Of a DNA stretch of 50,468 bases, positions 1 through 50,468 are shown piece by piece (position 1 is the stretch's first letter; the number at the start of each line of letters is the position of its first letter). Location of the stretch: NCBI GenBank assembly GCA_001816475.1, contig MHCC01000022.1:1-50468 (forward strand). Reading direction: 5' to 3'. The notes beneath the pieces were generated by a model. It did not search any database. It saw only the letters and a list, made by a program, of their open reading frames with translations, and was not told where the DNA came from. The DNA is from Candidatus Blackburnbacteria bacterium RIFCSPLOWO2_01_FULL_40_20. Lineage in GTDB: Bacteria > Patescibacteriota > Microgenomatia > UBA8517 > UBA10165. A program made the translations under genes and the position numbers.

Positions 1-1658
1 CAAAGTGGGCTTTGAAATGACGAAGCTTTACATTTTTCTATTGGATTTGTTCTAAAACCTTGGAAAACAACTTGCCCTAACGGATCTTTTATTTCAAATA
101 TTTGAGTTAATGAATGTTCTTTTTCTTGATTTTTTGAAATAGCTAGACTGTCGCCTACCAGCACAAGATTATTGTAAACGTCTTCTTCCCATTTTATATT
201 TCTTGTCTCGATATTTCCGAAATTATAATAGCTGTCAAACCTTGCATTAGTATAGTAATTTTCTCTAATTGACCGGTCAACTTCTTGATGAAATTTTTCG
301 GGTGGATATTTTAGGAAAAATGCGAGCTCGATGTATGCAGGCTTTGTCCTTGACTGGTCGATAATAAACTTTTCATTTGAATGCTTTTTTATTTCTTCTG
401 CCAATTGTTCAAATCCATAGCCCCATGCTTTTGCTCTTTCGTTGGGCAGCAACACAAAATATGAACGCCAAAGCATTACCCCCGAAACGGTTAGGAGTAT
501 GAAAGAGGCAGTAATCCAAATCTTGCAAGGTAACTTTTGGATGATTAAATCTGCTCCTGCGGACATGATTAATACGAGAGGCAGTAATAGCGGCAATGCT
601 CTTTGAGTTGAAAATGGATCTCCAGTCAAGGCCATAGGTAGTGGAGCAGTTAAGGAAAGTACGGCTATAAATTTAAAGTTGTCAGACCTTCTTTTTTGCC
701 AAATGGTAAACAGTCCTGCAAAATAGGGGATTACCATCCAGGGATAAAAAACGGATAAATCAGGTATTGATCTTTGAGGGTCAGGGTCTGGTAGGGAAAA
801 AAGTGATCGGGGCGAAAAGTACGTCAAGTACTGAGAGGAGAATTCTCTGGTGAAAGATAAAAGCAAAGATACAGGATTGGGCAGCAGTGGGATCTTTACT
901 GATTGAGTTGTCAGGACGGAGCTGTAAAACAAATCGTTTTTTGTTGCAAATGCTGGAGTGGTGGCAATCGTCATGTTTGGAATTTGAATAAGGAGGGCTA
1001 ACAATATTCCTAAAATGAAATAAGGCATGCACATTTTTTTGCGAAACAAAATAAAAATTGAAGTTAAGAAAATTGGGACTAAAAATCTTTCTGTGTGAGC
1101 GCCATACATTGATAAAGAAAGTAAAGAGATACCAATTGGGATGAAGATGCCTTTATTGATTCCCATCCAAAGGAACAAGGCTCCCAAGGAAAAGATGAAA
1201 AATCCTAAATATATTTCATAGCCTGCACGAGCAAAAATAATATTCCATGGACATACTGCAAAGAGCAATACCCCCAGTATTGGAGAAACCCAGTTCCCTG
1301 TTAACTTTAATGATTTAAGAAAAAAGAAGGCAACAAGAACCATTAAGCTTGCAGAAATACTCGAGAGTAGTCGAATTGAGTTAATGCTATAGCCATTAAT
1401 TTCAATTATTGCTGAAGTAATGAAAGCGTACAAAGGTGGAGAATATGAGCCAAAATACCTAAGGGCTATTGGCCACGCCACACCATACTCATCTTTTCCA
1501 GTTTGCAACAATGAATATGCGTTATATCCAGTTACTGCCTCATCAACATAAAATCCAGAGGGAACACTCTCCAGCTTGTATGTGTTTAAAAATATGGACA
1601 GAAATAAAACAATAATTAATAAACATAATTGTAGAAATATATTGTTAGTTAGACGCAT
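1..1658 (-). CDS. GT39 (PMT-like) membrane glycosyltransferase, 3' end cut by window edge
   Basis: The minus strand is open without a stop from the ATG at 1658 to the first base, giving 552 residues. It belongs to the PMT/ArnT-like GT-C group repeated at 25232-35381. There is an N-terminal membrane helix (about 7-26), an acidic D39-E40-A motif in the first outer loop, GYNAYSLLQTGKDEYG (44-59) and CPWNIIFARAGYE (136-148), followed by further hydrophobic segments and a soluble C-terminal part. In GT39 enzymes the loop-1 acidic residue is catalytic and the donor is a polyprenyl-phosphate sugar; the acceptor here is unknown. The C-terminal end (IKDPLGQVVF) matches where relatives finish, so little is probably missing. 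The start overlaps the upstream gene by 14 nt, which implies co-transcription from the promoter near 2392. Confidence 0.88.
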   Translation of the reverse strand, partial: MRLTNNIFLQLCLLIIVLFLSIFLNTYKLESVPSGFYVDEAVTGYNAYSLLQTGKDEYGVAWPIALRYFGSYSPPLYAFITSAIIEINGYSINSIRLLSSISASLMVLVAFFFLKSLKLTGNWVSPILGVLLFAVCPWNIIFARAGYEIYLGFFIFSLGALFLWMGINKGIFIPIGISLLSLSMYGAHTERFLVPIFLTSIFILFRKKMCMPYFILGILLALLIQIPNMTIATTPAFATKNDLFYSSVLTTQSVKIPLLPNPVSLLLSFTREFSSQYLTYFSPRSLFSLPDPDPQRSIPDLSVFYPWMVIPYFAGLFTIWQKRRSDNFKFIAVLSLTAPLPMALTGDPFSTQRALPLLLPLVLIMSAGADLIIQKLPCKIWITASFILLTVSGVMLWRSYFVLLPNERAKAWGYGFEQLAEEIKKHSNEKFIIDQSRTKPAYIELAFFLKYPPEKFHQEVDRSIRENYYTNARFDSYYNFGNIETRNIKWEEDVYNNLVLVGDSLAISKNQEKEHSLTQIFEIKDPLGQVVFQGFRTNPIEKCKASSFQSPL

Positions 1659-2385
1659 ATCCTATTGTTTGGATAAAAATTAATAATATAAGAATGATGA
1701 TGATGGCCTTAACACGCAGGGGAAATTTTTTGAAGAACTTGTCGTGTAAATCTTTTGTCCCTAAAAAAATAGTTGACACAAAAAAAGGGAACAAGCTATA
1801 TGGACCAAGGTCGTTTTGGTAGCCAACTAAACTTAACAAACCTAAGGGCAAGAAAAGGAAAACTAGAAATTGTTTCTTAGAAAACTTTGTTAGAAAAAGT
1901 GCTAAACCATACAAAAAGGGTAGTAAGAAAAAATAAGGAAACTTTTCAAATTCTTTTACTCCAACGCGTTCTCTTGGGTGGGATGCAAAAAAGTATTGGT
2001 TGATATCGATTGTTTGAAAAAAATTGTTTGCAATTCTTCCAGCCACAATCGTTTCATTTCTTTCTTCAAACCAGTGTGCGACGGGAATCCAAATGTTTTT
2101 ATTTGCAAATGTGATGTGTATAGGAGGATATTCTTGCAGGCGCATTTTTTGGACTCTTTGTTCGTCGTTATCAAGGTAGGTTAGTGAAACTTTGTTTGTT
2201 GTTTGCCATTGGAATATTAACAGCAATACTAAGAAGAGTAGAGAGATTTTTGAGATTTTTGAAGAAGATAACGTCAGGTGAAAAAATATGGATGTTGCCA
2301 ACATTAATGTTCCAATAATAAAGTTTAGCGAAAACGCTCTCCATATCCAAAGATTTGCAAAAAGCACAAACAAAAATATAACCAC
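1645..2385 (-). CDS. Membrane protein of unknown function
   Basis: I do not recognise this protein of about 246 residues. Three hydrophobic segments fill the first 60 residues, then comes a hydrophilic stretch of about 80 residues (60-145, with HPRERVG near 136), then four more hydrophobic segments to the C-terminus. The start is either GTG at 2388 or the next codon, GTG at 2385. I prefer 2385 because an extended -10 (TGCTAAAAT, 2392-2400) puts the predicted transcription start exactly on it. The shape, a membrane core with one outer domain, would fit a short GT-C-like protein or an accessory factor, but no catalytic motif is clear. It is the first gene of a two-gene minus unit with the GT39 gene at 1-1658. 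Confidence 0.72.
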   Translation of the reverse strand: MVIFLFVLFANLWIWRAFSLNFIIGTLMLATSIFFHLTLSSSKISKISLLFLVLLLIFQWQTTNKVSLTYLDNDEQRVQKMRLQEYPPIHITFANKNIWIPVAHWFEERNETIVAGRIANNFFQTIDINQYFFASHPRERVGVKEFEKFPYFFLLPFLYGLALFLTKFSKKQFLVFLFLPLGLLSLVGYQNDLGPYSLFPFFVSTIFLGTKDLHDKFFKKFPLRVKAIIIILILLIFIQTIGYASN

Positions 2386-2391
2386 CACTAT

Positions 2392-2418
2392 ATTTTAGCA
2401 GAGTATTGCGGTTGTTAA
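2392..2418 (-). promoter_or_regulatory. Extended -10 promoter, leaderless start for the 2385 gene
   Basis: On the minus strand TGC precedes TAAAAT (TAAAAT at 2392-2397, whole element 2392-2400). A TTAACA -35-like hexamer lies at 2413-2418, 15 nt further upstream, which is a short spacer. Counting seven bases from the last -10 base places transcription start at 2385, the first base of a GTG codon. Confidence 0.55.
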
Positions 2419-2434
2419 CTAAGTAGGTTACTAT
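2406..2434 (+). promoter_or_regulatory. Promoter for the 2443 gene, near-leaderless
   Basis: TTGCGG (2406-2411), a 17-nt spacer and TACTAT (2429-2434) form a sigma70-type promoter. Predicted transcription start is about 2441, only two bases before the GTG start at 2443. It overlaps the divergent minus promoter in the same 57-nt gap. Confidence 0.45.
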
Positions 2435-2442
2435 TTTCTCGG

Positions 2443-3780
2443 GTGTTAAAAAAGTATTACAAAACGTTCTTTTATTGGACAGTAATTCTTCTTGTCGCGT
2501 TCGCAATCAGGTTTTCCATAGCAAATACTTGGGTAAGAGGGGACGTTTTAGTCTTCAAAGAATGGGGTGAGAAATTTTGGAAAATTGGTCCAAGAGAATT
2601 TTATTTCGTATCAGACAAAGTATGGTATTATTCTCCACCTACTCAACCACCCATATCCAATTTAATATATGGCGCGTCTTACTGGTTGTTTAATAATAAA
2701 CAAGTGCTCCCTCAAATTCACAACTCAACCCATTTGATACCATCCGAGGTTATTGACTATTTTTATGATATGCCGGAGCCTTTTAACAAAAAAGGATTAA
2801 TATTCCTGTTAAAATTACCAGCAATTTTGGCAGATTTAGGATTAGGATTATTGATTTTCTGGATTGTTAAAAGCCTTAGTAAAAGCAAAACAAAGGCGTA
2901 TGTTGGCGCGATAGCATACTTATTTAATCCAGTAAGCATTTTTATCAGTAGCGGATGGGGACAAACAGAGAGTTTGTTGGCTTTGTTTGGTTTATCAAGC
3001 TTTGTATTATTGGGTTTGAGAAAGACATATCTTTCCCTACCATTGTTTTTCCTATGTTTATATACAAAGCCAACTTGGTTGGTTTTTATACCATTGTATG
3101 TATTCATTCTCCTTGCGGTTAAACCAAAAGTTAGGCATCTCGTGTGGGGCGTATTAATTAGCGCAGCTCTCTTTTTATTAACAACATATCCATTTTCAGG
3201 ATTAAATTTTGTTTCATTTATTGATCAAGCAATCATAAAGGACGTTTTTAATAAGGCCGGTGGAGCAAGGGCATCAATCTCGGCTTTTAACTTCCACACG
3301 ATTTTCTTGAGAATCGACTGGGATTTAGATAACCATCCGATACTGGGGATACCAGCGAATACCCTAGGCAAAGTTCTCTTTTCTTTAACTTATGTTTTTA
3401 CTATTATTTGGCTAAAAAGACAAAAAATTTCTATTTTAAACATAATGGTCGCAATTTTTAGTATAGGTTTTGGCACATTTTTATTGCTTCCCAGCATGCT
3501 TGAACGTTATTTCTTTGCAGGTTTTGCCCCCGCGTTGATTGTCGGAATTGTTCACCCAAAAGCCCTTCTTTTTGTCATTAGTTTAAACATTGTTGTTTTT
3601 GTAAATCTTGTTTATGCGTTCTTTAAACGAAGTTGGACGGAGATGGATGTTGTTTTTACCAGTAATAATTTTCTTTTAATCAAAGTTCTATCTGTAGTTG
3701 CCGTTTTATCTTGGTGGAAAGCTGTTAGAAAGTTTGGGATTATTAGTCGGGGAGGATTAGCCCGACGTTGCCGTACATGA
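2443..3780 (+). CDS. GT-C membrane glycosyltransferase (mannosyltransferase-like)
   Basis: A multi-pass protein of 445 residues. It shares a motif order with the C-terminal half of the 21379 fusion protein and with the 23454 protein: an acidic loop-1 motif (RGD, 32-34), SPPTQPP (64-70), LLKLPAILAD (122-131), FNP (161-163) and WGQTE (172-176). This is the layout of GT-C enzymes that take sugars from polyprenyl phosphates on the outer face of the membrane. Sugar and acceptor cannot be read from the sequence. The start is GTG with almost no leader. The last 38 nt overlap the 3' end of the convergent gene at 3743, and the basic tail (GGLARRCRT) lies in that overlap. Confidence 0.82.
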   Translation: MLKKYYKTFFYWTVILLVAFAIRFSIANTWVRGDVLVFKEWGEKFWKIGPREFYFVSDKVWYYSPPTQPPISNLIYGASYWLFNNKQVLPQIHNSTHLIPSEVIDYFYDMPEPFNKKGLIFLLKLPAILADLGLGLLIFWIVKSLSKSKTKAYVGAIAYLFNPVSIFISSGWGQTESLLALFGLSSFVLLGLRKTYLSLPLFFLCLYTKPTWLVFIPLYVFILLAVKPKVRHLVWGVLISAALFLLTTYPFSGLNFVSFIDQAIIKDVFNKAGGARASISAFNFHTIFLRIDWDLDNHPILGIPANTLGKVLFSLTYVFTIIWLKRQKISILNIMVAIFSIGFGTFLLLPSMLERYFFAGFAPALIVGIVHPKALLFVISLNIVVFVNLVYAFFKRSWTEMDVVFTSNNFLLIKVLSVVAVLSWWKAVRKFGIISRGGLARRCRT

Positions 3781-5122
3781 TGTCAAGACTGTCAGGAGAT
3801 AATGACTTTGGAGTTACGATTGTATAAACTCGGTCTTTTGCGATCCTTCCTTCTATGTCTTGACCATAGAGTTTAAAAAGATAATTGAATCCGTAATCCC
3901 ATCCTGGATTTTTTATATACGACACGTAAAATTCGTTGTTGTTTGTTTCTCTGTAGGTTATTTCTTTTACTACGAAGTCTTTGTAGGCCAAAGTTGTTAA
4001 ACTTGGATTTTGCCACCTATCTACAAACAGACTTACGTTTGAGTAAGTGATATTTCCCAGAACCAATAACAGCGCGACGAAAGGCCACCTGTTCCTTACA
4101 AGTAGACTCAACATTGCTCCAAAATAAAGGAAAAATAAAGTTGTAAGACCTAAGAAATAATATTCAGGAATGTGAGACGGGAAAAAAGTGTAATAAAGCA
4201 AAAAGGCAAGAAAGGAAATTATCAAGGCGTATTTATGAAAACTCTCTTTACTAAATTGAGATTTTTTGAAAATTAGCATTAACAGGGAAGCAAAAAAGAC
4301 AGAGGCAAAAAGTTCTTTCGGAATTGTGTAAAAAGATAATAGTTCTCCAAGGCCAAAATATGTTATTTGTAAATTTTGCAAAAGAGTATCTATTTTGAAT
4401 GGACTGGTGTTGGTGCCAAAGAACGACAAAAGCCTTTTAACCTCAAGGAATTTATGGAAGTATTCAAACAACAAAAGTGGAGTAATGGGAATAGCAAATG
4501 CAACGAGGCTTAATATTGCAATCTTAAAGGATGGTAGTCTCTTTTTGATTATTAGAAGACCAATAAATACAAAATAAAATGGGAAAAGTATGGGATGAAA
4601 GCTTGTAAAAAGGCCGAAGGATAGACCCATGAGTGGGAGTATTTTTGTTTCACCTTTCCAATATCTGTAAAAACAATACCAAGTTATAAGTACAATTAGT
4701 TCACTCGAATAAGAAGGTGCCATTGTCCAATCATTTCTTACTTGGTGGAATAATGTGGCTTTGAGTCCAGCCAAAACGATACCCGCCTTTGTGCCAAACA
4801 TTTTTTTTCCAATAATAAAGTAAGCGACGACAGTGGTTAATCCCAAGATTACAGAACCAACGAATCCGCCAAACGGGTGCAAGTTAAACAATGCAAAGAA
4901 AGGGACTAAATAATAAAAATAAAGCGGCCCCATAAATAGCCCTTCAACAGAAAGTTGTTGACCAATGAGCTGAACTGGGAATTCTTTAATTACGGAGTAG
5001 GCAAAGTTGGAGGCATACTCTTGGTCAAAATCAAAGGCAGCCATCTCGCCAAGCCTGTAAAATCTTAAGAATGCTCCAATAAGAAGTATAGCTAGAAGGA
5101 ATAAGTATGCTCTTTTAAACAT
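3743..5122 (-). CDS. GT39/ArnT-like membrane glycosyltransferase
   Basis: A protein of 459 residues with an N-terminal helix (about 5-20) followed by FDFDQEY (30-36), the loop-1 acidic motif. The surrounding residues resemble the proteins at 18294 and 46182 (FDQARD, YDQARD), including a following MGPLYFYYL segment. About ten more hydrophobic segments follow, then a C-terminal outer domain with YVSYIKNPGWDYGF. It probably transfers a sugar from a polyprenyl phosphate to an unknown acceptor outside the membrane. It is transcribed alone from an extended -10 promoter at 5141-5149 and overlaps the convergent 2443 gene by 38 nt at its 3' end. Confidence 0.83.
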   Translation of the reverse strand: MFKRAYLFLLAILLIGAFLRFYRLGEMAAFDFDQEYASNFAYSVIKEFPVQLIGQQLSVEGLFMGPLYFYYLVPFFALFNLHPFGGFVGSVILGLTTVVAYFIIGKKMFGTKAGIVLAGLKATLFHQVRNDWTMAPSYSSELIVLITWYCFYRYWKGETKILPLMGLSFGLFTSFHPILFPFYFVFIGLLIIKKRLPSFKIAILSLVAFAIPITPLLLFEYFHKFLEVKRLLSFFGTNTSPFKIDTLLQNLQITYFGLGELLSFYTIPKELFASVFFASLLMLIFKKSQFSKESFHKYALIISFLAFLLYYTFFPSHIPEYYFLGLTTLFFLYFGAMLSLLVRNRWPFVALLLVLGNITYSNVSLFVDRWQNPSLTTLAYKDFVVKEITYRETNNNEFYVSYIKNPGWDYGFNYLFKLYGQDIEGRIAKDRVYTIVTPKSLSPDSLDIMYGNVGLILPD

Positions 5123-5140
5123 AGTTCTGAAAGATAATTA

Positions 5141-5149
5141 ATTTTACCA
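5141..5149 (-). promoter_or_regulatory. Extended -10 promoter for the 5122 gene
   Basis: The minus strand reads TGG-TAAAAT (TAAAAT at 5141-5146). The predicted transcription start is near 5134, leaving a leader of about 12 nt before the ATG at 5122. No convincing -35 is visible. Confidence 0.5.
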
Positions 5150-5154
5150 TTTTG

Positions 5155-5184
5155 TTTCGATCCAGGCCCATTTCATGCTACAAT
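5155..5184 (+). promoter_or_regulatory. Extended -10 promoter of the 29-gene run, leaderless
   Basis: TTTCGA (5155-5160), an 18-nt spacer, then TGC-TACAAT with TACAAT at 5179-5184. The predicted transcription start is 5191, one base before the ATG at 5192, so the flippase mRNA would have essentially no leader. It is back to back with the minus promoter at 5141-5149. Confidence 0.6.
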
Positions 5185-5191
5185 TTAAGTT

Positions 5192-6679
5192 ATGCAAAAC
5201 TCCCAAGAGCATCTTGATCCGACAGCAGAACTTACGCTTGATGTGGTAAAACAAAAGGCGGTAAAAGGTGCATTAACCCTTACAGGGAGAACATTCTTTT
5301 TTCAAATAATAAACCGTGTGGGCGATCTTCTCCTTACAATATTTTTAGGAGTTTCCCAATATGGTATTTTTTGGATGGTTTCATCGGTTGTGAATTTTTT
5401 CGCATATTTTTCAGATATAGGATTGGCAGCCGCGCTAATTCAAAAAAAGGAACAGGTTACAGACGAGGAATTAAAAGTCACTTTTACAATCCAGCAAATT
5501 TTAGTTCTTTCATTGGTGCTGCTGCTATTTTTAATTTCACCATTATTGCGAACTTATTACCATCTTTCGCAAGAGGGTGTTTGGCTGCTTTATGCACTTG
5601 GAATATCTTTTTTCTTGTCCTCGCTTAAAACAATCCCATCTGTTTTGCTGGAGAGAAGACTTAACTTTGCAAAGTTAATTATTCCACAAATTGCCGAAGT
5701 GGTTGTATTTAACTTAATAGCCGTATACCTTGCCTGGCGTGGGATGGGTGTAACTAGTTTTACAATTGCTGTGGTTGGAAGGGGAATGGTTGGCCTTGTT
5801 GTGATGTATGCTTTGCAACCCTGGAGGCCTGGGTTTTCATTTTCGTTTTCATCTGCCAAGGGACTTTTTCGTTTTGGCGTGCCCTACCAATTAAATACAT
5901 TTTTAGCGGTTTTCAAAGACGATGGGGTGAATATAGTTTTGGGTGGATTATTAGGACCGATGGCAATGGGGTTGTTGGGTTGGGCTCAACGTTGGGCTTT
6001 TGCTCCATTAAGATTTTTCATGGACCAAGTAATCAAAGTTACTTTCCCGGCATATTCTCGAATGCAAGACGATAAAGAAGAATTGTCTCGAGCAGTTTCT
6101 CGGTCAATTTTCTTTGTAACATTTTTGGTGTTTCCGTCCTTGATAGGACTTGTATTGTTAGCTCCAGAACTAACAATGATAATTCCAAAATACGAAAAAT
6201 GGCAACCTGCTTTAATTGCACTTAGCTTGTTTTCAATAAACTCTGCATGGGCTGCGGTCACAACTCCATTAACTAATCTGATGAACGCAATTGGTAAGAT
6301 AAAAACAACTTTTAAATTAATGATTATGTGGACAGGGCTCACGTGGGCCGTTGTTCCTGTATTGGCAAGTCTTTATGGTGTAAATGGGGCTGCAGCCGGA
6401 TCTGCAATTGTTGGTACAAGCTCTATTGTTGCAATTTTTGTAATTATGAAGCAAATAAGAATAAATCTTGTCGAAAGTGTGGGTATTCCAATTGTCGGCA
6501 GTTTGATTATGGGAATAGCATTGTTTGGGTTAAAGCCTGTGTTACCCGTTTCTCTTCCAGTAGTATTGGTATTGGTTTTTGTTGGCGTTGTGGTTTACTT
6601 TGGCACGGTATTACTTCTTGGTGGGCCAAGCGTGACTGCAGATTTTCGAAAGGCATATTATGCGCTTCGTAAAAAATAA
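5192..6679 (+). CDS. Wzx-like polysaccharide/lipid-linked oligosaccharide flippase
   Basis: A 495-residue protein with a charged N-terminus (about 40 residues, AELTLDVVKQKAVKGAL) and then about 12-14 hydrophobic segments. This is the layout of the MOP-superfamily polysaccharide exporters (Wzx/PST). The N-terminal helix region LTLTGRTFFFQIINRVGDLLL and the SDIGLAAALIQKKE loop are typical of the Polysacc_synt_3 branch. Its role would be to flip undecaprenyl-diphosphate-linked glycans to the outer face for the enzymes encoded downstream. It is the first gene of the 38.5 kb run and overlaps the next gene by 20 nt. A second flippase lies at 38437, so two different lipid-linked products are possible. 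Confidence 0.85.
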   Translation: MQNSQEHLDPTAELTLDVVKQKAVKGALTLTGRTFFFQIINRVGDLLLTIFLGVSQYGIFWMVSSVVNFFAYFSDIGLAAALIQKKEQVTDEELKVTFTIQQILVLSLVLLLFLISPLLRTYYHLSQEGVWLLYALGISFFLSSLKTIPSVLLERRLNFAKLIIPQIAEVVVFNLIAVYLAWRGMGVTSFTIAVVGRGMVGLVVMYALQPWRPGFSFSFSSAKGLFRFGVPYQLNTFLAVFKDDGVNIVLGGLLGPMAMGLLGWAQRWAFAPLRFFMDQVIKVTFPAYSRMQDDKEELSRAVSRSIFFVTFLVFPSLIGLVLLAPELTMIIPKYEKWQPALIALSLFSINSAWAAVTTPLTNLMNAIGKIKTTFKLMIMWTGLTWAVVPVLASLYGVNGAAAGSAIVGTSSIVAIFVIMKQIRINLVESVGIPIVGSLIMGIALFGLKPVLPVSLPVVLVLVFVGVVVYFGTVLLLGGPSVTADFRKAYYALRKK

Positions 6680-8369
6680 TTATCATATCTTGCTTATATT
6701 AATTGGATCAATTTTTTGGTCCTTGACCATGGTACGGAGCGGATTAACCTATACTTTCGGGATGGGTTTTTGGGGGCCAAATGGTCACGACGGGGTTTGG
6801 CATATTGCATTGGCCAATAGCCTTGCCAGGAATGGATTTTCGAATTTGGAAATGCCTGTTTTTGCTGGTTCTCAACTTACAAACTACCACATTGGATTTG
6901 ATTTAATTTTGGGATTTTTGCGCAAAATTACATTTATTCCGACTGAAAATCTATATTTTCAAATTCTCCCGGTTATTGTTGCGGTATTAACAGGCATATT
7001 AACATATAAATTTGTTCTCCTTTGGAAAAAATCAAAAGCTCAAGCTTTGTGGGCGACTTTCTTTGTTTATTTTGGAGGAAGTTTTGGTTGGATTGTAACA
7101 CTGTTGCGGAATGGCGATATTGGTGGGGAATCGATGTTTTGGTCTCAGCAAGCAGGTTCAACGTTAATTAACCCTCCATTTGCTTTGTCTGTTGTATTAA
7201 TTTTGATAGGGCTAATTTTGTTAGTTAACTTAAAAAATAAATTTAGTATTAAATGCTTGTTGCTTCTAATTTTAATTTTTGGAATTGCTGTTCAAGTAAA
7301 AGTTTATGGTGGAATTTTGTCCATTGGCGCACTCTTTATTTTAGGCTTAATGCAAATACTTAAGGAAAGAAGGTATGGATTTTTAGCACTATTTACAGGG
7401 TCTTTAATTTTTGCTGCAGCACTTTTCTTACCTTTGAACAAAAACTCGTCAAGTATGCTTGTTTTTCAACCATTTTGGTTTCTTGAAACAATGATGGCTC
7501 TCTCAGACCGTTTTGGATGGCAAAAATTTTACGAAGCAATGATTACATATCGTTCTGGTGGTGTTTGGGTCAAGGCATTGATTGCATACACGTCAGCCTT
7601 CGTCATTTTTATGGTTGGAAATCTTGGGACAAGGGCGATTGGAGTGTTGGAAGCTAGAAGACAAATTCAAGCAAATAACCCCGATTATTTAGGCGTTTTT
7701 ATGCTTTCAGTAATCATGCTTGGGATATTTTTCCCAATGATTTTTTTACAAAAAGGAACCCCTTGGAATACAATTCAATTTTTTTACTATTCTTTGTTTT
7801 TCTTAGGTATTTTTGCAGGTGTTCAGCTTGGAAAAATGCAGGAGAGATGGAAACCTCCTTTTAAGTTGTTCGCGATGGGGACGATTATTTTGTTTACAGT
7901 TCCCACAGTTTTTTCTACTGTTTGGTATCATTATTTGCCGTCTCGACCACCGGCTAAAGTTTCCAATTTAGAGCTGGAAGCCTTAAGATTCTTAAATAAG
8001 CAACCTGTCGGGACTGTGTTAACGTTTCCATTTGACAGGAGGGCTGCTGAGTTGGCACAAGCAAACCCTCCGAGGCCCTTATATTTATATGAATCTACGG
8101 CATATGTGTCTGCGTTTTCTGACAAGCCAGTTTACCTTGAGGATGAAGTAAACTTGGATATCACGGGATATGACTGGAAAACAAGAAGAAAGACAGTTCT
8201 CGATTTCCTTGCAAGCATGGATCACGAAAAAGTAAGAGACTTTTTGCGAGTAAATAATATAAAATATGTCTATTGGGTTAAACCTCAAAGGGCAACATTA
8301 GGTGAGAGCCAGCTTGGAATGACTAGAATATTTGAAAATAAAGAGGTGGAGATTTATAAAGTGGACTAA
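6660..8369 (+). CDS. GT-C-like multi-pass membrane protein
   Basis: A 569-residue protein with an N-terminal helix (8-25), a loop holding GPNGHDGVWHIALAN (39-53, with D44 and H48), about ten more hydrophobic segments and a soluble C-terminal domain of about 150 residues ending near NNIKYVYW. A first loop with Asp and His resembles the distant GT-C proteins often annotated as hypothetical membrane proteins or DUF2298-like, but I cannot assign a family. The C-terminal domain (LNKQPVGTVLTFPFD, YESTAYVSAFSDKP) recalls the outer domains of YfhO- and PTPS-related proteins. AAGG seven bases upstream supports the ATG. The gene starts inside the flippase gene and ends 3 nt before the next. Confidence 0.72.
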   Translation: MRFVKNNYHILLILIGSIFWSLTMVRSGLTYTFGMGFWGPNGHDGVWHIALANSLARNGFSNLEMPVFAGSQLTNYHIGFDLILGFLRKITFIPTENLYFQILPVIVAVLTGILTYKFVLLWKKSKAQALWATFFVYFGGSFGWIVTLLRNGDIGGESMFWSQQAGSTLINPPFALSVVLILIGLILLVNLKNKFSIKCLLLLILIFGIAVQVKVYGGILSIGALFILGLMQILKERRYGFLALFTGSLIFAAALFLPLNKNSSSMLVFQPFWFLETMMALSDRFGWQKFYEAMITYRSGGVWVKALIAYTSAFVIFMVGNLGTRAIGVLEARRQIQANNPDYLGVFMLSVIMLGIFFPMIFLQKGTPWNTIQFFYYSLFFLGIFAGVQLGKMQERWKPPFKLFAMGTIILFTVPTVFSTVWYHYLPSRPPAKVSNLELEALRFLNKQPVGTVLTFPFDRRAAELAQANPPRPLYLYESTAYVSAFSDKPVYLEDEVNLDITGYDWKTRRKTVLDFLASMDHEKVRDFLRVNNIKYVYWVKPQRATLGESQLGMTRIFENKEVEIYKVD

Positions 8370-8372
8370 TGT

Positions 8373-9272
8373 ATGGGAAAAATTTCTGTTGTTATAAATA
8401 CTAGAAATGAAGAGGAAAATTTACCTCGAGCGATAGCTTCTATAAAGAATTTTGCAGGGGAAATTGTTGTTGTTGATATGGAGTCAACCGACAGGACTGT
8501 TGAAATTGCAAAAAAGGCAGGGGCAAAAGTTTATTCTCACAAGCCGACAGGAATTGTTGAACCAGCTCGTAACTTTGCAATTAAGAAAGCTAAAGGCGAT
8601 TGGATTTTGATTTTGGATGCGGATGAGGAAATAACAAAAGAATTAGCAGACAAACTAAAGGAGATTGTATCTGACGAGAATTCTGCAGATTACTACAGAA
8701 TTCCTAGAAAAAATATAATTTTTGGTAAATGGATTAAACATGCGAGATGGTGGCCTGACTACAATACTAGATTTTTTAAGAAAGGGAAAGTTGTTTGGAG
8801 CGAGATAATTCATTCAGTTCCAGAAACTCACGGCAAGGGACTTGATTTACAAGACAGTGAGGATATTGCTCTTCTTCACAACAACTATAAATCCATAGAC
8901 CAATACATTAGTCGAATGAATGTTTATACATCTGAACAGGCGAAATTGGTTAACAAGGATTACACATTCTTGTGGTCTGATTTAATTAAAAAGCCGGTGG
9001 GAGAGTTTTTAAGTAGATATTTTGCCGGCCAAGGTTACAAAGATGGCGTTCATGGTTTGGTACTTTGCATGTTACAAGCGTTTTCTGAGTTTGTTTTGTA
9101 CTTAAAAGTTTGGCAAGCGCAAAAATTTGAAGAGCAATCTGTTAAGCTACCAGACTTGGTATCTGCAGTGAAGGATGTAGGGTCAGAGTTACACTATTGG
9201 CAGGCTGATGCATTAGTTCGCGAAAGCGGTGGGATACTTCAAAGAGTAAAAAGAAAGTTCAAACTTGCATGA
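8373..9272 (+). CDS. GT2 glycosyltransferase (WaaE/KdtX-like)
   Basis: A 299-residue soluble GT-A enzyme. It opens with ISVVINTRNEEENL (4-17), the beta-strand and loop that bind the nucleotide, then DMESTDRT (35-42) and the metal-binding DADEE (82-86). The downstream ARWWPDYNTRFF segment and a late HNNYKS match the WaaE/KdtX-like branch, which adds a sugar to lipopolysaccharide cores in Proteobacteria. Here it more likely acts on a lipid-linked glycan at the cytoplasmic face. Relatives are at 10174 and 35382. The last 4 nt overlap the next start (ATGA), which implies translational coupling. Confidence 0.87.
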   Translation: MGKISVVINTRNEEENLPRAIASIKNFAGEIVVVDMESTDRTVEIAKKAGAKVYSHKPTGIVEPARNFAIKKAKGDWILILDADEEITKELADKLKEIVSDENSADYYRIPRKNIIFGKWIKHARWWPDYNTRFFKKGKVVWSEIIHSVPETHGKGLDLQDSEDIALLHNNYKSIDQYISRMNVYTSEQAKLVNKDYTFLWSDLIKKPVGEFLSRYFAGQGYKDGVHGLVLCMLQAFSEFVLYLKVWQAQKFEEQSVKLPDLVSAVKDVGSELHYWQADALVRESGGILQRVKRKFKLA

Positions 9273-10177
9273 CAAAGGTCTTCGTTATAATTCTCAATTG
9301 GAACGGTAAGAAAGACACTCATGAGTGCTTAAAAAGTGTTCAAAAATTAACAAATGTCGGTTTCCAGTTATCAGTTGTGGTTGTTGATAACGGTTCGAAG
9401 GATGGTTCGGTTCGTTCAATTAAAAAACAGTTTAAAGATATTGCTGTTTTAGAAAACAAAGAGAACTTGGGGTATGTGGGGGGGAGTAATGTTGGAGTCA
9501 AGCATGCCTTGGAAAACGGCGCAGATTTTGTAATGGTTTTGAATAACGATACGACTATTAAAGAAGATTTGATAATAAAGTTTTTAGAAGCTGCCGACAC
9601 CTACAAAGATGTAGGAATATTTTCTCCCAAAATTTATTTTGCAAAGGGCTTCGAGTTTCACAAAGAGCGATATTCTGAAAAAGAAACAGGGCGTGTTTTG
9701 TGGTACGCGGGCGGGGTAGTTGACTGGAAAAATATTTTTGCAAGTAATTATGGAGTTGATGATACTGATATTGGCCAGTATAGCAGCGAGCGAAAAATAG
9801 ATTTTGCAACAGGAGCGTGTATTTTCGCTCGGCGCGAAGTTTTCGAAAAGGTGGGTTTATTTAACGAGAAGTATTATTTATATCTTGAAGATCTAGAATT
9901 TTCTCAAAGGGCGAAAAACGCTGGATGGAAAATATTGTTTGTTCCGGATGCAGTTATTTGGCACAAGGTTTCTCAGAGTTCAGGAATTGGGGGGAGTTTG
10001 AATGACTACTTTATCACAAGGAATAGGCTTCTGTTTGGCTTAAAATACGCGGGCATTAGGGCAAAAATAGCATTGATTCGAGAAAGCATTAAACTTTTAT
10101 TTGTTGGTCGTGAATGGCAAAGGCGGGGTGCAAAAGATTTTTATTTAGCAAGATTTGGGAAGGGGAGCTGGCAGTGA
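9269..10177 (+). CDS. GT2 glycosyltransferase (rhamnosyltransferase-like)
   Basis: A 302-residue GT-A enzyme with NWNG (10-13), DNGSKDGS (40-47), ENLGYVGGSNVG (65-76) and NND (92-94) as the DxD equivalent. Later it has GACIFARREVFEKVG and YLEDLEFSQRAKNAGW, the ED motif that holds the catalytic base in dTDP-rhamnosyl/galactofuranosyl-type GT2 enzymes. It should transfer a nucleotide-activated sugar to a growing glycan in the cytoplasm; the sugar is not readable. It is translationally coupled to both neighbours by 4-nt overlaps. Confidence 0.87.
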   Translation: MTKVFVIILNWNGKKDTHECLKSVQKLTNVGFQLSVVVVDNGSKDGSVRSIKKQFKDIAVLENKENLGYVGGSNVGVKHALENGADFVMVLNNDTTIKEDLIIKFLEAADTYKDVGIFSPKIYFAKGFEFHKERYSEKETGRVLWYAGGVVDWKNIFASNYGVDDTDIGQYSSERKIDFATGACIFARREVFEKVGLFNEKYYLYLEDLEFSQRAKNAGWKILFVPDAVIWHKVSQSSGIGGSLNDYFITRNRLLFGLKYAGIRAKIALIRESIKLLFVGREWQRRGAKDFYLARFGKGSWQ

Positions 10178-10959
10178 AAATTTCAGGAATAATTATTTCG
10201 CGGAACAACGAAGATAAAATTGAACGGGCGCTGAAGTCTCTAAATGGCGTTGTCGATGAAATTGTGTTAATAGATAACGGCTCGACGGATAATACAATAA
10301 AAATTGCCAAAAAATATAAAGCACGTGTCTTTGAAGATGGTGGTAAAAGCTATTCCCAGTGGAGAAACAGAGGTTTAAAAGAAGCAAAAGGAGAATGGGT
10401 GCTTTATTTAGATTCGGACGAGGAAGTAACACCAGGATTGAAGAAAGAAATGCAATCCATAATAGATAAAGATACAGATACAGATACAGAGAATTATGTT
10501 GCTTATGCAATTCCCAGAAAAAATATTATTTTAGGTAGAGAAATGATACATGGTGGGTGGTGGCCGGATTACGTAAAGAGACTGTTTAGGAAAGATGCAC
10601 TAATAAAGTGGGAAGGAGACCTACACGAAGAACCTGTATTTAATGGACAAATTGGACATCTTAAAAATCCAATTATTCACTACAAGCACAACAACTTATC
10701 TGAGATGGTCGAAAAAACTAATAAATGGTCAGAAATTGAGGCAAAGCTGTTACTTGAATCGGGACACCCATTAATGAGTTGGTGGAGATTTATAAGAATT
10801 ATGTTGACAGAGGCTTGGTTTCGAATTGTAGTTAATAGGGCTTTTCTAGATGGTACAGAAGGAATTATTTACGCCATATATCAAGTGTGGAGTAAGTTTA
10901 TATCGTATGGGAAGCTATGGGAAATGCAAAAGACACGGATTAACACTGATAGTGGCTGA
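10174..10959 (+). CDS. GT2 glycosyltransferase (WaaE/KdtX-like)
   Basis: A 261-residue GT-A enzyme. The frame is open further upstream, but the GTG at 10174 is the better start: it overlaps the previous stop as GTGA, it follows a good ribosome site (AGGGGAG, 10161-10167), and the protein then begins directly with the core strand KISGIIISRNNEDK (2-15). Catalytic motifs are DNGSTDNT (34-41) and DSDEE (80-84), with GGWWPDYVKRLF as in the 8373 protein. An in-frame GATACA triplet repeat at 10471-10488 encodes Asp-Thr three times in a surface loop, suggesting slippage without loss of frame. The two WaaE-like genes flank the rhamnosyltransferase-like gene. Confidence 0.87.
   Translation: MKISGIIISRNNEDKIERALKSLNGVVDEIVLIDNGSTDNTIKIAKKYKARVFEDGGKSYSQWRNRGLKEAKGEWVLYLDSDEEVTPGLKKEMQSIIDKDTDTDTENYVAYAIPRKNIILGREMIHGGWWPDYVKRLFRKDALIKWEGDLHEEPVFNGQIGHLKNPIIHYKHNNLSEMVEKTNKWSEIEAKLLLESGHPLMSWWRFIRIMLTEAWFRIVVNRAFLDGTEGIIYAIYQVWSKFISYGKLWEMQKTRINTDSG
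10471..10488 (+). repeat. GATACA x3 in-frame microsatellite
   Basis: Three perfect 6-nt units inside the 10174 GT2 gene encode (Asp-Thr)x3. The unit is a multiple of three, so copy changes would only lengthen the loop. Confidence 0.9.
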
Positions 10960-11009
10960 TTAAACTGATATAAGCGGAGCTTGTAATATGTTTCGTGAAC
11001 TACACAATT

Positions 11010-12038
11010 ATGAAGGCAGCAATTTTTGATCCATATTTAGATACCTTAGGAGGTGGCGAGCGATATGTTCTAACCTTTGCCCGTGTGTTGAAAACACATG
11101 GGTGGGATGTTGATGTACAGTGGCACGATCCTTCGATACTTCAAAAAATAGATGAAAGATTGAATATTGGTCTTGATGGCATAAAAGTTGTCGAAAATGT
11201 GCACACAGGAACTGGTTATGATTTAATTTTTTGGCTATCTGATGGAAGTATCCCAGCACTTTGGTCAAAGAAAAATATTCTTCACTTTCAAACTCCATTT
11301 CTGAGAGTTGGTGGTGGGTCGTTGTTAAATAGATTAAAGTTGAAAAAGATTAGTAAAGTAGTATGCAACTCAAGATTTACAAAAGAGAATATTGATAAGG
11401 AGTTCGGGACGTCCAGCGAGATTTTGTATCCACCCGTTGATGTTCCAAAAATAAAGCCGCTCGAAAAAGAAAATATAATTCTGTATGTTGGTAGATTTTC
11501 TAAACTTCAGCAAGAGAAAAGACAAGACGTATTGATAGATGCATTTAAACAACTTTGTGATGGTGGTCTAGAGGGTTGGAAGTTAGTTATGATTGGTGGA
11601 AGCAATATCGGTGGGGAAGAGTTCATGCGAATGTTACGAGAGAAGGCTCGGGGGTATTTGATTGAAATACTCGAAAACCAGCCTTTTGCAAAAGTTACCG
11701 AGCTTTATGGAAAAGCAAAAATATTTTGGTCTGCTGCTGGGTTTGGAGTAGATGAAAATATCCAGCCCCAAAAAGTGGAACATTTTGGAATAAGTACAGT
11801 TGAGGCAATGGCTGCTGGATGTGTTCCGATTGTGGTAAATAAAGGTGGATACAAAGAAGTAGTTGAAAATGGAGTAGATGGATTTTTATGGAACGACGTT
11901 GGCGAATTAAAAAGCATTACCCTTCATTTGATTAAAGAAGAAAGGAGGAGAGAAGAGATTGCAAAAAACGCAGAAAGAAAATCAAAAGAGTTCTCCCAAG
12001 AAAGATTCGAGCAAGAAGTTCTCCAGCATGTTGTTTAA
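11010..12038 (+). CDS. GT4 glycosyltransferase
   Basis: A GT-B enzyme of 342 residues from the ATG at 11010; a GTG at 10995 would add five residues. The acceptor-side glycine loop GGGERY is at 14-19. The donor domain shows YVGRFSKLQQEKRQD (159-173) and the nucleotide-sugar EX7E motif, E257-HFGISTV-E265, followed by AMAAGCVPIV. The phrase FDPYLDTLGGGERYV is typical of ALG11-like or mannosyl GT4 enzymes that extend lipid-linked oligosaccharides. A 50-nt gap precedes it, with a TAATAT hexamer at 10984-10989 that could be a weak internal -10. It overlaps the next gene by 11 nt. Confidence 0.86.
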   Translation: MKAAIFDPYLDTLGGGERYVLTFARVLKTHGWDVDVQWHDPSILQKIDERLNIGLDGIKVVENVHTGTGYDLIFWLSDGSIPALWSKKNILHFQTPFLRVGGGSLLNRLKLKKISKVVCNSRFTKENIDKEFGTSSEILYPPVDVPKIKPLEKENIILYVGRFSKLQQEKRQDVLIDAFKQLCDGGLEGWKLVMIGGSNIGGEEFMRMLREKARGYLIEILENQPFAKVTELYGKAKIFWSAAGFGVDENIQPQKVEHFGISTVEAMAAGCVPIVVNKGGYKEVVENGVDGFLWNDVGELKSITLHLIKEERRREEIAKNAERKSKEFSQERFEQEVLQHVV

Positions 12039-14412
12039 GATACTACCCATTTTTGTTTTATTTTCTGCAATCGCAATCTTTTTCTATCCGGTTTGGTTAA
12101 AAAATTTAGTTCCGCTCCCGACTGACTTTATTGCTGGTGTTTATTATCCCTGGCTTGACTACAAATGGGGATATCCATCTGGAGTCCCTGTCAAAAATCC
12201 GATTACCACAGATGTTGTTTCATTGATCTACCCTGAACAAATGTTGGGAGTTGATCTGATGAAAAAAGGTGAGTGGCCACTTTGGAATCCTTATATTCTC
12301 GCAGGAACGCCTCTTTTAGCTAATTTACAGGCAGCTCCATTCTCGCCAACCATTTTTGTCTATTTTATATTTGAAAAACTTACTGCCTGGAGTTTACAAA
12401 TTATTTTACAGCATATTCTTGCTGGCTTTTTTGTTTACATTTTATTACGTTGGTGGATGGTTTCTAGAGTTGGAGCGTTATTGGCAGGTTTAGCATTTTC
12501 TTTTTCAGGCTTTAACCTTATTTTTTCGCAGTGGAATGGTCATACGTTGGCCTCAGCATTTATTCCACTAATCTTGTTTTTTGAAGATAGGTGGATTAAG
12601 AATAAAGGTAGCGTTAACGGCGTAGGGCTTTCTATCGCGCTTGCTTTTCAATTGCTTGCAGGGTATCCACAAACTACTCTGTATACTACATATGCTGTAG
12701 TTTTATTATGGCTAGTTAGGCTAAAAGTTAACAAGGAATTTTTTGTTAAAACAGTTCTTTTGTCCGTTTTTTTTGCGCTTGGTTTAGGGCTTGCCGCATT
12801 ACAATTGCTACCAGCAGCCGAACTTTGGCCTTTGTCCCAGCGAGGGTACGAACCATTGTCTTTCGACGGGGCATTTTTACCTTGGAGGAAAGTTGTTACT
12901 TTTATTGCTCCTGATTATTTTGGTAATCATGCAACGGGCAATTACTGGGGTTTTCAGGATTATACTTCCAATACAGGTTTTATAGGAGTTGTGGTTGCAA
13001 CATTAGCGTTTCTTTCGCTAAAACTTGTAAAAATCAAAAAAGAGATTTTGTTTTTGTTTATTGTCGCGCTTTTTTCATTAACAATCTCTTTTCCTACGCC
13101 TGTTTCCATTTTTATGTGGAAGTACAATGTTTTAGGGATGGAAGCAGCATCTGCACACAGGGCTTTGATTTTATTTAATTTTGCAGCTGCCATGCTTGCT
13201 GGTTTTGGGCTAGATTATTTTCTAAGAGAGAAAAAAATTTCAGCCAAGTTTTCCTTGTTTTTTCCTTATTTGATTATTGGAGGATTCGGGATAGCGGCAA
13301 TTTATAATTATTTTACAACGCAAGGAACTTCGGAGTTTTATGAGAAGTGGATCCCAAAATACATAGTCGCAATGCGTAACTTAGTAATACCCTTTGGTGC
13401 ACTTTTAGTTGTTACAGTCGTTTTATTTTTGGGAAAAAGAACTCCTCATTTAAAAAGATTGTTGGCAATAGTTTTGATTTCAACAATGGCGTTCGAACTT
13501 TTTTGGTTCGGTTGGAAGTTCACACCCTTTTCACCGCGGGACCTGGCATTTCCTTCAACTCCAATCTTTGAATTTCTTGCAAATCAACAAGAGCCGATGC
13601 GCACGACAGGTGATAAGGTCATACCTGTTAACCTAAGAACTCCGTATAAGTTATCCTCACTTGAGGGTTACGAAACAATCCACCCTTTAAGAGTTTCTCA
13701 ATTTCTTGCGACAATAAACAGTGGAGGAGTGGGTGCTCAAATTTTTGGAAGATACGGTAACGTTGATAACGAAATCTCTCATCTTCTCGACTTGGCAAAC
13801 ACGAAATATTATTTAACACATAAGCTAAATACTAATAATAAACCCAACGCGGACGGTGAAGTTTCTTCAAGATTTACCAACGATCGATTTAAGCTTGTTT
13901 TCGAGGACAAATCAGTTGCGGTTATGGAGAGTAAAACTGTTTTGCCGCGTGCATTTGTTGTATATGATTGGGAGGTTAAAAAAGATGGAAACGAAATATT
14001 GTCAGAGCTTCTTAATCCCAGTTTTCCTTTTTCAGGCAAAGTGCTGCTAGAAGAAGTTCCAACAGATTTAACAAGTACTACACCCGATGTAGAAGCAAGC
14101 GTCAACTATTTAACGCATTCTGAACAAAATAGCAGAATTAAAGTTAATACTCAAAAAGACGGTTTACTTTTTATTTCTGATGCGTGGTTTCCTGGATGGA
14201 AGGCGTTTATTGATGGTGTTGAAACAAAAATATACCGTGCTAATTTCATGTTCCAAGCCATTAAAGTTCCAAAAGGTGAGACTATTGTAGAACTTTCATA
14301 TCGGCCGGAATCGTTTTTTAATGGACTAAAAATTAGTTTAATTTCACTTGTTGTGTTGTTTTTAGTCACATTTTTTTGCAAAAGATTATATGTTATGCAA
14401 CGACAAAAATAA
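12028..14412 (+). CDS. YfhO-family membrane protein, copy 1
   Basis: A 794-residue protein from ATG 12028; a TTG at 11959 would add a Lys/Ser-rich extension overlapping the previous gene by 80 nt and is less likely. The order is an N-terminal helix (5-22), an outer loop with PTDFIAGVYYPWLDYKWG (31-48), TTDVVSLIYP (60-69) and PLWNPYILAGTPLLAN (84-99), about ten hydrophobic segments, a large outer domain and a last helix. The C-terminal signature FPGWKAFIDG (721-730), then YRANFMFQA, is diagnostic of YfhO-like proteins. Bacillus YfhO is needed for glycosylating lipoteichoic acid, so a lipid-linked-sugar transfer role is likely. The next gene is a full-length paralogue. Confidence 0.86.
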   Translation: MLFKILPIFVLFSAIAIFFYPVWLKNLVPLPTDFIAGVYYPWLDYKWGYPSGVPVKNPITTDVVSLIYPEQMLGVDLMKKGEWPLWNPYILAGTPLLANLQAAPFSPTIFVYFIFEKLTAWSLQIILQHILAGFFVYILLRWWMVSRVGALLAGLAFSFSGFNLIFSQWNGHTLASAFIPLILFFEDRWIKNKGSVNGVGLSIALAFQLLAGYPQTTLYTTYAVVLLWLVRLKVNKEFFVKTVLLSVFFALGLGLAALQLLPAAELWPLSQRGYEPLSFDGAFLPWRKVVTFIAPDYFGNHATGNYWGFQDYTSNTGFIGVVVATLAFLSLKLVKIKKEILFLFIVALFSLTISFPTPVSIFMWKYNVLGMEAASAHRALILFNFAAAMLAGFGLDYFLREKKISAKFSLFFPYLIIGGFGIAAIYNYFTTQGTSEFYEKWIPKYIVAMRNLVIPFGALLVVTVVLFLGKRTPHLKRLLAIVLISTMAFELFWFGWKFTPFSPRDLAFPSTPIFEFLANQQEPMRTTGDKVIPVNLRTPYKLSSLEGYETIHPLRVSQFLATINSGGVGAQIFGRYGNVDNEISHLLDLANTKYYLTHKLNTNNKPNADGEVSSRFTNDRFKLVFEDKSVAVMESKTVLPRAFVVYDWEVKKDGNEILSELLNPSFPFSGKVLLEEVPTDLTSTTPDVEASVNYLTHSEQNSRIKVNTQKDGLLFISDAWFPGWKAFIDGVETKIYRANFMFQAIKVPKGETIVELSYRPESFFNGLKISLISLVVLFLVTFFCKRLYVMQRQK

Positions 14413-16804
14413 GTTTACAAAAACTGCAGTCTTCTTGGCTCCATTTATAATAATGGCCATTATCGTTTTGATCTTTTTCCATAGAGTATTTCTGGATGGT
14501 GAAGTACCTTTTCCTGGCGGGTTCGTTACAGGAATTTATCACCCATGGATTGATTATAAATGGCAAGGATTTCCACTTGGTGTCCCGGTAAAGCACTTAG
14601 CAATGAATGATGTTGCATCATATATTTTCCCGGTGCATATGTTTGCCGTCAAAATATTAAAAGAGGGTTCGGTGCCCCTGTGGAACTCACTAATATTTGC
14701 AGGTACACCACTTTTTGCAAATTTCCAGTCCGCACCATTTTCACCAACAAACATTGTATATTTCCTTTTTGACGAGCTAACAGCGTGGAGTTTGCAAATT
14801 GTTTTGCAGCATGTGTTGGCCGCAGTTTTTACTTATCTTCTATTAAGGTCATGGAATGTTTGTAAAACTGCCTCGATTTTTGGCGGGATAGTCTTTGCGT
14901 TTTCTGGTTTTAATATGATTTGGTCACAATGGAACGGACACACTTTAACAGCTTCTTTTATACCCTTATTTTTGCTTTTTTTTGATAAATACCTAAAAGT
15001 TAGAAAAATGATTTTTGGGTTAGGAATAATTTTTACTTTGGCGGTCCAGTTTTTTTCCGGATATCCACAATTAATAATGTATTCATTTATCGCAGGATTA
15101 TTACTTTGGGTTTATAGGCTTAACGAAAGGGAAATAATCAAGAAGACTGTTTTTGTCTTAATTTTTGTAATATTGTCACTTGGAATATCAGCGCCGCAAA
15201 TTTTGCCGGGAGCAGAACTTTTATCAACCTCCCAAAGGGTTGCTCAGAAAAATAGTTTTGACTGGATTTTTCTTCCTTGGGAAAAAATTATTACTTTTAT
15301 TGCTGTAGATTATTTTGGTAATCCAGGAACAGATAACTATTGGAGTAAAAAAGATTTTTATTCAAATGAGGGATTTGTTGGAGTAGTTGCCTTTGTACTT
15401 TCTCTTCTCTCTTTAAATCTTCTATCAAAGAAAAAGGAAGTCAGATTTTCTCTCGCCTTAGCGATGGTGTCGTTAACATTGTCTTTTCCAACGTTAGTCT
15501 CTATTGTCTTTTGGAAAAGTGGAATGTTTGGAATGGGTGCGGTTGCAGCTCACCGAGCATTAGTTCTTTTTAATCTTTCAGTTTCATTGATGGCAGCTCA
15601 TGGGCTCGAAATGGTATTAAAACGCAAGATAAATACTAAAGACTTGTTGTTTACATTCCCCGTTTTTGCAATATTATTAGTTTTTTTTACCAATGCTATC
15701 TTTCTTAAAGGAGAGTATGTTGCAGGTGTGGATTCAGGGCAGGTTGCATTGAGAAATTTGGTAATTCCTGCGACGGGGTTTATGGGATGTCTAGTTGCAG
15801 TTTTATTATCAAGTAAATACAAATTGTTAAAGGTAGTTGCTGCACTAGGAATGCTTGTTTTTGCAGTGTTTGAACTATTCTTTTTTGGGTGGAAATACAC
15901 GCCTTTTTCACCAAAACACATTGTATTTCCCAAAACCGAGCTTTTTGAATTTTTTGAAAAACAACAAAAACCTTTTAGGCTTACTGGTAATAAAGTGATA
16001 CCTGTAAACATGAGAATGGCGTATGGTATTGAGTCTTTAGAAGGGTATGACGCAGTTTACCCGGTGCGTATGGCCAAATTTTTATCAGTATTAAATAGTA
16101 GCAGGTCTGATTCAACTCCAATGTTCCAATACGGATTAGTAGAAAATGACACATCTAACCTTCTTGACCTTATAAACACAAAATATTACTTAACGATAAA
16201 ACAGGGCAAAGATGGTAGTCCAAACGCTCAGGGTGTAATCCCTGAAAGGTTTATAAAGGATAGATTCACGAAAGTGTTCGAAGATAGGACTGTTGCGGTG
16301 CTTGAAAGTAAATCGGTTTTGCCAAGAGCTTTTTTTGTCTATGATTTTGAAAAGATTAGCTCCGACGACGAAATATTTAATAATTTGCTCGATCCAAATT
16401 TTTCTTATTCAACTAGGGTTATAGTTGAAGAGGAACTGCCCTATGCTTCAACTAAACGAGAGACTGCAAATTTCGTTAATTTTGAAATATATAAAGAACA
16501 AATTAATGTGATGAGTGTTTATACTGAAAAACCCGGAATTCTTTTTATTTCTGATCAGTGGTATCCTGGATGGAAAGCTTACGTTGACGGAGTAAATACA
16601 AAAATTTACAGAGCAAATTTTGCCTTTAGAGCGATTATAGTTCCAAAAGGTGAACACAAGGTCTCCTTTATTTATTTTCCTGATTCGTTTAAAATAGGCT
16701 TAGTTATATCAGCTGCTTCCCTTCTTTTGGTGGTGGCACTGTTTTTGTTCGATTTCATAAATGCAAAAAAACACGGTCTACGACTACAAAAACCACGCAG
16801 CTGA
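14390..16804 (+). CDS. YfhO-family membrane protein, copy 2 (tandem paralogue)
   Basis: An 804-residue protein colinear with the gene before it: FPGGFVTGIYHPWIDYKW, then MNDVASYIFP, then PLWNSLIFAGTPLFANFQSA, then SQWNGHTL, a large outer domain, and YPGWKAYVDG (725-734) followed by YRANFAFRA. The pair arose by tandem duplication and has diverged across its length without truncation, which suggests two selected functions, for example different sugars or acceptors. The Asp in MNDVASY (T/N-D) is kept in both. It starts 23 nt inside copy 1 and overlaps the methyltransferase gene by 44 nt. Confidence 0.86.
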   Translation: MLCNDKNKFTKTAVFLAPFIIMAIIVLIFFHRVFLDGEVPFPGGFVTGIYHPWIDYKWQGFPLGVPVKHLAMNDVASYIFPVHMFAVKILKEGSVPLWNSLIFAGTPLFANFQSAPFSPTNIVYFLFDELTAWSLQIVLQHVLAAVFTYLLLRSWNVCKTASIFGGIVFAFSGFNMIWSQWNGHTLTASFIPLFLLFFDKYLKVRKMIFGLGIIFTLAVQFFSGYPQLIMYSFIAGLLLWVYRLNEREIIKKTVFVLIFVILSLGISAPQILPGAELLSTSQRVAQKNSFDWIFLPWEKIITFIAVDYFGNPGTDNYWSKKDFYSNEGFVGVVAFVLSLLSLNLLSKKKEVRFSLALAMVSLTLSFPTLVSIVFWKSGMFGMGAVAAHRALVLFNLSVSLMAAHGLEMVLKRKINTKDLLFTFPVFAILLVFFTNAIFLKGEYVAGVDSGQVALRNLVIPATGFMGCLVAVLLSSKYKLLKVVAALGMLVFAVFELFFFGWKYTPFSPKHIVFPKTELFEFFEKQQKPFRLTGNKVIPVNMRMAYGIESLEGYDAVYPVRMAKFLSVLNSSRSDSTPMFQYGLVENDTSNLLDLINTKYYLTIKQGKDGSPNAQGVIPERFIKDRFTKVFEDRTVAVLESKSVLPRAFFVYDFEKISSDDEIFNNLLDPNFSYSTRVIVEEELPYASTKRETANFVNFEIYKEQINVMSVYTEKPGILFISDQWYPGWKAYVDGVNTKIYRANFAFRAIIVPKGEHKVSFIYFPDSFKIGLVISAASLLLVVALFLFDFINAKKHGLRLQKPRS

Positions 16805-17429
16805 TCTCCACTCAAACGTGCCCCCCGATTGGTATGTACGTTCCATGAAAGAGAATTTGCTTCAACGATATTGGCACAATCGAAGATTTCAGGAGGTTAA
16901 AAAACTAGTTGAGCCAACAGGTGGATATATACTAGACATTGGTTCAGCGGACGGAACATTTACCAAAGTGATTTTGGATCGAAGTGGGGCGTCTAAAGTT
17001 GTGGGAATAGATGTTTTAGAGAAATCTGTTTTATTTGCAAAGAAAAGGTTCGCTCGGAGCAAAAAAATGTCATTTAAAACAGGGGATGCACACGCTCTTC
17101 CTTTTACGAATAATGAATTTGATGGTGTGTTTTGTCTTGAAACAATGGAGCACGTCGAAGACCCAGACAAGGTAATAAAAGAAGCGAGTAGAGTGTTAAA
17201 GAAAAACGGATATATGATTGTTCTTGTTCCTTCTGAAAACTGGTTGTTTAGGTTTATTGTTTGGCCTCTATGGACTTTATGGCGAGGTAAAATATGGAAA
17301 GATACACATTTACACCAATTTAAAGCAGATCAGTTGATCAGTTACTTAGAAAAAGGAGGTTTTAAGGTTTGTCAAAATCAAAAATTTTTGCTAGGAATGT
17401 TGCAGGCTATTAAAGTGGAAAAGCAATAG
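16761..17429 (+). CDS. Class I SAM-dependent methyltransferase
   Basis: A 222-residue methyltransferase with motif I ILDIGSADGTF (57-67), the acidic ribose-binding GID (82-84), GDA (108-110) and ETMEHVEDP (127-135), which is the Methyltransf_11 layout. A hydrophobic stretch FRFIVWPLWTLW follows. Sitting between YfhO-like and GT2 genes, it most likely methylates a sugar or caps a glycan, but small-molecule or lipid substrates are possible. A second methyltransferase is at 43689-44444 and is not a close copy. The N-terminal 15 codons lie inside the YfhO gene in another frame. Confidence 0.84.
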   Translation: MQKNTVYDYKNHAADLHSNVPPDWYVRSMKENLLQRYWHNRRFQEVKKLVEPTGGYILDIGSADGTFTKVILDRSGASKVVGIDVLEKSVLFAKKRFARSKKMSFKTGDAHALPFTNNEFDGVFCLETMEHVEDPDKVIKEASRVLKKNGYMIVLVPSENWLFRFIVWPLWTLWRGKIWKDTHLHQFKADQLISYLEKGGFKVCQNQKFLLGMLQAIKVEKQ

Positions 17430-17440
17430 GTTGAAGTTTA

Positions 17441-18319
17441 ATGGACACAATAAAAACCTCTGTAGTAATACCAAATTGGAATGGGAGACAACTTCTTGAA
17501 AAAAATTTGCCTTCTGTTGTCAAGTGTGGTTTTGACGAAATAATAATAGTTGATGATGCTTCTCCTGACAACAGTAACAATTTTTTAGCGGAAAAATTTC
17601 CTGAGGTAAAAATTGTCAAACATTCAAAAAACATGGGTTTTGTTGATTCTGTCAATGATGGGGTAACGGCAGCTTCTGGGGACATCGTTTTCTTGCTAAA
17701 TCTAGATGTTTATCCAACCACAAACATAATTAGACCGGTTTTGGATAACTTTAAAAAAGACGAAAAAGTATTCGCTGTTTCTTTGCATGAAAAAGGATAC
17801 GGATGGGCAAAGCCTGCGCTTGTTGATGGGTATGTAACACATATTCCTGGGATAGAATCTAAAGAGACACACAAATCTTTTTGGCCTTCTGGCGGAAGTT
17901 CTGCATTTAGAAAAAAACTTTGGGATGAACTTGGAGGGTTTGACGAAAATCTTACCCCGTTTTATTGGGAAGATTTAGAAATTGGTCTTAGGGCAACAAA
18001 ACACGGCTATAAAATATTATGGGAACCGAAAGCGACTGTGGTTCATGAACATGAGGCAATAATTAATCCAAAGTATTTTAACCGTCGTTGGCTAAATTGG
18101 ATAAAAGACAGAAACCAACTTCTTGTTATCTGGAAACATTTTACACTTAAAGAACTCCTTGTTTATCATTTACCAGGACTTCTTAAAAGACTTGCAAAAC
18201 CAGGTTATTGGGTTGTGTTTTTAATGGCCTTGTTAAGGTTACCGGGTGTTTTTAGGGGAAGGACTAACAAAAAAAGAAAGGCGATTTATTCATATGAACA
18301 AATTGTTGAAAGCTTTTAG
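17441..18319 (+). CDS. GT2 glycosyltransferase
   Basis: A 292-residue GT-A enzyme with PNWNG (11-15), DDASPDNS (38-45), NMGFVDSVNDG and NLD (87-89) in place of the usual NND. The acceptor-side motif FYWEDLEIGLRATKHGYK carries the ED catalytic base. A basic C-terminal stretch (GRTNKKRKA) follows a hydrophobic helix near 255-270, so it may be membrane-attached. It starts 11 nt after the methyltransferase gene and overlaps the next by 26 nt. Confidence 0.85.
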   Translation: MDTIKTSVVIPNWNGRQLLEKNLPSVVKCGFDEIIIVDDASPDNSNNFLAEKFPEVKIVKHSKNMGFVDSVNDGVTAASGDIVFLLNLDVYPTTNIIRPVLDNFKKDEKVFAVSLHEKGYGWAKPALVDGYVTHIPGIESKETHKSFWPSGGSSAFRKKLWDELGGFDENLTPFYWEDLEIGLRATKHGYKILWEPKATVVHEHEAIINPKYFNRRWLNWIKDRNQLLVIWKHFTLKELLVYHLPGLLKRLAKPGYWVVFLMALLRLPGVFRGRTNKKRKAIYSYEQIVESF

Positions 18320-19859
18320 CGGCACAAAGGCTTTACTCGCGCTGATTTTTCTTGCTGGTTTGTTGGTTCGTTTCCTATATTTTCCTGACAACATATATTT
18401 TGGATTCGATCAAGCCAGAGACGCGTACGAGTCGCAAAGTATTTATAAGAATTTTGATATCAAGTTAGTTGGCCCCCCTACTTCTAGTCCTGATTTTTTC
18501 CATGGACCTTTATATTGGTATTTGGTGGGTCCCATATATATTCTTGGAGGTGGAGACCCCTCTGTCCCTGCGGGTTTCATGCGGATTTACAACGCTCTTG
18601 GCATATTTATTATTTTTTGCATTGCAAAGATGCTTTTTAACTCCCGAGTTGGTTTGGTTGCATCGGTCCTTTATGCTTTTTCTTTTGAGCAGACACAATA
18701 CGCAATATATTTTCATCACCCGCCACTTGCGGTATTAACGATAATGCTTTTTTATGGAGGTCTTGCTGCAGCGATATTTAAGAAAAATTGGTGGGGAGTA
18801 CCAATATCTTTGTTGGGGTACGGTCTATCGGTGCAATCGGAATTTCAACTACTATACCTGGGAGTTATTTTTATACTTCTTTGTTTAATTTTCAGAAGAA
18901 GATTGTTGCCTCTTGTTAATACTAAAACGCTCCTAATTTCTGCGTTATTCTTTTTAGTTTCCGTATCAACCTTCATTTTGGCAGAGTTTCAATTTGGAGG
19001 AAGAACAATTCAAGGAATGTGGGTAATGGTATTTCAGAAGGAAAAAGGTGGAGGAGACTGGTTCTTTGCTTTCAATACTTACCTTAAAAGATTAGTTTTA
19101 CAAATTCATGACAATATTTTAGGCGTAGATGGATTTGCTCCGATATTATTGTTTTTATTATTGTTTGTGGCGTTGATATACATATTAACGAAGAGAAAGG
19201 AATCTTCCAAGATTTTATTTTTGGCTATTTGGTTTTTATCAACAAGTGTTTTGACATTTTTTGGCCCTATATCGCTTTACTATACCAATGTTGGTATATC
19301 TCCAGCCCTACTGCTAATTGTTTCTTTCTTCGTAGCTAAAATTTACGAAAAATTACGTTGGTTCGCAGTGGCGATTGTTGTTTTAATTGCAATAAGTAAT
19401 ATAAATCTTATTAAAGAACAAAATTACAAAGGAGTTATTGGCGATATTCAAGTTCAGGAAGGGATGCTCTTAGGTCGCGAAAAACAAGCATTAGACTATA
19501 TTTACAACGAATCAGAAGGTAAACCAATTGTAGTTTCAGCAAGCACAATGCCACTTAGGATTAACACAACTTGGGCTTATTTATTCAATTGGTACGGAAA
19601 CTTAAAATACGGAAGAGTTCCATACTGGGCTGGACCTACAGCCCAAGGGTACCCTGGTGAATTACCACGTTGGACGTCTCAAGAGCAAAGTTATGTTGCG
19701 TTTGGGATAATTGAACCAGTCCGAGGTGTTCGCGGGGCTTTTATTGAACAGTTCAAAGAAGAACAAAAACAATATGGAGAATATGTGGGGGAATTTAGGC
19801 TAGGTGACGAAAAATCTCAATCTCAAATTATTGTCCAAAAAAGTATTCATTCCGATTGA
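18294..19859 (+). CDS. GT39/ArnT-like membrane glycosyltransferase
   Basis: A 521-residue protein from ATG 18294; a GTG at 18246 is in frame but would put 16 hydrophilic residues before the first helix. Loop 1 has FGFDQARDAYES (37-48). About ten membrane helices follow (YAFSFEQTQYAIYFHHPP is conserved with 46182), then a C-terminal domain with NTTWAYLFNWYGNLKYGR and PTAQGYPGELP. The protein at 46182 is a full-length relative with the same C-terminal pattern, so the two probably act on similar acceptors at different steps. The stop codon lies inside the palindrome at 19849-19867. Confidence 0.84.
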   Translation: MNKLLKAFSGTKALLALIFLAGLLVRFLYFPDNIYFGFDQARDAYESQSIYKNFDIKLVGPPTSSPDFFHGPLYWYLVGPIYILGGGDPSVPAGFMRIYNALGIFIIFCIAKMLFNSRVGLVASVLYAFSFEQTQYAIYFHHPPLAVLTIMLFYGGLAAAIFKKNWWGVPISLLGYGLSVQSEFQLLYLGVIFILLCLIFRRRLLPLVNTKTLLISALFFLVSVSTFILAEFQFGGRTIQGMWVMVFQKEKGGGDWFFAFNTYLKRLVLQIHDNILGVDGFAPILLFLLLFVALIYILTKRKESSKILFLAIWFLSTSVLTFFGPISLYYTNVGISPALLLIVSFFVAKIYEKLRWFAVAIVVLIAISNINLIKEQNYKGVIGDIQVQEGMLLGREKQALDYIYNESEGKPIVVSASTMPLRINTTWAYLFNWYGNLKYGRVPYWAGPTAQGYPGELPRWTSQEQSYVAFGIIEPVRGVRGAFIEQFKEEQKQYGEYVGEFRLGDEKSQSQIIVQKSIHSD

Positions 19860-19867
19860 ATCGGAAT
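19849..19867 (+). repeat. 19-bp perfect inverted repeat across a gene junction
   Basis: ATTCCGATT, one central G, then AATCGGAAT. The TGA stop of the 18294 gene sits at the centre. As RNA it could form a 7-bp stem with a 5-nt loop, followed by TCATTTTT, a weak terminator-like tail. It is flanked by direct ATTCATT copies at 19845-19851 and 19866-19872. Confidence 0.75.
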
Positions 19868-19879
19868 TCATTTTTAAAC

Positions 19880-21382
19880 ATGCATAAATTAATATTTTTA
19901 TTTGGATTACGGAAGAATTTACTCTTTTGTTGTCTAATTTTTCTTTGTTTAGTTGTTGCATTTCAATACAGGAATAGAGGTTATTGGTTGTATCCTCCAG
20001 TTGCGTCCACTTTTGACGAATTTGCCTACGGGTGGTTGGGAATGTCTTTAATCGAAAATGGCATTCCAACTTCCTGGTCATTTATTCCTGACTATGCAAA
20101 TGGAATTCCACAAAATTCTCGAATGTATTTCCATGGCAACATTGTTAGTGTAAATAGCATTATTCCGACTAAAGATAATTTTGTGAACTTTCCTAAACCA
20201 ATTCGCCATATTCAGGAAATCGAAGTAGACAAATACAAAAGCCAGTTTCCGATTGTCCAGCCATATCTTGAGCAGCCTCCCTTAGGTGGTATTTTAATAT
20301 CATTACCGTTGATTTTTGGCGGAAAGACAAGCTTTGAGCAAGCGAGTCTGTTTGATCTGCGGAAACCATTTGTATATTTGGGGGTTCTTACAACTTTTCT
20401 GGTGATATTACTCGCCAACCAATGGTATGGGCGATCTGTCGCACTTGTATCAGGTCTGCTGTATGCAACTGTTCCCACGATAATATTGGGCTCTAGACTT
20501 GCTTTACCAGAAAACATATTGGCCCCTCTTCTGTTGCTTGAGATTTTATTGTTGGAGGCATATATATGTAAAAAACAAAAAGGCATACTGTTAGCGGCTC
20601 TCGTTTTAGCATTTATTTCGCCTCTGGTTAAGCCATTTGGTCTTTCACTTGGTTTAGTGGGAATTGCTTATTTTGTTTTAAAAGAGAAAGATATAAAGAA
20701 AGCGCTTCTTTTTATCATAACTCCTGCGATGTCTATGGGTGCATACGTACTTTATGGAATGAGTTTCGATAAAAATACCTTTTTAGGTGTTTTGAGTTAC
20801 CAAAGTAACAGATTTTTTGCAGGACCAAACATTCTTCTTTACAAAATATTGATTCCTAAAATTACAAAACTTTTTCTTGATGGTTGGATATTTTTCGGCT
20901 GGCTTTCGGTTGCAGTTTTGTCTTTTAAGAAAAGTAAGCATCTTTCCTTATTATTAGGGTTATTCTCTTATTTACTCACCATAACATTTTTTGGTGGAGA
21001 AGATTTTGGTTGGTATAGACTACCCCTATATCCGTTTTTGATGATTGCCACAGGAGTGTTAGTTGTTGAAATTATTAAAAGGGCAGAATTCTTCTCTACA
21101 CTAATTTTTTTAGGGACGGCGGTTGCATCAAGTTTTGCATGGGGGTTGGGGGTTTATGATTGGAGCGAACACCTTATTAGTTTTAGACTGTTTTTATTGG
21201 GTGCAATATGTGTTTTACTGTTGCCACTTGTTTTCAGGAATAAGTTTATGTATTTATCCAAGTTGTTACTGTTGTTATTGTTTATACTTACTTTGTATCT
21301 AAATACGCGTGCTATTAACAATATTGATATGATTTGGCCACTCTTGGGAGATGAAACCTCCCTTATAATTGGAAGAGAATGA
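19880..21382 (+). CDS. GT39-like membrane glycosyltransferase
   Basis: A 500-residue multi-pass protein from ATG 19880. A TTG at 19856 overlapping the previous stop would add eight residues but lies in the loop of the palindrome. After the first helix comes STFDEFAYGWLG (43-54), the loop-1 acidic motif (D46, E47), then a long outer segment with NGIPTSWSFIPDYANG. About ten helices follow and the protein ends shortly after the last helix, without the large C-terminal outer domain of its neighbours. It probably uses a polyprenyl-phosphate sugar. Its last 4 nt overlap the fusion gene. Confidence 0.8.
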   Translation: MHKLIFLFGLRKNLLFCCLIFLCLVVAFQYRNRGYWLYPPVASTFDEFAYGWLGMSLIENGIPTSWSFIPDYANGIPQNSRMYFHGNIVSVNSIIPTKDNFVNFPKPIRHIQEIEVDKYKSQFPIVQPYLEQPPLGGILISLPLIFGGKTSFEQASLFDLRKPFVYLGVLTTFLVILLANQWYGRSVALVSGLLYATVPTIILGSRLALPENILAPLLLLEILLLEAYICKKQKGILLAALVLAFISPLVKPFGLSLGLVGIAYFVLKEKDIKKALLFIITPAMSMGAYVLYGMSFDKNTFLGVLSYQSNRFFAGPNILLYKILIPKITKLFLDGWIFFGWLSVAVLSFKKSKHLSLLLGLFSYLLTITFFGGEDFGWYRLPLYPFLMIATGVLVVEIIKRAEFFSTLIFLGTAVASSFAWGLGVYDWSEHLISFRLFLLGAICVLLLPLVFRNKFMYLSKLLLLLLFILTLYLNTRAINNIDMIWPLLGDETSLIIGRE

Positions 21383-23457
21383 ACTACGACTTAACGATAA
21401 TTATCGTAAACTACAATACTGCAAATTTAGTCCTGGACGCCGTTGCATCGATAAAAAAGACAACAGGGAACCTTGGGGATCCAAAGACAGAAATCATTTT
21501 AGTGGATAACGGATCAAAAGATGTAAGTAAACTTTTAAAGTTGTCGGGAAAAAATATTAAATTGCTAAAAAACGACGAAAATCTTGGATTCTCAAAAGGC
21601 AACAATCAAGGAATCAAGATCGCTCGAGGTGAATATATCCTGCTTTTGAACTCTGACACAATCGTTAAAGAAGGAGCGATCAATAAAATTTTGTTTTATG
21701 CAAAATCCTCAAAAAATGTAGGGGTTGTTGGTGCCAGGTTGTTAAACAATGATGGTTCTATACAAGAATCGGCAATGCGGTTCCCTACGATTTTTAAAAC
21801 AATGGCTGAGTCATGGTTTGGTAAAAAGTTACTTAAGTATATTCCCAAAGGAGGTAGTCCAGTTAAAGTAGAAGCAGTCGTAGGCGCTGCGTTTTTAATT
21901 ACACCTGAAGCTTTGAAGAAGGTTGGAATGCTTGATGAAAGATACTTTTTCTACTATGAGGATTTAGATTATTGCAGAAGAATAAAAAAGGCAGGCCTTG
22001 AGGTTCACTATTTGCCGGACGCAGAGATTGTTCATTTGCATGGGGTTGCCGGGAAAAGTATTGTAGATAGTGCGAACCAATGGAGGAGACTTGTTCCAAG
22101 TAGCAAAATATACAATGGCGACCTAAAGCACGATCTACTCTTTTTTATTAGGTGGTCGGGGGAAGGTCGCAACAGATTACTGTTATTTGTTTTCTTGGTC
22201 GGTCTTTTGTTAAGACTCTTTTTGAGTATTCAAATTTATAGTGGCGATGTTAACAACCACATTTCATGGGCCAAAGACAGTTTGACTTTAGGGGTTGGTG
22301 GAATATATGAAAGAGAGTTTGCTGTTCGCTATGGCACAATGACTCCAACCTATCCTCCGGTAACTTTGCTACTATTTACTATCTCTTATTTTCTATATGA
22401 TTTTTTGTACAGTGCAACGTGGTCACTAAACGCATCTGTCCCTGCTTTTCCCTCAAACCTTATTTTCTTTTTCCAAGATCAGGACACATTGCCTGCATTT
22501 TTAAAAATTCCAGGAATGTTAGCGGATATGGGAATTGCACTCTTAGTTTTTATGTTTGTAAGAAAACTTATTGGTGGTCGCAAGTGGCCACTTATAGCGT
22601 CTTCGTTGGTTCTTTTTAACCCCGCCTTTTTTTATAACAGTGCTGTTTGGGGGCAGATTGAAGCACTCCCCTTACTTTTTATACTTACATCTTTTTACTT
22701 TTTACTTTTTACCCAGAGATCATTACTTGCGGTTGTTTTATTAACAGTTGCACTGCTTGTTAAGCAAACGTCAATAATTTTTCTTCCAATTTTTGCTCTT
22801 GTCTTTTACAAAAAGTTTTCTTCACAAGAAATTGTTAAATCAGTTATTGTTTCGATGGTAATTTTTTGGATGTCTTTTTTGCCTTTCTTCCAAAAGGGGA
22901 ATATTTTACTTTTTCCATTTTCAACTTACCTTAACAAGATACAAACAGGGTCTGGATCTGATTACATAACAGATCACGCATTTAACTTTTGGTCATTAAC
23001 CACTGGACTATCAAAGGTTTCTGACAGCAAACCTTTCTTGTTTGACTTACCATTTGTTCTATGGGGATACGGAATATTTGGAGTTATTTATGCGCTTACA
23101 TTATACAAGAACTACAAAGATAAATTTTCTGTGGAAAGTGTGTTAACTTCTATAACAATTGTTGGTACTGCTTCTTTTTTATTCTTAACACGCATGCATG
23201 AAAGATATTTGGAGCAAGCACTACCCTTTTTATTGTTGATTACCATTTTGAAGCGAAAATATTTGCCATTGTTTATTATAGTTTCACTTTTTTATTTGAT
23301 CAATTTGTACCATAACTGGTGGGCGCCTAGAATTGATTCTTTGGTTTCATTATTCTCAGTGCCAATGTTCATTAACTTAATAACTGTAATTTGCATTGGA
23401 ATATTCTTGTTTTTATTTATACAATTTATCCGAGGGGGCGACGCTCGAGAAAAATGA
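21379..23457 (+). CDS. Fusion: GT2 glycosyltransferase + GT-C membrane glycosyltransferase
   Basis: A single 692-residue frame joins two enzymes. Residues 1-250 are a cytoplasmic GT2: NYNT (11-14), DNGSKD (43-48), ENLGFSKGNNQG (67-78), NSD (91-93), YYEDLDYC (192-199). Residues 267-692 are a GT-C membrane protein of the 2443/23454 type: SGD in loop 1 (288-290), TYPP (324-327), LKIPGMLAD (375-383), FNP (413-415) and WGQIE (424-428). A cytoplasmic transferase is thus tethered to one acting outside, which suggests two linked steps on one lipid carrier. A triple TTTTTAC repeat at 22692-22712 lies in the GT-C part. The ATGA overlap with the previous gene and the clean join argue against a misread boundary. 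Confidence 0.86.
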   Translation: MNYDLTIIIVNYNTANLVLDAVASIKKTTGNLGDPKTEIILVDNGSKDVSKLLKLSGKNIKLLKNDENLGFSKGNNQGIKIARGEYILLLNSDTIVKEGAINKILFYAKSSKNVGVVGARLLNNDGSIQESAMRFPTIFKTMAESWFGKKLLKYIPKGGSPVKVEAVVGAAFLITPEALKKVGMLDERYFFYYEDLDYCRRIKKAGLEVHYLPDAEIVHLHGVAGKSIVDSANQWRRLVPSSKIYNGDLKHDLLFFIRWSGEGRNRLLLFVFLVGLLLRLFLSIQIYSGDVNNHISWAKDSLTLGVGGIYEREFAVRYGTMTPTYPPVTLLLFTISYFLYDFLYSATWSLNASVPAFPSNLIFFFQDQDTLPAFLKIPGMLADMGIALLVFMFVRKLIGGRKWPLIASSLVLFNPAFFYNSAVWGQIEALPLLFILTSFYFLLFTQRSLLAVVLLTVALLVKQTSIIFLPIFALVFYKKFSSQEIVKSVIVSMVIFWMSFLPFFQKGNILLFPFSTYLNKIQTGSGSDYITDHAFNFWSLTTGLSKVSDSKPFLFDLPFVLWGYGIFGVIYALTLYKNYKDKFSVESVLTSITIVGTASFLFLTRMHERYLEQALPFLLLITILKRKYLPLFIIVSLFYLINLYHNWWAPRIDSLVSLFSVPMFINLITVICIGIFLFLFIQFIRGGDAREK
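22692..22712 (+). repeat. TTTTTAC x3 heptanucleotide repeat in the fusion gene
   Basis: Three perfect 7-nt units sit within the GT-C half of the fusion gene (encoding FYFLLFT). One unit gained or lost would shift the frame and cut the protein after about 440 residues, leaving the GT2 domain intact. Confidence 0.85.
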
Positions 23458-24653
23458 AAAAACTAATTTTAGCTGCAACGTTTTTTTACCTTTTTATTTC
23501 TCCGTTCTATTTTCATCCAGATATTAAAACAATTTATTATCTTGCACATTTTTTAGGGAGTGGCGTATTGAATATTTACGATTTTATTTCTACCCATAAA
23601 GAAGCAAGCTTATTGGGACCATTTGTTTATCCTCCACTTGCCTATTATCTGTTTGGGATTTTGTACTTTCCAATTAACGTTTTGGCAGGCAGCAACTTTA
23701 CTGCATGGCTTGGAATGGGAAACGATGCAGTAACTGTCGACAACATTTACCGCTACATCTTTTTGATTAAATTACCCATTATTTCTTTGTTTATTTATAC
23801 GGGAGTTTTGCTTTCAAAACTTGTTGAAAAGCAATACAAAGTGCTAGTCGCGGCGCTTTGGTTTTTTAACCCCATTAGCATTTATGTTGTTGGGCTAATG
23901 GGACAGTTTGACGTTATTCCTGTGTTTTTAACTGTGTTGTCGTTGGTCCTTGTAAAGAAAAAACCATTTTGGGCCGCTGTTGCTTTAGGAGCTGGGGCAG
24001 CTATAAAAACGTATCCTCTTTTGCTCTTACCATTTTTAGCAATCACCTCCTCCCATGATCGCAAAATGCAGATGAAATTACTTGTAATAGGACTTATTCC
24101 TTATTTACTGTCGGTTGCACCTTTTTTAAAGTCTTCTGCGTTTTATTCAGACACACTAACTTCGGGCTTGAGCCAAAGAATGTTGCAACTGGGGCTGCCC
24201 GTTGGGTTTGGTGAACAAATCTTGATTGTTCCAGCAATTTTGATAGCTTTTCTTTTTTTGTGTATTTATCAAGATTCAGGAAGAAAAGAAAAACTACCTT
24301 TTTATTACCTTGCAATTACATTAACAATGGTTGGCGGTTCTCATTTTCATCCCCAGTGGGCTTTGTGGGCACTTCCATTTGTTGCTTTGTATTTTGTGTC
24401 AGTTCGCTCGTGGCTTATATATTTATTCTATTTCGTAGGGTTTTTGGGAACTGTTTTTCTGTTTAACGATAAATTCTTAACACTAGGATTATTGAGTCCT
24501 TTTGACTCTGGTGTATTTTTCCTGCCCACTCCGGCAGAGGTATTTACAAAAGTGATTGAGCCTTCGATCGTTCAAAGTATTTTTCATACAACACTACTTG
24601 TTTCTGGACTCTGGATAGTTTGGGTCGCATATAAAACCAATAAATATGAGTAA
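23454..24653 (+). CDS. GT-C membrane glycosyltransferase
   Basis: A 399-residue protein. The frame is open upstream to a TTG at 23391, but ATG 23454 overlaps the previous stop as ATGA and begins directly with a helix. Motifs parallel the GT-C half of the preceding fusion protein: FHPDIKT (20-26), FVYPP (57-61), LIKLP (104-108), FNP (138-140) and GQFD (150-153). The related domain in the gene just before suggests local duplication, with the GT2 domain gained or lost on one side. It ends just after a final helix and overlaps the next gene by 8 nt. Confidence 0.82.
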   Translation: MKKLILAATFFYLFISPFYFHPDIKTIYYLAHFLGSGVLNIYDFISTHKEASLLGPFVYPPLAYYLFGILYFPINVLAGSNFTAWLGMGNDAVTVDNIYRYIFLIKLPIISLFIYTGVLLSKLVEKQYKVLVAALWFFNPISIYVVGLMGQFDVIPVFLTVLSLVLVKKKPFWAAVALGAGAAIKTYPLLLLPFLAITSSHDRKMQMKLLVIGLIPYLLSVAPFLKSSAFYSDTLTSGLSQRMLQLGLPVGFGEQILIVPAILIAFLFLCIYQDSGRKEKLPFYYLAITLTMVGGSHFHPQWALWALPFVALYFVSVRSWLIYLFYFVGFLGTVFLFNDKFLTLGLLSPFDSGVFFLPTPAEVFTKVIEPSIVQSIFHTTLLVSGLWIVWVAYKTNKYE

Positions 24654-25242
24654 TAAAATTTGGGTTTTTATACTTACATCTTGCTTTTTAGCTTTTATAG
24701 GAAGCATGTTTTTTGTTCTTTTTGGAGTGAAAAATAGGATGGATACTCGAGTTTCCGTTTTCGACTTTACTGTTATAAAAGATCCAGTTAGGGCTACATT
24801 TGTACCAAAACATGATTATTTAAATGTCGTAGTCGCAGCATTCAAAAACCCAGATCTTCGCTCAAGCGACTCTTTTTTGTTTTCAATAGTTGACGACAAG
24901 GATGCAATTTTAAGACAAATCGAGTTTTCTGGGAAAAACATGAGGGATCCGAGCGATCTTAGATTTCAGTTCGACCCTCTCGTTGGGTTTGCTGGGAAAG
25001 AGATTGGAGTAAGAGTAGAACCGAAAGCTGCCCCAGGGGAACACCCTGTCAGTGTTTCAACAACAAAGGATGGGCAGGTGGCTTTTGCTGCGTATTACAG
25101 AACAACCGGTAAATCAGCTGTCGTAAAAGAAATACTGGCAAATTGGGTGAGCAATGTAAAAACTGATCTAGTATTCTTTGGGTTGTGGGGCGCAATTTTG
25201 GGTTTAATTTTCTGGAAAGGATTAAAGACGCGTGAAAACTAA
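24646..25242 (+). CDS. Small bitopic/two-helix protein with outer beta-rich domain, unknown
   Basis: I do not recognise this 198-residue protein. Residues 5-27 are a helix, 28-168 look like a beta-rich extracytoplasmic domain (VSVFDFTVIKDPVRATFVP, LRFQFDPLVGFAGKEIGV), and 170-192 form a second helix followed by a basic end (KGLKTREN). It has no catalytic motif. The domain pattern, alternating hydrophobic strands with FDPLVGFAGKEI, resembles a carbohydrate-binding or jelly-roll type fold, but this is only an impression. Overlaps of 8 and 11 nt with GT-C neighbours suggest a partner or specificity subunit for them. Confidence 0.72.
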   Translation: MSNKIWVFILTSCFLAFIGSMFFVLFGVKNRMDTRVSVFDFTVIKDPVRATFVPKHDYLNVVVAAFKNPDLRSSDSFLFSIVDDKDAILRQIEFSGKNMRDPSDLRFQFDPLVGFAGKEIGVRVEPKAAPGEHPVSVSTTKDGQVAFAAYYRTTGKSAVVKEILANWVSNVKTDLVFFGLWGAILGLIFWKGLKTREN

Positions 25243-26902
25243 ATTGGTTTTGATTTCAATTTTGGCTTTAGCTTCAATTTTGCGCATTTGGGGGCTTGAT
25301 AAGGTACCACCTGAGCTTTTTGGTGATGAATTGGACGTTGGGTATCACGCCTATTCTTTGCTTCATACCGGACGTGATTATTACGGTCAGTTATTGCCGA
25401 CATATATTCACTCTTTTTCCGAATGGCGTGCACCACTTTTAATGTATGTTACTGTGCCGTTTATTGCTATTTTTGGTTTAAATGAATATGGCGTACGATT
25501 ACCAGAAGCATTTTTAGGAATATTGTCAGTGCTACTGTTATATTTATTAGTAGACAAAACACTGAAGGATAAAAGAGTAGCTTTATTTTCTGCGCTACTC
25601 CTTGCAATTTCTCCCTGGCATCTTCAATACTCCCGAGCTGCTTTTGAAATAAGTTTATTGCTTACACTTCTCTTGAGTGGAACCTTGAGCTTTTTAAACG
25701 GTTTGAAGAATTGGAAATGGCTTATTGTATCAGCGGTTTTATTTGGTCTAACTTTTTATACATACAGCACTGCCAACGTCTTCACTCCTTTTATTATCGT
25801 GTCTTTGGTTTTACTTCACCGAGAAGAACTTAAAGTAGGGTTTGCAAAAAAATCTATATTTCCACTTTTAATATTTGTTGTGATTGCGATGCCGATTGCT
25901 TATAACATTTTCTTTGGGTTTGCATCAGAGCGTTTTCAAAAATTCAGTCTTCTGTCAAACGAAGGAATGATCCGAGATATTGTTGCACAACGCGAAGCAG
26001 GCGGAAATGGTTTTATTGAAAAAATAATGCACAATAGACCTGTGGATGTTGCAAGAAATTTTGTCTCTAACTATACAACTTCGTTTTCTTCAAAATTTTT
26101 GTTTATAGACGGAGATATTACCTTTAGACATTCAATTTATAAAACTGGTGAATTTTATTGGATACAACTCTTTTTAATTTTGGCAGGTATTTATGCATTC
26201 ATTAAAAAAGGAGCAAGTCGTTTTTGGATTTTATGGCTATTGCTTGCTCCCATTCCGGCTGCTTTAACAATCGACGGAGCAATTCACGCTACAAGGCTAA
26301 TTTTGATGCTACCCCCTTTGATTGTATTGGCTGCCGTTGGATTGAATTATTTAGTGAACATAAAAAATGGAGCAGGCAGAGTTTTTTCAAGAAATATAGT
26401 CGTTTTGGTGATTTTTTTGGTCTTGTCTGTCGAAACTATGATGTATTTACATCGTTTTTGGGTGCATTATCCAAAAGAGTCTTGGCGTTGGTGGCACACG
26501 GGCTACAAAGAGGCAATACTCTTTATGAAGTCAGAGGAACTAAATTACCAAACAATTGCTTTTAATAACACGTACGAGCCAAGCTTGATTAGATTTCTTT
26601 TTTGGTGGGAATATTCTCCCGATAAATTTATTAAAGAATTTACTAAAGACCAGGCTAAGCAAAATGTTCTACCTGGATTTGACGGTTTTAAGGTTGGAGA
26701 TAAGTATTACTTTGGGTCTGTTCAAACCCTGGGGGGTGTAAGTAATTTTGTAAAGCCAGGAATGATATACCTAGTTTCTCAAAGAGATGAAGTTCCGGGT
26801 GATTGGGATTGGGAGAAAAATCCGCCACCAGGGATTAAAGTGCTGAAAACTGTTCGAAATCCATATAACGAACCTATTTTCTACGTTGTTGCTTCAATTT
26901 AA
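25232..26902 (+). CDS. GT39 (PMT-like) membrane glycosyltransferase, array member 1
   Basis: A 556-residue protein starting at GTG, 11 nt inside the previous gene. Loop 1 holds GDELDVGYHAYSLLHTGRD (31-49, acidic D32/E33); then FGLNEYGVRLPEAFLG (81-96) and SPWHLQYSRAAFE (127-139), the family signature. The C-terminal outer part has NNTYEPSLIRFLFWWEYSP, a divergent form of the QPYIxFLFYxKYDP element of its relatives. It should transfer a sugar from a polyprenyl phosphate outside the membrane. It is the first of five GT39 genes in 25232-35381. Confidence 0.86.
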   Translation: MKTKLVLISILALASILRIWGLDKVPPELFGDELDVGYHAYSLLHTGRDYYGQLLPTYIHSFSEWRAPLLMYVTVPFIAIFGLNEYGVRLPEAFLGILSVLLLYLLVDKTLKDKRVALFSALLLAISPWHLQYSRAAFEISLLLTLLLSGTLSFLNGLKNWKWLIVSAVLFGLTFYTYSTANVFTPFIIVSLVLLHREELKVGFAKKSIFPLLIFVVIAMPIAYNIFFGFASERFQKFSLLSNEGMIRDIVAQREAGGNGFIEKIMHNRPVDVARNFVSNYTTSFSSKFLFIDGDITFRHSIYKTGEFYWIQLFLILAGIYAFIKKGASRFWILWLLLAPIPAALTIDGAIHATRLILMLPPLIVLAAVGLNYLVNIKNGAGRVFSRNIVVLVIFLVLSVETMMYLHRFWVHYPKESWRWWHTGYKEAILFMKSEELNYQTIAFNNTYEPSLIRFLFWWEYSPDKFIKEFTKDQAKQNVLPGFDGFKVGDKYYFGSVQTLGGVSNFVKPGMIYLVSQRDEVPGDWDWEKNPPPGIKVLKTVRNPYNEPIFYVVASI

Positions 26903-26906
26903 TGTT

Positions 26907-26936
26907 TTGGCAATATTGAGCCCAAGAATGTATAAT
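26907..26936 (+). promoter_or_regulatory. Internal promoter with predicted leaderless GTG start
   Basis: TTGGCA (26907-26912), an 18-nt spacer and a consensus TATAAT (26931-26936). The predicted transcription start is 26943, the first base of an in-frame GTG codon. This is the best hexamer match in the long plus-strand run. Confidence 0.6.
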
Positions 26937-28634
26937 AGTTTAGTGTACAAAACGCTTCTTTTAATAATCATTACACTAGGTTTTTTGCTTCGTGTAGTTG
27001 GGCTTTCGGAACATCCCGTCGGCTTTACTCCAGACGAGGCGTCGTTTGGGTACGATGCGTATTCTTTGTTGAAAACTGGGAAAGATCAGTGGGGGGTGAG
27101 TAACGCCTTATCTTTAAGATCCTTCGGTGATTTTAAGCTACCGTTGTATGCTTATTTGACGATTCCCTCGGTCGGGATTTTTGGGTTAAACGAATTTGCA
27201 ACTCGATTGCCTAATGCGGTATTCGGTACTCTAGCGGTAATTGCGACTTATTTGATGGTTAGAGAACTTGCTAAAAGCAGATTGATGCTGATGGGAAAGC
27301 AAATTAACGCTGATATGTTTGCAATTATTGCAGCCTTCATGCTGACAATTTCTCCCTGGCACATCTCCTTATCGCGCGGTGCGTTTGAAGCCAACTTAAC
27401 AACTTTTTTCATGCCTCTAGGCGTTTGGGCATTTTACAAAGGGTTAACAAAACCAAAATGGATGGTATTTTCTGCCTTATTGTTTGGTCTAAACATGTAC
27501 TCCTATCACTCGGCAAGATTATTAACACCTTTAATTGTCTTAGTGTTGGTTTTGGTCAACAAAATCAAATTATCAGAGGCAAAAACCCAAAAAGGTGCAA
27601 TTTTTGTATTTGGAGTTTTTGCGCTTGTTGCATTTTATTCAATGTTTTTGGGTAGCGCAAGTCGAAGTGCAGACGTTGCAATATTTAATCCGACGGACAG
27701 ATGGGCATCAGTTTCTGACAGAAGATACGAAGCCCTCCTTGCGGGCTTACCAGACTCTCTGTCCCGTTTATTTTCAAACAAAATAACATATGTTTTTGAC
27801 CAGCTCGTTGGTGGTTATTTCTCATACCTATCACCACAATTTTTATTTGTGCAAGGAGCAGGTGAGTGGACATACGGGATGATCCCCGGCAGAGGAGCAC
27901 TTTATTTGATTGAAGTTGCATTTGTAGTATTGGCAATATGGTCGTTAATAAAGTATGGTATCAAAAGTTCTTTAATTGTGGTTGTTGCATGGATTTTGCT
28001 TTCTCCAATTCCTGCGGCGCTTGCAAAGGGGCCTGGTTATGCTGCCAACCGCGCGGCAATAATGATGCCCGCAATTCAAATTTTTTCTGCGTACGGCGCG
28101 TTAGTATTATTTGAACTAATAAAGAAAAAATGGATATTTACAAATTCAAAAAGAATATTTTCGGCATTTGCAATTGCGATGGTTATTTCATTGGGAATGT
28201 TTTTAGAGGATTATGTATATCATGCGCCCAGAGGTTCTGCAGAGTCTATGTTGTATGGCAGGAAAGAGGCTTTAGAATTTGCAAAAAGCGTTGAGGGGCA
28301 ATATGAAAAAATTATTGTTAGCAGGTCGTTGTCTGAGCCTCACATTTACGTGGCATTCTATAGCGGTTGGGATCCCACAGACTTCCAAAAACAGTCTCCC
28401 GATTGGCTTCGATATGAAAAAGAGGGAAGATCGTTTTTGGACCAACTTGGTGAATATTCATTGGGCAAGTATTCTTTTGGTGACGTCGATTTTCGAAATA
28501 GTGCAACCAATACTGGCTTACTATTGATAGGGAAAGTGGGCGAGTTTCCCCAAAATATTGTCCCGCTTAAACAGGTAAACTATCCAAACGGCCGAAAGGC
28601 TGTTTTGGTTGTTGATCCTCAGAGTGCCAATTAG
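26928..28634 (+). CDS. GT39 (PMT-like) membrane glycosyltransferase, array member 2
   Basis: 568 residues from ATG 26928. A leaderless mRNA from the promoter at 26907-26936 would instead start at GTG 26943, five codons later. Motifs: TPDEASFGYDAYSLLKTGKD (34-53, acidic D36/E37), FGLNEFATRLPNAVFG, SPWHISLSRGAFEANL, and near the end EPHIYVAFYSGWDP (470-483) and VNYPNGRKAV. The C-terminal pattern is shared by array members 3-5. A 25-nt gap and an own promoter set it apart from the upstream gene, so it could be expressed separately from the rest of the run. Confidence 0.86.
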   Translation: MYNSLVYKTLLLIIITLGFLLRVVGLSEHPVGFTPDEASFGYDAYSLLKTGKDQWGVSNALSLRSFGDFKLPLYAYLTIPSVGIFGLNEFATRLPNAVFGTLAVIATYLMVRELAKSRLMLMGKQINADMFAIIAAFMLTISPWHISLSRGAFEANLTTFFMPLGVWAFYKGLTKPKWMVFSALLFGLNMYSYHSARLLTPLIVLVLVLVNKIKLSEAKTQKGAIFVFGVFALVAFYSMFLGSASRSADVAIFNPTDRWASVSDRRYEALLAGLPDSLSRLFSNKITYVFDQLVGGYFSYLSPQFLFVQGAGEWTYGMIPGRGALYLIEVAFVVLAIWSLIKYGIKSSLIVVVAWILLSPIPAALAKGPGYAANRAAIMMPAIQIFSAYGALVLFELIKKKWIFTNSKRIFSAFAIAMVISLGMFLEDYVYHAPRGSAESMLYGRKEALEFAKSVEGQYEKIIVSRSLSEPHIYVAFYSGWDPTDFQKQSPDWLRYEKEGRSFLDQLGEYSLGKYSFGDVDFRNSATNTGLLLIGKVGEFPQNIVPLKQVNYPNGRKAVLVVDPQSAN

Positions 28635-28640
28635 TTAGAT

Positions 28641-30293
28641 ATGAAAAACTTACGAATTGCTTTGATTGTCCTGATGGTACTTTCAATACCCACTTTTTTT
28701 CAAATGTTAAGGTCGGGAATATATTCAATGCAGGATTTTCACCTTTTTAGATTGTATGAGTTCGATCGATGTGTAAAAGATTTACAACTCCCTTGCCGTT
28801 GGTCGCCTGATGTGGGATTGGAGTACGGCCAACCTTTGTTTAATTTTTATACACAACTTCCATATGCGCTCGGAGAATTTTTTGTTTTAGCCGGTTTATC
28901 AAAAATTGATACGATTAAATTGTTGTTTATTTTTTCATTGGTGGGCTCCTCAGTATCCATGTTTTTTTTAGCACAAAGATTTTGGCGAAAAACCTCTAGC
29001 GCGTTAGTTTCCGGCATAATTTATCTTTATGCACCTTACAGGGCAGTTGATGTATGGGTGAGAGGTGCACTCCCAGAAGCCCTTGCATTCGTGTTGTATC
29101 CTGCCATAATACTGTTTTTTAATAATTATTTGTCTTCCAAAAAAACGAAGGATTTAATTTTGTTTTCCGTATTATTCGCTGTACTTATAAATGTTCACAA
29201 CTTGTCTGCGTTGATGTTATCACCTTTCCTTGTTTTATGGGGAACATTTGTTCTGTTTCAAAACAAGGGATGGAGGAAGATATTTTTGCCTCTTATAGGA
29301 GCGTTACTTTTTTCATTTTCTTTATCTTCTTTTTATTTAATTCCAGTGATCGCAGAGTCGAACCTAGTTCATTTAAATTATACAATTTCCGGTTATTTTG
29401 ATTTTAGAGGACATTTTGCAGCAATAAACCAAATTCTTTTTTCCAGGTTTTGGGGATATGGCGGATCAGTTTTTGGAACGGAAGATGGCTTAAGTCTTTC
29501 TGTTGGGTTAATCCAATGGGCACTTCCCCTTTTTGCTATTTTGGTCTTTTTTGCCAAAAATCACAAGGACAGATGGAAAGTTCTCGTGCTTGTACTAATT
29601 GGTTGGATCAGCCTATTTTTTACTCACAACAGGTCGGCGTTTATATGGGAAAAAGTTTCTGCCTTGCACTATCTACAGTTTCCGTGGCGTTGGCTTTCGA
29701 TCGCAGTCTTTTCTTTTTCTCTAGCATCAGGAAGTATTCTGGTTCTCGTCAAGAAATATGAAAAGGTTGTATGTGGATTGATTGTTTTGGCAGTTATCGT
29801 ACAGAACGTGACATTTTTTAGAGAAGACATATGGTATAAAATTAATGACCAAGAGCAGTTTTCTGGAGAAAAATGGGAACAGCAAATTGCCTCATCAATA
29901 GGTGATTATTTGCCAGCCACTGCTTTCCAGTTTCCTTTCAAAATCGCTCCACCAAAACCTTCGTTTTTGGATGGTTCTGGTAGCAGTGAACTCGTAGAAA
30001 AGAAAAGTAATAAATTAACCTATAAATTAAATGTTGATACAGACTCCCAGGTCCAATTTCCTGTGGCATTTTTTCCTGGGTGGGGAGTGTCTGTTAATGG
30101 TCAAAAAGTGTTGGCACAACCGTCGGGGGAATACGGCCTAGTTACAGCAAATGTTCCCAAAGGAAGTCATACGATAGTTTTAAATTTTTCGGATACTGTG
30201 CCACGAAAAATAGGAAATATTGTTTCAGCAGCTTCTATTACTGGTTTGTTAATATTATATATTGTTAGGAGGAGAAGCAAAAATGCAGCCTAA
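28641..30293 (+). CDS. PTPS-related membrane protein with YfhO-like C-terminal domain
   Basis: A 550-residue protein of the family named 6-pyruvoyl-tetrahydropterin-synthase-related (a membrane family; the name does not imply pterin chemistry). Typical marks are QDFHLFRLYEFDRCV (31-45, D32 and H34), then EYGQPLFNFYTQLPY (61-75), and PYRAVDVWVRGALPE. About ten helices follow. The outer C-terminal domain has FFPGWGVSVNG (477-487) and VPKGSHTIVLNF, as in the YfhO proteins at 12028 and 14390. It is probably a GT-C-type sugar transferase. It sits among GT39 genes, 6 nt after one and overlapping the next by 11 nt. Confidence 0.8.
   Translation: MKNLRIALIVLMVLSIPTFFQMLRSGIYSMQDFHLFRLYEFDRCVKDLQLPCRWSPDVGLEYGQPLFNFYTQLPYALGEFFVLAGLSKIDTIKLLFIFSLVGSSVSMFFLAQRFWRKTSSALVSGIIYLYAPYRAVDVWVRGALPEALAFVLYPAIILFFNNYLSSKKTKDLILFSVLFAVLINVHNLSALMLSPFLVLWGTFVLFQNKGWRKIFLPLIGALLFSFSLSSFYLIPVIAESNLVHLNYTISGYFDFRGHFAAINQILFSRFWGYGGSVFGTEDGLSLSVGLIQWALPLFAILVFFAKNHKDRWKVLVLVLIGWISLFFTHNRSAFIWEKVSALHYLQFPWRWLSIAVFSFSLASGSILVLVKKYEKVVCGLIVLAVIVQNVTFFREDIWYKINDQEQFSGEKWEQQIASSIGDYLPATAFQFPFKIAPPKPSFLDGSGSSELVEKKSNKLTYKLNVDTDSQVQFPVAFFPGWGVSVNGQKVLAQPSGEYGLVTANVPKGSHTIVLNFSDTVPRKIGNIVSAASITGLLILYIVRRRSKNAA
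30267..30272 (+). promoter_or_regulatory. Strong Shine-Dalgarno site (AGGAGG)
   Basis: AGGAGG lies 10 nt before ATG 30283, inside the end of the previous gene. It selects 30283 over the in-frame upstream TTG at 30262. Confidence 0.75.
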
Positions 30294-31998
30294 ACAATTA
30301 ATTGTTTTATTGCTTATCGTTTTGTTGGGTTTTTCTGTTCGTGTAATAAACTTACAAAGTACTCCTCCTAGCTTAAATTGGGATGAAGTTTCCCATGGAT
30401 GGAACGCTTACTCAATATTAAAAACTGGGCAAGATGAATGGGGGAAAACCTTTCCAATTTCAAATTTTAGAGCATATGGAGACTATCCGCTTCCGCTAAA
30501 TTTATATTTGACAATTCCGAGCATACAGCTTTTTGGATTATCAGAGTTTTCTCTTCGTTTTCCTCATGTTCTTTTAGGAGTTGGGACAATAATTTCGACA
30601 TTTTTTTTAGTGCAAGGTTTAAGGTTTGGTCCTGTCGTAAGCCTTTTATCTGCACTCTTTGTAGCAATTGATCCTTGGACTTTATTTCCGTCGCGCGCAG
30701 TTTTTCAATCTAATCTTTCCATATTTTTCATAACGGCGGGGTTTGCATTTTTCTTTAATCGGGAAAAACATAAAGTATTATTGCCTATATCATTTTTTTT
30801 ACTTGGCTTATCAGTTTATTCTTACCACAATTCCCGAATTTTTATGCCTTTGTTTTTGGCAATTATATTTTTTATATGGAAAAAGGAAATGCTTGCGTTA
30901 TGGATAGGAGAAAAAAAGATTCTGGTTGGCTCGTTAATTATTTTACTAACTTTCTTCATACCTCTTGTAGCAATTTTTTCGAGTCCGGACGCAAGAGCGC
31001 GTTCAAGGTGGGTTTTTTTAATTGACGATGGAGCAATAAACAAAATTATTGAACAAAGACAGTTGTCACAGTTCTCTCCTCCTGTTACAAAATTGATTTA
31101 CAACAAGTATACTTACTTTGCGAGCGAATTTAGTAAAAATTATGTTGGTTACATATCAGCCCGATTTTTGTTTTTTGAAGGAGGAACCCAATATCAATTT
31201 AGTGTTCCAGGCAAAGGGCTACTTTATCCGATAAATGTATTTTTTTTCTATGCGGGAATTTTTCTCGTAATTCTAGGAGCTTTTCGAAGAAAAAAGGAGC
31301 ACCTTACCATTTTTGCTTGGGCGTTAATAGGCTTAATTCCTGCTTCGATAACTACTGGAGATAATCACGTTATAAGATCAACTACGGTTCTTCCACTACC
31401 TCAAATTTTTACCGCATTGGGCGCTTTCGTTGTATGGAATTGGTTAAAAGATCGATTGCGGTTGTTCCATAAAAGTCTGTTGCCAATATTTAAATTGTCC
31501 TATTTTGTGATACTCGCTTTAATGGTTATCAGTTATTTAAGCTTATATTTTGGAGAATACAGAGAAAAATATTCATGGTCTTGGCAGTATGGCTATAAAG
31601 AAGCGATAGATTATGCAAAAAGTCATTATGGAGAATACAATCAAATTATTGTGACAAAAAAATATGGAGAACCGCATGAATTTTTTCTTTTTTACTGGCC
31701 TTGGGATACAATCAAATACCAAAGAGATCCTAATCTTTTAAGGTTTTATCAGTCTGGATGGTATTGGGTGGATAGATTTGATAAGTTTTATTTTGTAAAC
31801 GACTGGGAAGTTCCCAAAAACAGTAATGAAAAATGGAAGATGGAACGTGGTGGTGAATTCGAAATACGAGGCAATGCACTTTTGATTACAAGTCCAGAAA
31901 ACTACCCAGGTGAGTGGAATTTAATGGAAACTATCAATTTTTTAGATGGAAAACCGGCTTTCTCTATTTTAGAGAGAAATGTTGGAAATTATCCCTAG
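30283..31998 (+). CDS. GT39 (PMT-like) membrane glycosyltransferase, array member 3
   Basis: A 571-residue protein whose start is fixed by AGGAGG at 30267-30272. Motifs: SLNWDEVSHGWNAYSILKTG (30-49, D34/E35; the usual Ala after DE is Val and the usual Gly-Tyr is His-Gly-Trp), FGLSEFSLRFPHVLLG, DPWTLFPSRAVFQSNL in place of SPWHLxxSRxAFE, then EPHEFFLFYWPWD (463-475) and INFLDGKPAF. These substitutions make it the most divergent member of the array, perhaps with a different substrate. It is followed by the 84-nt spacer with nested palindromes. Confidence 0.85.
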   Translation: MQPKQLIVLLLIVLLGFSVRVINLQSTPPSLNWDEVSHGWNAYSILKTGQDEWGKTFPISNFRAYGDYPLPLNLYLTIPSIQLFGLSEFSLRFPHVLLGVGTIISTFFLVQGLRFGPVVSLLSALFVAIDPWTLFPSRAVFQSNLSIFFITAGFAFFFNREKHKVLLPISFFLLGLSVYSYHNSRIFMPLFLAIIFFIWKKEMLALWIGEKKILVGSLIILLTFFIPLVAIFSSPDARARSRWVFLIDDGAINKIIEQRQLSQFSPPVTKLIYNKYTYFASEFSKNYVGYISARFLFFEGGTQYQFSVPGKGLLYPINVFFFYAGIFLVILGAFRRKKEHLTIFAWALIGLIPASITTGDNHVIRSTTVLPLPQIFTALGAFVVWNWLKDRLRLFHKSLLPIFKLSYFVILALMVISYLSLYFGEYREKYSWSWQYGYKEAIDYAKSHYGEYNQIIVTKKYGEPHEFFLFYWPWDTIKYQRDPNLLRFYQSGWYWVDRFDKFYFVNDWEVPKNSNEKWKMERGGEFEIRGNALLITSPENYPGEWNLMETINFLDGKPAFSILERNVGNYP

Positions 31999-32082
31999 GT
32001 GGTTATAGAAATCCACCACGTCATACGTGGTAGGGACGTATGACGTCCCACTTCCCAGGTGGACACATGTGGACATTTTATA
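31999..32082 (+). repeat. Structured spacer: two palindromes with mutually complementary cores and a direct repeat
   Basis: This is the largest gap in the plus run and is visibly more G/C-rich than its surroundings. Palindrome A: ACCACGT-CAT-ACGTGGT (32015-32031). Palindrome B: GGGACGT-ATG-ACGTCCC (32033-32049). Their 11-nt cores (32018-32028 and 32036-32046) are exact reverse complements, so the RNA could form either two 7-bp hairpins or one 11-bp stem with loop GGTAGGG. A direct repeat GTGGACA-CAT-GTGGACA follows (32059-32075). TCCACC (32012-32017) can also pair with GGTGGA (32058-32063), closing the whole element. Confidence 0.85.
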
Positions 32083-33747
32083 ATGATTAAGCATGAGTTG
32101 AAAATACTATTCCTAATACTAGTTTTGGCAACCTTTCTGCGGTTTTGGGGGTTAGGGACAACCCCCCCGCATCTTACAAGTGATGAGGCTGCCTTAGGAT
32201 ACAATGCCTATTCAATCTTAAAAACTGCTCGAGATGAACATGGCAATCTTTTACCAATTGTATTTAAGTCTTTCGGAGATTGGAAACCCGGATTATATGT
32301 ATATTTGGATGCGCCCTTCGTTGGATTGTTTGGGTTGAATGAAATGGCAGTTCGGCTGCCTGGAGCAATTAGCGGGATTGCCGCAGTTTTCTTTGTATAT
32401 TTGGTTGGGAACAGACTCTTTCCAGAGAAAAAATTAGGCTTATTTTCTTCGTTTTTCTTAGCAATTTCCCCTTGGCATTTGCAGTTTTCAAGAGGTGCGT
32501 GGGAAGCTGGAGTTGCCCTAACATTGATTTTGGCCGGTATTTATTTCTTCCTTAGGGCAATTCAAGGCAACAGTCGTTGGTTATGGTTGTCCGCTTCTTT
32601 TTTTGCGTTGACTTTATGGGCTTATCAAGGAGGGAAATTGTCGGTGGCTATCGTTATTGCTGGTCTATCAATATTCTTTTTCAGTGAATTAATAAAAGTC
32701 CCTCGAAAAGTCTTAATGCTTGCGTTCCTTGCCGGGTTTATTTTTTCATTACCAGTAGCCTTGAGTTTTTTTCAGGGTAAGACGGGTAGGCTTGAGGTAT
32801 ACAGTGTTTTTTCCTATCAAAGACCAGAAAAAGACATAAAAGAAATATTAGATCAAGAATCTGCAGTTAAAGGGTCACTTTCCTATGTCTTGTTTCATTC
32901 TGAGAACTTAAATCTAGCACAAGGAGTTTTAGGTAGATGGATGAACTATTATTCAGCCCGCTTCTTATTTTTTGAAGGAGATTGGAGCAATCCTCGTCAT
33001 GGAGTGCCCTATTCGGGTGTTTTACTTTTAGCAGACTCTGTATTACTTTTATTAGGACTTGTGGCTTTATCAAAAGCGGGTAATAGCAAAAGTGCGTTGT
33101 TTGTATGGTACTTGTTACTTTTAAGTTCTCTTCCTGCCGCCTTGTCTCGTGATTCAATTCATGCCGTTAGGTCTTTAAATATGCTTTTCCCGCTTGTTTT
33201 TATATTGGCACTTGGGGCAAGTTTTGTTGTAGAAAACAAAAAGAAATTGAAGTTTGCTTTTCCTCTATTGTTAGGTCTGTTTTTTGTCATTTACGCTGCA
33301 AATTATACATACTATCTTGATCAATATTGGGTACATGCGCCCAAGAAAAATGCACCCAATTGGCAAGTTGGTTATAAGCAAATGGTAGAGAAGGTGTCGG
33401 CCTTGCAAGATAAATACCCAGAAATTGTGATCAAACAAGATTATGCTCAACCTTACATATTCTTTTTGTTTTATCAAAAGTATGATCCGGATAAATATCA
33501 GAAGATCGCTCAAGATGTCTATGTCCCAAACGAGTACGGTGATGTCGGGTTTGTCTCGCGCTTGGACAATATTACTTTTCGCGATATTAATTGGTCAGCA
33601 GACCGCGGCATGAGTGGTAAACTTTTTGTGGTAGATCCAATAAAGGTTCCTGTTGCCGATTCAAGCGATCCGAAGGAGTTTAAGTTAGTCGATGAAATAA
33701 AGTACCCCAATGGCCAAACAGCCTTTAGGCTATTAGAAATTCTATGA
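32083..33747 (+). CDS. GT39 (PMT-like) membrane glycosyltransferase, array member 4
   Basis: 554 residues from ATG 32083. An in-frame GTG at 32059 would add eight residues coded by the direct repeat of the spacer, and alignment with array member 5 favours 32083. Motifs: LTSDEAALGYNAYSILKTAR (31-50, D34/E35), FGLNEMAVRLPGAISG, SPWHLQFSRGAWEAGV, then AQPYIFFLFYQKYDP (455-469) and IKYPNGQTAF near the end. Its closest visible relative is the next gene, with which it shares almost every motif, indicating a recent tandem duplication. ATGA overlap couples the two. Confidence 0.87.
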   Translation: MIKHELKILFLILVLATFLRFWGLGTTPPHLTSDEAALGYNAYSILKTARDEHGNLLPIVFKSFGDWKPGLYVYLDAPFVGLFGLNEMAVRLPGAISGIAAVFFVYLVGNRLFPEKKLGLFSSFFLAISPWHLQFSRGAWEAGVALTLILAGIYFFLRAIQGNSRWLWLSASFFALTLWAYQGGKLSVAIVIAGLSIFFFSELIKVPRKVLMLAFLAGFIFSLPVALSFFQGKTGRLEVYSVFSYQRPEKDIKEILDQESAVKGSLSYVLFHSENLNLAQGVLGRWMNYYSARFLFFEGDWSNPRHGVPYSGVLLLADSVLLLLGLVALSKAGNSKSALFVWYLLLLSSLPAALSRDSIHAVRSLNMLFPLVFILALGASFVVENKKKLKFAFPLLLGLFFVIYAANYTYYLDQYWVHAPKKNAPNWQVGYKQMVEKVSALQDKYPEIVIKQDYAQPYIFFLFYQKYDPDKYQKIAQDVYVPNEYGDVGFVSRLDNITFRDINWSADRGMSGKLFVVDPIKVPVADSSDPKEFKLVDEIKYPNGQTAFRLLEIL

Positions 33748-35381
33748 AAGCGATCTTTACCCACAAACTTTTAATTGCAATTATTTTACTTGCTGCCCTG
33801 TTGAGATTTTATAAGCTTTCAGCTCTACCTGCGTTAAATGCGGACGAGGCAGCGATTGGCTATAACGCTTATTCACTGATCCAGACGGGGAAAGACGAGC
33901 ACGGTAACTCTTGGCCAATCCACTTTCAGTCATTTAACGACTTTAAACCTGGACTGTATTTTTATTTGGTAATTCCATTTGTTGCTATTTTGGGGTTGTC
34001 TGAGATCGCGGTGCGCTTCCCCAGTGCTTTGTTAGGGGTTGCAACTGTATTGTTGGTTTGGTTATTGGTGCGCGAATTGTTTCCTAAAAACAAATGGTTA
34101 CCCTACGTTTCAGCTTTATTTCTTGCTGTTAGCCCTTGGAATTTACATTACTCAAGAGGAGGTTGGGAGGCAAACGCTGCAACATTTTTTATTACCCTCG
34201 GAGTATTGGGATTTGTTAAGGGCATGACTTCATCAAGGTGGAGGTTGGTTTGGCCAATTGCCTTTGTTGCGTCTTTGTACACTTATCACGCTGCCCGAGT
34301 TTTTATACCATTAATATTTATTTCCTTGCTTCTAATTTACAGGGAAAGTATCTTCAATAACTTAAAAAAATATTTTGCGCCGGTTATGTTAAGTTTTTTC
34401 CTTACGGTCCCGCTTTTGCTTGATTTAACTGGTTCTGCGGGAATGTCACGGGCAGCGGGAGTTGGATTGTTTGCCGATACTGGTCCTTTCTGGAGGATTA
34501 ACGAACAACGTGGTGAACATGAACAGTTGGATTCCAAAATAGCTCGTGTGTTACACAATAAGGCGACTAACTATAGCCTCGCTTTTTTGCAAAACTATAC
34601 AGAACATTTTTGGGGAGAATTTCTTTTCTTGTCCGGAGATGAGATCCAGCGAAACAAGGTGCCTGAAACAGGACAGATGTACGTTCATGATTTGTTTTTT
34701 GTAGTGGTAGGATTAATTCTAATTGCTCGTCGGCCAAAAGGTTGGGGCGTATTGCTGTTATGGTTGGCTATCTCGCCCCTGGCTGCTGCATTAACTTTTC
34801 AATCCCCCCATGCTCTTCGAGCTCAAATCATGACGATTCCTTTAGTAATAATTAGCGCGTATGGCGCGCTTAGTATCTTGGACACGGCAAAGGGTTCAAT
34901 AAAGAACAAAACTCTACTATTTATTATTTACTTTTTACTATTTACTATTGCGACATGGAGTACCGCCAGGTACTTACACGAGTATTATTTCCATATGGCC
35001 AAGACTTTTGATTATTCTTCGCAATATGGAGTTAAAGAGTTGGTAAGTTATACAATTAACAATCAAGAAAAATATCCAAAAATAGTGGTTACTGATAGAT
35101 ATGACCAACCGTACATACTATTCCTTTTTTACTTGAAGTATCCGCCTATTGTGTTTCAGACGGATCATACTTTGACCGAGAGGGACCAGTTTGGTTTTTC
35201 AACAGTTAGAAAATTTGATAAATATGAATTTAGGTCCATCGATCCTTGGAGTCAAACAAGGCAAGAGTATCCTGGAGCTTTAATTGTAGGAATTGAAAAG
35301 GAAATTCCTGACGGCACTAACGTTTTAAACACAATTTATTTTCCAAGCGGAAGAACCGCATTTAAAATGGTGGGAAACTAA
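33744..35381 (+). CDS. GT39 (PMT-like) membrane glycosyltransferase, array member 5
   Basis: A 545-residue protein with LNADEAAIGYNAYSLIQTGK (31-50, D34/E35), LGLSEIAVRFPSALLG, SPWNLHYSRGGWEANA, then DQPYILFLFYLKYPP (454-468) and IYFPSGRTAF at the end. It should act outside the membrane with a polyprenyl-phosphate sugar. A run of imperfect heptamers (TATTTAC-like, 34918-34949) encodes part of a late helix. It ends directly against the next start with no gap. Confidence 0.87.
   Translation: MKAIFTHKLLIAIILLAALLRFYKLSALPALNADEAAIGYNAYSLIQTGKDEHGNSWPIHFQSFNDFKPGLYFYLVIPFVAILGLSEIAVRFPSALLGVATVLLVWLLVRELFPKNKWLPYVSALFLAVSPWNLHYSRGGWEANAATFFITLGVLGFVKGMTSSRWRLVWPIAFVASLYTYHAARVFIPLIFISLLLIYRESIFNNLKKYFAPVMLSFFLTVPLLLDLTGSAGMSRAAGVGLFADTGPFWRINEQRGEHEQLDSKIARVLHNKATNYSLAFLQNYTEHFWGEFLFLSGDEIQRNKVPETGQMYVHDLFFVVVGLILIARRPKGWGVLLLWLAISPLAAALTFQSPHALRAQIMTIPLVIISAYGALSILDTAKGSIKNKTLLFIIYFLLFTIATWSTARYLHEYYFHMAKTFDYSSQYGVKELVSYTINNQEKYPKIVVTDRYDQPYILFLFYLKYPPIVFQTDHTLTERDQFGFSTVRKFDKYEFRSIDPWSQTRQEYPGALIVGIEKEIPDGTNVLNTIYFPSGRTAFKMVGN
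34918..34949 (+). repeat. Imperfect heptanucleotide repeat (TATTTAC-like, about 4.6 units)
   Basis: Units TATTTAT, TATTTAC, TTTTTAC, TATTTAC and a partial TATT lie in a membrane-helix part of the 33744 gene. The units are degenerate, so slippage is less likely than at 22692 or 35390. Confidence 0.6.
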
Positions 35382-36284
35382 ATGCTACGACAAACAACAA
35401 ACAACAAACAACAAAGTAAAAATAAAGTACAACTCTCTGTTGTCTTGGCAACGTTTAACGAGGAGCAAAATATTGGGCAATGTTTGGAAAGTGTTAAAAC
35501 TTTGGCAGATGAGATTGTAGTGGTTGATGGTTCGTCGGCTGATCGTACTCGCGATATTGCAGACTCGTATAGTGCGAAGGTGATAAAGACCGAGAATCAT
35601 CCAATTTTCCATATTAACAAACAAAAAGCACTCGAGGCAGCAAAAGGAGAATGGATTTTACAACTTGATGCTGATGAAAGGGTAAGTGAAGAACTTGCGG
35701 GGGAAATTCAAAAAGTGGTAAGGTTGGGCAAAGATGAACTTGAAGAATATCAAGGTAAATTACCCAACAAAAAACTTTTTATAAGACACCAGAAAATTGT
35801 TGAACACAGAGATGGTGTTGTTGGGAATCAAGACGGCGATTTTACAGCTTTCTTTATTCCAAGGCTTAACTATTTTTTAGGGAAATATTTAAGATACGGA
35901 GGAGTCTATCCCGATGGCGTTATCCGTTTGGTTAAAAATGGATATGCTCGTTTTCCAGCTGAGAGTGTGCATGAACAAATCTCAGTTAAAGGAAAAGTGG
36001 GATGGTTATCAAAACCTCTAATTCACATCGACTCACCTAGTTTTTCAAGATACTTAGAAAGGAACAACCGATACATAAACTTGATTAGAGATGAACTAAA
36101 AAAAGAAAAAGTAGGAAAGAGCCCCGTTGAATTTTTTAACTATTTTCTTGTTAAACCGATTGGATGGTTTTTTCTGACACAGATTAGACACAAGGGAATA
36201 TTAGACGGTTTTCCGGGAATAGTATTTTCTTTTTTTTCTGCCCTAAGATTTCCAAGAGCATATTGGAGGTATTTGAATGATTAG
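35382..36284 (+). CDS. GT2 glycosyltransferase (WaaE/KdtX-like) with heptamer repeat after the start
   Basis: A 300-residue GT-A enzyme with LSVVLATFNEEQN (18-30), DGSSADRT (49-56) and DADER (96-100), then GGVYPDGVIRLVKNG and VHEQISV as in WaaE-like proteins. It has a longer central insert (100-150, with EEYQGKLPNKK and DGVVGNQDGDF) than the 8373 and 10174 relatives. The N-terminal tail (about 17 Gln/Asn/Thr/Lys-rich residues) is coded by a heptanucleotide repeat at 35390-35415, so copy-number change would shift the frame right after the start. It begins directly after the GT39 stop and overlaps the next gene by 8 nt. Confidence 0.86.
   Translation: MLRQTTNNKQQSKNKVQLSVVLATFNEEQNIGQCLESVKTLADEIVVVDGSSADRTRDIADSYSAKVIKTENHPIFHINKQKALEAAKGEWILQLDADERVSEELAGEIQKVVRLGKDELEEYQGKLPNKKLFIRHQKIVEHRDGVVGNQDGDFTAFFIPRLNYFLGKYLRYGGVYPDGVIRLVKNGYARFPAESVHEQISVKGKVGWLSKPLIHIDSPSFSRYLERNNRYINLIRDELKKEKVGKSPVEFFNYFLVKPIGWFFLTQIRHKGILDGFPGIVFSFFSALRFPRAYWRYLND
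35390..35415 (+). repeat. ACAAACA x3.7 heptanucleotide repeat behind a start codon
   Basis: Three perfect 7-nt units and five bases of a fourth begin eight bases after the first base of the ATG. The unit is not a multiple of three, so slippage would put the GT2 frame out of register. Confidence 0.88.
36265..36269 (+). promoter_or_regulatory. Shine-Dalgarno site for the 36277 gene
   Basis: GGAGG sits 7 nt before ATG 36277, the ideal spacing. It confirms the start inside the end of the preceding GT2 gene. Confidence 0.75.
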
Positions 36285-37302
36285 TCTATTTTTCAATGAT
36301 TCACCATTATTAAGTGGCCACGCCGTACGGGGAATTGGGTTCTATACAAGAAATTTAAAATCAATCCTGGGGAGACAATCAGATTTGAAGCTTGTCGACG
36401 ATATTTCAAAAGCCAACATGGTGCATTATCCCTATTTTGATTTATTTTTCAAAAGCTTAAGCTTTCAAAAAGGAAAGAAAAATATTGTAACAATTTATGA
36501 TACTATCCCTTTAATATATCCTAAAAATTATCCACCAGGAATTAAAGGGAAAATTAATTTTTTAAGGCAGAAAAGTACGCTGAAAGAAGCTGATGCGATA
36601 GTAACTATCAGCGAAACATCAAAAAAAGATATTGTCAGATTTTTGGATGTTCAATCGGAAAAAGTACACGTAACTTATCTTACGGCAACTCCTGATTTTA
36701 AAAAGTTACCAAGTGGAAAATGGTCAACAGAAATTAGACAGAAATATCATCTACCAGAAAAATTTGTTTTATATGTAGGTGACGTAAACTACAACAAAAA
36801 TATTAATAATTTAGCCAAAGCATGTAAGATAACAGACGTACCATTGGTACTTGCCGGTAAACAAGCAGCATCCTCAGATTTTGACCGTAATCACCCAGAA
36901 AATCAAAGCCTGGTCCATCTACTAGAAGAGTATGGGTATGATCACCAGGTATTAAGGCTTGGCTTTGTGCCGCAAGAAGATTTAGTAAAAATTATGAATT
37001 TGGCAGACGTTTATTGTCAACCATCTTTGTACGAGGGATTTGGGTTGCCAATTCTTGAGGCTATGACGTGTGACATTCCAGTTGTGGCGTCAAAAATTCA
37101 GGTGTTTGTGGAACTATTTGAAAAGTCAGTTCTGTACTTCGATCCGTACGACGTAAATAATATGTCAAATAAGATTAGCCAAGCCTTAGGCGAAAGGAAA
37201 ACAAGAGATACTTTAATCAAGATGGGTCAAATAAAATCCAAAAATTACAGTTGGGACAAAACCGCAAGGGATACTGTGGATGTTTACAAAAGCCTGGAAT
37301 AA
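36277..37302 (+). CDS. GT4 glycosyltransferase
   Basis: A 341-residue GT-B enzyme with acceptor-side RGIGFYTRNL (18-27), TIYDTIPLIYP (72-82) and donor-side YVGDVNYNKN (166-175). The EX7E nucleotide-sugar motif is E253-GFGLPIL-E261, followed by AMTCDIPVV where most relatives have AMACG or AMASG. The family includes mannosyl- and glucosyltransferases such as WbaZ-like proteins that extend lipid-linked glycans in the cytoplasm. A good GGAGG site precedes the start. It overlaps the next gene by 23 nt. Confidence 0.88.
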   Translation: MISLFFNDSPLLSGHAVRGIGFYTRNLKSILGRQSDLKLVDDISKANMVHYPYFDLFFKSLSFQKGKKNIVTIYDTIPLIYPKNYPPGIKGKINFLRQKSTLKEADAIVTISETSKKDIVRFLDVQSEKVHVTYLTATPDFKKLPSGKWSTEIRQKYHLPEKFVLYVGDVNYNKNINNLAKACKITDVPLVLAGKQAASSDFDRNHPENQSLVHLLEEYGYDHQVLRLGFVPQEDLVKIMNLADVYCQPSLYEGFGLPILEAMTCDIPVVASKIQVFVELFEKSVLYFDPYDVNNMSNKISQALGERKTRDTLIKMGQIKSKNYSWDKTARDTVDVYKSLE

Positions 37303-38437
37303 TCCTCTAATTAAGATTGCGTTAATGTTCGCAACCTGGAGAATAGCGACCTTCCTTTTTGCCGCAATTAGTGTTGGTTTGGTTCCGTTGCGTAGTCATG
37401 ATTTTTTAGGTGGAACGTATGACCATTATTCTCAAAATCCTTTGTTTTGGGGGTGGGGAAATTTTGACGGAGAGCATTATTTATCTATTGTTCAAAAAGG
37501 CTACGGGCAACTACAACAAGCCTTTTTCCCAGGGTTTCCTTTGCTAATTAGATATACCACTTCTTTGTTTGGACTTGCCTCAGAAAATATTCTGACAGTA
37601 GGATTATTAATATCCAACCTTTCGTTTTTATCTGCACTATTCTTGTTAAGAAAGATAATATTACTGGATTATTCAAGTAAAGTTGCGCATTATGCATTAC
37701 TTTCAGCAATAGTTTTTCCAACCTCTTTTTACTTTGGGTCTTTTTACACGGAATCTACATTTTTATTACTTCTTTTAACATCAGTCTATTGCATCAGACA
37801 AAAGAAATGGCTGTTGGCAGGGATTTTTGGTGGGATCGCATCCTCTTTTAGGCTGGTTGGGATTTTCTTACTCCCAATGGCTATTGTTGAATTTTACTTA
37901 ATGCGGAAAGAACAAAAGAAAGCACAGCTTTCGTCGCTACTTGCATTTTTTCTTTTTCCATCGGGATTGGCGGCATATATGATCTATCTGCAGCTAAGCC
38001 AAGGAGATCCATTGATGTTTTATTCTCTTCAGACTATAGTCGGTGAACACAGGGAAACACAAATTATTACGCTACCCCAAGTATTTTGGCGTTATTTGAA
38101 GATGTTGGGTAGTTTTAGGTTCGATCCAACATACTTTTCAATTGGAATGGAATTATTGAGTGCAGTCTTTGGGGTACTACTCTTGATTGTAGGATATATT
38201 AGAAAAATTAGGACTTCTTATTTGGTATTTGGGTTCCTGGGGTTAATGCTGCCAACATTCACAGGCAGTTTTAGCTCGCTTCCAAGATACATACTCGTTC
38301 TGTTCCCGTTTTATGTAATAATAGGTGAATATGCTTCAAGCAGAGGTTTATTGTTTAAGTATATATATTACTGCATATCGTTACTATTGCTTTTTGTTGA
38401 AACGATGTTATTTTTTAGAGGATACTGGGTTGCCTAA
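37280..38437 (+). CDS. PIG-V-like GT-C mannosyltransferase
   Basis: A 385-residue multi-pass protein with the features of PIG-V/Gpi18-type enzymes: GNFDGEHYLSI (60-70, acidic loop-1 residue D63), FFPGFPLL (82-89), YTES (156-159), FRLVGIFLLP and a late PRYILVLFP. In eukaryotes PIG-V adds the second mannose of the GPI anchor from dolichyl-phosphate mannose. Bacterial members are usually described as polyprenyl-phosphate-mannose users with unknown acceptor. A full-length relative is at 42566, and both lie near DPM1-like GT2 genes that could supply the donor. Confidence 0.84.
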   Translation: MFTKAWNNPLIKIALMFATWRIATFLFAAISVGLVPLRSHDFLGGTYDHYSQNPLFWGWGNFDGEHYLSIVQKGYGQLQQAFFPGFPLLIRYTTSLFGLASENILTVGLLISNLSFLSALFLLRKIILLDYSSKVAHYALLSAIVFPTSFYFGSFYTESTFLLLLLTSVYCIRQKKWLLAGIFGGIASSFRLVGIFLLPMAIVEFYLMRKEQKKAQLSSLLAFFLFPSGLAAYMIYLQLSQGDPLMFYSLQTIVGEHRETQIITLPQVFWRYLKMLGSFRFDPTYFSIGMELLSAVFGVLLLIVGYIRKIRTSYLVFGFLGLMLPTFTGSFSSLPRYILVLFPFYVIIGEYASSRGLLFKYIYYCISLLLLFVETMLFFRGYWVA

Positions 38438-39699
38438 TGATTAGACTAGTCCGCACTAATTTTTCAAGAATTGTTAAGAATCCGTTTTTTGCGGGGAGTT
38501 TGGTAATGGTTATTGGAAGTAATTTCCATAATTTTGGCCAGTTCGTCTTTCATTTTATTTCGGGGAAGCTTTTAGGTAGGGCAAATTATGGAGATTTAGC
38601 TTCTATTATTTCTGTATTAGGGATTGTTTCCATTGTGCAACTTTCCGTTGGTTTGACTATCGTTCGGTTTATTTCAGCTGAAAAAGATGAAAAAAAGGCC
38701 GCTAATTTAGCAAAATGGTTAAATTGGTGGGGAATTTGGGTGGGAATCGCAATAGGCATTGTAATGCTTATTCTTTCTCCTTTTATTTCCAATTTCCTAA
38801 AAATCAGCAATAAACAAGCTGTTTACTTGATAGGCCCAGTACTATTTTTACTGGTTTTAACAAACAACAGAAGATCGATTTTGCAAGGCTTGTTAAGGTT
38901 TAATCAGTATGTTTTGTGTATGATTGCCGAAGTTTGGATAAAAATATTGATAAGTATTCCCATCTTTTTACTTGGGTACAAAGTATTTGGCGCAATGACT
39001 GCTTTATTGATGGGGGTACTGGCAGCATTTTTGGTTTCGGTATTTTCACTAAGAGGGTATTTAAATGGCAAACGTGGTTTAAGGCCTGACGTTAAACCAC
39101 TTTTTTCTTATTCAATACCTGTTTTTATTCAAGGACTGGCATTAACTTCAATGTATTCTACCGACCTTTTGTTGGTTAAGCATTTCTTTTCTGCCGAGTC
39201 CGCAGGAGTATATGCTTCAACGGCAATTTTGGGAAGGATTGTTTTCTTTGGGGCATCTCCGATTACCAATGTAATGTTTCCGATAGTTGCCAGGAAACAC
39301 TCACATGGAGAGCCATATCACAACATATTTTACTCTAGTATTGTTTTAATTTTGATCGCTGCTACGTTTATTGTTGCCATTTATTCTATTTTTCCACAAC
39401 AAATAATTGGAACATTCTTTAGCTCCGAGTATTTGGAAGGAGTAGTTATTTTAAGATGGTATGGAATATTTATGGCACTTTTAGCAGTTGCTCAGCTTTT
39501 TATTCAATTTTATTTGTCGGTTGGGAAAACTAAAATAGTTGGTTTTTTCACAGCAGCGGCAATGTTACAGGTGGTGTTAATTTTATTAATGCACGGTAGC
39601 TTGCTTCAAGTAATCCAGTTGTCGATTGTTTCAGTATCTTTACTGGTTTTGGGACTAATTGTATACTTTCCATATCACGATAGACATATAAGAAAATGA
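38437..39699 (+). CDS. Second Wzx-like flippase
   Basis: A 420-residue protein with about 12 hydrophobic segments and the MOP-superfamily pattern: an N-terminal NFHNFGQFVFHFISGKLLGR segment, YGDLASIISVLGIVS and a long middle SIPVFIQGLALTSMYSTDLLLVKHFF region, which resembles the second repeat of PST exporters. It is shorter than the 495-residue flippase at 5192 and lacks its charged N-terminal tail, so the two are not simple copies. It shares one base with the previous stop (TAATG) and overlaps the next by 4 nt. Confidence 0.83.
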   Translation: MIRLVRTNFSRIVKNPFFAGSLVMVIGSNFHNFGQFVFHFISGKLLGRANYGDLASIISVLGIVSIVQLSVGLTIVRFISAEKDEKKAANLAKWLNWWGIWVGIAIGIVMLILSPFISNFLKISNKQAVYLIGPVLFLLVLTNNRRSILQGLLRFNQYVLCMIAEVWIKILISIPIFLLGYKVFGAMTALLMGVLAAFLVSVFSLRGYLNGKRGLRPDVKPLFSYSIPVFIQGLALTSMYSTDLLLVKHFFSAESAGVYASTAILGRIVFFGASPITNVMFPIVARKHSHGEPYHNIFYSSIVLILIAATFIVAIYSIFPQQIIGTFFSSEYLEGVVILRWYGIFMALLAVAQLFIQFYLSVGKTKIVGFFTAAAMLQVVLILLMHGSLLQVIQLSIVSVSLLVLGLIVYFPYHDRHIRK

Positions 39700-40487
39700 G
39701 CCCCAAGTTATTATCAGTAATAGTGCCTGCCTATAAACAGGAGAAGACTATCAAAAAGGACCTGGAAAATATAAACAGCATTTTATCTGAAGGTCTAAAA
39801 GATTGTGACTATGAAATTATTTGTGTCGTGGACGGCGAGCTTGATGGTACTTGGAAAGAGGCGGAAAAAGTAAAATCCTCCAAAGTAAGGGTTGTTGGTT
39901 ATAAGCACAACAAGGGTAAGGGATATGCAGTTAGGTATGGCATGGTTCGCTCAAAAGGTGATTTAGTATCGTTTTTGGATGCAGGCATGGATATAAGTCC
40001 CAAGGGAATCATGATGTTGATGGCACACATGGAGTGGTATAATGCCGACATTATCGTTGGTTCAAAGCGCCACCCGGTTTCAAGGGTAAATTATCCATTC
40101 TTAAGACACTTGTATAGCGTTGGTTATCACATGGGGACGAAATTGCTTTTTGGTCTTCCATTAAGTGACACTCAAAGTGGGATAAAAATTTTTAAAAGAG
40201 AGGTGCTGGAAAAAGTGTTACCAAGATTGTTAGTAAAAAGGTATGCAATGGACGTTGAGATGTTGGCAGTATCAAAACGACTTAGCTTTGGCCGAATTTA
40301 CGAGGCGCCGATAGAGGTAATGTTTGACAAGCGAACGAGTGGTATTTCTTGGAAAACTACTTTTAAAATGGCTTGGGATACGCTTGAAGTTTTTTATCGT
40401 TTAAGAATCCTACATTATTACGATGACCACAATAATCGAAATTGGGTTTACGATCCGGAATTAGATTTTAGAGTGAATGTTGTGTAA
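39696..40487 (+). CDS. GT2 enzyme, DPM1-like, with altered catalytic motifs
   Basis: A 263-residue GT-A protein resembling soluble polyprenyl-phosphate-mannose synthases: LSVIVPAYKQEKTI (6-19), HNKGKGYAVRYGM (71-83), and a late DTQSGIKIFKREVLEKVLP, like DTQCGFKxF in DPM1 and DolP-glucose synthases. Two standard motifs differ: VVDGELDGT (44-52) where VDDGSxDGT is usual, and LDAGMDIS (94-101) in place of DADLQ. Position 96 Gly-Met-Asp keeps only one acidic residue at the usual spacing. It may use another donor or have lost activity. It likely supplies lipid-linked sugar to the PIG-V-like enzymes around it. Confidence 0.8.
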   Translation: MSPKLLSVIVPAYKQEKTIKKDLENINSILSEGLKDCDYEIICVVDGELDGTWKEAEKVKSSKVRVVGYKHNKGKGYAVRYGMVRSKGDLVSFLDAGMDISPKGIMMLMAHMEWYNADIIVGSKRHPVSRVNYPFLRHLYSVGYHMGTKLLFGLPLSDTQSGIKIFKREVLEKVLPRLLVKRYAMDVEMLAVSKRLSFGRIYEAPIEVMFDKRTSGISWKTTFKMAWDTLEVFYRLRILHYYDDHNNRNWVYDPELDFRVNVV

Positions 40488-40523
40488 CAAAAGCTGCTTT
40501 ACAGTCAGTTCCCGTTTACTTCC

Positions 40524-41642
40524 ATGAGAATACTTGTTTTTTCTTGGCGAGACCCCGAACATCCCTTAGCAGGTGGTGCTGAGCAGGTAATGCATGAGCA
40601 TATGAAAGGTTGGCTTAGTGCAGGTCATGAAGTTACGTTATTTTCCTCAAGATTTAAGAATTCTCCCAAAAGTGAAACCTTAGATGGGATAAAAATAATA
40701 AGAGATGGTTGTCAATATTTAGGAGTTCAAATAAAAGGATTTTTGTTTTATTTGAGAAATAGAAAAAATTACGACTTTTTAGTGGATCAGTTTCATGGAA
40801 TTCCATTTTTTACTCCACTTTATTCAGAAAAGCCGAGGCTTGCAGTAATTCAAGAAACTACTCGAGAAGTATGGTTTTTAAATCCACTACCGTGGCCGAT
40901 TAATTGGTTGGTTGGGATGATAGGGTATATAGGTGAGCCATTTATTTTTTTGTTCTATAGAAATACACACTTTATGACGGGATCGGAATCAGCAAAGATC
41001 GATATTGTAAAGCTTGGCATTCCAGTAAAAAATATCACAATTGTTCCTCACGGAGTTTTGGTTTTTAAGCCATCTCCTTTTCCGCAAAAAGAGGCGAGAA
41101 AAACAGTTACTTTTTTGGGGGTTTTGTCGAAAGATAAGGGAATAGAAAGCGCTTTGCAATGTTTTTCACTTCTTAAAAACAAAGGTGATTTTCAGTATTG
41201 GGTGATCGGACGGCCAGAAACAGAAGGATATAGGCGAAGAATTGAAGACATGGTAATAAAATGGCAGCTGCAAGACAAAGTTAAATTTTGGGGATTTGTT
41301 GATCAAAAGAAGAAGTTTGAACTATTGGCGAGGTCGCATGTATTAGTTAACCCTTCTTCTAGGGAAGGTTGGGGTTTAGTCAACATTGAGGCAAATTCTG
41401 TCGGGACACCAGTTGTGGCGTATCGATCTAGGGGATTGGTGGATTCTGTGAAGGAAGGGGTGAGTGGAGTTATGGCTAAATCAAATGATGCAAAATCTCT
41501 TTCGGACAGCATACAAAGCTTACTTACAGGTCATTACTACGCAGCGCTTTTCAAGTCTTCAATTAAGTGGGCAAATAATTTTACATGGAAAAAATCATCA
41601 CAGATAAGTGTTGATTTACTCGAACAAATGGCCAAAAGATGA
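40524..41642 (+). CDS. GT4 glycosyltransferase
   Basis: A 372-residue GT-B enzyme with AGGAEQVMHEH (16-26) as the acceptor-side glycine loop, VVWFLNPLPWPINW-like hydrophobic surface (116-129) suited to a membrane-bound acceptor, VPHGV (174-178), FLGVLSKDKGIE (197-208), and EX7E as E281-GWGLVNI-E289. This is the PimB/PimC-like or WbpH-like mannosyl/hexosyl group in broad terms; the exact sugar is unknown. It begins 36 nt after the previous gene, with no clear promoter in the gap, and overlaps the next gene by 4 nt. Confidence 0.86.
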   Translation: MRILVFSWRDPEHPLAGGAEQVMHEHMKGWLSAGHEVTLFSSRFKNSPKSETLDGIKIIRDGCQYLGVQIKGFLFYLRNRKNYDFLVDQFHGIPFFTPLYSEKPRLAVIQETTREVWFLNPLPWPINWLVGMIGYIGEPFIFLFYRNTHFMTGSESAKIDIVKLGIPVKNITIVPHGVLVFKPSPFPQKEARKTVTFLGVLSKDKGIESALQCFSLLKNKGDFQYWVIGRPETEGYRRRIEDMVIKWQLQDKVKFWGFVDQKKKFELLARSHVLVNPSSREGWGLVNIEANSVGTPVVAYRSRGLVDSVKEGVSGVMAKSNDAKSLSDSIQSLLTGHYYAALFKSSIKWANNFTWKKSSQISVDLLEQMAKR

Positions 41643-42541
41643 AATCATATTTAAAGTTATTTATACCCATTTTGATTCTAAGCTTTCTAGTTTGGACAAC
41701 TCTTCGCAGTTGGTCTTCTATAGAAGGAAAATTGGCATCGGCTAATTATTTGTATTTATTTTTATCGTTAGGTGTTTTAGTTGTGGCTCAAGTTGGTGCT
41801 GCATATTTGTGGTATAGGTTGTTACCCAAGGGCAAGATTTCTTTTAGGCAGTCTTTTCCAATTTTTGTTATTTCAAATTTTGGACGTTTTATACCTGGAA
41901 TAGTTCTGCATTATGTGGCAAGAGTATATTTGGCTAAAAAAAAGGGAATTGATGTAAAAGATGTTGCACTCTCAGTTGTTTTGGAAGTATATTATTCGTT
42001 GCTAGGGAGTGCGGTTGTGAGTTTACTAGCCATTTCTTATGTCAATAAATATCTACCATTTTCTCAATTTATAAGTATTATTTTTATTGTTGTAATTTTA
42101 TCTGTTTTTTTTCTTTCGCCCGTAAAAGTATTATCCATTGCAAGAAAAATGCCCTTCGTGGGGAATAAAATTCCTACCTTTGAAGTGCATTTACCATACA
42201 AGATCCATATTGTTTTAGCAATTTGGACAGCCTTTCTGTTTTTGTTAAATGGTGCGGCATTTTATTTAATTAGTCGTGCTTTTGACAATATACCTATTTC
42301 TAATCTTTATGTTTTTGCGGGACTTTTTTCAGCGTCTTGGATTGTTGGTTTTCTTACTCCTGTTGCACCCGGGGGTTTGGGCGTAACAGATTTGTCATTC
42401 GCTTATTTATTATTACCTTTTTATAGCTTTTCGGAAGCATCATTTTTATCGTTATTATTTAGATTTGGTTTTATAATGTCTGAAGGAATTGTTTTTTTAC
42501 TTGTGTCACTATTTAATGGACGGGAAAAAATGAAAACGTAA
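41639..42541 (+). CDS. LPG-synthase-TM-like (UPF0104) membrane protein
   Basis: A 300-residue protein with about eight helices and the marks of the lysylphosphatidylglycerol-synthase transmembrane family (PF03706): SFPIFVISNFGRFIPGIVLHYVARVYL-type segment near 74-100 and GFLTPVAPGGLGVTD (about 237-251) containing the APGGLG motif. The catalytic aminoacyltransferase domain of MprF is absent, as in most members near glycan genes, where a role in moving or anchoring lipid-linked sugars has been proposed. It is coupled by ATGA to the preceding GT4 gene and is followed 24 nt later by a PIG-V-like gene. Confidence 0.84.
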   Translation: MKSYLKLFIPILILSFLVWTTLRSWSSIEGKLASANYLYLFLSLGVLVVAQVGAAYLWYRLLPKGKISFRQSFPIFVISNFGRFIPGIVLHYVARVYLAKKKGIDVKDVALSVVLEVYYSLLGSAVVSLLAISYVNKYLPFSQFISIIFIVVILSVFFLSPVKVLSIARKMPFVGNKIPTFEVHLPYKIHIVLAIWTAFLFLLNGAAFYLISRAFDNIPISNLYVFAGLFSASWIVGFLTPVAPGGLGVTDLSFAYLLLPFYSFSEASFLSLLFRFGFIMSEGIVFLLVSLFNGREKMKT

Positions 42542-42565
42542 CGTTCGCAGGTTCGATTTGAAGCC

Positions 42566-43714
42566 GTGGAGTTTAAACAAATTTTTATCAAAGAGATAAT
42601 AATACTATTTTTTACTTCTCGTATGTTTTTTTTGCTGTTTGCGGCACTTGCCACTTTGGTATTAGGTTTAAAAGAGAGTTATTTGGGTAAGCAGTTTGAC
42701 CATACATCTCCCTATTTTTCATGGATATGGGCAAATTTTGATGGAAGGCATTATTTAAATATTGCAGTTTTAGGATATCGCAACTTTGATTTTGCCTTTT
42801 TTCCTCTTTATCCTTCGATTATTTCACTTTTAGGTTATGTTTTTCCTATCCCACATCTTTACTTGGGGATAGGAGTTTCTTTTGCATCGTATTTTGTGGC
42901 GATGATAATGATATATAAAATAGTAAAGATTGATTACAAAAACAGCATTGCTAAGTCAACATTACTTTTTCTATCATTTTTCCCTCTAGCGTTTTTTTAT
43001 AATTCTGTCTACCCAGATTCTATTTTTCTCTTATTAACTACACTAAGTTTTTATTGTGCTCGCAAAAAAAGGTGGGTCTTGGCCGGGATTGTCGGAGGCT
43101 TAAGCGTTTTTACTCGAATTTCAGGCCTTTCATTGCTCCCAGCGCTGGCTGTTGAATGGTACATTCAAAACAATGGAAGTCAGACAAATTTCAAAAAAAT
43201 TGTTCTTAAATTTTCAAATAGCCTACTTATAACTTTGTCTTTAACTCTTCTGGGTTTAGTTGCATACATGGTTTATCTCAGAATCAATTTTGGAGACTGG
43301 TTTCTCTTTCAGAAATCCATGTCAGCTTGGAATCAACAAGGAATCATTTTCCCGCCTCAAGTAGTATACAGATACTTAAAAATTTTCTTCCTGGTTGATA
43401 AATCTTTGTTGGTGTATTGGGTGGCAGTTCTTGAGTTTACTAGTTTCGTGTTTTATATCTTGCTTTCCATGTACGTCTTAAGAAAGGTTAGGTTTTCTTA
43501 TGGAGTATTTTCAATAATTTTATTACTAATGGTTACATTTACTGGAACTTTTGCAGGCACACCTCGTTATATGCTACATCTTTTCCCAGGTTTTATTGCA
43601 ATGGCTTTGATATTTGAAAAAAGAACCTTGTTAAGAAGAATTACTATTATTGTATTTTTCGTGCTTGGGGCAATTTTAACTGGGTTGTTTACTCGCGGGT
43701 ACTTTGTGACTTAG
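42566..43714 (+). CDS. PIG-V-like GT-C mannosyltransferase, second copy
   Basis: A 382-residue protein colinear with 37280: ANFDGRHYLNI (56-66), FAFFPLYPSI (76-85), VYPDSIF (148-154), FTRISGLSLLP and a late TPRYMLHLFPG. The start is GTG. It is the last gene of the plus run, and its final 26 nt overlap the 3' end of the convergent methyltransferase gene. Because it lies next to the LPG-synthase-TM-like gene and the DPM1-like genes at 39696 and 44448-46100, a mannosyl-lipid chain is plausible. Confidence 0.84.
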   Translation: MEFKQIFIKEIIILFFTSRMFFLLFAALATLVLGLKESYLGKQFDHTSPYFSWIWANFDGRHYLNIAVLGYRNFDFAFFPLYPSIISLLGYVFPIPHLYLGIGVSFASYFVAMIMIYKIVKIDYKNSIAKSTLLFLSFFPLAFFYNSVYPDSIFLLLTTLSFYCARKKRWVLAGIVGGLSVFTRISGLSLLPALAVEWYIQNNGSQTNFKKIVLKFSNSLLITLSLTLLGLVAYMVYLRINFGDWFLFQKSMSAWNQQGIIFPPQVVYRYLKIFFLVDKSLLVYWVAVLEFTSFVFYILLSMYVLRKVRFSYGVFSIILLLMVTFTGTFAGTPRYMLHLFPGFIAMALIFEKRTLLRRITIIVFFVLGAILTGLFTRGYFVT

Positions 43715-44444
43715 GTTTTTTTGTAACTGCGACAATGCCAAGACCGAATGGTAAATTCAAAAACTGTAAAATATATGCCTCGCTTGATAATAGAAATGAA
43801 AGTAATAAATTAATAAGTTTTGGAGTAGGCGTGATTGGCGATTTTGTACTTTTGGGTTTAATTATCTTTTCAAGATAATGTGTTATTATTACCGGAGGTA
43901 ACAAAAGGCTGTTTATGTATGATATCTTTTCTATAATGAAGCCAGCCTTTTGAAGTTTTCGGGCAAGTTCTTCTTTATTGTACCTTTCCCTTGTATGTAC
44001 ATGCTTGTCGCTTTCTCGTACAAGCCATTTGTTCGCTGGTACCCGCACAACTAAGATGCCTCCGGGTTTCAGAACACGAAAAAACTCAGACAATGCTTTT
44101 TGGTCGTCTACTTGCTTGTGGTAAATTACATCGACACTTGTAACAACATCAAAAGAGTTGGTGTGGAATGGAACATTGTTTACCGATCCCTTTCTGGCAT
44201 TTACTCCACGCTGTTTTGTGAGTCTTATAGCTTCTGGGTGTATGTCAAAAGCATTTACTTTTCCATATGGTTTTAACTTTTTGGAAAGTAAACCTGTACC
44301 ACACCCCGCTTCAAGAATTTTAAGTGGTTTATTGGAAGTTGGAGCAAAACGTTTAATTAGCGAAATTATTATTTTATGGTTAGCAACGTAGAAGAAATTC
44401 TTATCTTCATTTTCAAACATCCACCTGTATTCTTGAAACTCCAT
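43689..44444 (-). CDS. Class I SAM-dependent methyltransferase
   Basis: A 251-residue protein with LEAGCGTG (44-51), the acidic FDI (66-68), FDVVTSVDVIYH (98-109) and RVLKPGGILVVRVP (122-136), the classic Methyltransf_11/12 order. The N-terminal EFQEYRWMFENEDKNFFYV segment is common in methyltransferases beside GT2 genes. The C-terminal part (180-250) carries a hydrophobic tail LLSFLLSSEAYILQFLNLP, which suggests membrane contact. It is the last gene of a three-gene minus unit, 3 nt after the GT2 gene, and its 3' end overlaps the convergent PIG-V-like gene by 26 nt. Confidence 0.85.
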   Translation of the reverse strand: MEFQEYRWMFENEDKNFFYVANHKIIISLIKRFAPTSNKPLKILEAGCGTGLLSKKLKPYGKVNAFDIHPEAIRLTKQRGVNARKGSVNNVPFHTNSFDVVTSVDVIYHKQVDDQKALSEFFRVLKPGGILVVRVPANKWLVRESDKHVHTRERYNKEELARKLQKAGFIIEKISYINSLLLPPVIITHYLEKIIKPKSTKSPITPTPKLINLLLSFLLSSEAYILQFLNLPFGLGIVAVTKKPKSQSTRE

Positions 44445-44447
44445 GTT

Positions 44448-45161
44448 TTACTTTCTAAGAACCATTAAACGGATCCAAAGGGCCAAGAGATCTTTGTAAG
44501 TTTTTGCAATTCGATCCAGGCGAAAAAACTGTGATTTCCCCCACTTTCTTTCGTAGTGGTGGACTGAGGTTTGGCGGAATTTTCCACCAGCTCTTTCAGC
44601 TTTTTTAACAAGCTCAACACATATCGACCCACTGCTGCTTGTCAACTTTAATTTCTTGACAAGCTCTTTTCTTATTAATCTAAAATCACAATCAACATCA
44701 TATATTGGGAGCCAAAAAGCCCATCTGGTAATAAACTTGTAGAGGTTACCGGCAACAACTCTGTATTCTGCGTCTCTGCGGTCCATTTTAATTCCATTTA
44801 CAAAATTTACATCTTTTGTCATAAGATTCAACAGTAGTGGAAATTCGTTCATGTCATACTGTCCATCGCCATCGGTATAAAAAACTAGATCTTTTGAAGC
44901 AGTTTTAAATCCACTTTGCAAAGCTCCTCCGTATCCACGGTTCTTTTCATGGAAAACAAGCTTTAGCTTTTCGTATTTTTTCGCGAGTTTGTTTAAAACA
45001 TCTCGACTGTCGTCTTTTGATCCATCGTCTATAACGATTACTTCGTAGTCTTCAGTTAGCTTTGGCAGAAGAGATATTGAGCTTTCGACAAGCACACCAA
45101 TGCTTTTAGAATCGTTGTAGCAAGGGAAAAAAACAGAAATGCTCGGAGCTTTTTGCGTCAT
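44448..45161 (-). CDS. GT2, polyprenyl-phosphate sugar synthase-like
   Basis: A 237-residue GT-A enzyme with SVFFPCYNDSKSI (9-21), DDGSKDDS (45-52), KNRGYGGALQSGF (73-85) and DGDGQYD (97-103), the DxD and product-loop motifs of DPM1/DPG synthases, followed by VDCDFRLIRKELV (compare DTGCGFKxxR). It has no membrane helices. The product would be polyprenyl-phosphate sugar for GT-C enzymes; the tail KTYKDLLALWIRL may sit on the membrane. It follows the next gene upstream with no gap and precedes the methyltransferase by 3 nt. Confidence 0.86.
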   Translation of the reverse strand: MTQKAPSISVFFPCYNDSKSIGVLVESSISLLPKLTEDYEVIVIDDGSKDDSRDVLNKLAKKYEKLKLVFHEKNRGYGGALQSGFKTASKDLVFYTDGDGQYDMNEFPLLLNLMTKDVNFVNGIKMDRRDAEYRVVAGNLYKFITRWAFWLPIYDVDCDFRLIRKELVKKLKLTSSSGSICVELVKKAERAGGKFRQTSVHHYERKWGKSQFFRLDRIAKTYKDLLALWIRLMVLRK

Positions 45162-46100
45162 TTAAATTGTCTCTTTAATATTTGAAGAGTAGTCGAATTT
45201 GCCCTTCGAGTATATCACCATTTCAGCAATAAGCCCTGTCGATATAAGTTGAATACCAATTATCATCAAAAGCATTCCTAAGTATAAAAGTGGGTGTCTG
45301 AATTGTATGCTACCTGTTGTAATCCTTAAGTAAGCGATATAGATTCCTATTAAAAATCCTAGCGTAAAAGAAACAAGACCAAAGGTGCCAAAAAAATGGC
45401 CAGGTCTTTTTAAATATCCTGTCAAAAAGACTGTGGTTAAAAGATCAAGAAACCCCTTAATATTTCTTTCCCACCCAAATTTCGATTTTCCATGTTTTCT
45501 TTCACGATGTTCTACAACAATTTCCCCAACCTTATAATTTTGTTTTGCCGCAAAAATTGGTATGAAACGATAAAGTTCTCCATATAAATTAAGATCACTA
45601 ATTACATCACGCCTGTAGGCTTTGAATCCACAATTAATGTCGTGGAGTTTAATTCCAGTCAATTTGTATGTTGCAAAATTGAGTATTCTGGAAGGTATAA
45701 CTTTGGAAATTGGATCATGTCTGGTTTTTTTCCATCCGGATACAAGGTCATATCCCTCATCAAGTTTTGCAAGAAAAGCTGGAATTTCTTTAGGATTATC
45801 TTGCAAGTCTCCGTCCATTGTGAAGATAATTTTGCCATGAGTGTTATCAAAACCAATCTGAAGGGCTGTAGACTTTCCAAAATTACCGCGCAACTGCAAA
45901 ACTTTAATATTTTTATTGTTATGATTTAGCTTTTTTAAAATTTCAAATGTATTGTCGGTCGATCCGTCGTCTATAAAAATTATTTCATAGGTCTTTTTGC
46001 TTTTTTCTGCTACATCAATAATTTCATGAACGAGCGTGTCTACTGATTCAGACTCGTTTTTTACAGGTATAACAAAAGATAGATCAAGTTTTTGTAACAT
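45162..46100 (-). CDS. GT2 with C-terminal membrane helices (GtrB/ArnC-like)
   Basis: A 312-residue protein. The GT-A domain has LSFVIPVKNESESV (7-20), DDGSTDNT (44-51), LRGNFGKSTALQIGF (70-84) and MDGDLQDNP (95-103). The later HDINCGFKAYRRDV and EHRERKHGKSKFGW are typical of GtrB, ArnC and DPM1-like enzymes that make undecaprenyl-phosphate glucose, arabinose-N or mannose. Two helices (about 238-260 and 270-295) anchor it. It is the first gene of the minus unit, driven by a TGATACAAT promoter at 46116-46124, with GGGG five bases before ATG. Confidence 0.88.
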   Translation of the reverse strand: MLQKLDLSFVIPVKNESESVDTLVHEIIDVAEKSKKTYEIIFIDDGSTDNTFEILKKLNHNNKNIKVLQLRGNFGKSTALQIGFDNTHGKIIFTMDGDLQDNPKEIPAFLAKLDEGYDLVSGWKKTRHDPISKVIPSRILNFATYKLTGIKLHDINCGFKAYRRDVISDLNLYGELYRFIPIFAAKQNYKVGEIVVEHRERKHGKSKFGWERNIKGFLDLLTTVFLTGYLKRPGHFFGTFGLVSFTLGFLIGIYIAYLRITTGSIQFRHPLLYLGMLLMIIGIQLISTGLIAEMVIYSKGKFDYSSNIKETI

Positions 46101-46115
46101 TTTACCCCTTTGCCA

Positions 46116-46145
46116 ATTGTATCATTTGGGCGGTATTAGTTTCCA
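46116..46145 (-). promoter_or_regulatory. Extended -10 promoter for the 46100 gene
   Basis: The minus strand reads TGA-TACAAT (46116-46124), with a TGGAAA -35-like hexamer at 46140-46145 and an 18-nt spacer. The predicted start is near 46109, leaving a leader of about 8 nt. Confidence 0.55.
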
Positions 46146-46150
46146 GTTTT

Positions 46151-46159
46151 TGGTACAAT
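46151..46159 (+). promoter_or_regulatory. Extended -10 promoter for the 46182 gene
   Basis: TGG-TACAAT at 46151-46159 with no clear -35. The predicted start is near 46166, giving a leader of about 16 nt with AGGG (46171-46174) before ATG 46182. It faces away from the minus promoter at 46116-46145. Confidence 0.55.
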
Positions 46160-46181
46160 TGTTGAAGAACAGGGTCTGTTT

Positions 46182-47672
46182 ATGAAAAAGATTATATTTT
46201 TGGTTTTTATTTTGGCCATCTTGGTTCGCCTCCTTTATTTTCCCGAAAATGTTTATTTTGCTTATGATCAAGCGCGAGATTCATATACAGCTCTTGAAAT
46301 ATTAAAGGGAAATCTCAAATTTATCGGTCCACCGTCTTTTGCAAGCGATAAACTTTTTGCTGGGCCGTTAGTCTATTACGTGTATGCTTTACCCCTTGCT
46401 CTTTTTGATAAAAATCCCGAAGCAATCTCGGTTTTATTAAGAGTTATTAATTCTTTGGGTGTTATTGGGGTGTTTCTTATTGGTACATCTATTTTTAACA
46501 AAAGGGCGGGTCTTTTAGCTGCCATACTGTTTGCCTTTTCTTACGAACAGTCACAGTATGCTCTTTTTATAAGTCATCAACCACAGGCTGTTATTCCCAT
46601 GCTCCTTTTTTATCTTGGGCTGAGTTTGTTAATTTTCAAAAATGAACCAAAGGGGATAGTTTTAGCCATGTTTGGCTGGGGTCTTTCCATGCAATTTCAT
46701 TATGGCTATATTTTGATGGTTGGTGTGTTGTTCGCGCTTGCTCTTGTTTTCGCAAGGAGCATGTTGTTATTACGATCGAGGTATTTTATACTATCACTTT
46801 TTGCTCTACTTGGCACGATTTCAACATATATTGCAGTGGAGGTGAAACACGGATTTCTTTCTTCTTTTTTTTCCCAGCCCATGGGAATTAAACCTACCCT
46901 ATATTTTAGTAAGACCATATTTATAATTTATCGTTTCTTTCATGATTTATTGCTTGCAAACTATTCTTATACGCCACTGATCGCAATAATTACAATCGGC
47001 ATTTTTATCTTTCTTTTTTTTCAAAAACAGTTAAGGCTGAAGCTGATCTTTCTACTGATCTGGTTTTTGGGAGGGCTCGCGCCTTATCTTTTATCGGGTG
47101 TGCCAAGCTATTATTATAGTGCGGCAACCTCTGTAAGTTTGCTTATATTTATTTCATATGTAGTTTCCGAACTGCTATCTTGGCGGGCAGTTGTTGGTTT
47201 TGTAATTATATTTGGCATAGTTGCTAACAATCTTTATCTTATTACGACAATTAATCCTCAGGGTGTAAATCGCGACATGGTTATTCAACCGGGGATGCTT
47301 GTTTCCGATCAAAAAAAAATTTTGGACTATATTTATTCAAATGCTTTAGATAGACCTTTCTCGGTTAATGCGCTGACTGTTCCCTTAAATGTAAATACAA
47401 CTTGGAGCTACCTTTTTGAGTGGTATGGCAAAAGCAAATATCACTACATTCCTACTTGGGGAGGAGATGCTGCTGCAGGTTTTCCGGGAGCTCTTCCAAT
47501 AGTTAAAGATAGAGCCAAGCTTCCAACTCTTCAGTTCATGATTATTGAGCCAACCGTGGGCATACGTGAAGCGTACCAAATAAATTTTTTTAAAGAAGAG
47601 AGTTATTTTTCAAAGGTGGTAGATGAGAAAAAGTTTGGTACGATAATCGTCCAGAAACGTCAGAAGATTTAG
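46182..47672 (+). CDS. GT39/ArnT-like membrane glycosyltransferase
   Basis: A 496-residue relative of the 18294 protein. Loop 1 is FAYDQARDSYTALE (26-39, acidic D29 and D33), the next loop LFAGPLVYYVYALPLALF, and a conserved AFSYEQSQYALFISHQPQ segment. The C-terminal outer domain repeats the 18294 pattern: NTTWSYLFEWYGKSKYHY and AAAGFPGALP. The two genes lie 28 kb apart, so the duplication is older than the array at 25232-35381 or the copy was moved. Its stop codon is within the palindrome at 47670-47686. Confidence 0.84.
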   Translation: MKKIIFLVFILAILVRLLYFPENVYFAYDQARDSYTALEILKGNLKFIGPPSFASDKLFAGPLVYYVYALPLALFDKNPEAISVLLRVINSLGVIGVFLIGTSIFNKRAGLLAAILFAFSYEQSQYALFISHQPQAVIPMLLFYLGLSLLIFKNEPKGIVLAMFGWGLSMQFHYGYILMVGVLFALALVFARSMLLLRSRYFILSLFALLGTISTYIAVEVKHGFLSSFFSQPMGIKPTLYFSKTIFIIYRFFHDLLLANYSYTPLIAIITIGIFIFLFFQKQLRLKLIFLLIWFLGGLAPYLLSGVPSYYYSAATSVSLLIFISYVVSELLSWRAVVGFVIIFGIVANNLYLITTINPQGVNRDMVIQPGMLVSDQKKILDYIYSNALDRPFSVNALTVPLNVNTTWSYLFEWYGKSKYHYIPTWGGDAAAGFPGALPIVKDRAKLPTLQFMIIEPTVGIREAYQINFFKEESYFSKVVDEKKFGTIIVQKRQKI

Positions 47673-47686
47673 TGTAAAATACACTA
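47670..47686 (+). repeat. 7-3-7 palindrome across a gene junction
   Basis: TAGTGTA-AAA-TACACTA contains the stop codon of the 46182 gene. It lies just before, and shares its last two bases with, the TATAAA hexamer upstream of 47701, so it could be an operator. Confidence 0.75.
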
Positions 47687-47690
47687 TAAA
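47685..47690 (+). promoter_or_regulatory. Possible internal promoter for the 47701 gene
   Basis: TATAAA ten bases before ATG 47701 would start transcription near 47697, four bases before the codon. There is no -35 or TGN extension, so support is weak. Confidence 0.3.
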
Positions 47691-47700
47691 TCGTTATAAA

Positions 47701-48522
47701 ATGAAATATCCTGTTGTTTCAGCAATAATAACTACTAAAAATTCTTCGGCCACGCTAGGGGCGTTACTTGAAAGCATAAAGAGACAAACATTCAGCAAGA
47801 GCGAAGTCGTAGTGGTAGACAATAACTCGTTTGACCAAACGGGACAAATAGCAAAGAAATATACGTCTAAAGTATATAGCAAAGGTCCCGAAAGATCTGC
47901 ACAAAGAAATTTTGGTGCTTCAAAATCTCAAGGAGAATACCTTCTATTTTTAGACTCTGACATGGTTTTAACAGAAAATGTTTTAGATGAGTGTGTAAAA
48001 AGAATGGTGGAAGAGAAGGTCGGAGGAATTATAATTCCCGAGAAATCTTTTGGTAATGGTTTTTGGGCAAAGGTGAAGGCTTTAGAGCGCAAAATCAACG
48101 AAGGAGAAGATTATTTTGAGGCCGCGAGGTTTTTTCCTAAAAAAATTTTTAGGGATATGGGCGGATACGATGAAAATTTAACTGGACCAGAAGATTGGGA
48201 TTTTCCTCAACGTGTTGCTCGAAAGTATAAGATTGTCAGAACTCATAGCTATATTTTGCACAACGAAGGTGAACCATCATTGAAAAGTTTTGCAAAACGT
48301 AAGTATTATTACGGGCTTTCAGTGCACAAGTACCTTAAAAAGCAGAACTTGCCAGCCATTTCTCCGCGCACTGTTTATTTTCTTCGAAGGTCGTTTTACA
48401 AAAGATGGAAAGAATTGCTTGTGAATCCATTATTATCAGCAGGCATGCTTTTAATGCTTTTTGTTGAGAGTGCAGCTGGAGGTTTGGGGTATCTTGTCGG
48501 GAGATTTAATAATGAAAGTTGA
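47701..48522 (+). CDS. GT2 glycosyltransferase
   Basis: A 273-residue GT-A enzyme with VSAIITTKNSSATL (6-19), DNNSFDQT (40-47), GPERSAQRN (62-70) and DSDM (85-88), then GGYDENLTGPEDWDFPQRVARK (about 157-178) carrying the ED acceptor motif. The ERSAQRN segment recurs in enzymes annotated as TagF/GalE-neighbour GT2 proteins. A C-terminal hydrophobic stretch (LLSAGMLLMLFVESAAGGLGYLVG) suggests membrane attachment. It overlaps the next gene by 11 nt. Confidence 0.85.
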   Translation: MKYPVVSAIITTKNSSATLGALLESIKRQTFSKSEVVVVDNNSFDQTGQIAKKYTSKVYSKGPERSAQRNFGASKSQGEYLLFLDSDMVLTENVLDECVKRMVEEKVGGIIIPEKSFGNGFWAKVKALERKINEGEDYFEAARFFPKKIFRDMGGYDENLTGPEDWDFPQRVARKYKIVRTHSYILHNEGEPSLKSFAKRKYYYGLSVHKYLKKQNLPAISPRTVYFLRRSFYKRWKELLVNPLLSAGMLLMLFVESAAGGLGYLVGRFNNES

Positions 48523-49564
48523 GCCTTTGGTTTCAATAATTATTGTTAATTGGAATGGCGGAAAAGTATTCGAAGAGTGTCTTAAATCTTTAACAAAAGT
48601 CAATAAACCTCGATGGGAATTAATATTAGTAGATAATGGATCGACGGATGAAAGCCAGTTGTTGATCAATAAAATCGATTTTCCTGCAACTTCGGTTAAG
48701 TTAATTCAGAACAAAAAGAACGTTGGTTTTGCTCCTGCCAATAACCAAGCTTATAAAGAAGCGAAAGGGAAATATATTCTTCTGTTAAACAATGATACAA
48801 AAGCAACTCCCAATTTTCTTGAGCCATTAGTGAGCAAAATGGAAGAAGATTCTTCGCTTGGCGTAATTCAACCAAAAATATATTTGATGGATACAGACAA
48901 ATTATTAGACAACGCAGGTTCTTTTATGACGAGAATTGGATTTTTAGACCATTGGGGATTTATGCAAAAGGATAGTGGGGAATTTGACCAAGAAAGAGAG
49001 ATATTTTCTGCAAAGGGAGCATGTATGCTTATTCGGAAATCAGTCGTAGATAATGTCGGATTATTTGACGACGACTTTGTATCCTATTTTGAAGAAAGTG
49101 ATTTTTGCTGGAGAGTTTGGCTTGCTGGATTTAAGGTTATATATTATCCAAAGACACATGTTTTCCATAAGTTAGGTTTTACGATAAGACGTCAAAACGT
49201 TCTTGATATGAACTGTCATTATTACAAAAACAGGATTTCGTCTCTCATGAAAAATTTGGAGACGAAAAATCTTTTGTTAGTTCTCGTTCCACATCTGCTA
49301 ATTTCTTTGGGCATATCACTTGCGTTTTTGCTGAGTTTAAGATTTCGGAGTTTTACAATGGTGCTAAGGGCTTTAGTGTGGAATTTGCTAAATATTTTAT
49401 CAACGGCAAGAAAAAGAAAAAGAATACAAGACTTTAGGATTATTTCCGACGATTTACTGTTTAAAAGGGTTGGGAAAAAAATTGATTGGATCAAATTTTA
49501 CGAAAGTTTTAAACGGGTTCAAAATGATATCGTTCGTAGATTGGTCACGACTGGGTCGAAATAG
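48512..49564 (+). CDS. GT2 glycosyltransferase (rhamnosyltransferase-like)
   Basis: 350 residues from ATG 48512, preceded by GGGAG (48489-48493 region); the frame is open to a TTG at 48461 but that start would overlap the previous gene by 62 nt. Motifs: VNWNGG (12-17), DNGSTDES (41-48), NVGFAPANNQA (70-80), NND (93-95) and SYFEESDFCWRVWLAGF with the ED-like catalytic site. The C-terminal part (about 270-350) has a hydrophobic helix and a basic region (TARKRKRIQDF). It is the last gene of the three-gene plus unit. Confidence 0.86.
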   Translation: MKVEPLVSIIIVNWNGGKVFEECLKSLTKVNKPRWELILVDNGSTDESQLLINKIDFPATSVKLIQNKKNVGFAPANNQAYKEAKGKYILLLNNDTKATPNFLEPLVSKMEEDSSLGVIQPKIYLMDTDKLLDNAGSFMTRIGFLDHWGFMQKDSGEFDQEREIFSAKGACMLIRKSVVDNVGLFDDDFVSYFEESDFCWRVWLAGFKVIYYPKTHVFHKLGFTIRRQNVLDMNCHYYKNRISSLMKNLETKNLLLVLVPHLLISLGISLAFLLSLRFRSFTMVLRALVWNLLNILSTARKRKRIQDFRIISDDLLFKRVGKKIDWIKFYESFKRVQNDIVRRLVTTGSK

Positions 49565-49603
49565 TAAACTTTATATTAGGTGATTGGATTTAAAAAGGGA
49601 GCC

Positions 49604-50332
49604 CTATTGTGCGAATATTCTTTTTCCAAGCAATTTTAAACGTACTAAATCTTTCAAAATGGAAAGTCCATATACTAAAGAACGTTGGAAGTTAATTGAG
49701 GATGCCTCTTTAGAATAGCGTACAGGGACTGGAATTTCACCAATTTTGGCGCCCCTTGCAATGGCTCCAAATAATATTTGTTGATCAAACACAAAATCGT
49801 CTGAATACTTGTGGAATGGAAGTTTGATTAGAATTTGTTTATTGAATGCTCGGAATCCCGTGTGATATTCACTCAAGTTTTGTCCCAGTACAATGTTTTC
49901 AATTGTTGTCAATAATCTGTTGAAAATATATTTATATAGAGGCATGCCTCCCCTTAGTACTTCTTCACGGGTTCTAATTCGCGACCCCAACATAACATCA
50001 AACCTTCCTTGGACAATCGGTCGAATCAACTCACCTGTTAAGGTGCTGTCATATTGATAGTCGGGGTGAATCATCACTACTACGTCTGCTCCCTCAGAAA
50101 GTGCAAGAGTATAACAAGTCTTTTGATTTGCCCCATACCCTCGATTTTGTGGGTGGGAAAATACCTGCAGGCCAAGGCTTTTGGCAACTTTTATTGTTTC
50201 ATCGGCTGATCCGTCGTCTACCACTATTACCTTGTCTACTGTTCCTGATGGAATATCTTTGTAGGTTTTTTTAATTGTTTTAGCTGCATTGTATGCAGGC
50301 ATTACAGCAATAACTATTTTAGAGGCTTCCAT
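49604..50332 (-). CDS. GT2, DPM1-like polyprenyl-phosphate sugar synthase
   Basis: A 242-residue GT-A enzyme with IAVMPAYNAAKTI (8-20), DDGSADET (39-46), QNRGYGANQKTCY (62-74) and HPDYQYD (89-95), then EYHTGFRAFNKQIL (DTxCGFK-type) and SIPVRYSKEASSINF-like end. It is of the DPM1/DPG-synthase type without membrane helices and is likely to load a sugar on polyprenyl phosphate. The start lies five or six bases after a predicted transcription start (extended -10 at 50344-50352). Its stop is 39 nt from the convergent gene; the gap shows no clear terminator. Confidence 0.86.
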   Translation of the reverse strand: MEASKIVIAVMPAYNAAKTIKKTYKDIPSGTVDKVIVVDDGSADETIKVAKSLGLQVFSHPQNRGYGANQKTCYTLALSEGADVVVMIHPDYQYDSTLTGELIRPIVQGRFDVMLGSRIRTREEVLRGGMPLYKYIFNRLLTTIENIVLGQNLSEYHTGFRAFNKQILIKLPFHKYSDDFVFDQQILFGAIARGAKIGEIPVPVRYSKEASSINFQRSLVYGLSILKDLVRLKLLGKRIFAQ

Positions 50333-50343
50333 GTATTGCTAAT

Positions 50344-50352
50344 ATTTTACCA
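50344..50352 (-). promoter_or_regulatory. Extended -10 promoter for the 50332 gene
   Basis: The minus strand reads TGG-TAAAAT (TAAAAT at 50344-50349). The predicted start is 50337, a leader of about five bases. No -35 is convincing. Confidence 0.5.
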
Positions 50353-50363
50353 GAGTGGCTGGA

Positions 50364-50468
50364 CTAGCGATATAAGATATAATTAGGGTACTGAGCCAGC
50401 AGATGGTATCCACTCCAGGGACCTAAATCTACAGATACCCGGTCAAGAATAATGGGTGGGACAACTTT
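50364..50468 (-). CDS. 3' end of a gene leaving the right edge
   Basis: The minus strand is open from the last base to a TAG at 50364-50366, giving 34 residues (ending LLAQYPNYILYR). The other minus frames close early. The composition (VDLGPWSGYHLLAQY) looks like a real protein C-terminus, and the gene would lie 31 nt upstream of the 50332 gene on the same strand. The fragment is too short to name. An alternative is noncoding DNA that is open by chance. Confidence 0.4.
   Translation of the reverse strand, partial: KVVPPIILDRVSVDLGPWSGYHLLAQYPNYILYR

Follow-up and report, generated by a model that had tools for sequence, protein, structure and literature searches.

A likely nested insertion of a REPIN-like double hairpin between two GT39-type genes of a Microgenomates bacterium

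The window, which is the whole 50,468-nt stretch of Candidatus Blackburnbacteria DNA that was analyzed, contains an 84-nt gap between an open reading frame ending at 31998 and a downstream gene with its ATG at 32083. We consider it likely that this spacer is a nested insertion, in which a REPIN-like miniature mobile element of 35 nt, recognized as folded single-stranded DNA, sits inside a REP-type palindrome. The double hairpin formed by the element probably acts as a genomic parasite and not as a gene switch. A preliminary description of the sequence had suggested that the spacer might be an attenuator, an RNA switch or a small mobile REP-like palindrome. Our results support the last of these because copies are dispersed, their stems covary, they are inserted in REPs and in each other, and relatives lack the spacer; the attenuator and the RNA switch found no such support.

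Layout of the spacer and its flanking genes

The features of the region, in window coordinates, are the following.

30262-31998, + strand: upstream GT39-type (PMT) membrane glycosyltransferase gene (open reading frame with predicted start; Pfam PMT)
31993-32017, unstranded: REP-like left arm CCCTAGGTGGTTATAGAAATCCACC, including the upstream stop codon TAG (31996-31998)
32015-32031, unstranded: hairpin 1, ACCAC-GTCATAC-GTGGT, whose outer ACC comes from the target REP arm
32018-32052, unstranded: 35-nt unit ACGTCATACGTGGTAGGGACGTATGACGTCCCACT parting the two REP arms, an insertion of the same length relative to the intact REPs of genome G001
32032, unstranded: 1-nt linker, A (A or T in 39 of 40 family copies)
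32033-32049, unstranded: hairpin 2, GGGAC-GTATGAC-GTCCC
32053-32063, unstranded: REP-like right arm TCCCAGGTGGA, 11 nt identical in the G001 REP copies
32059-32075, + strand: direct repeat GTGGACA-CAT-GTGGACA, overlapping the right REP arm and lying outside the double-hairpin family
32083-33747, + strand: downstream GT39-type (PMT_2) gene (open reading frame; Pfam PMT_2)

The palindromes described previously could be confirmed. The two 7-3-7 palindromes are exact (32015-32031, ACCACGT-CAT-ACGTGGT; 32033-32049, GGGACGT-ATG-ACGTCCC) and together read ACCACGTCATACGTGGT-A-GGGACGTATGACGTCCC. Their 11-nt cores, ACGTCATACGT and ACGTATGACGT, are perfect reverse complements of each other, and the sole exact match of the core in the window is the spacer itself. 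The third 7-3-7 unit is a direct repeat, as had been claimed. The gap folds more stably than shuffled sequences do: its RNA fold has a z-score of -2.1, with 9 of 200 shuffles equally good; the DNA fold of 31995-32082, which favours the 11-bp stem in the window copy, has a z-score of -3.3, and none of 200 shuffles was as good. An Rfam search of the spacer matched no family with a score above gathering, and a consensus scan revealed no terminator-like site on the strand of the genes. A default repeat finder reported nothing for the spacer, because arms of 7 nt are below its thresholds.

The palindromic feature extends to the left beyond the gap: its REP-like arm begins near 31993 and takes in the last codons and the TAG stop of the upstream gene. 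The right arm and TCCACC (32012-32017) make up an outer palindrome that encloses the insertion. The same 35 nt may also be read in another way, with a CCAC repeat on both sides.

Both flanking genes match the Pfam models PMT or PMT_2, which fits GT39-type membrane glycosyltransferases. Orthologues of the downstream gene are found throughout the order, and the upstream gene is its conserved neighbour in relatives. In each of the eight relatives in which these orthologues are neighbours, one gene abuts or overlaps the other (gap of -44 to +2), so the 84-nt gap is a derived insertion, and no conserved spacer between the GT39 orthologues was detected in the relatives checked. Any influence of the insertion on the expression of the two genes may be incidental. 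An in-frame GTG at 32059 is an alternative start of the downstream gene. Separately, an ATG at 32068, which comes after the AGGTGG of the right REP arm, opens a frame of seven codons (window 32057-32091); this frame stops at TAA 32089-32091, just beyond the start of the downstream gene, with which it might be translationally coupled.

A dispersed family whose stems vary but remain paired

The unit, a double hairpin of 35 nt, combines invariant GTCnnAC and GTnnGAC cores and a linker of 1 nt with stems that are free in sequence but paired. Aligned copies consist of five variable positions, GTC-nn-AC, the five partners and one A/T, followed by the mirror image with GT-nn-GAC; each stem is thus made up of five variable and two fixed pairs and carries a 3-nt loop, with GTC at the apex. 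The unit reads nearly alike on both strands.

Using a pattern in which only the loop cores and their spacing are fixed (GTCnnAC, 11 nt, GTnnGAC), we found six copies with the exact geometry in the genome of the window (958 kb), versus none for a reversed control pattern. Among 374 genomes of the class, 33 had a slightly richer pattern and 3 had the control pattern, and when the spacing of the cores was left free between 6 and 30 nt, 11 nt was dominant. A strict pattern scan of GTDB, with one genome per species, yielded exact matches on 20 contigs. Of these, 17 belong to Patescibacteria, including 16 from Microgenomates; they comprise Woese-, Gottesman-, Roizman-, Levy- and Shapirobacteria, another Microgenomates bacterium and one Parcubacterium. 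The stems of the three matches outside Patescibacteria are unpaired, as expected of chance matches. The loop cores, the 1-nt linker and the length recur across distant families of the class. The proposed search for the cores elsewhere therefore revealed many dispersed copies, both in the genome of the window and in related genomes. We found no description of the double hairpin in Patescibacteria in the open-access literature.

Copies for the covariation analysis were taken without a filter on pairing. The two-hairpin fold scored 0.519, versus 0.149 for shuffled alignments and at most 0.14 for slid structures; 90.6% of the cells were paired versus 69.3% after shuffling, and there were 101 double-change cells versus 31 +/- 3.9. 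Covariation is therefore strong for the two-hairpin fold. Other copies and covariation, whose absence the preliminary description would have counted against its claims, were thus both found. The alternative long stem did not covary (0.143 versus 0.150 shuffled, 35 copies). Hence both of the exclusive folds proposed can form in the window copy, but conservation across the family is seen for the two-hairpin fold only, and the bistability of the window copy is a local coincidence.

In a set of 40 copies, prefiltered to at least 4 of 5 pairs per stem, 385 of the 400 stem pairs are Watson-Crick, 7 are G-T and 8 are mismatched. That G-T pairs are so scarce points to pairing at the level of DNA and not of RNA, or to repair that makes the palindromes perfect. 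Alternatively, the compensatory stem changes could result from mutation that perfects palindromes or from selection on a transcribed hairpin.

Two further observations concern related motifs. A variant in which an additional A adjoins the loop (CAC-A-GTCAAAC-GTG) recurs in several families of the class (loci L080, L087, L088 and L091, and the right arms of L083, L089 and L095). In genome G074, a 21-nt motif with 11 pattern matches, mostly GTCAAACGTCCAGCGTTTGAC or near it, resembled a short-stem variant and was excluded from the family because it reads as one long hairpin. This genome (L335-L342) has a distinct dispersed palindrome, GTGTCAAACGTCCAGCGTTTGACAC, with about nine copies among the places seen and containing the word GTCAAAC.

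Nesting, target sites and candidate enzyme

The relative G001 contains a REP whose core is TTCCACCTCCCAGGTGGAA; its pattern has 15 matches there, and a RAYT-like (Y1 transposase) gene has one of them on either side. A further copy of this REP is interrupted after TTCCACC by precisely GAGTCAAACTCGGTAGGCAAGTCTGACTTGCCACT, a 35-nt double hairpin (insertion point TTCCACC^TCCCAGGTGGAA). The layout of the window is like that of G001, with the left arm followed by 35 nt and then the right arm; the left arm fits the layout of the G001 REP copies (CCCGAGGTGC..TATTCCACC), and the host REP around the insertion matches the palindrome flanking the RAYT-like gene of G001. The match between the REP arms of the window and the G001 REP is good only over TCCACC, TCCCAGGTGGA and CCC.AGGTG. 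Contig C18 of the window's genome carries a REP-like paralogue without insert that starts with CCCTAGGT. Double hairpins are also nested in each other: in genome G128, a complete element is located inside the loop of hairpin 1 of another copy (L327), and a decayed element inside hairpin 2 of another copy (L334). At the level of sequence, these precise nested insertions are the best evidence of mobility. The copies of any one genome do not make up a set that is nearly identical and moved recently. Those of G213 that are near-identical were weighed as a case of recent movement; they share their flanks and look like duplications.

The ends of tRNA and tmRNA genes are overlapped by 2-4 nt in 11 of the 40 copies, where 0.19 would be expected from random placement in the same loci, and copies are found at the 5' as well as the 3' ends of different RNA genes. 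At tRNA ends, the tRNA itself provides the outer bases of the hairpin, from either its first bases or its ACC(A) end; they vary from tRNA to tRNA, and the inner arm is complementary each time. Within one genus, the leader of tRNA-Cys is filled in G206 and G343, and the element is absent there from G237, G318 and other members. A second genus has it in two tRNA-Glu(CTC) leaders, where its stems differ and are still paired; these may represent one insertion that evolved, or two insertions.

No gene tied to the double hairpin was found: 96 Y1_Tnp loci (297 kb) yielded only one GTCRWAC hairpin, and the genome of the window gave no Y1_Tnp match, even at E <= 0.1. Y1_Tnp genes are present in 28 of the 33 motif-bearing genomes (absent from G000, G030, G038, G110 and G181), and they are common in the window's order anyway. 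We examined whether the double hairpin flanks RAYT-like genes, both in the order and in the genomes that bear the motif, and found other palindromes there instead, e.g., GGTCAGACC and GGGTTCCGAACCC. The enzyme is therefore assigned by analogy with REPINs, TnpA-REP and IS200/IS605, and because the host site is associated with a RAYT REP; on these grounds a Y1/HUH-type enzyme is the most plausible candidate.

Other palindromes were encountered in these searches. Long, perfect palindromes built around GTCNGAC (such as TTGCAAGGTCAGACCTTGCAA) flank three RAYT-like genes of the order (L109, L110 and L127), and the cores of these palindromes resemble the loop cores of the double hairpin. In a 330-kb sample of the window's genome, from which hairpin density was taken, a second REP-like palindrome, ACTCCGAT-NNN-ATCGGAGT, is present in seven copies (L288:16367, L289:449, L291:3396/18489/19151, L294:19741 and L301:7868), although no Y1 transposase gene was detected in this genome; three of the seven are flanked by CCC(C)TAACGT or CCCCAACGT...AAGTGGG(G). 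Contig C1 of the same genome (L288:6770-11958) contains six 17-nt hairpins of the type CTYGYRC-NNN-GYRCRAG within 5.2 kb, with stems that are variable yet paired.

The mechanism that we propose is as follows. A REP-type palindrome would have been present at the end of the upstream gene, and the 35-nt element, two head-to-head 17-nt hairpins with a one-base joint, would have inserted within it and parted two genes that were ancestrally abutting or overlapping. The element would be non-autonomous and move as folded single-stranded DNA, and it would depend on an enzyme that reads the GTCnnAC loop and the hairpin shape, not the stem sequence; the most plausible one is a Y1/HUH-type transposase of the IS200/IS605-RAYT kind. 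Insertion would take place into or beside existing stem-loops without clear target duplication, so that the target could supply one side of the hairpin foot. IS200/IS605-type insertion likewise proceeds without target duplication. A bolder version, which we put forward as doubtful, is that these are lineage-specific mobile double hairpins, recognized by loop and shape only, that land at the ends or tips of stem-loops (tRNA genes, REPs and other copies) and complete their own foot by pairing with or copying the target, their stems being remade at or after each insertion.

If the proposed mechanism is true, Microgenomates harbour a REPIN-like element under selection for its loop and the shape of its hairpins, not for stem sequence, and this element strongly favours tRNA ends and other hairpins. 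It would provide an example, open to testing in very small genomes, of single-stranded DNA mobility whose targeting is guided by structure, and would account for odd intergenic palindromes that annotation may mistake for a riboswitch or an attenuator.

Alternative explanations and comparison with known systems

The REP arms and the double hairpin might have entered the gap together, as one composite unit mobilized by RAYT. The double hairpin is indeed found within REP-like flanks at three sites (the window, G001 at C3:630058 and the window's genome at C2:10894), but we hold a joint entry to be somewhat unlikely, since 15 REP matches in G001 are free of the insert, as is the REP layout of the C18 copy, and REP-like flanks are missing from most double hairpins of the class. 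Another possibility is a conserved RNA element, i.e., a transcribed double hairpin that serves RNA processing or stability or acts as a tRNA leader or trailer, and that is kept by selection on RNA structure. Strong covariation, the many copies directly at tRNA/tmRNA ends and the position of the window copy between co-directional genes would all agree with this. However, copies are present at both ends of different RNA genes and also in REPs, they nest in each other and their presence varies within a genus; moreover, G-T pairs are very rare and the unit is nearly the same on both strands, which makes selection as RNA improbable.

Palindromes can also be imagined to be made and perfected by template switching during replication, without any mobility. 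This would explain the near-perfect pairing, and the fact that the hairpin feet match whichever target base adjoins, and template switching may contribute to the change of the stems. As the origin of the family it is very improbable, because the recurrence of the loop cores, the 1-nt linker and the length across distant families is more than local mutation would produce by itself, and because the insertions are nested and precise. It is scarcely credible, finally, that the spacer is a bistable attenuator or switch of the downstream GT39 gene. Both folds can form in the window copy and its DNA fold prefers the 11-bp stem, but conservation of both folds was not observed, the long stem being without covariation across the family. 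Furthermore, relatives that keep the gene pair have no counterpart of the spacer, there is no terminator-like site on the genes' strand, and Rfam gave no match, so the reading as a bistable switch is not supported. The nested insertion of a mobile double hairpin in a REP is the reading that we prefer, and it can be compared with several known systems.

REPINs, described in Pseudomonas and other bacteria, are inverted REP doublets mobilized by RAYT, for which compensatory changes have been reported; a single-strand intermediate was proposed, in which complementarity between tail and target would restore symmetry (PMC3116915). The unit described here resembles them in being an inverted doublet of short palindromes that is intergenic, multicopy and apparently non-autonomous, and that folds as one long hairpin or as two. 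Unlike REPINs, in which the REP sequences are highly conserved, its loops are conserved and its stems vary, the linker is 1 nt, and there is no constant, unpaired GTAG tag: only 12 of the 40 copies have TAG or CTA at the centre, and the GTAG at 32030-32033 of the window copy is there by composition only. Neither the 96 Y1_Tnp loci nor the window's genome contained a RAYT gene flanked by the double hairpin.

GTAG- and CGTC-tagged REP dimers are arranged head-to-head, and in some families the dimers are located inside other palindromes; neighbouring genes may take their stop codons from REPs, and CGTC REPs also occur without a dedicated transposase (PMC3733652). The head-to-head doublets, the insertion within palindromes and the supply of a stop codon are shared with our case. 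In these families, however, the tag is located at the stem end; in CGTC REPs the CGTC is unpaired at one end of a stem of 8-9 bp, with a loop of 4-5 nt and a CCA-like tail (PMC3733652), whereas here the invariant GTC is at the hairpin apex, the stem has five variable and two fixed pairs and the loop is 3 nt.

The ends of IS200/IS605-type elements and TnpA-REP involve recognition of folded single-stranded DNA and choice of the target by short base pairing (PMC8266576), but the window's genome is without a Y1_Tnp match, and the likeness of the double hairpin to these systems is one of analogy. The double-hairpin elements (DHE) of fungal mitochondria consist of two small, GC-rich, adjacent hairpins and are potentially mobile with no known enzyme (PMC10085805). 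They share with our unit the two adjacent hairpins and the location in intergenic regions and RNA genes; they are organellar and fungal, and the likeness is one of layout, with no sequence relation claimed. Thus, although it lacks the GTAG tag and the flanking RAYT gene that mark the REPIN class, the unit works like a REPIN or a mitochondrial DHE.
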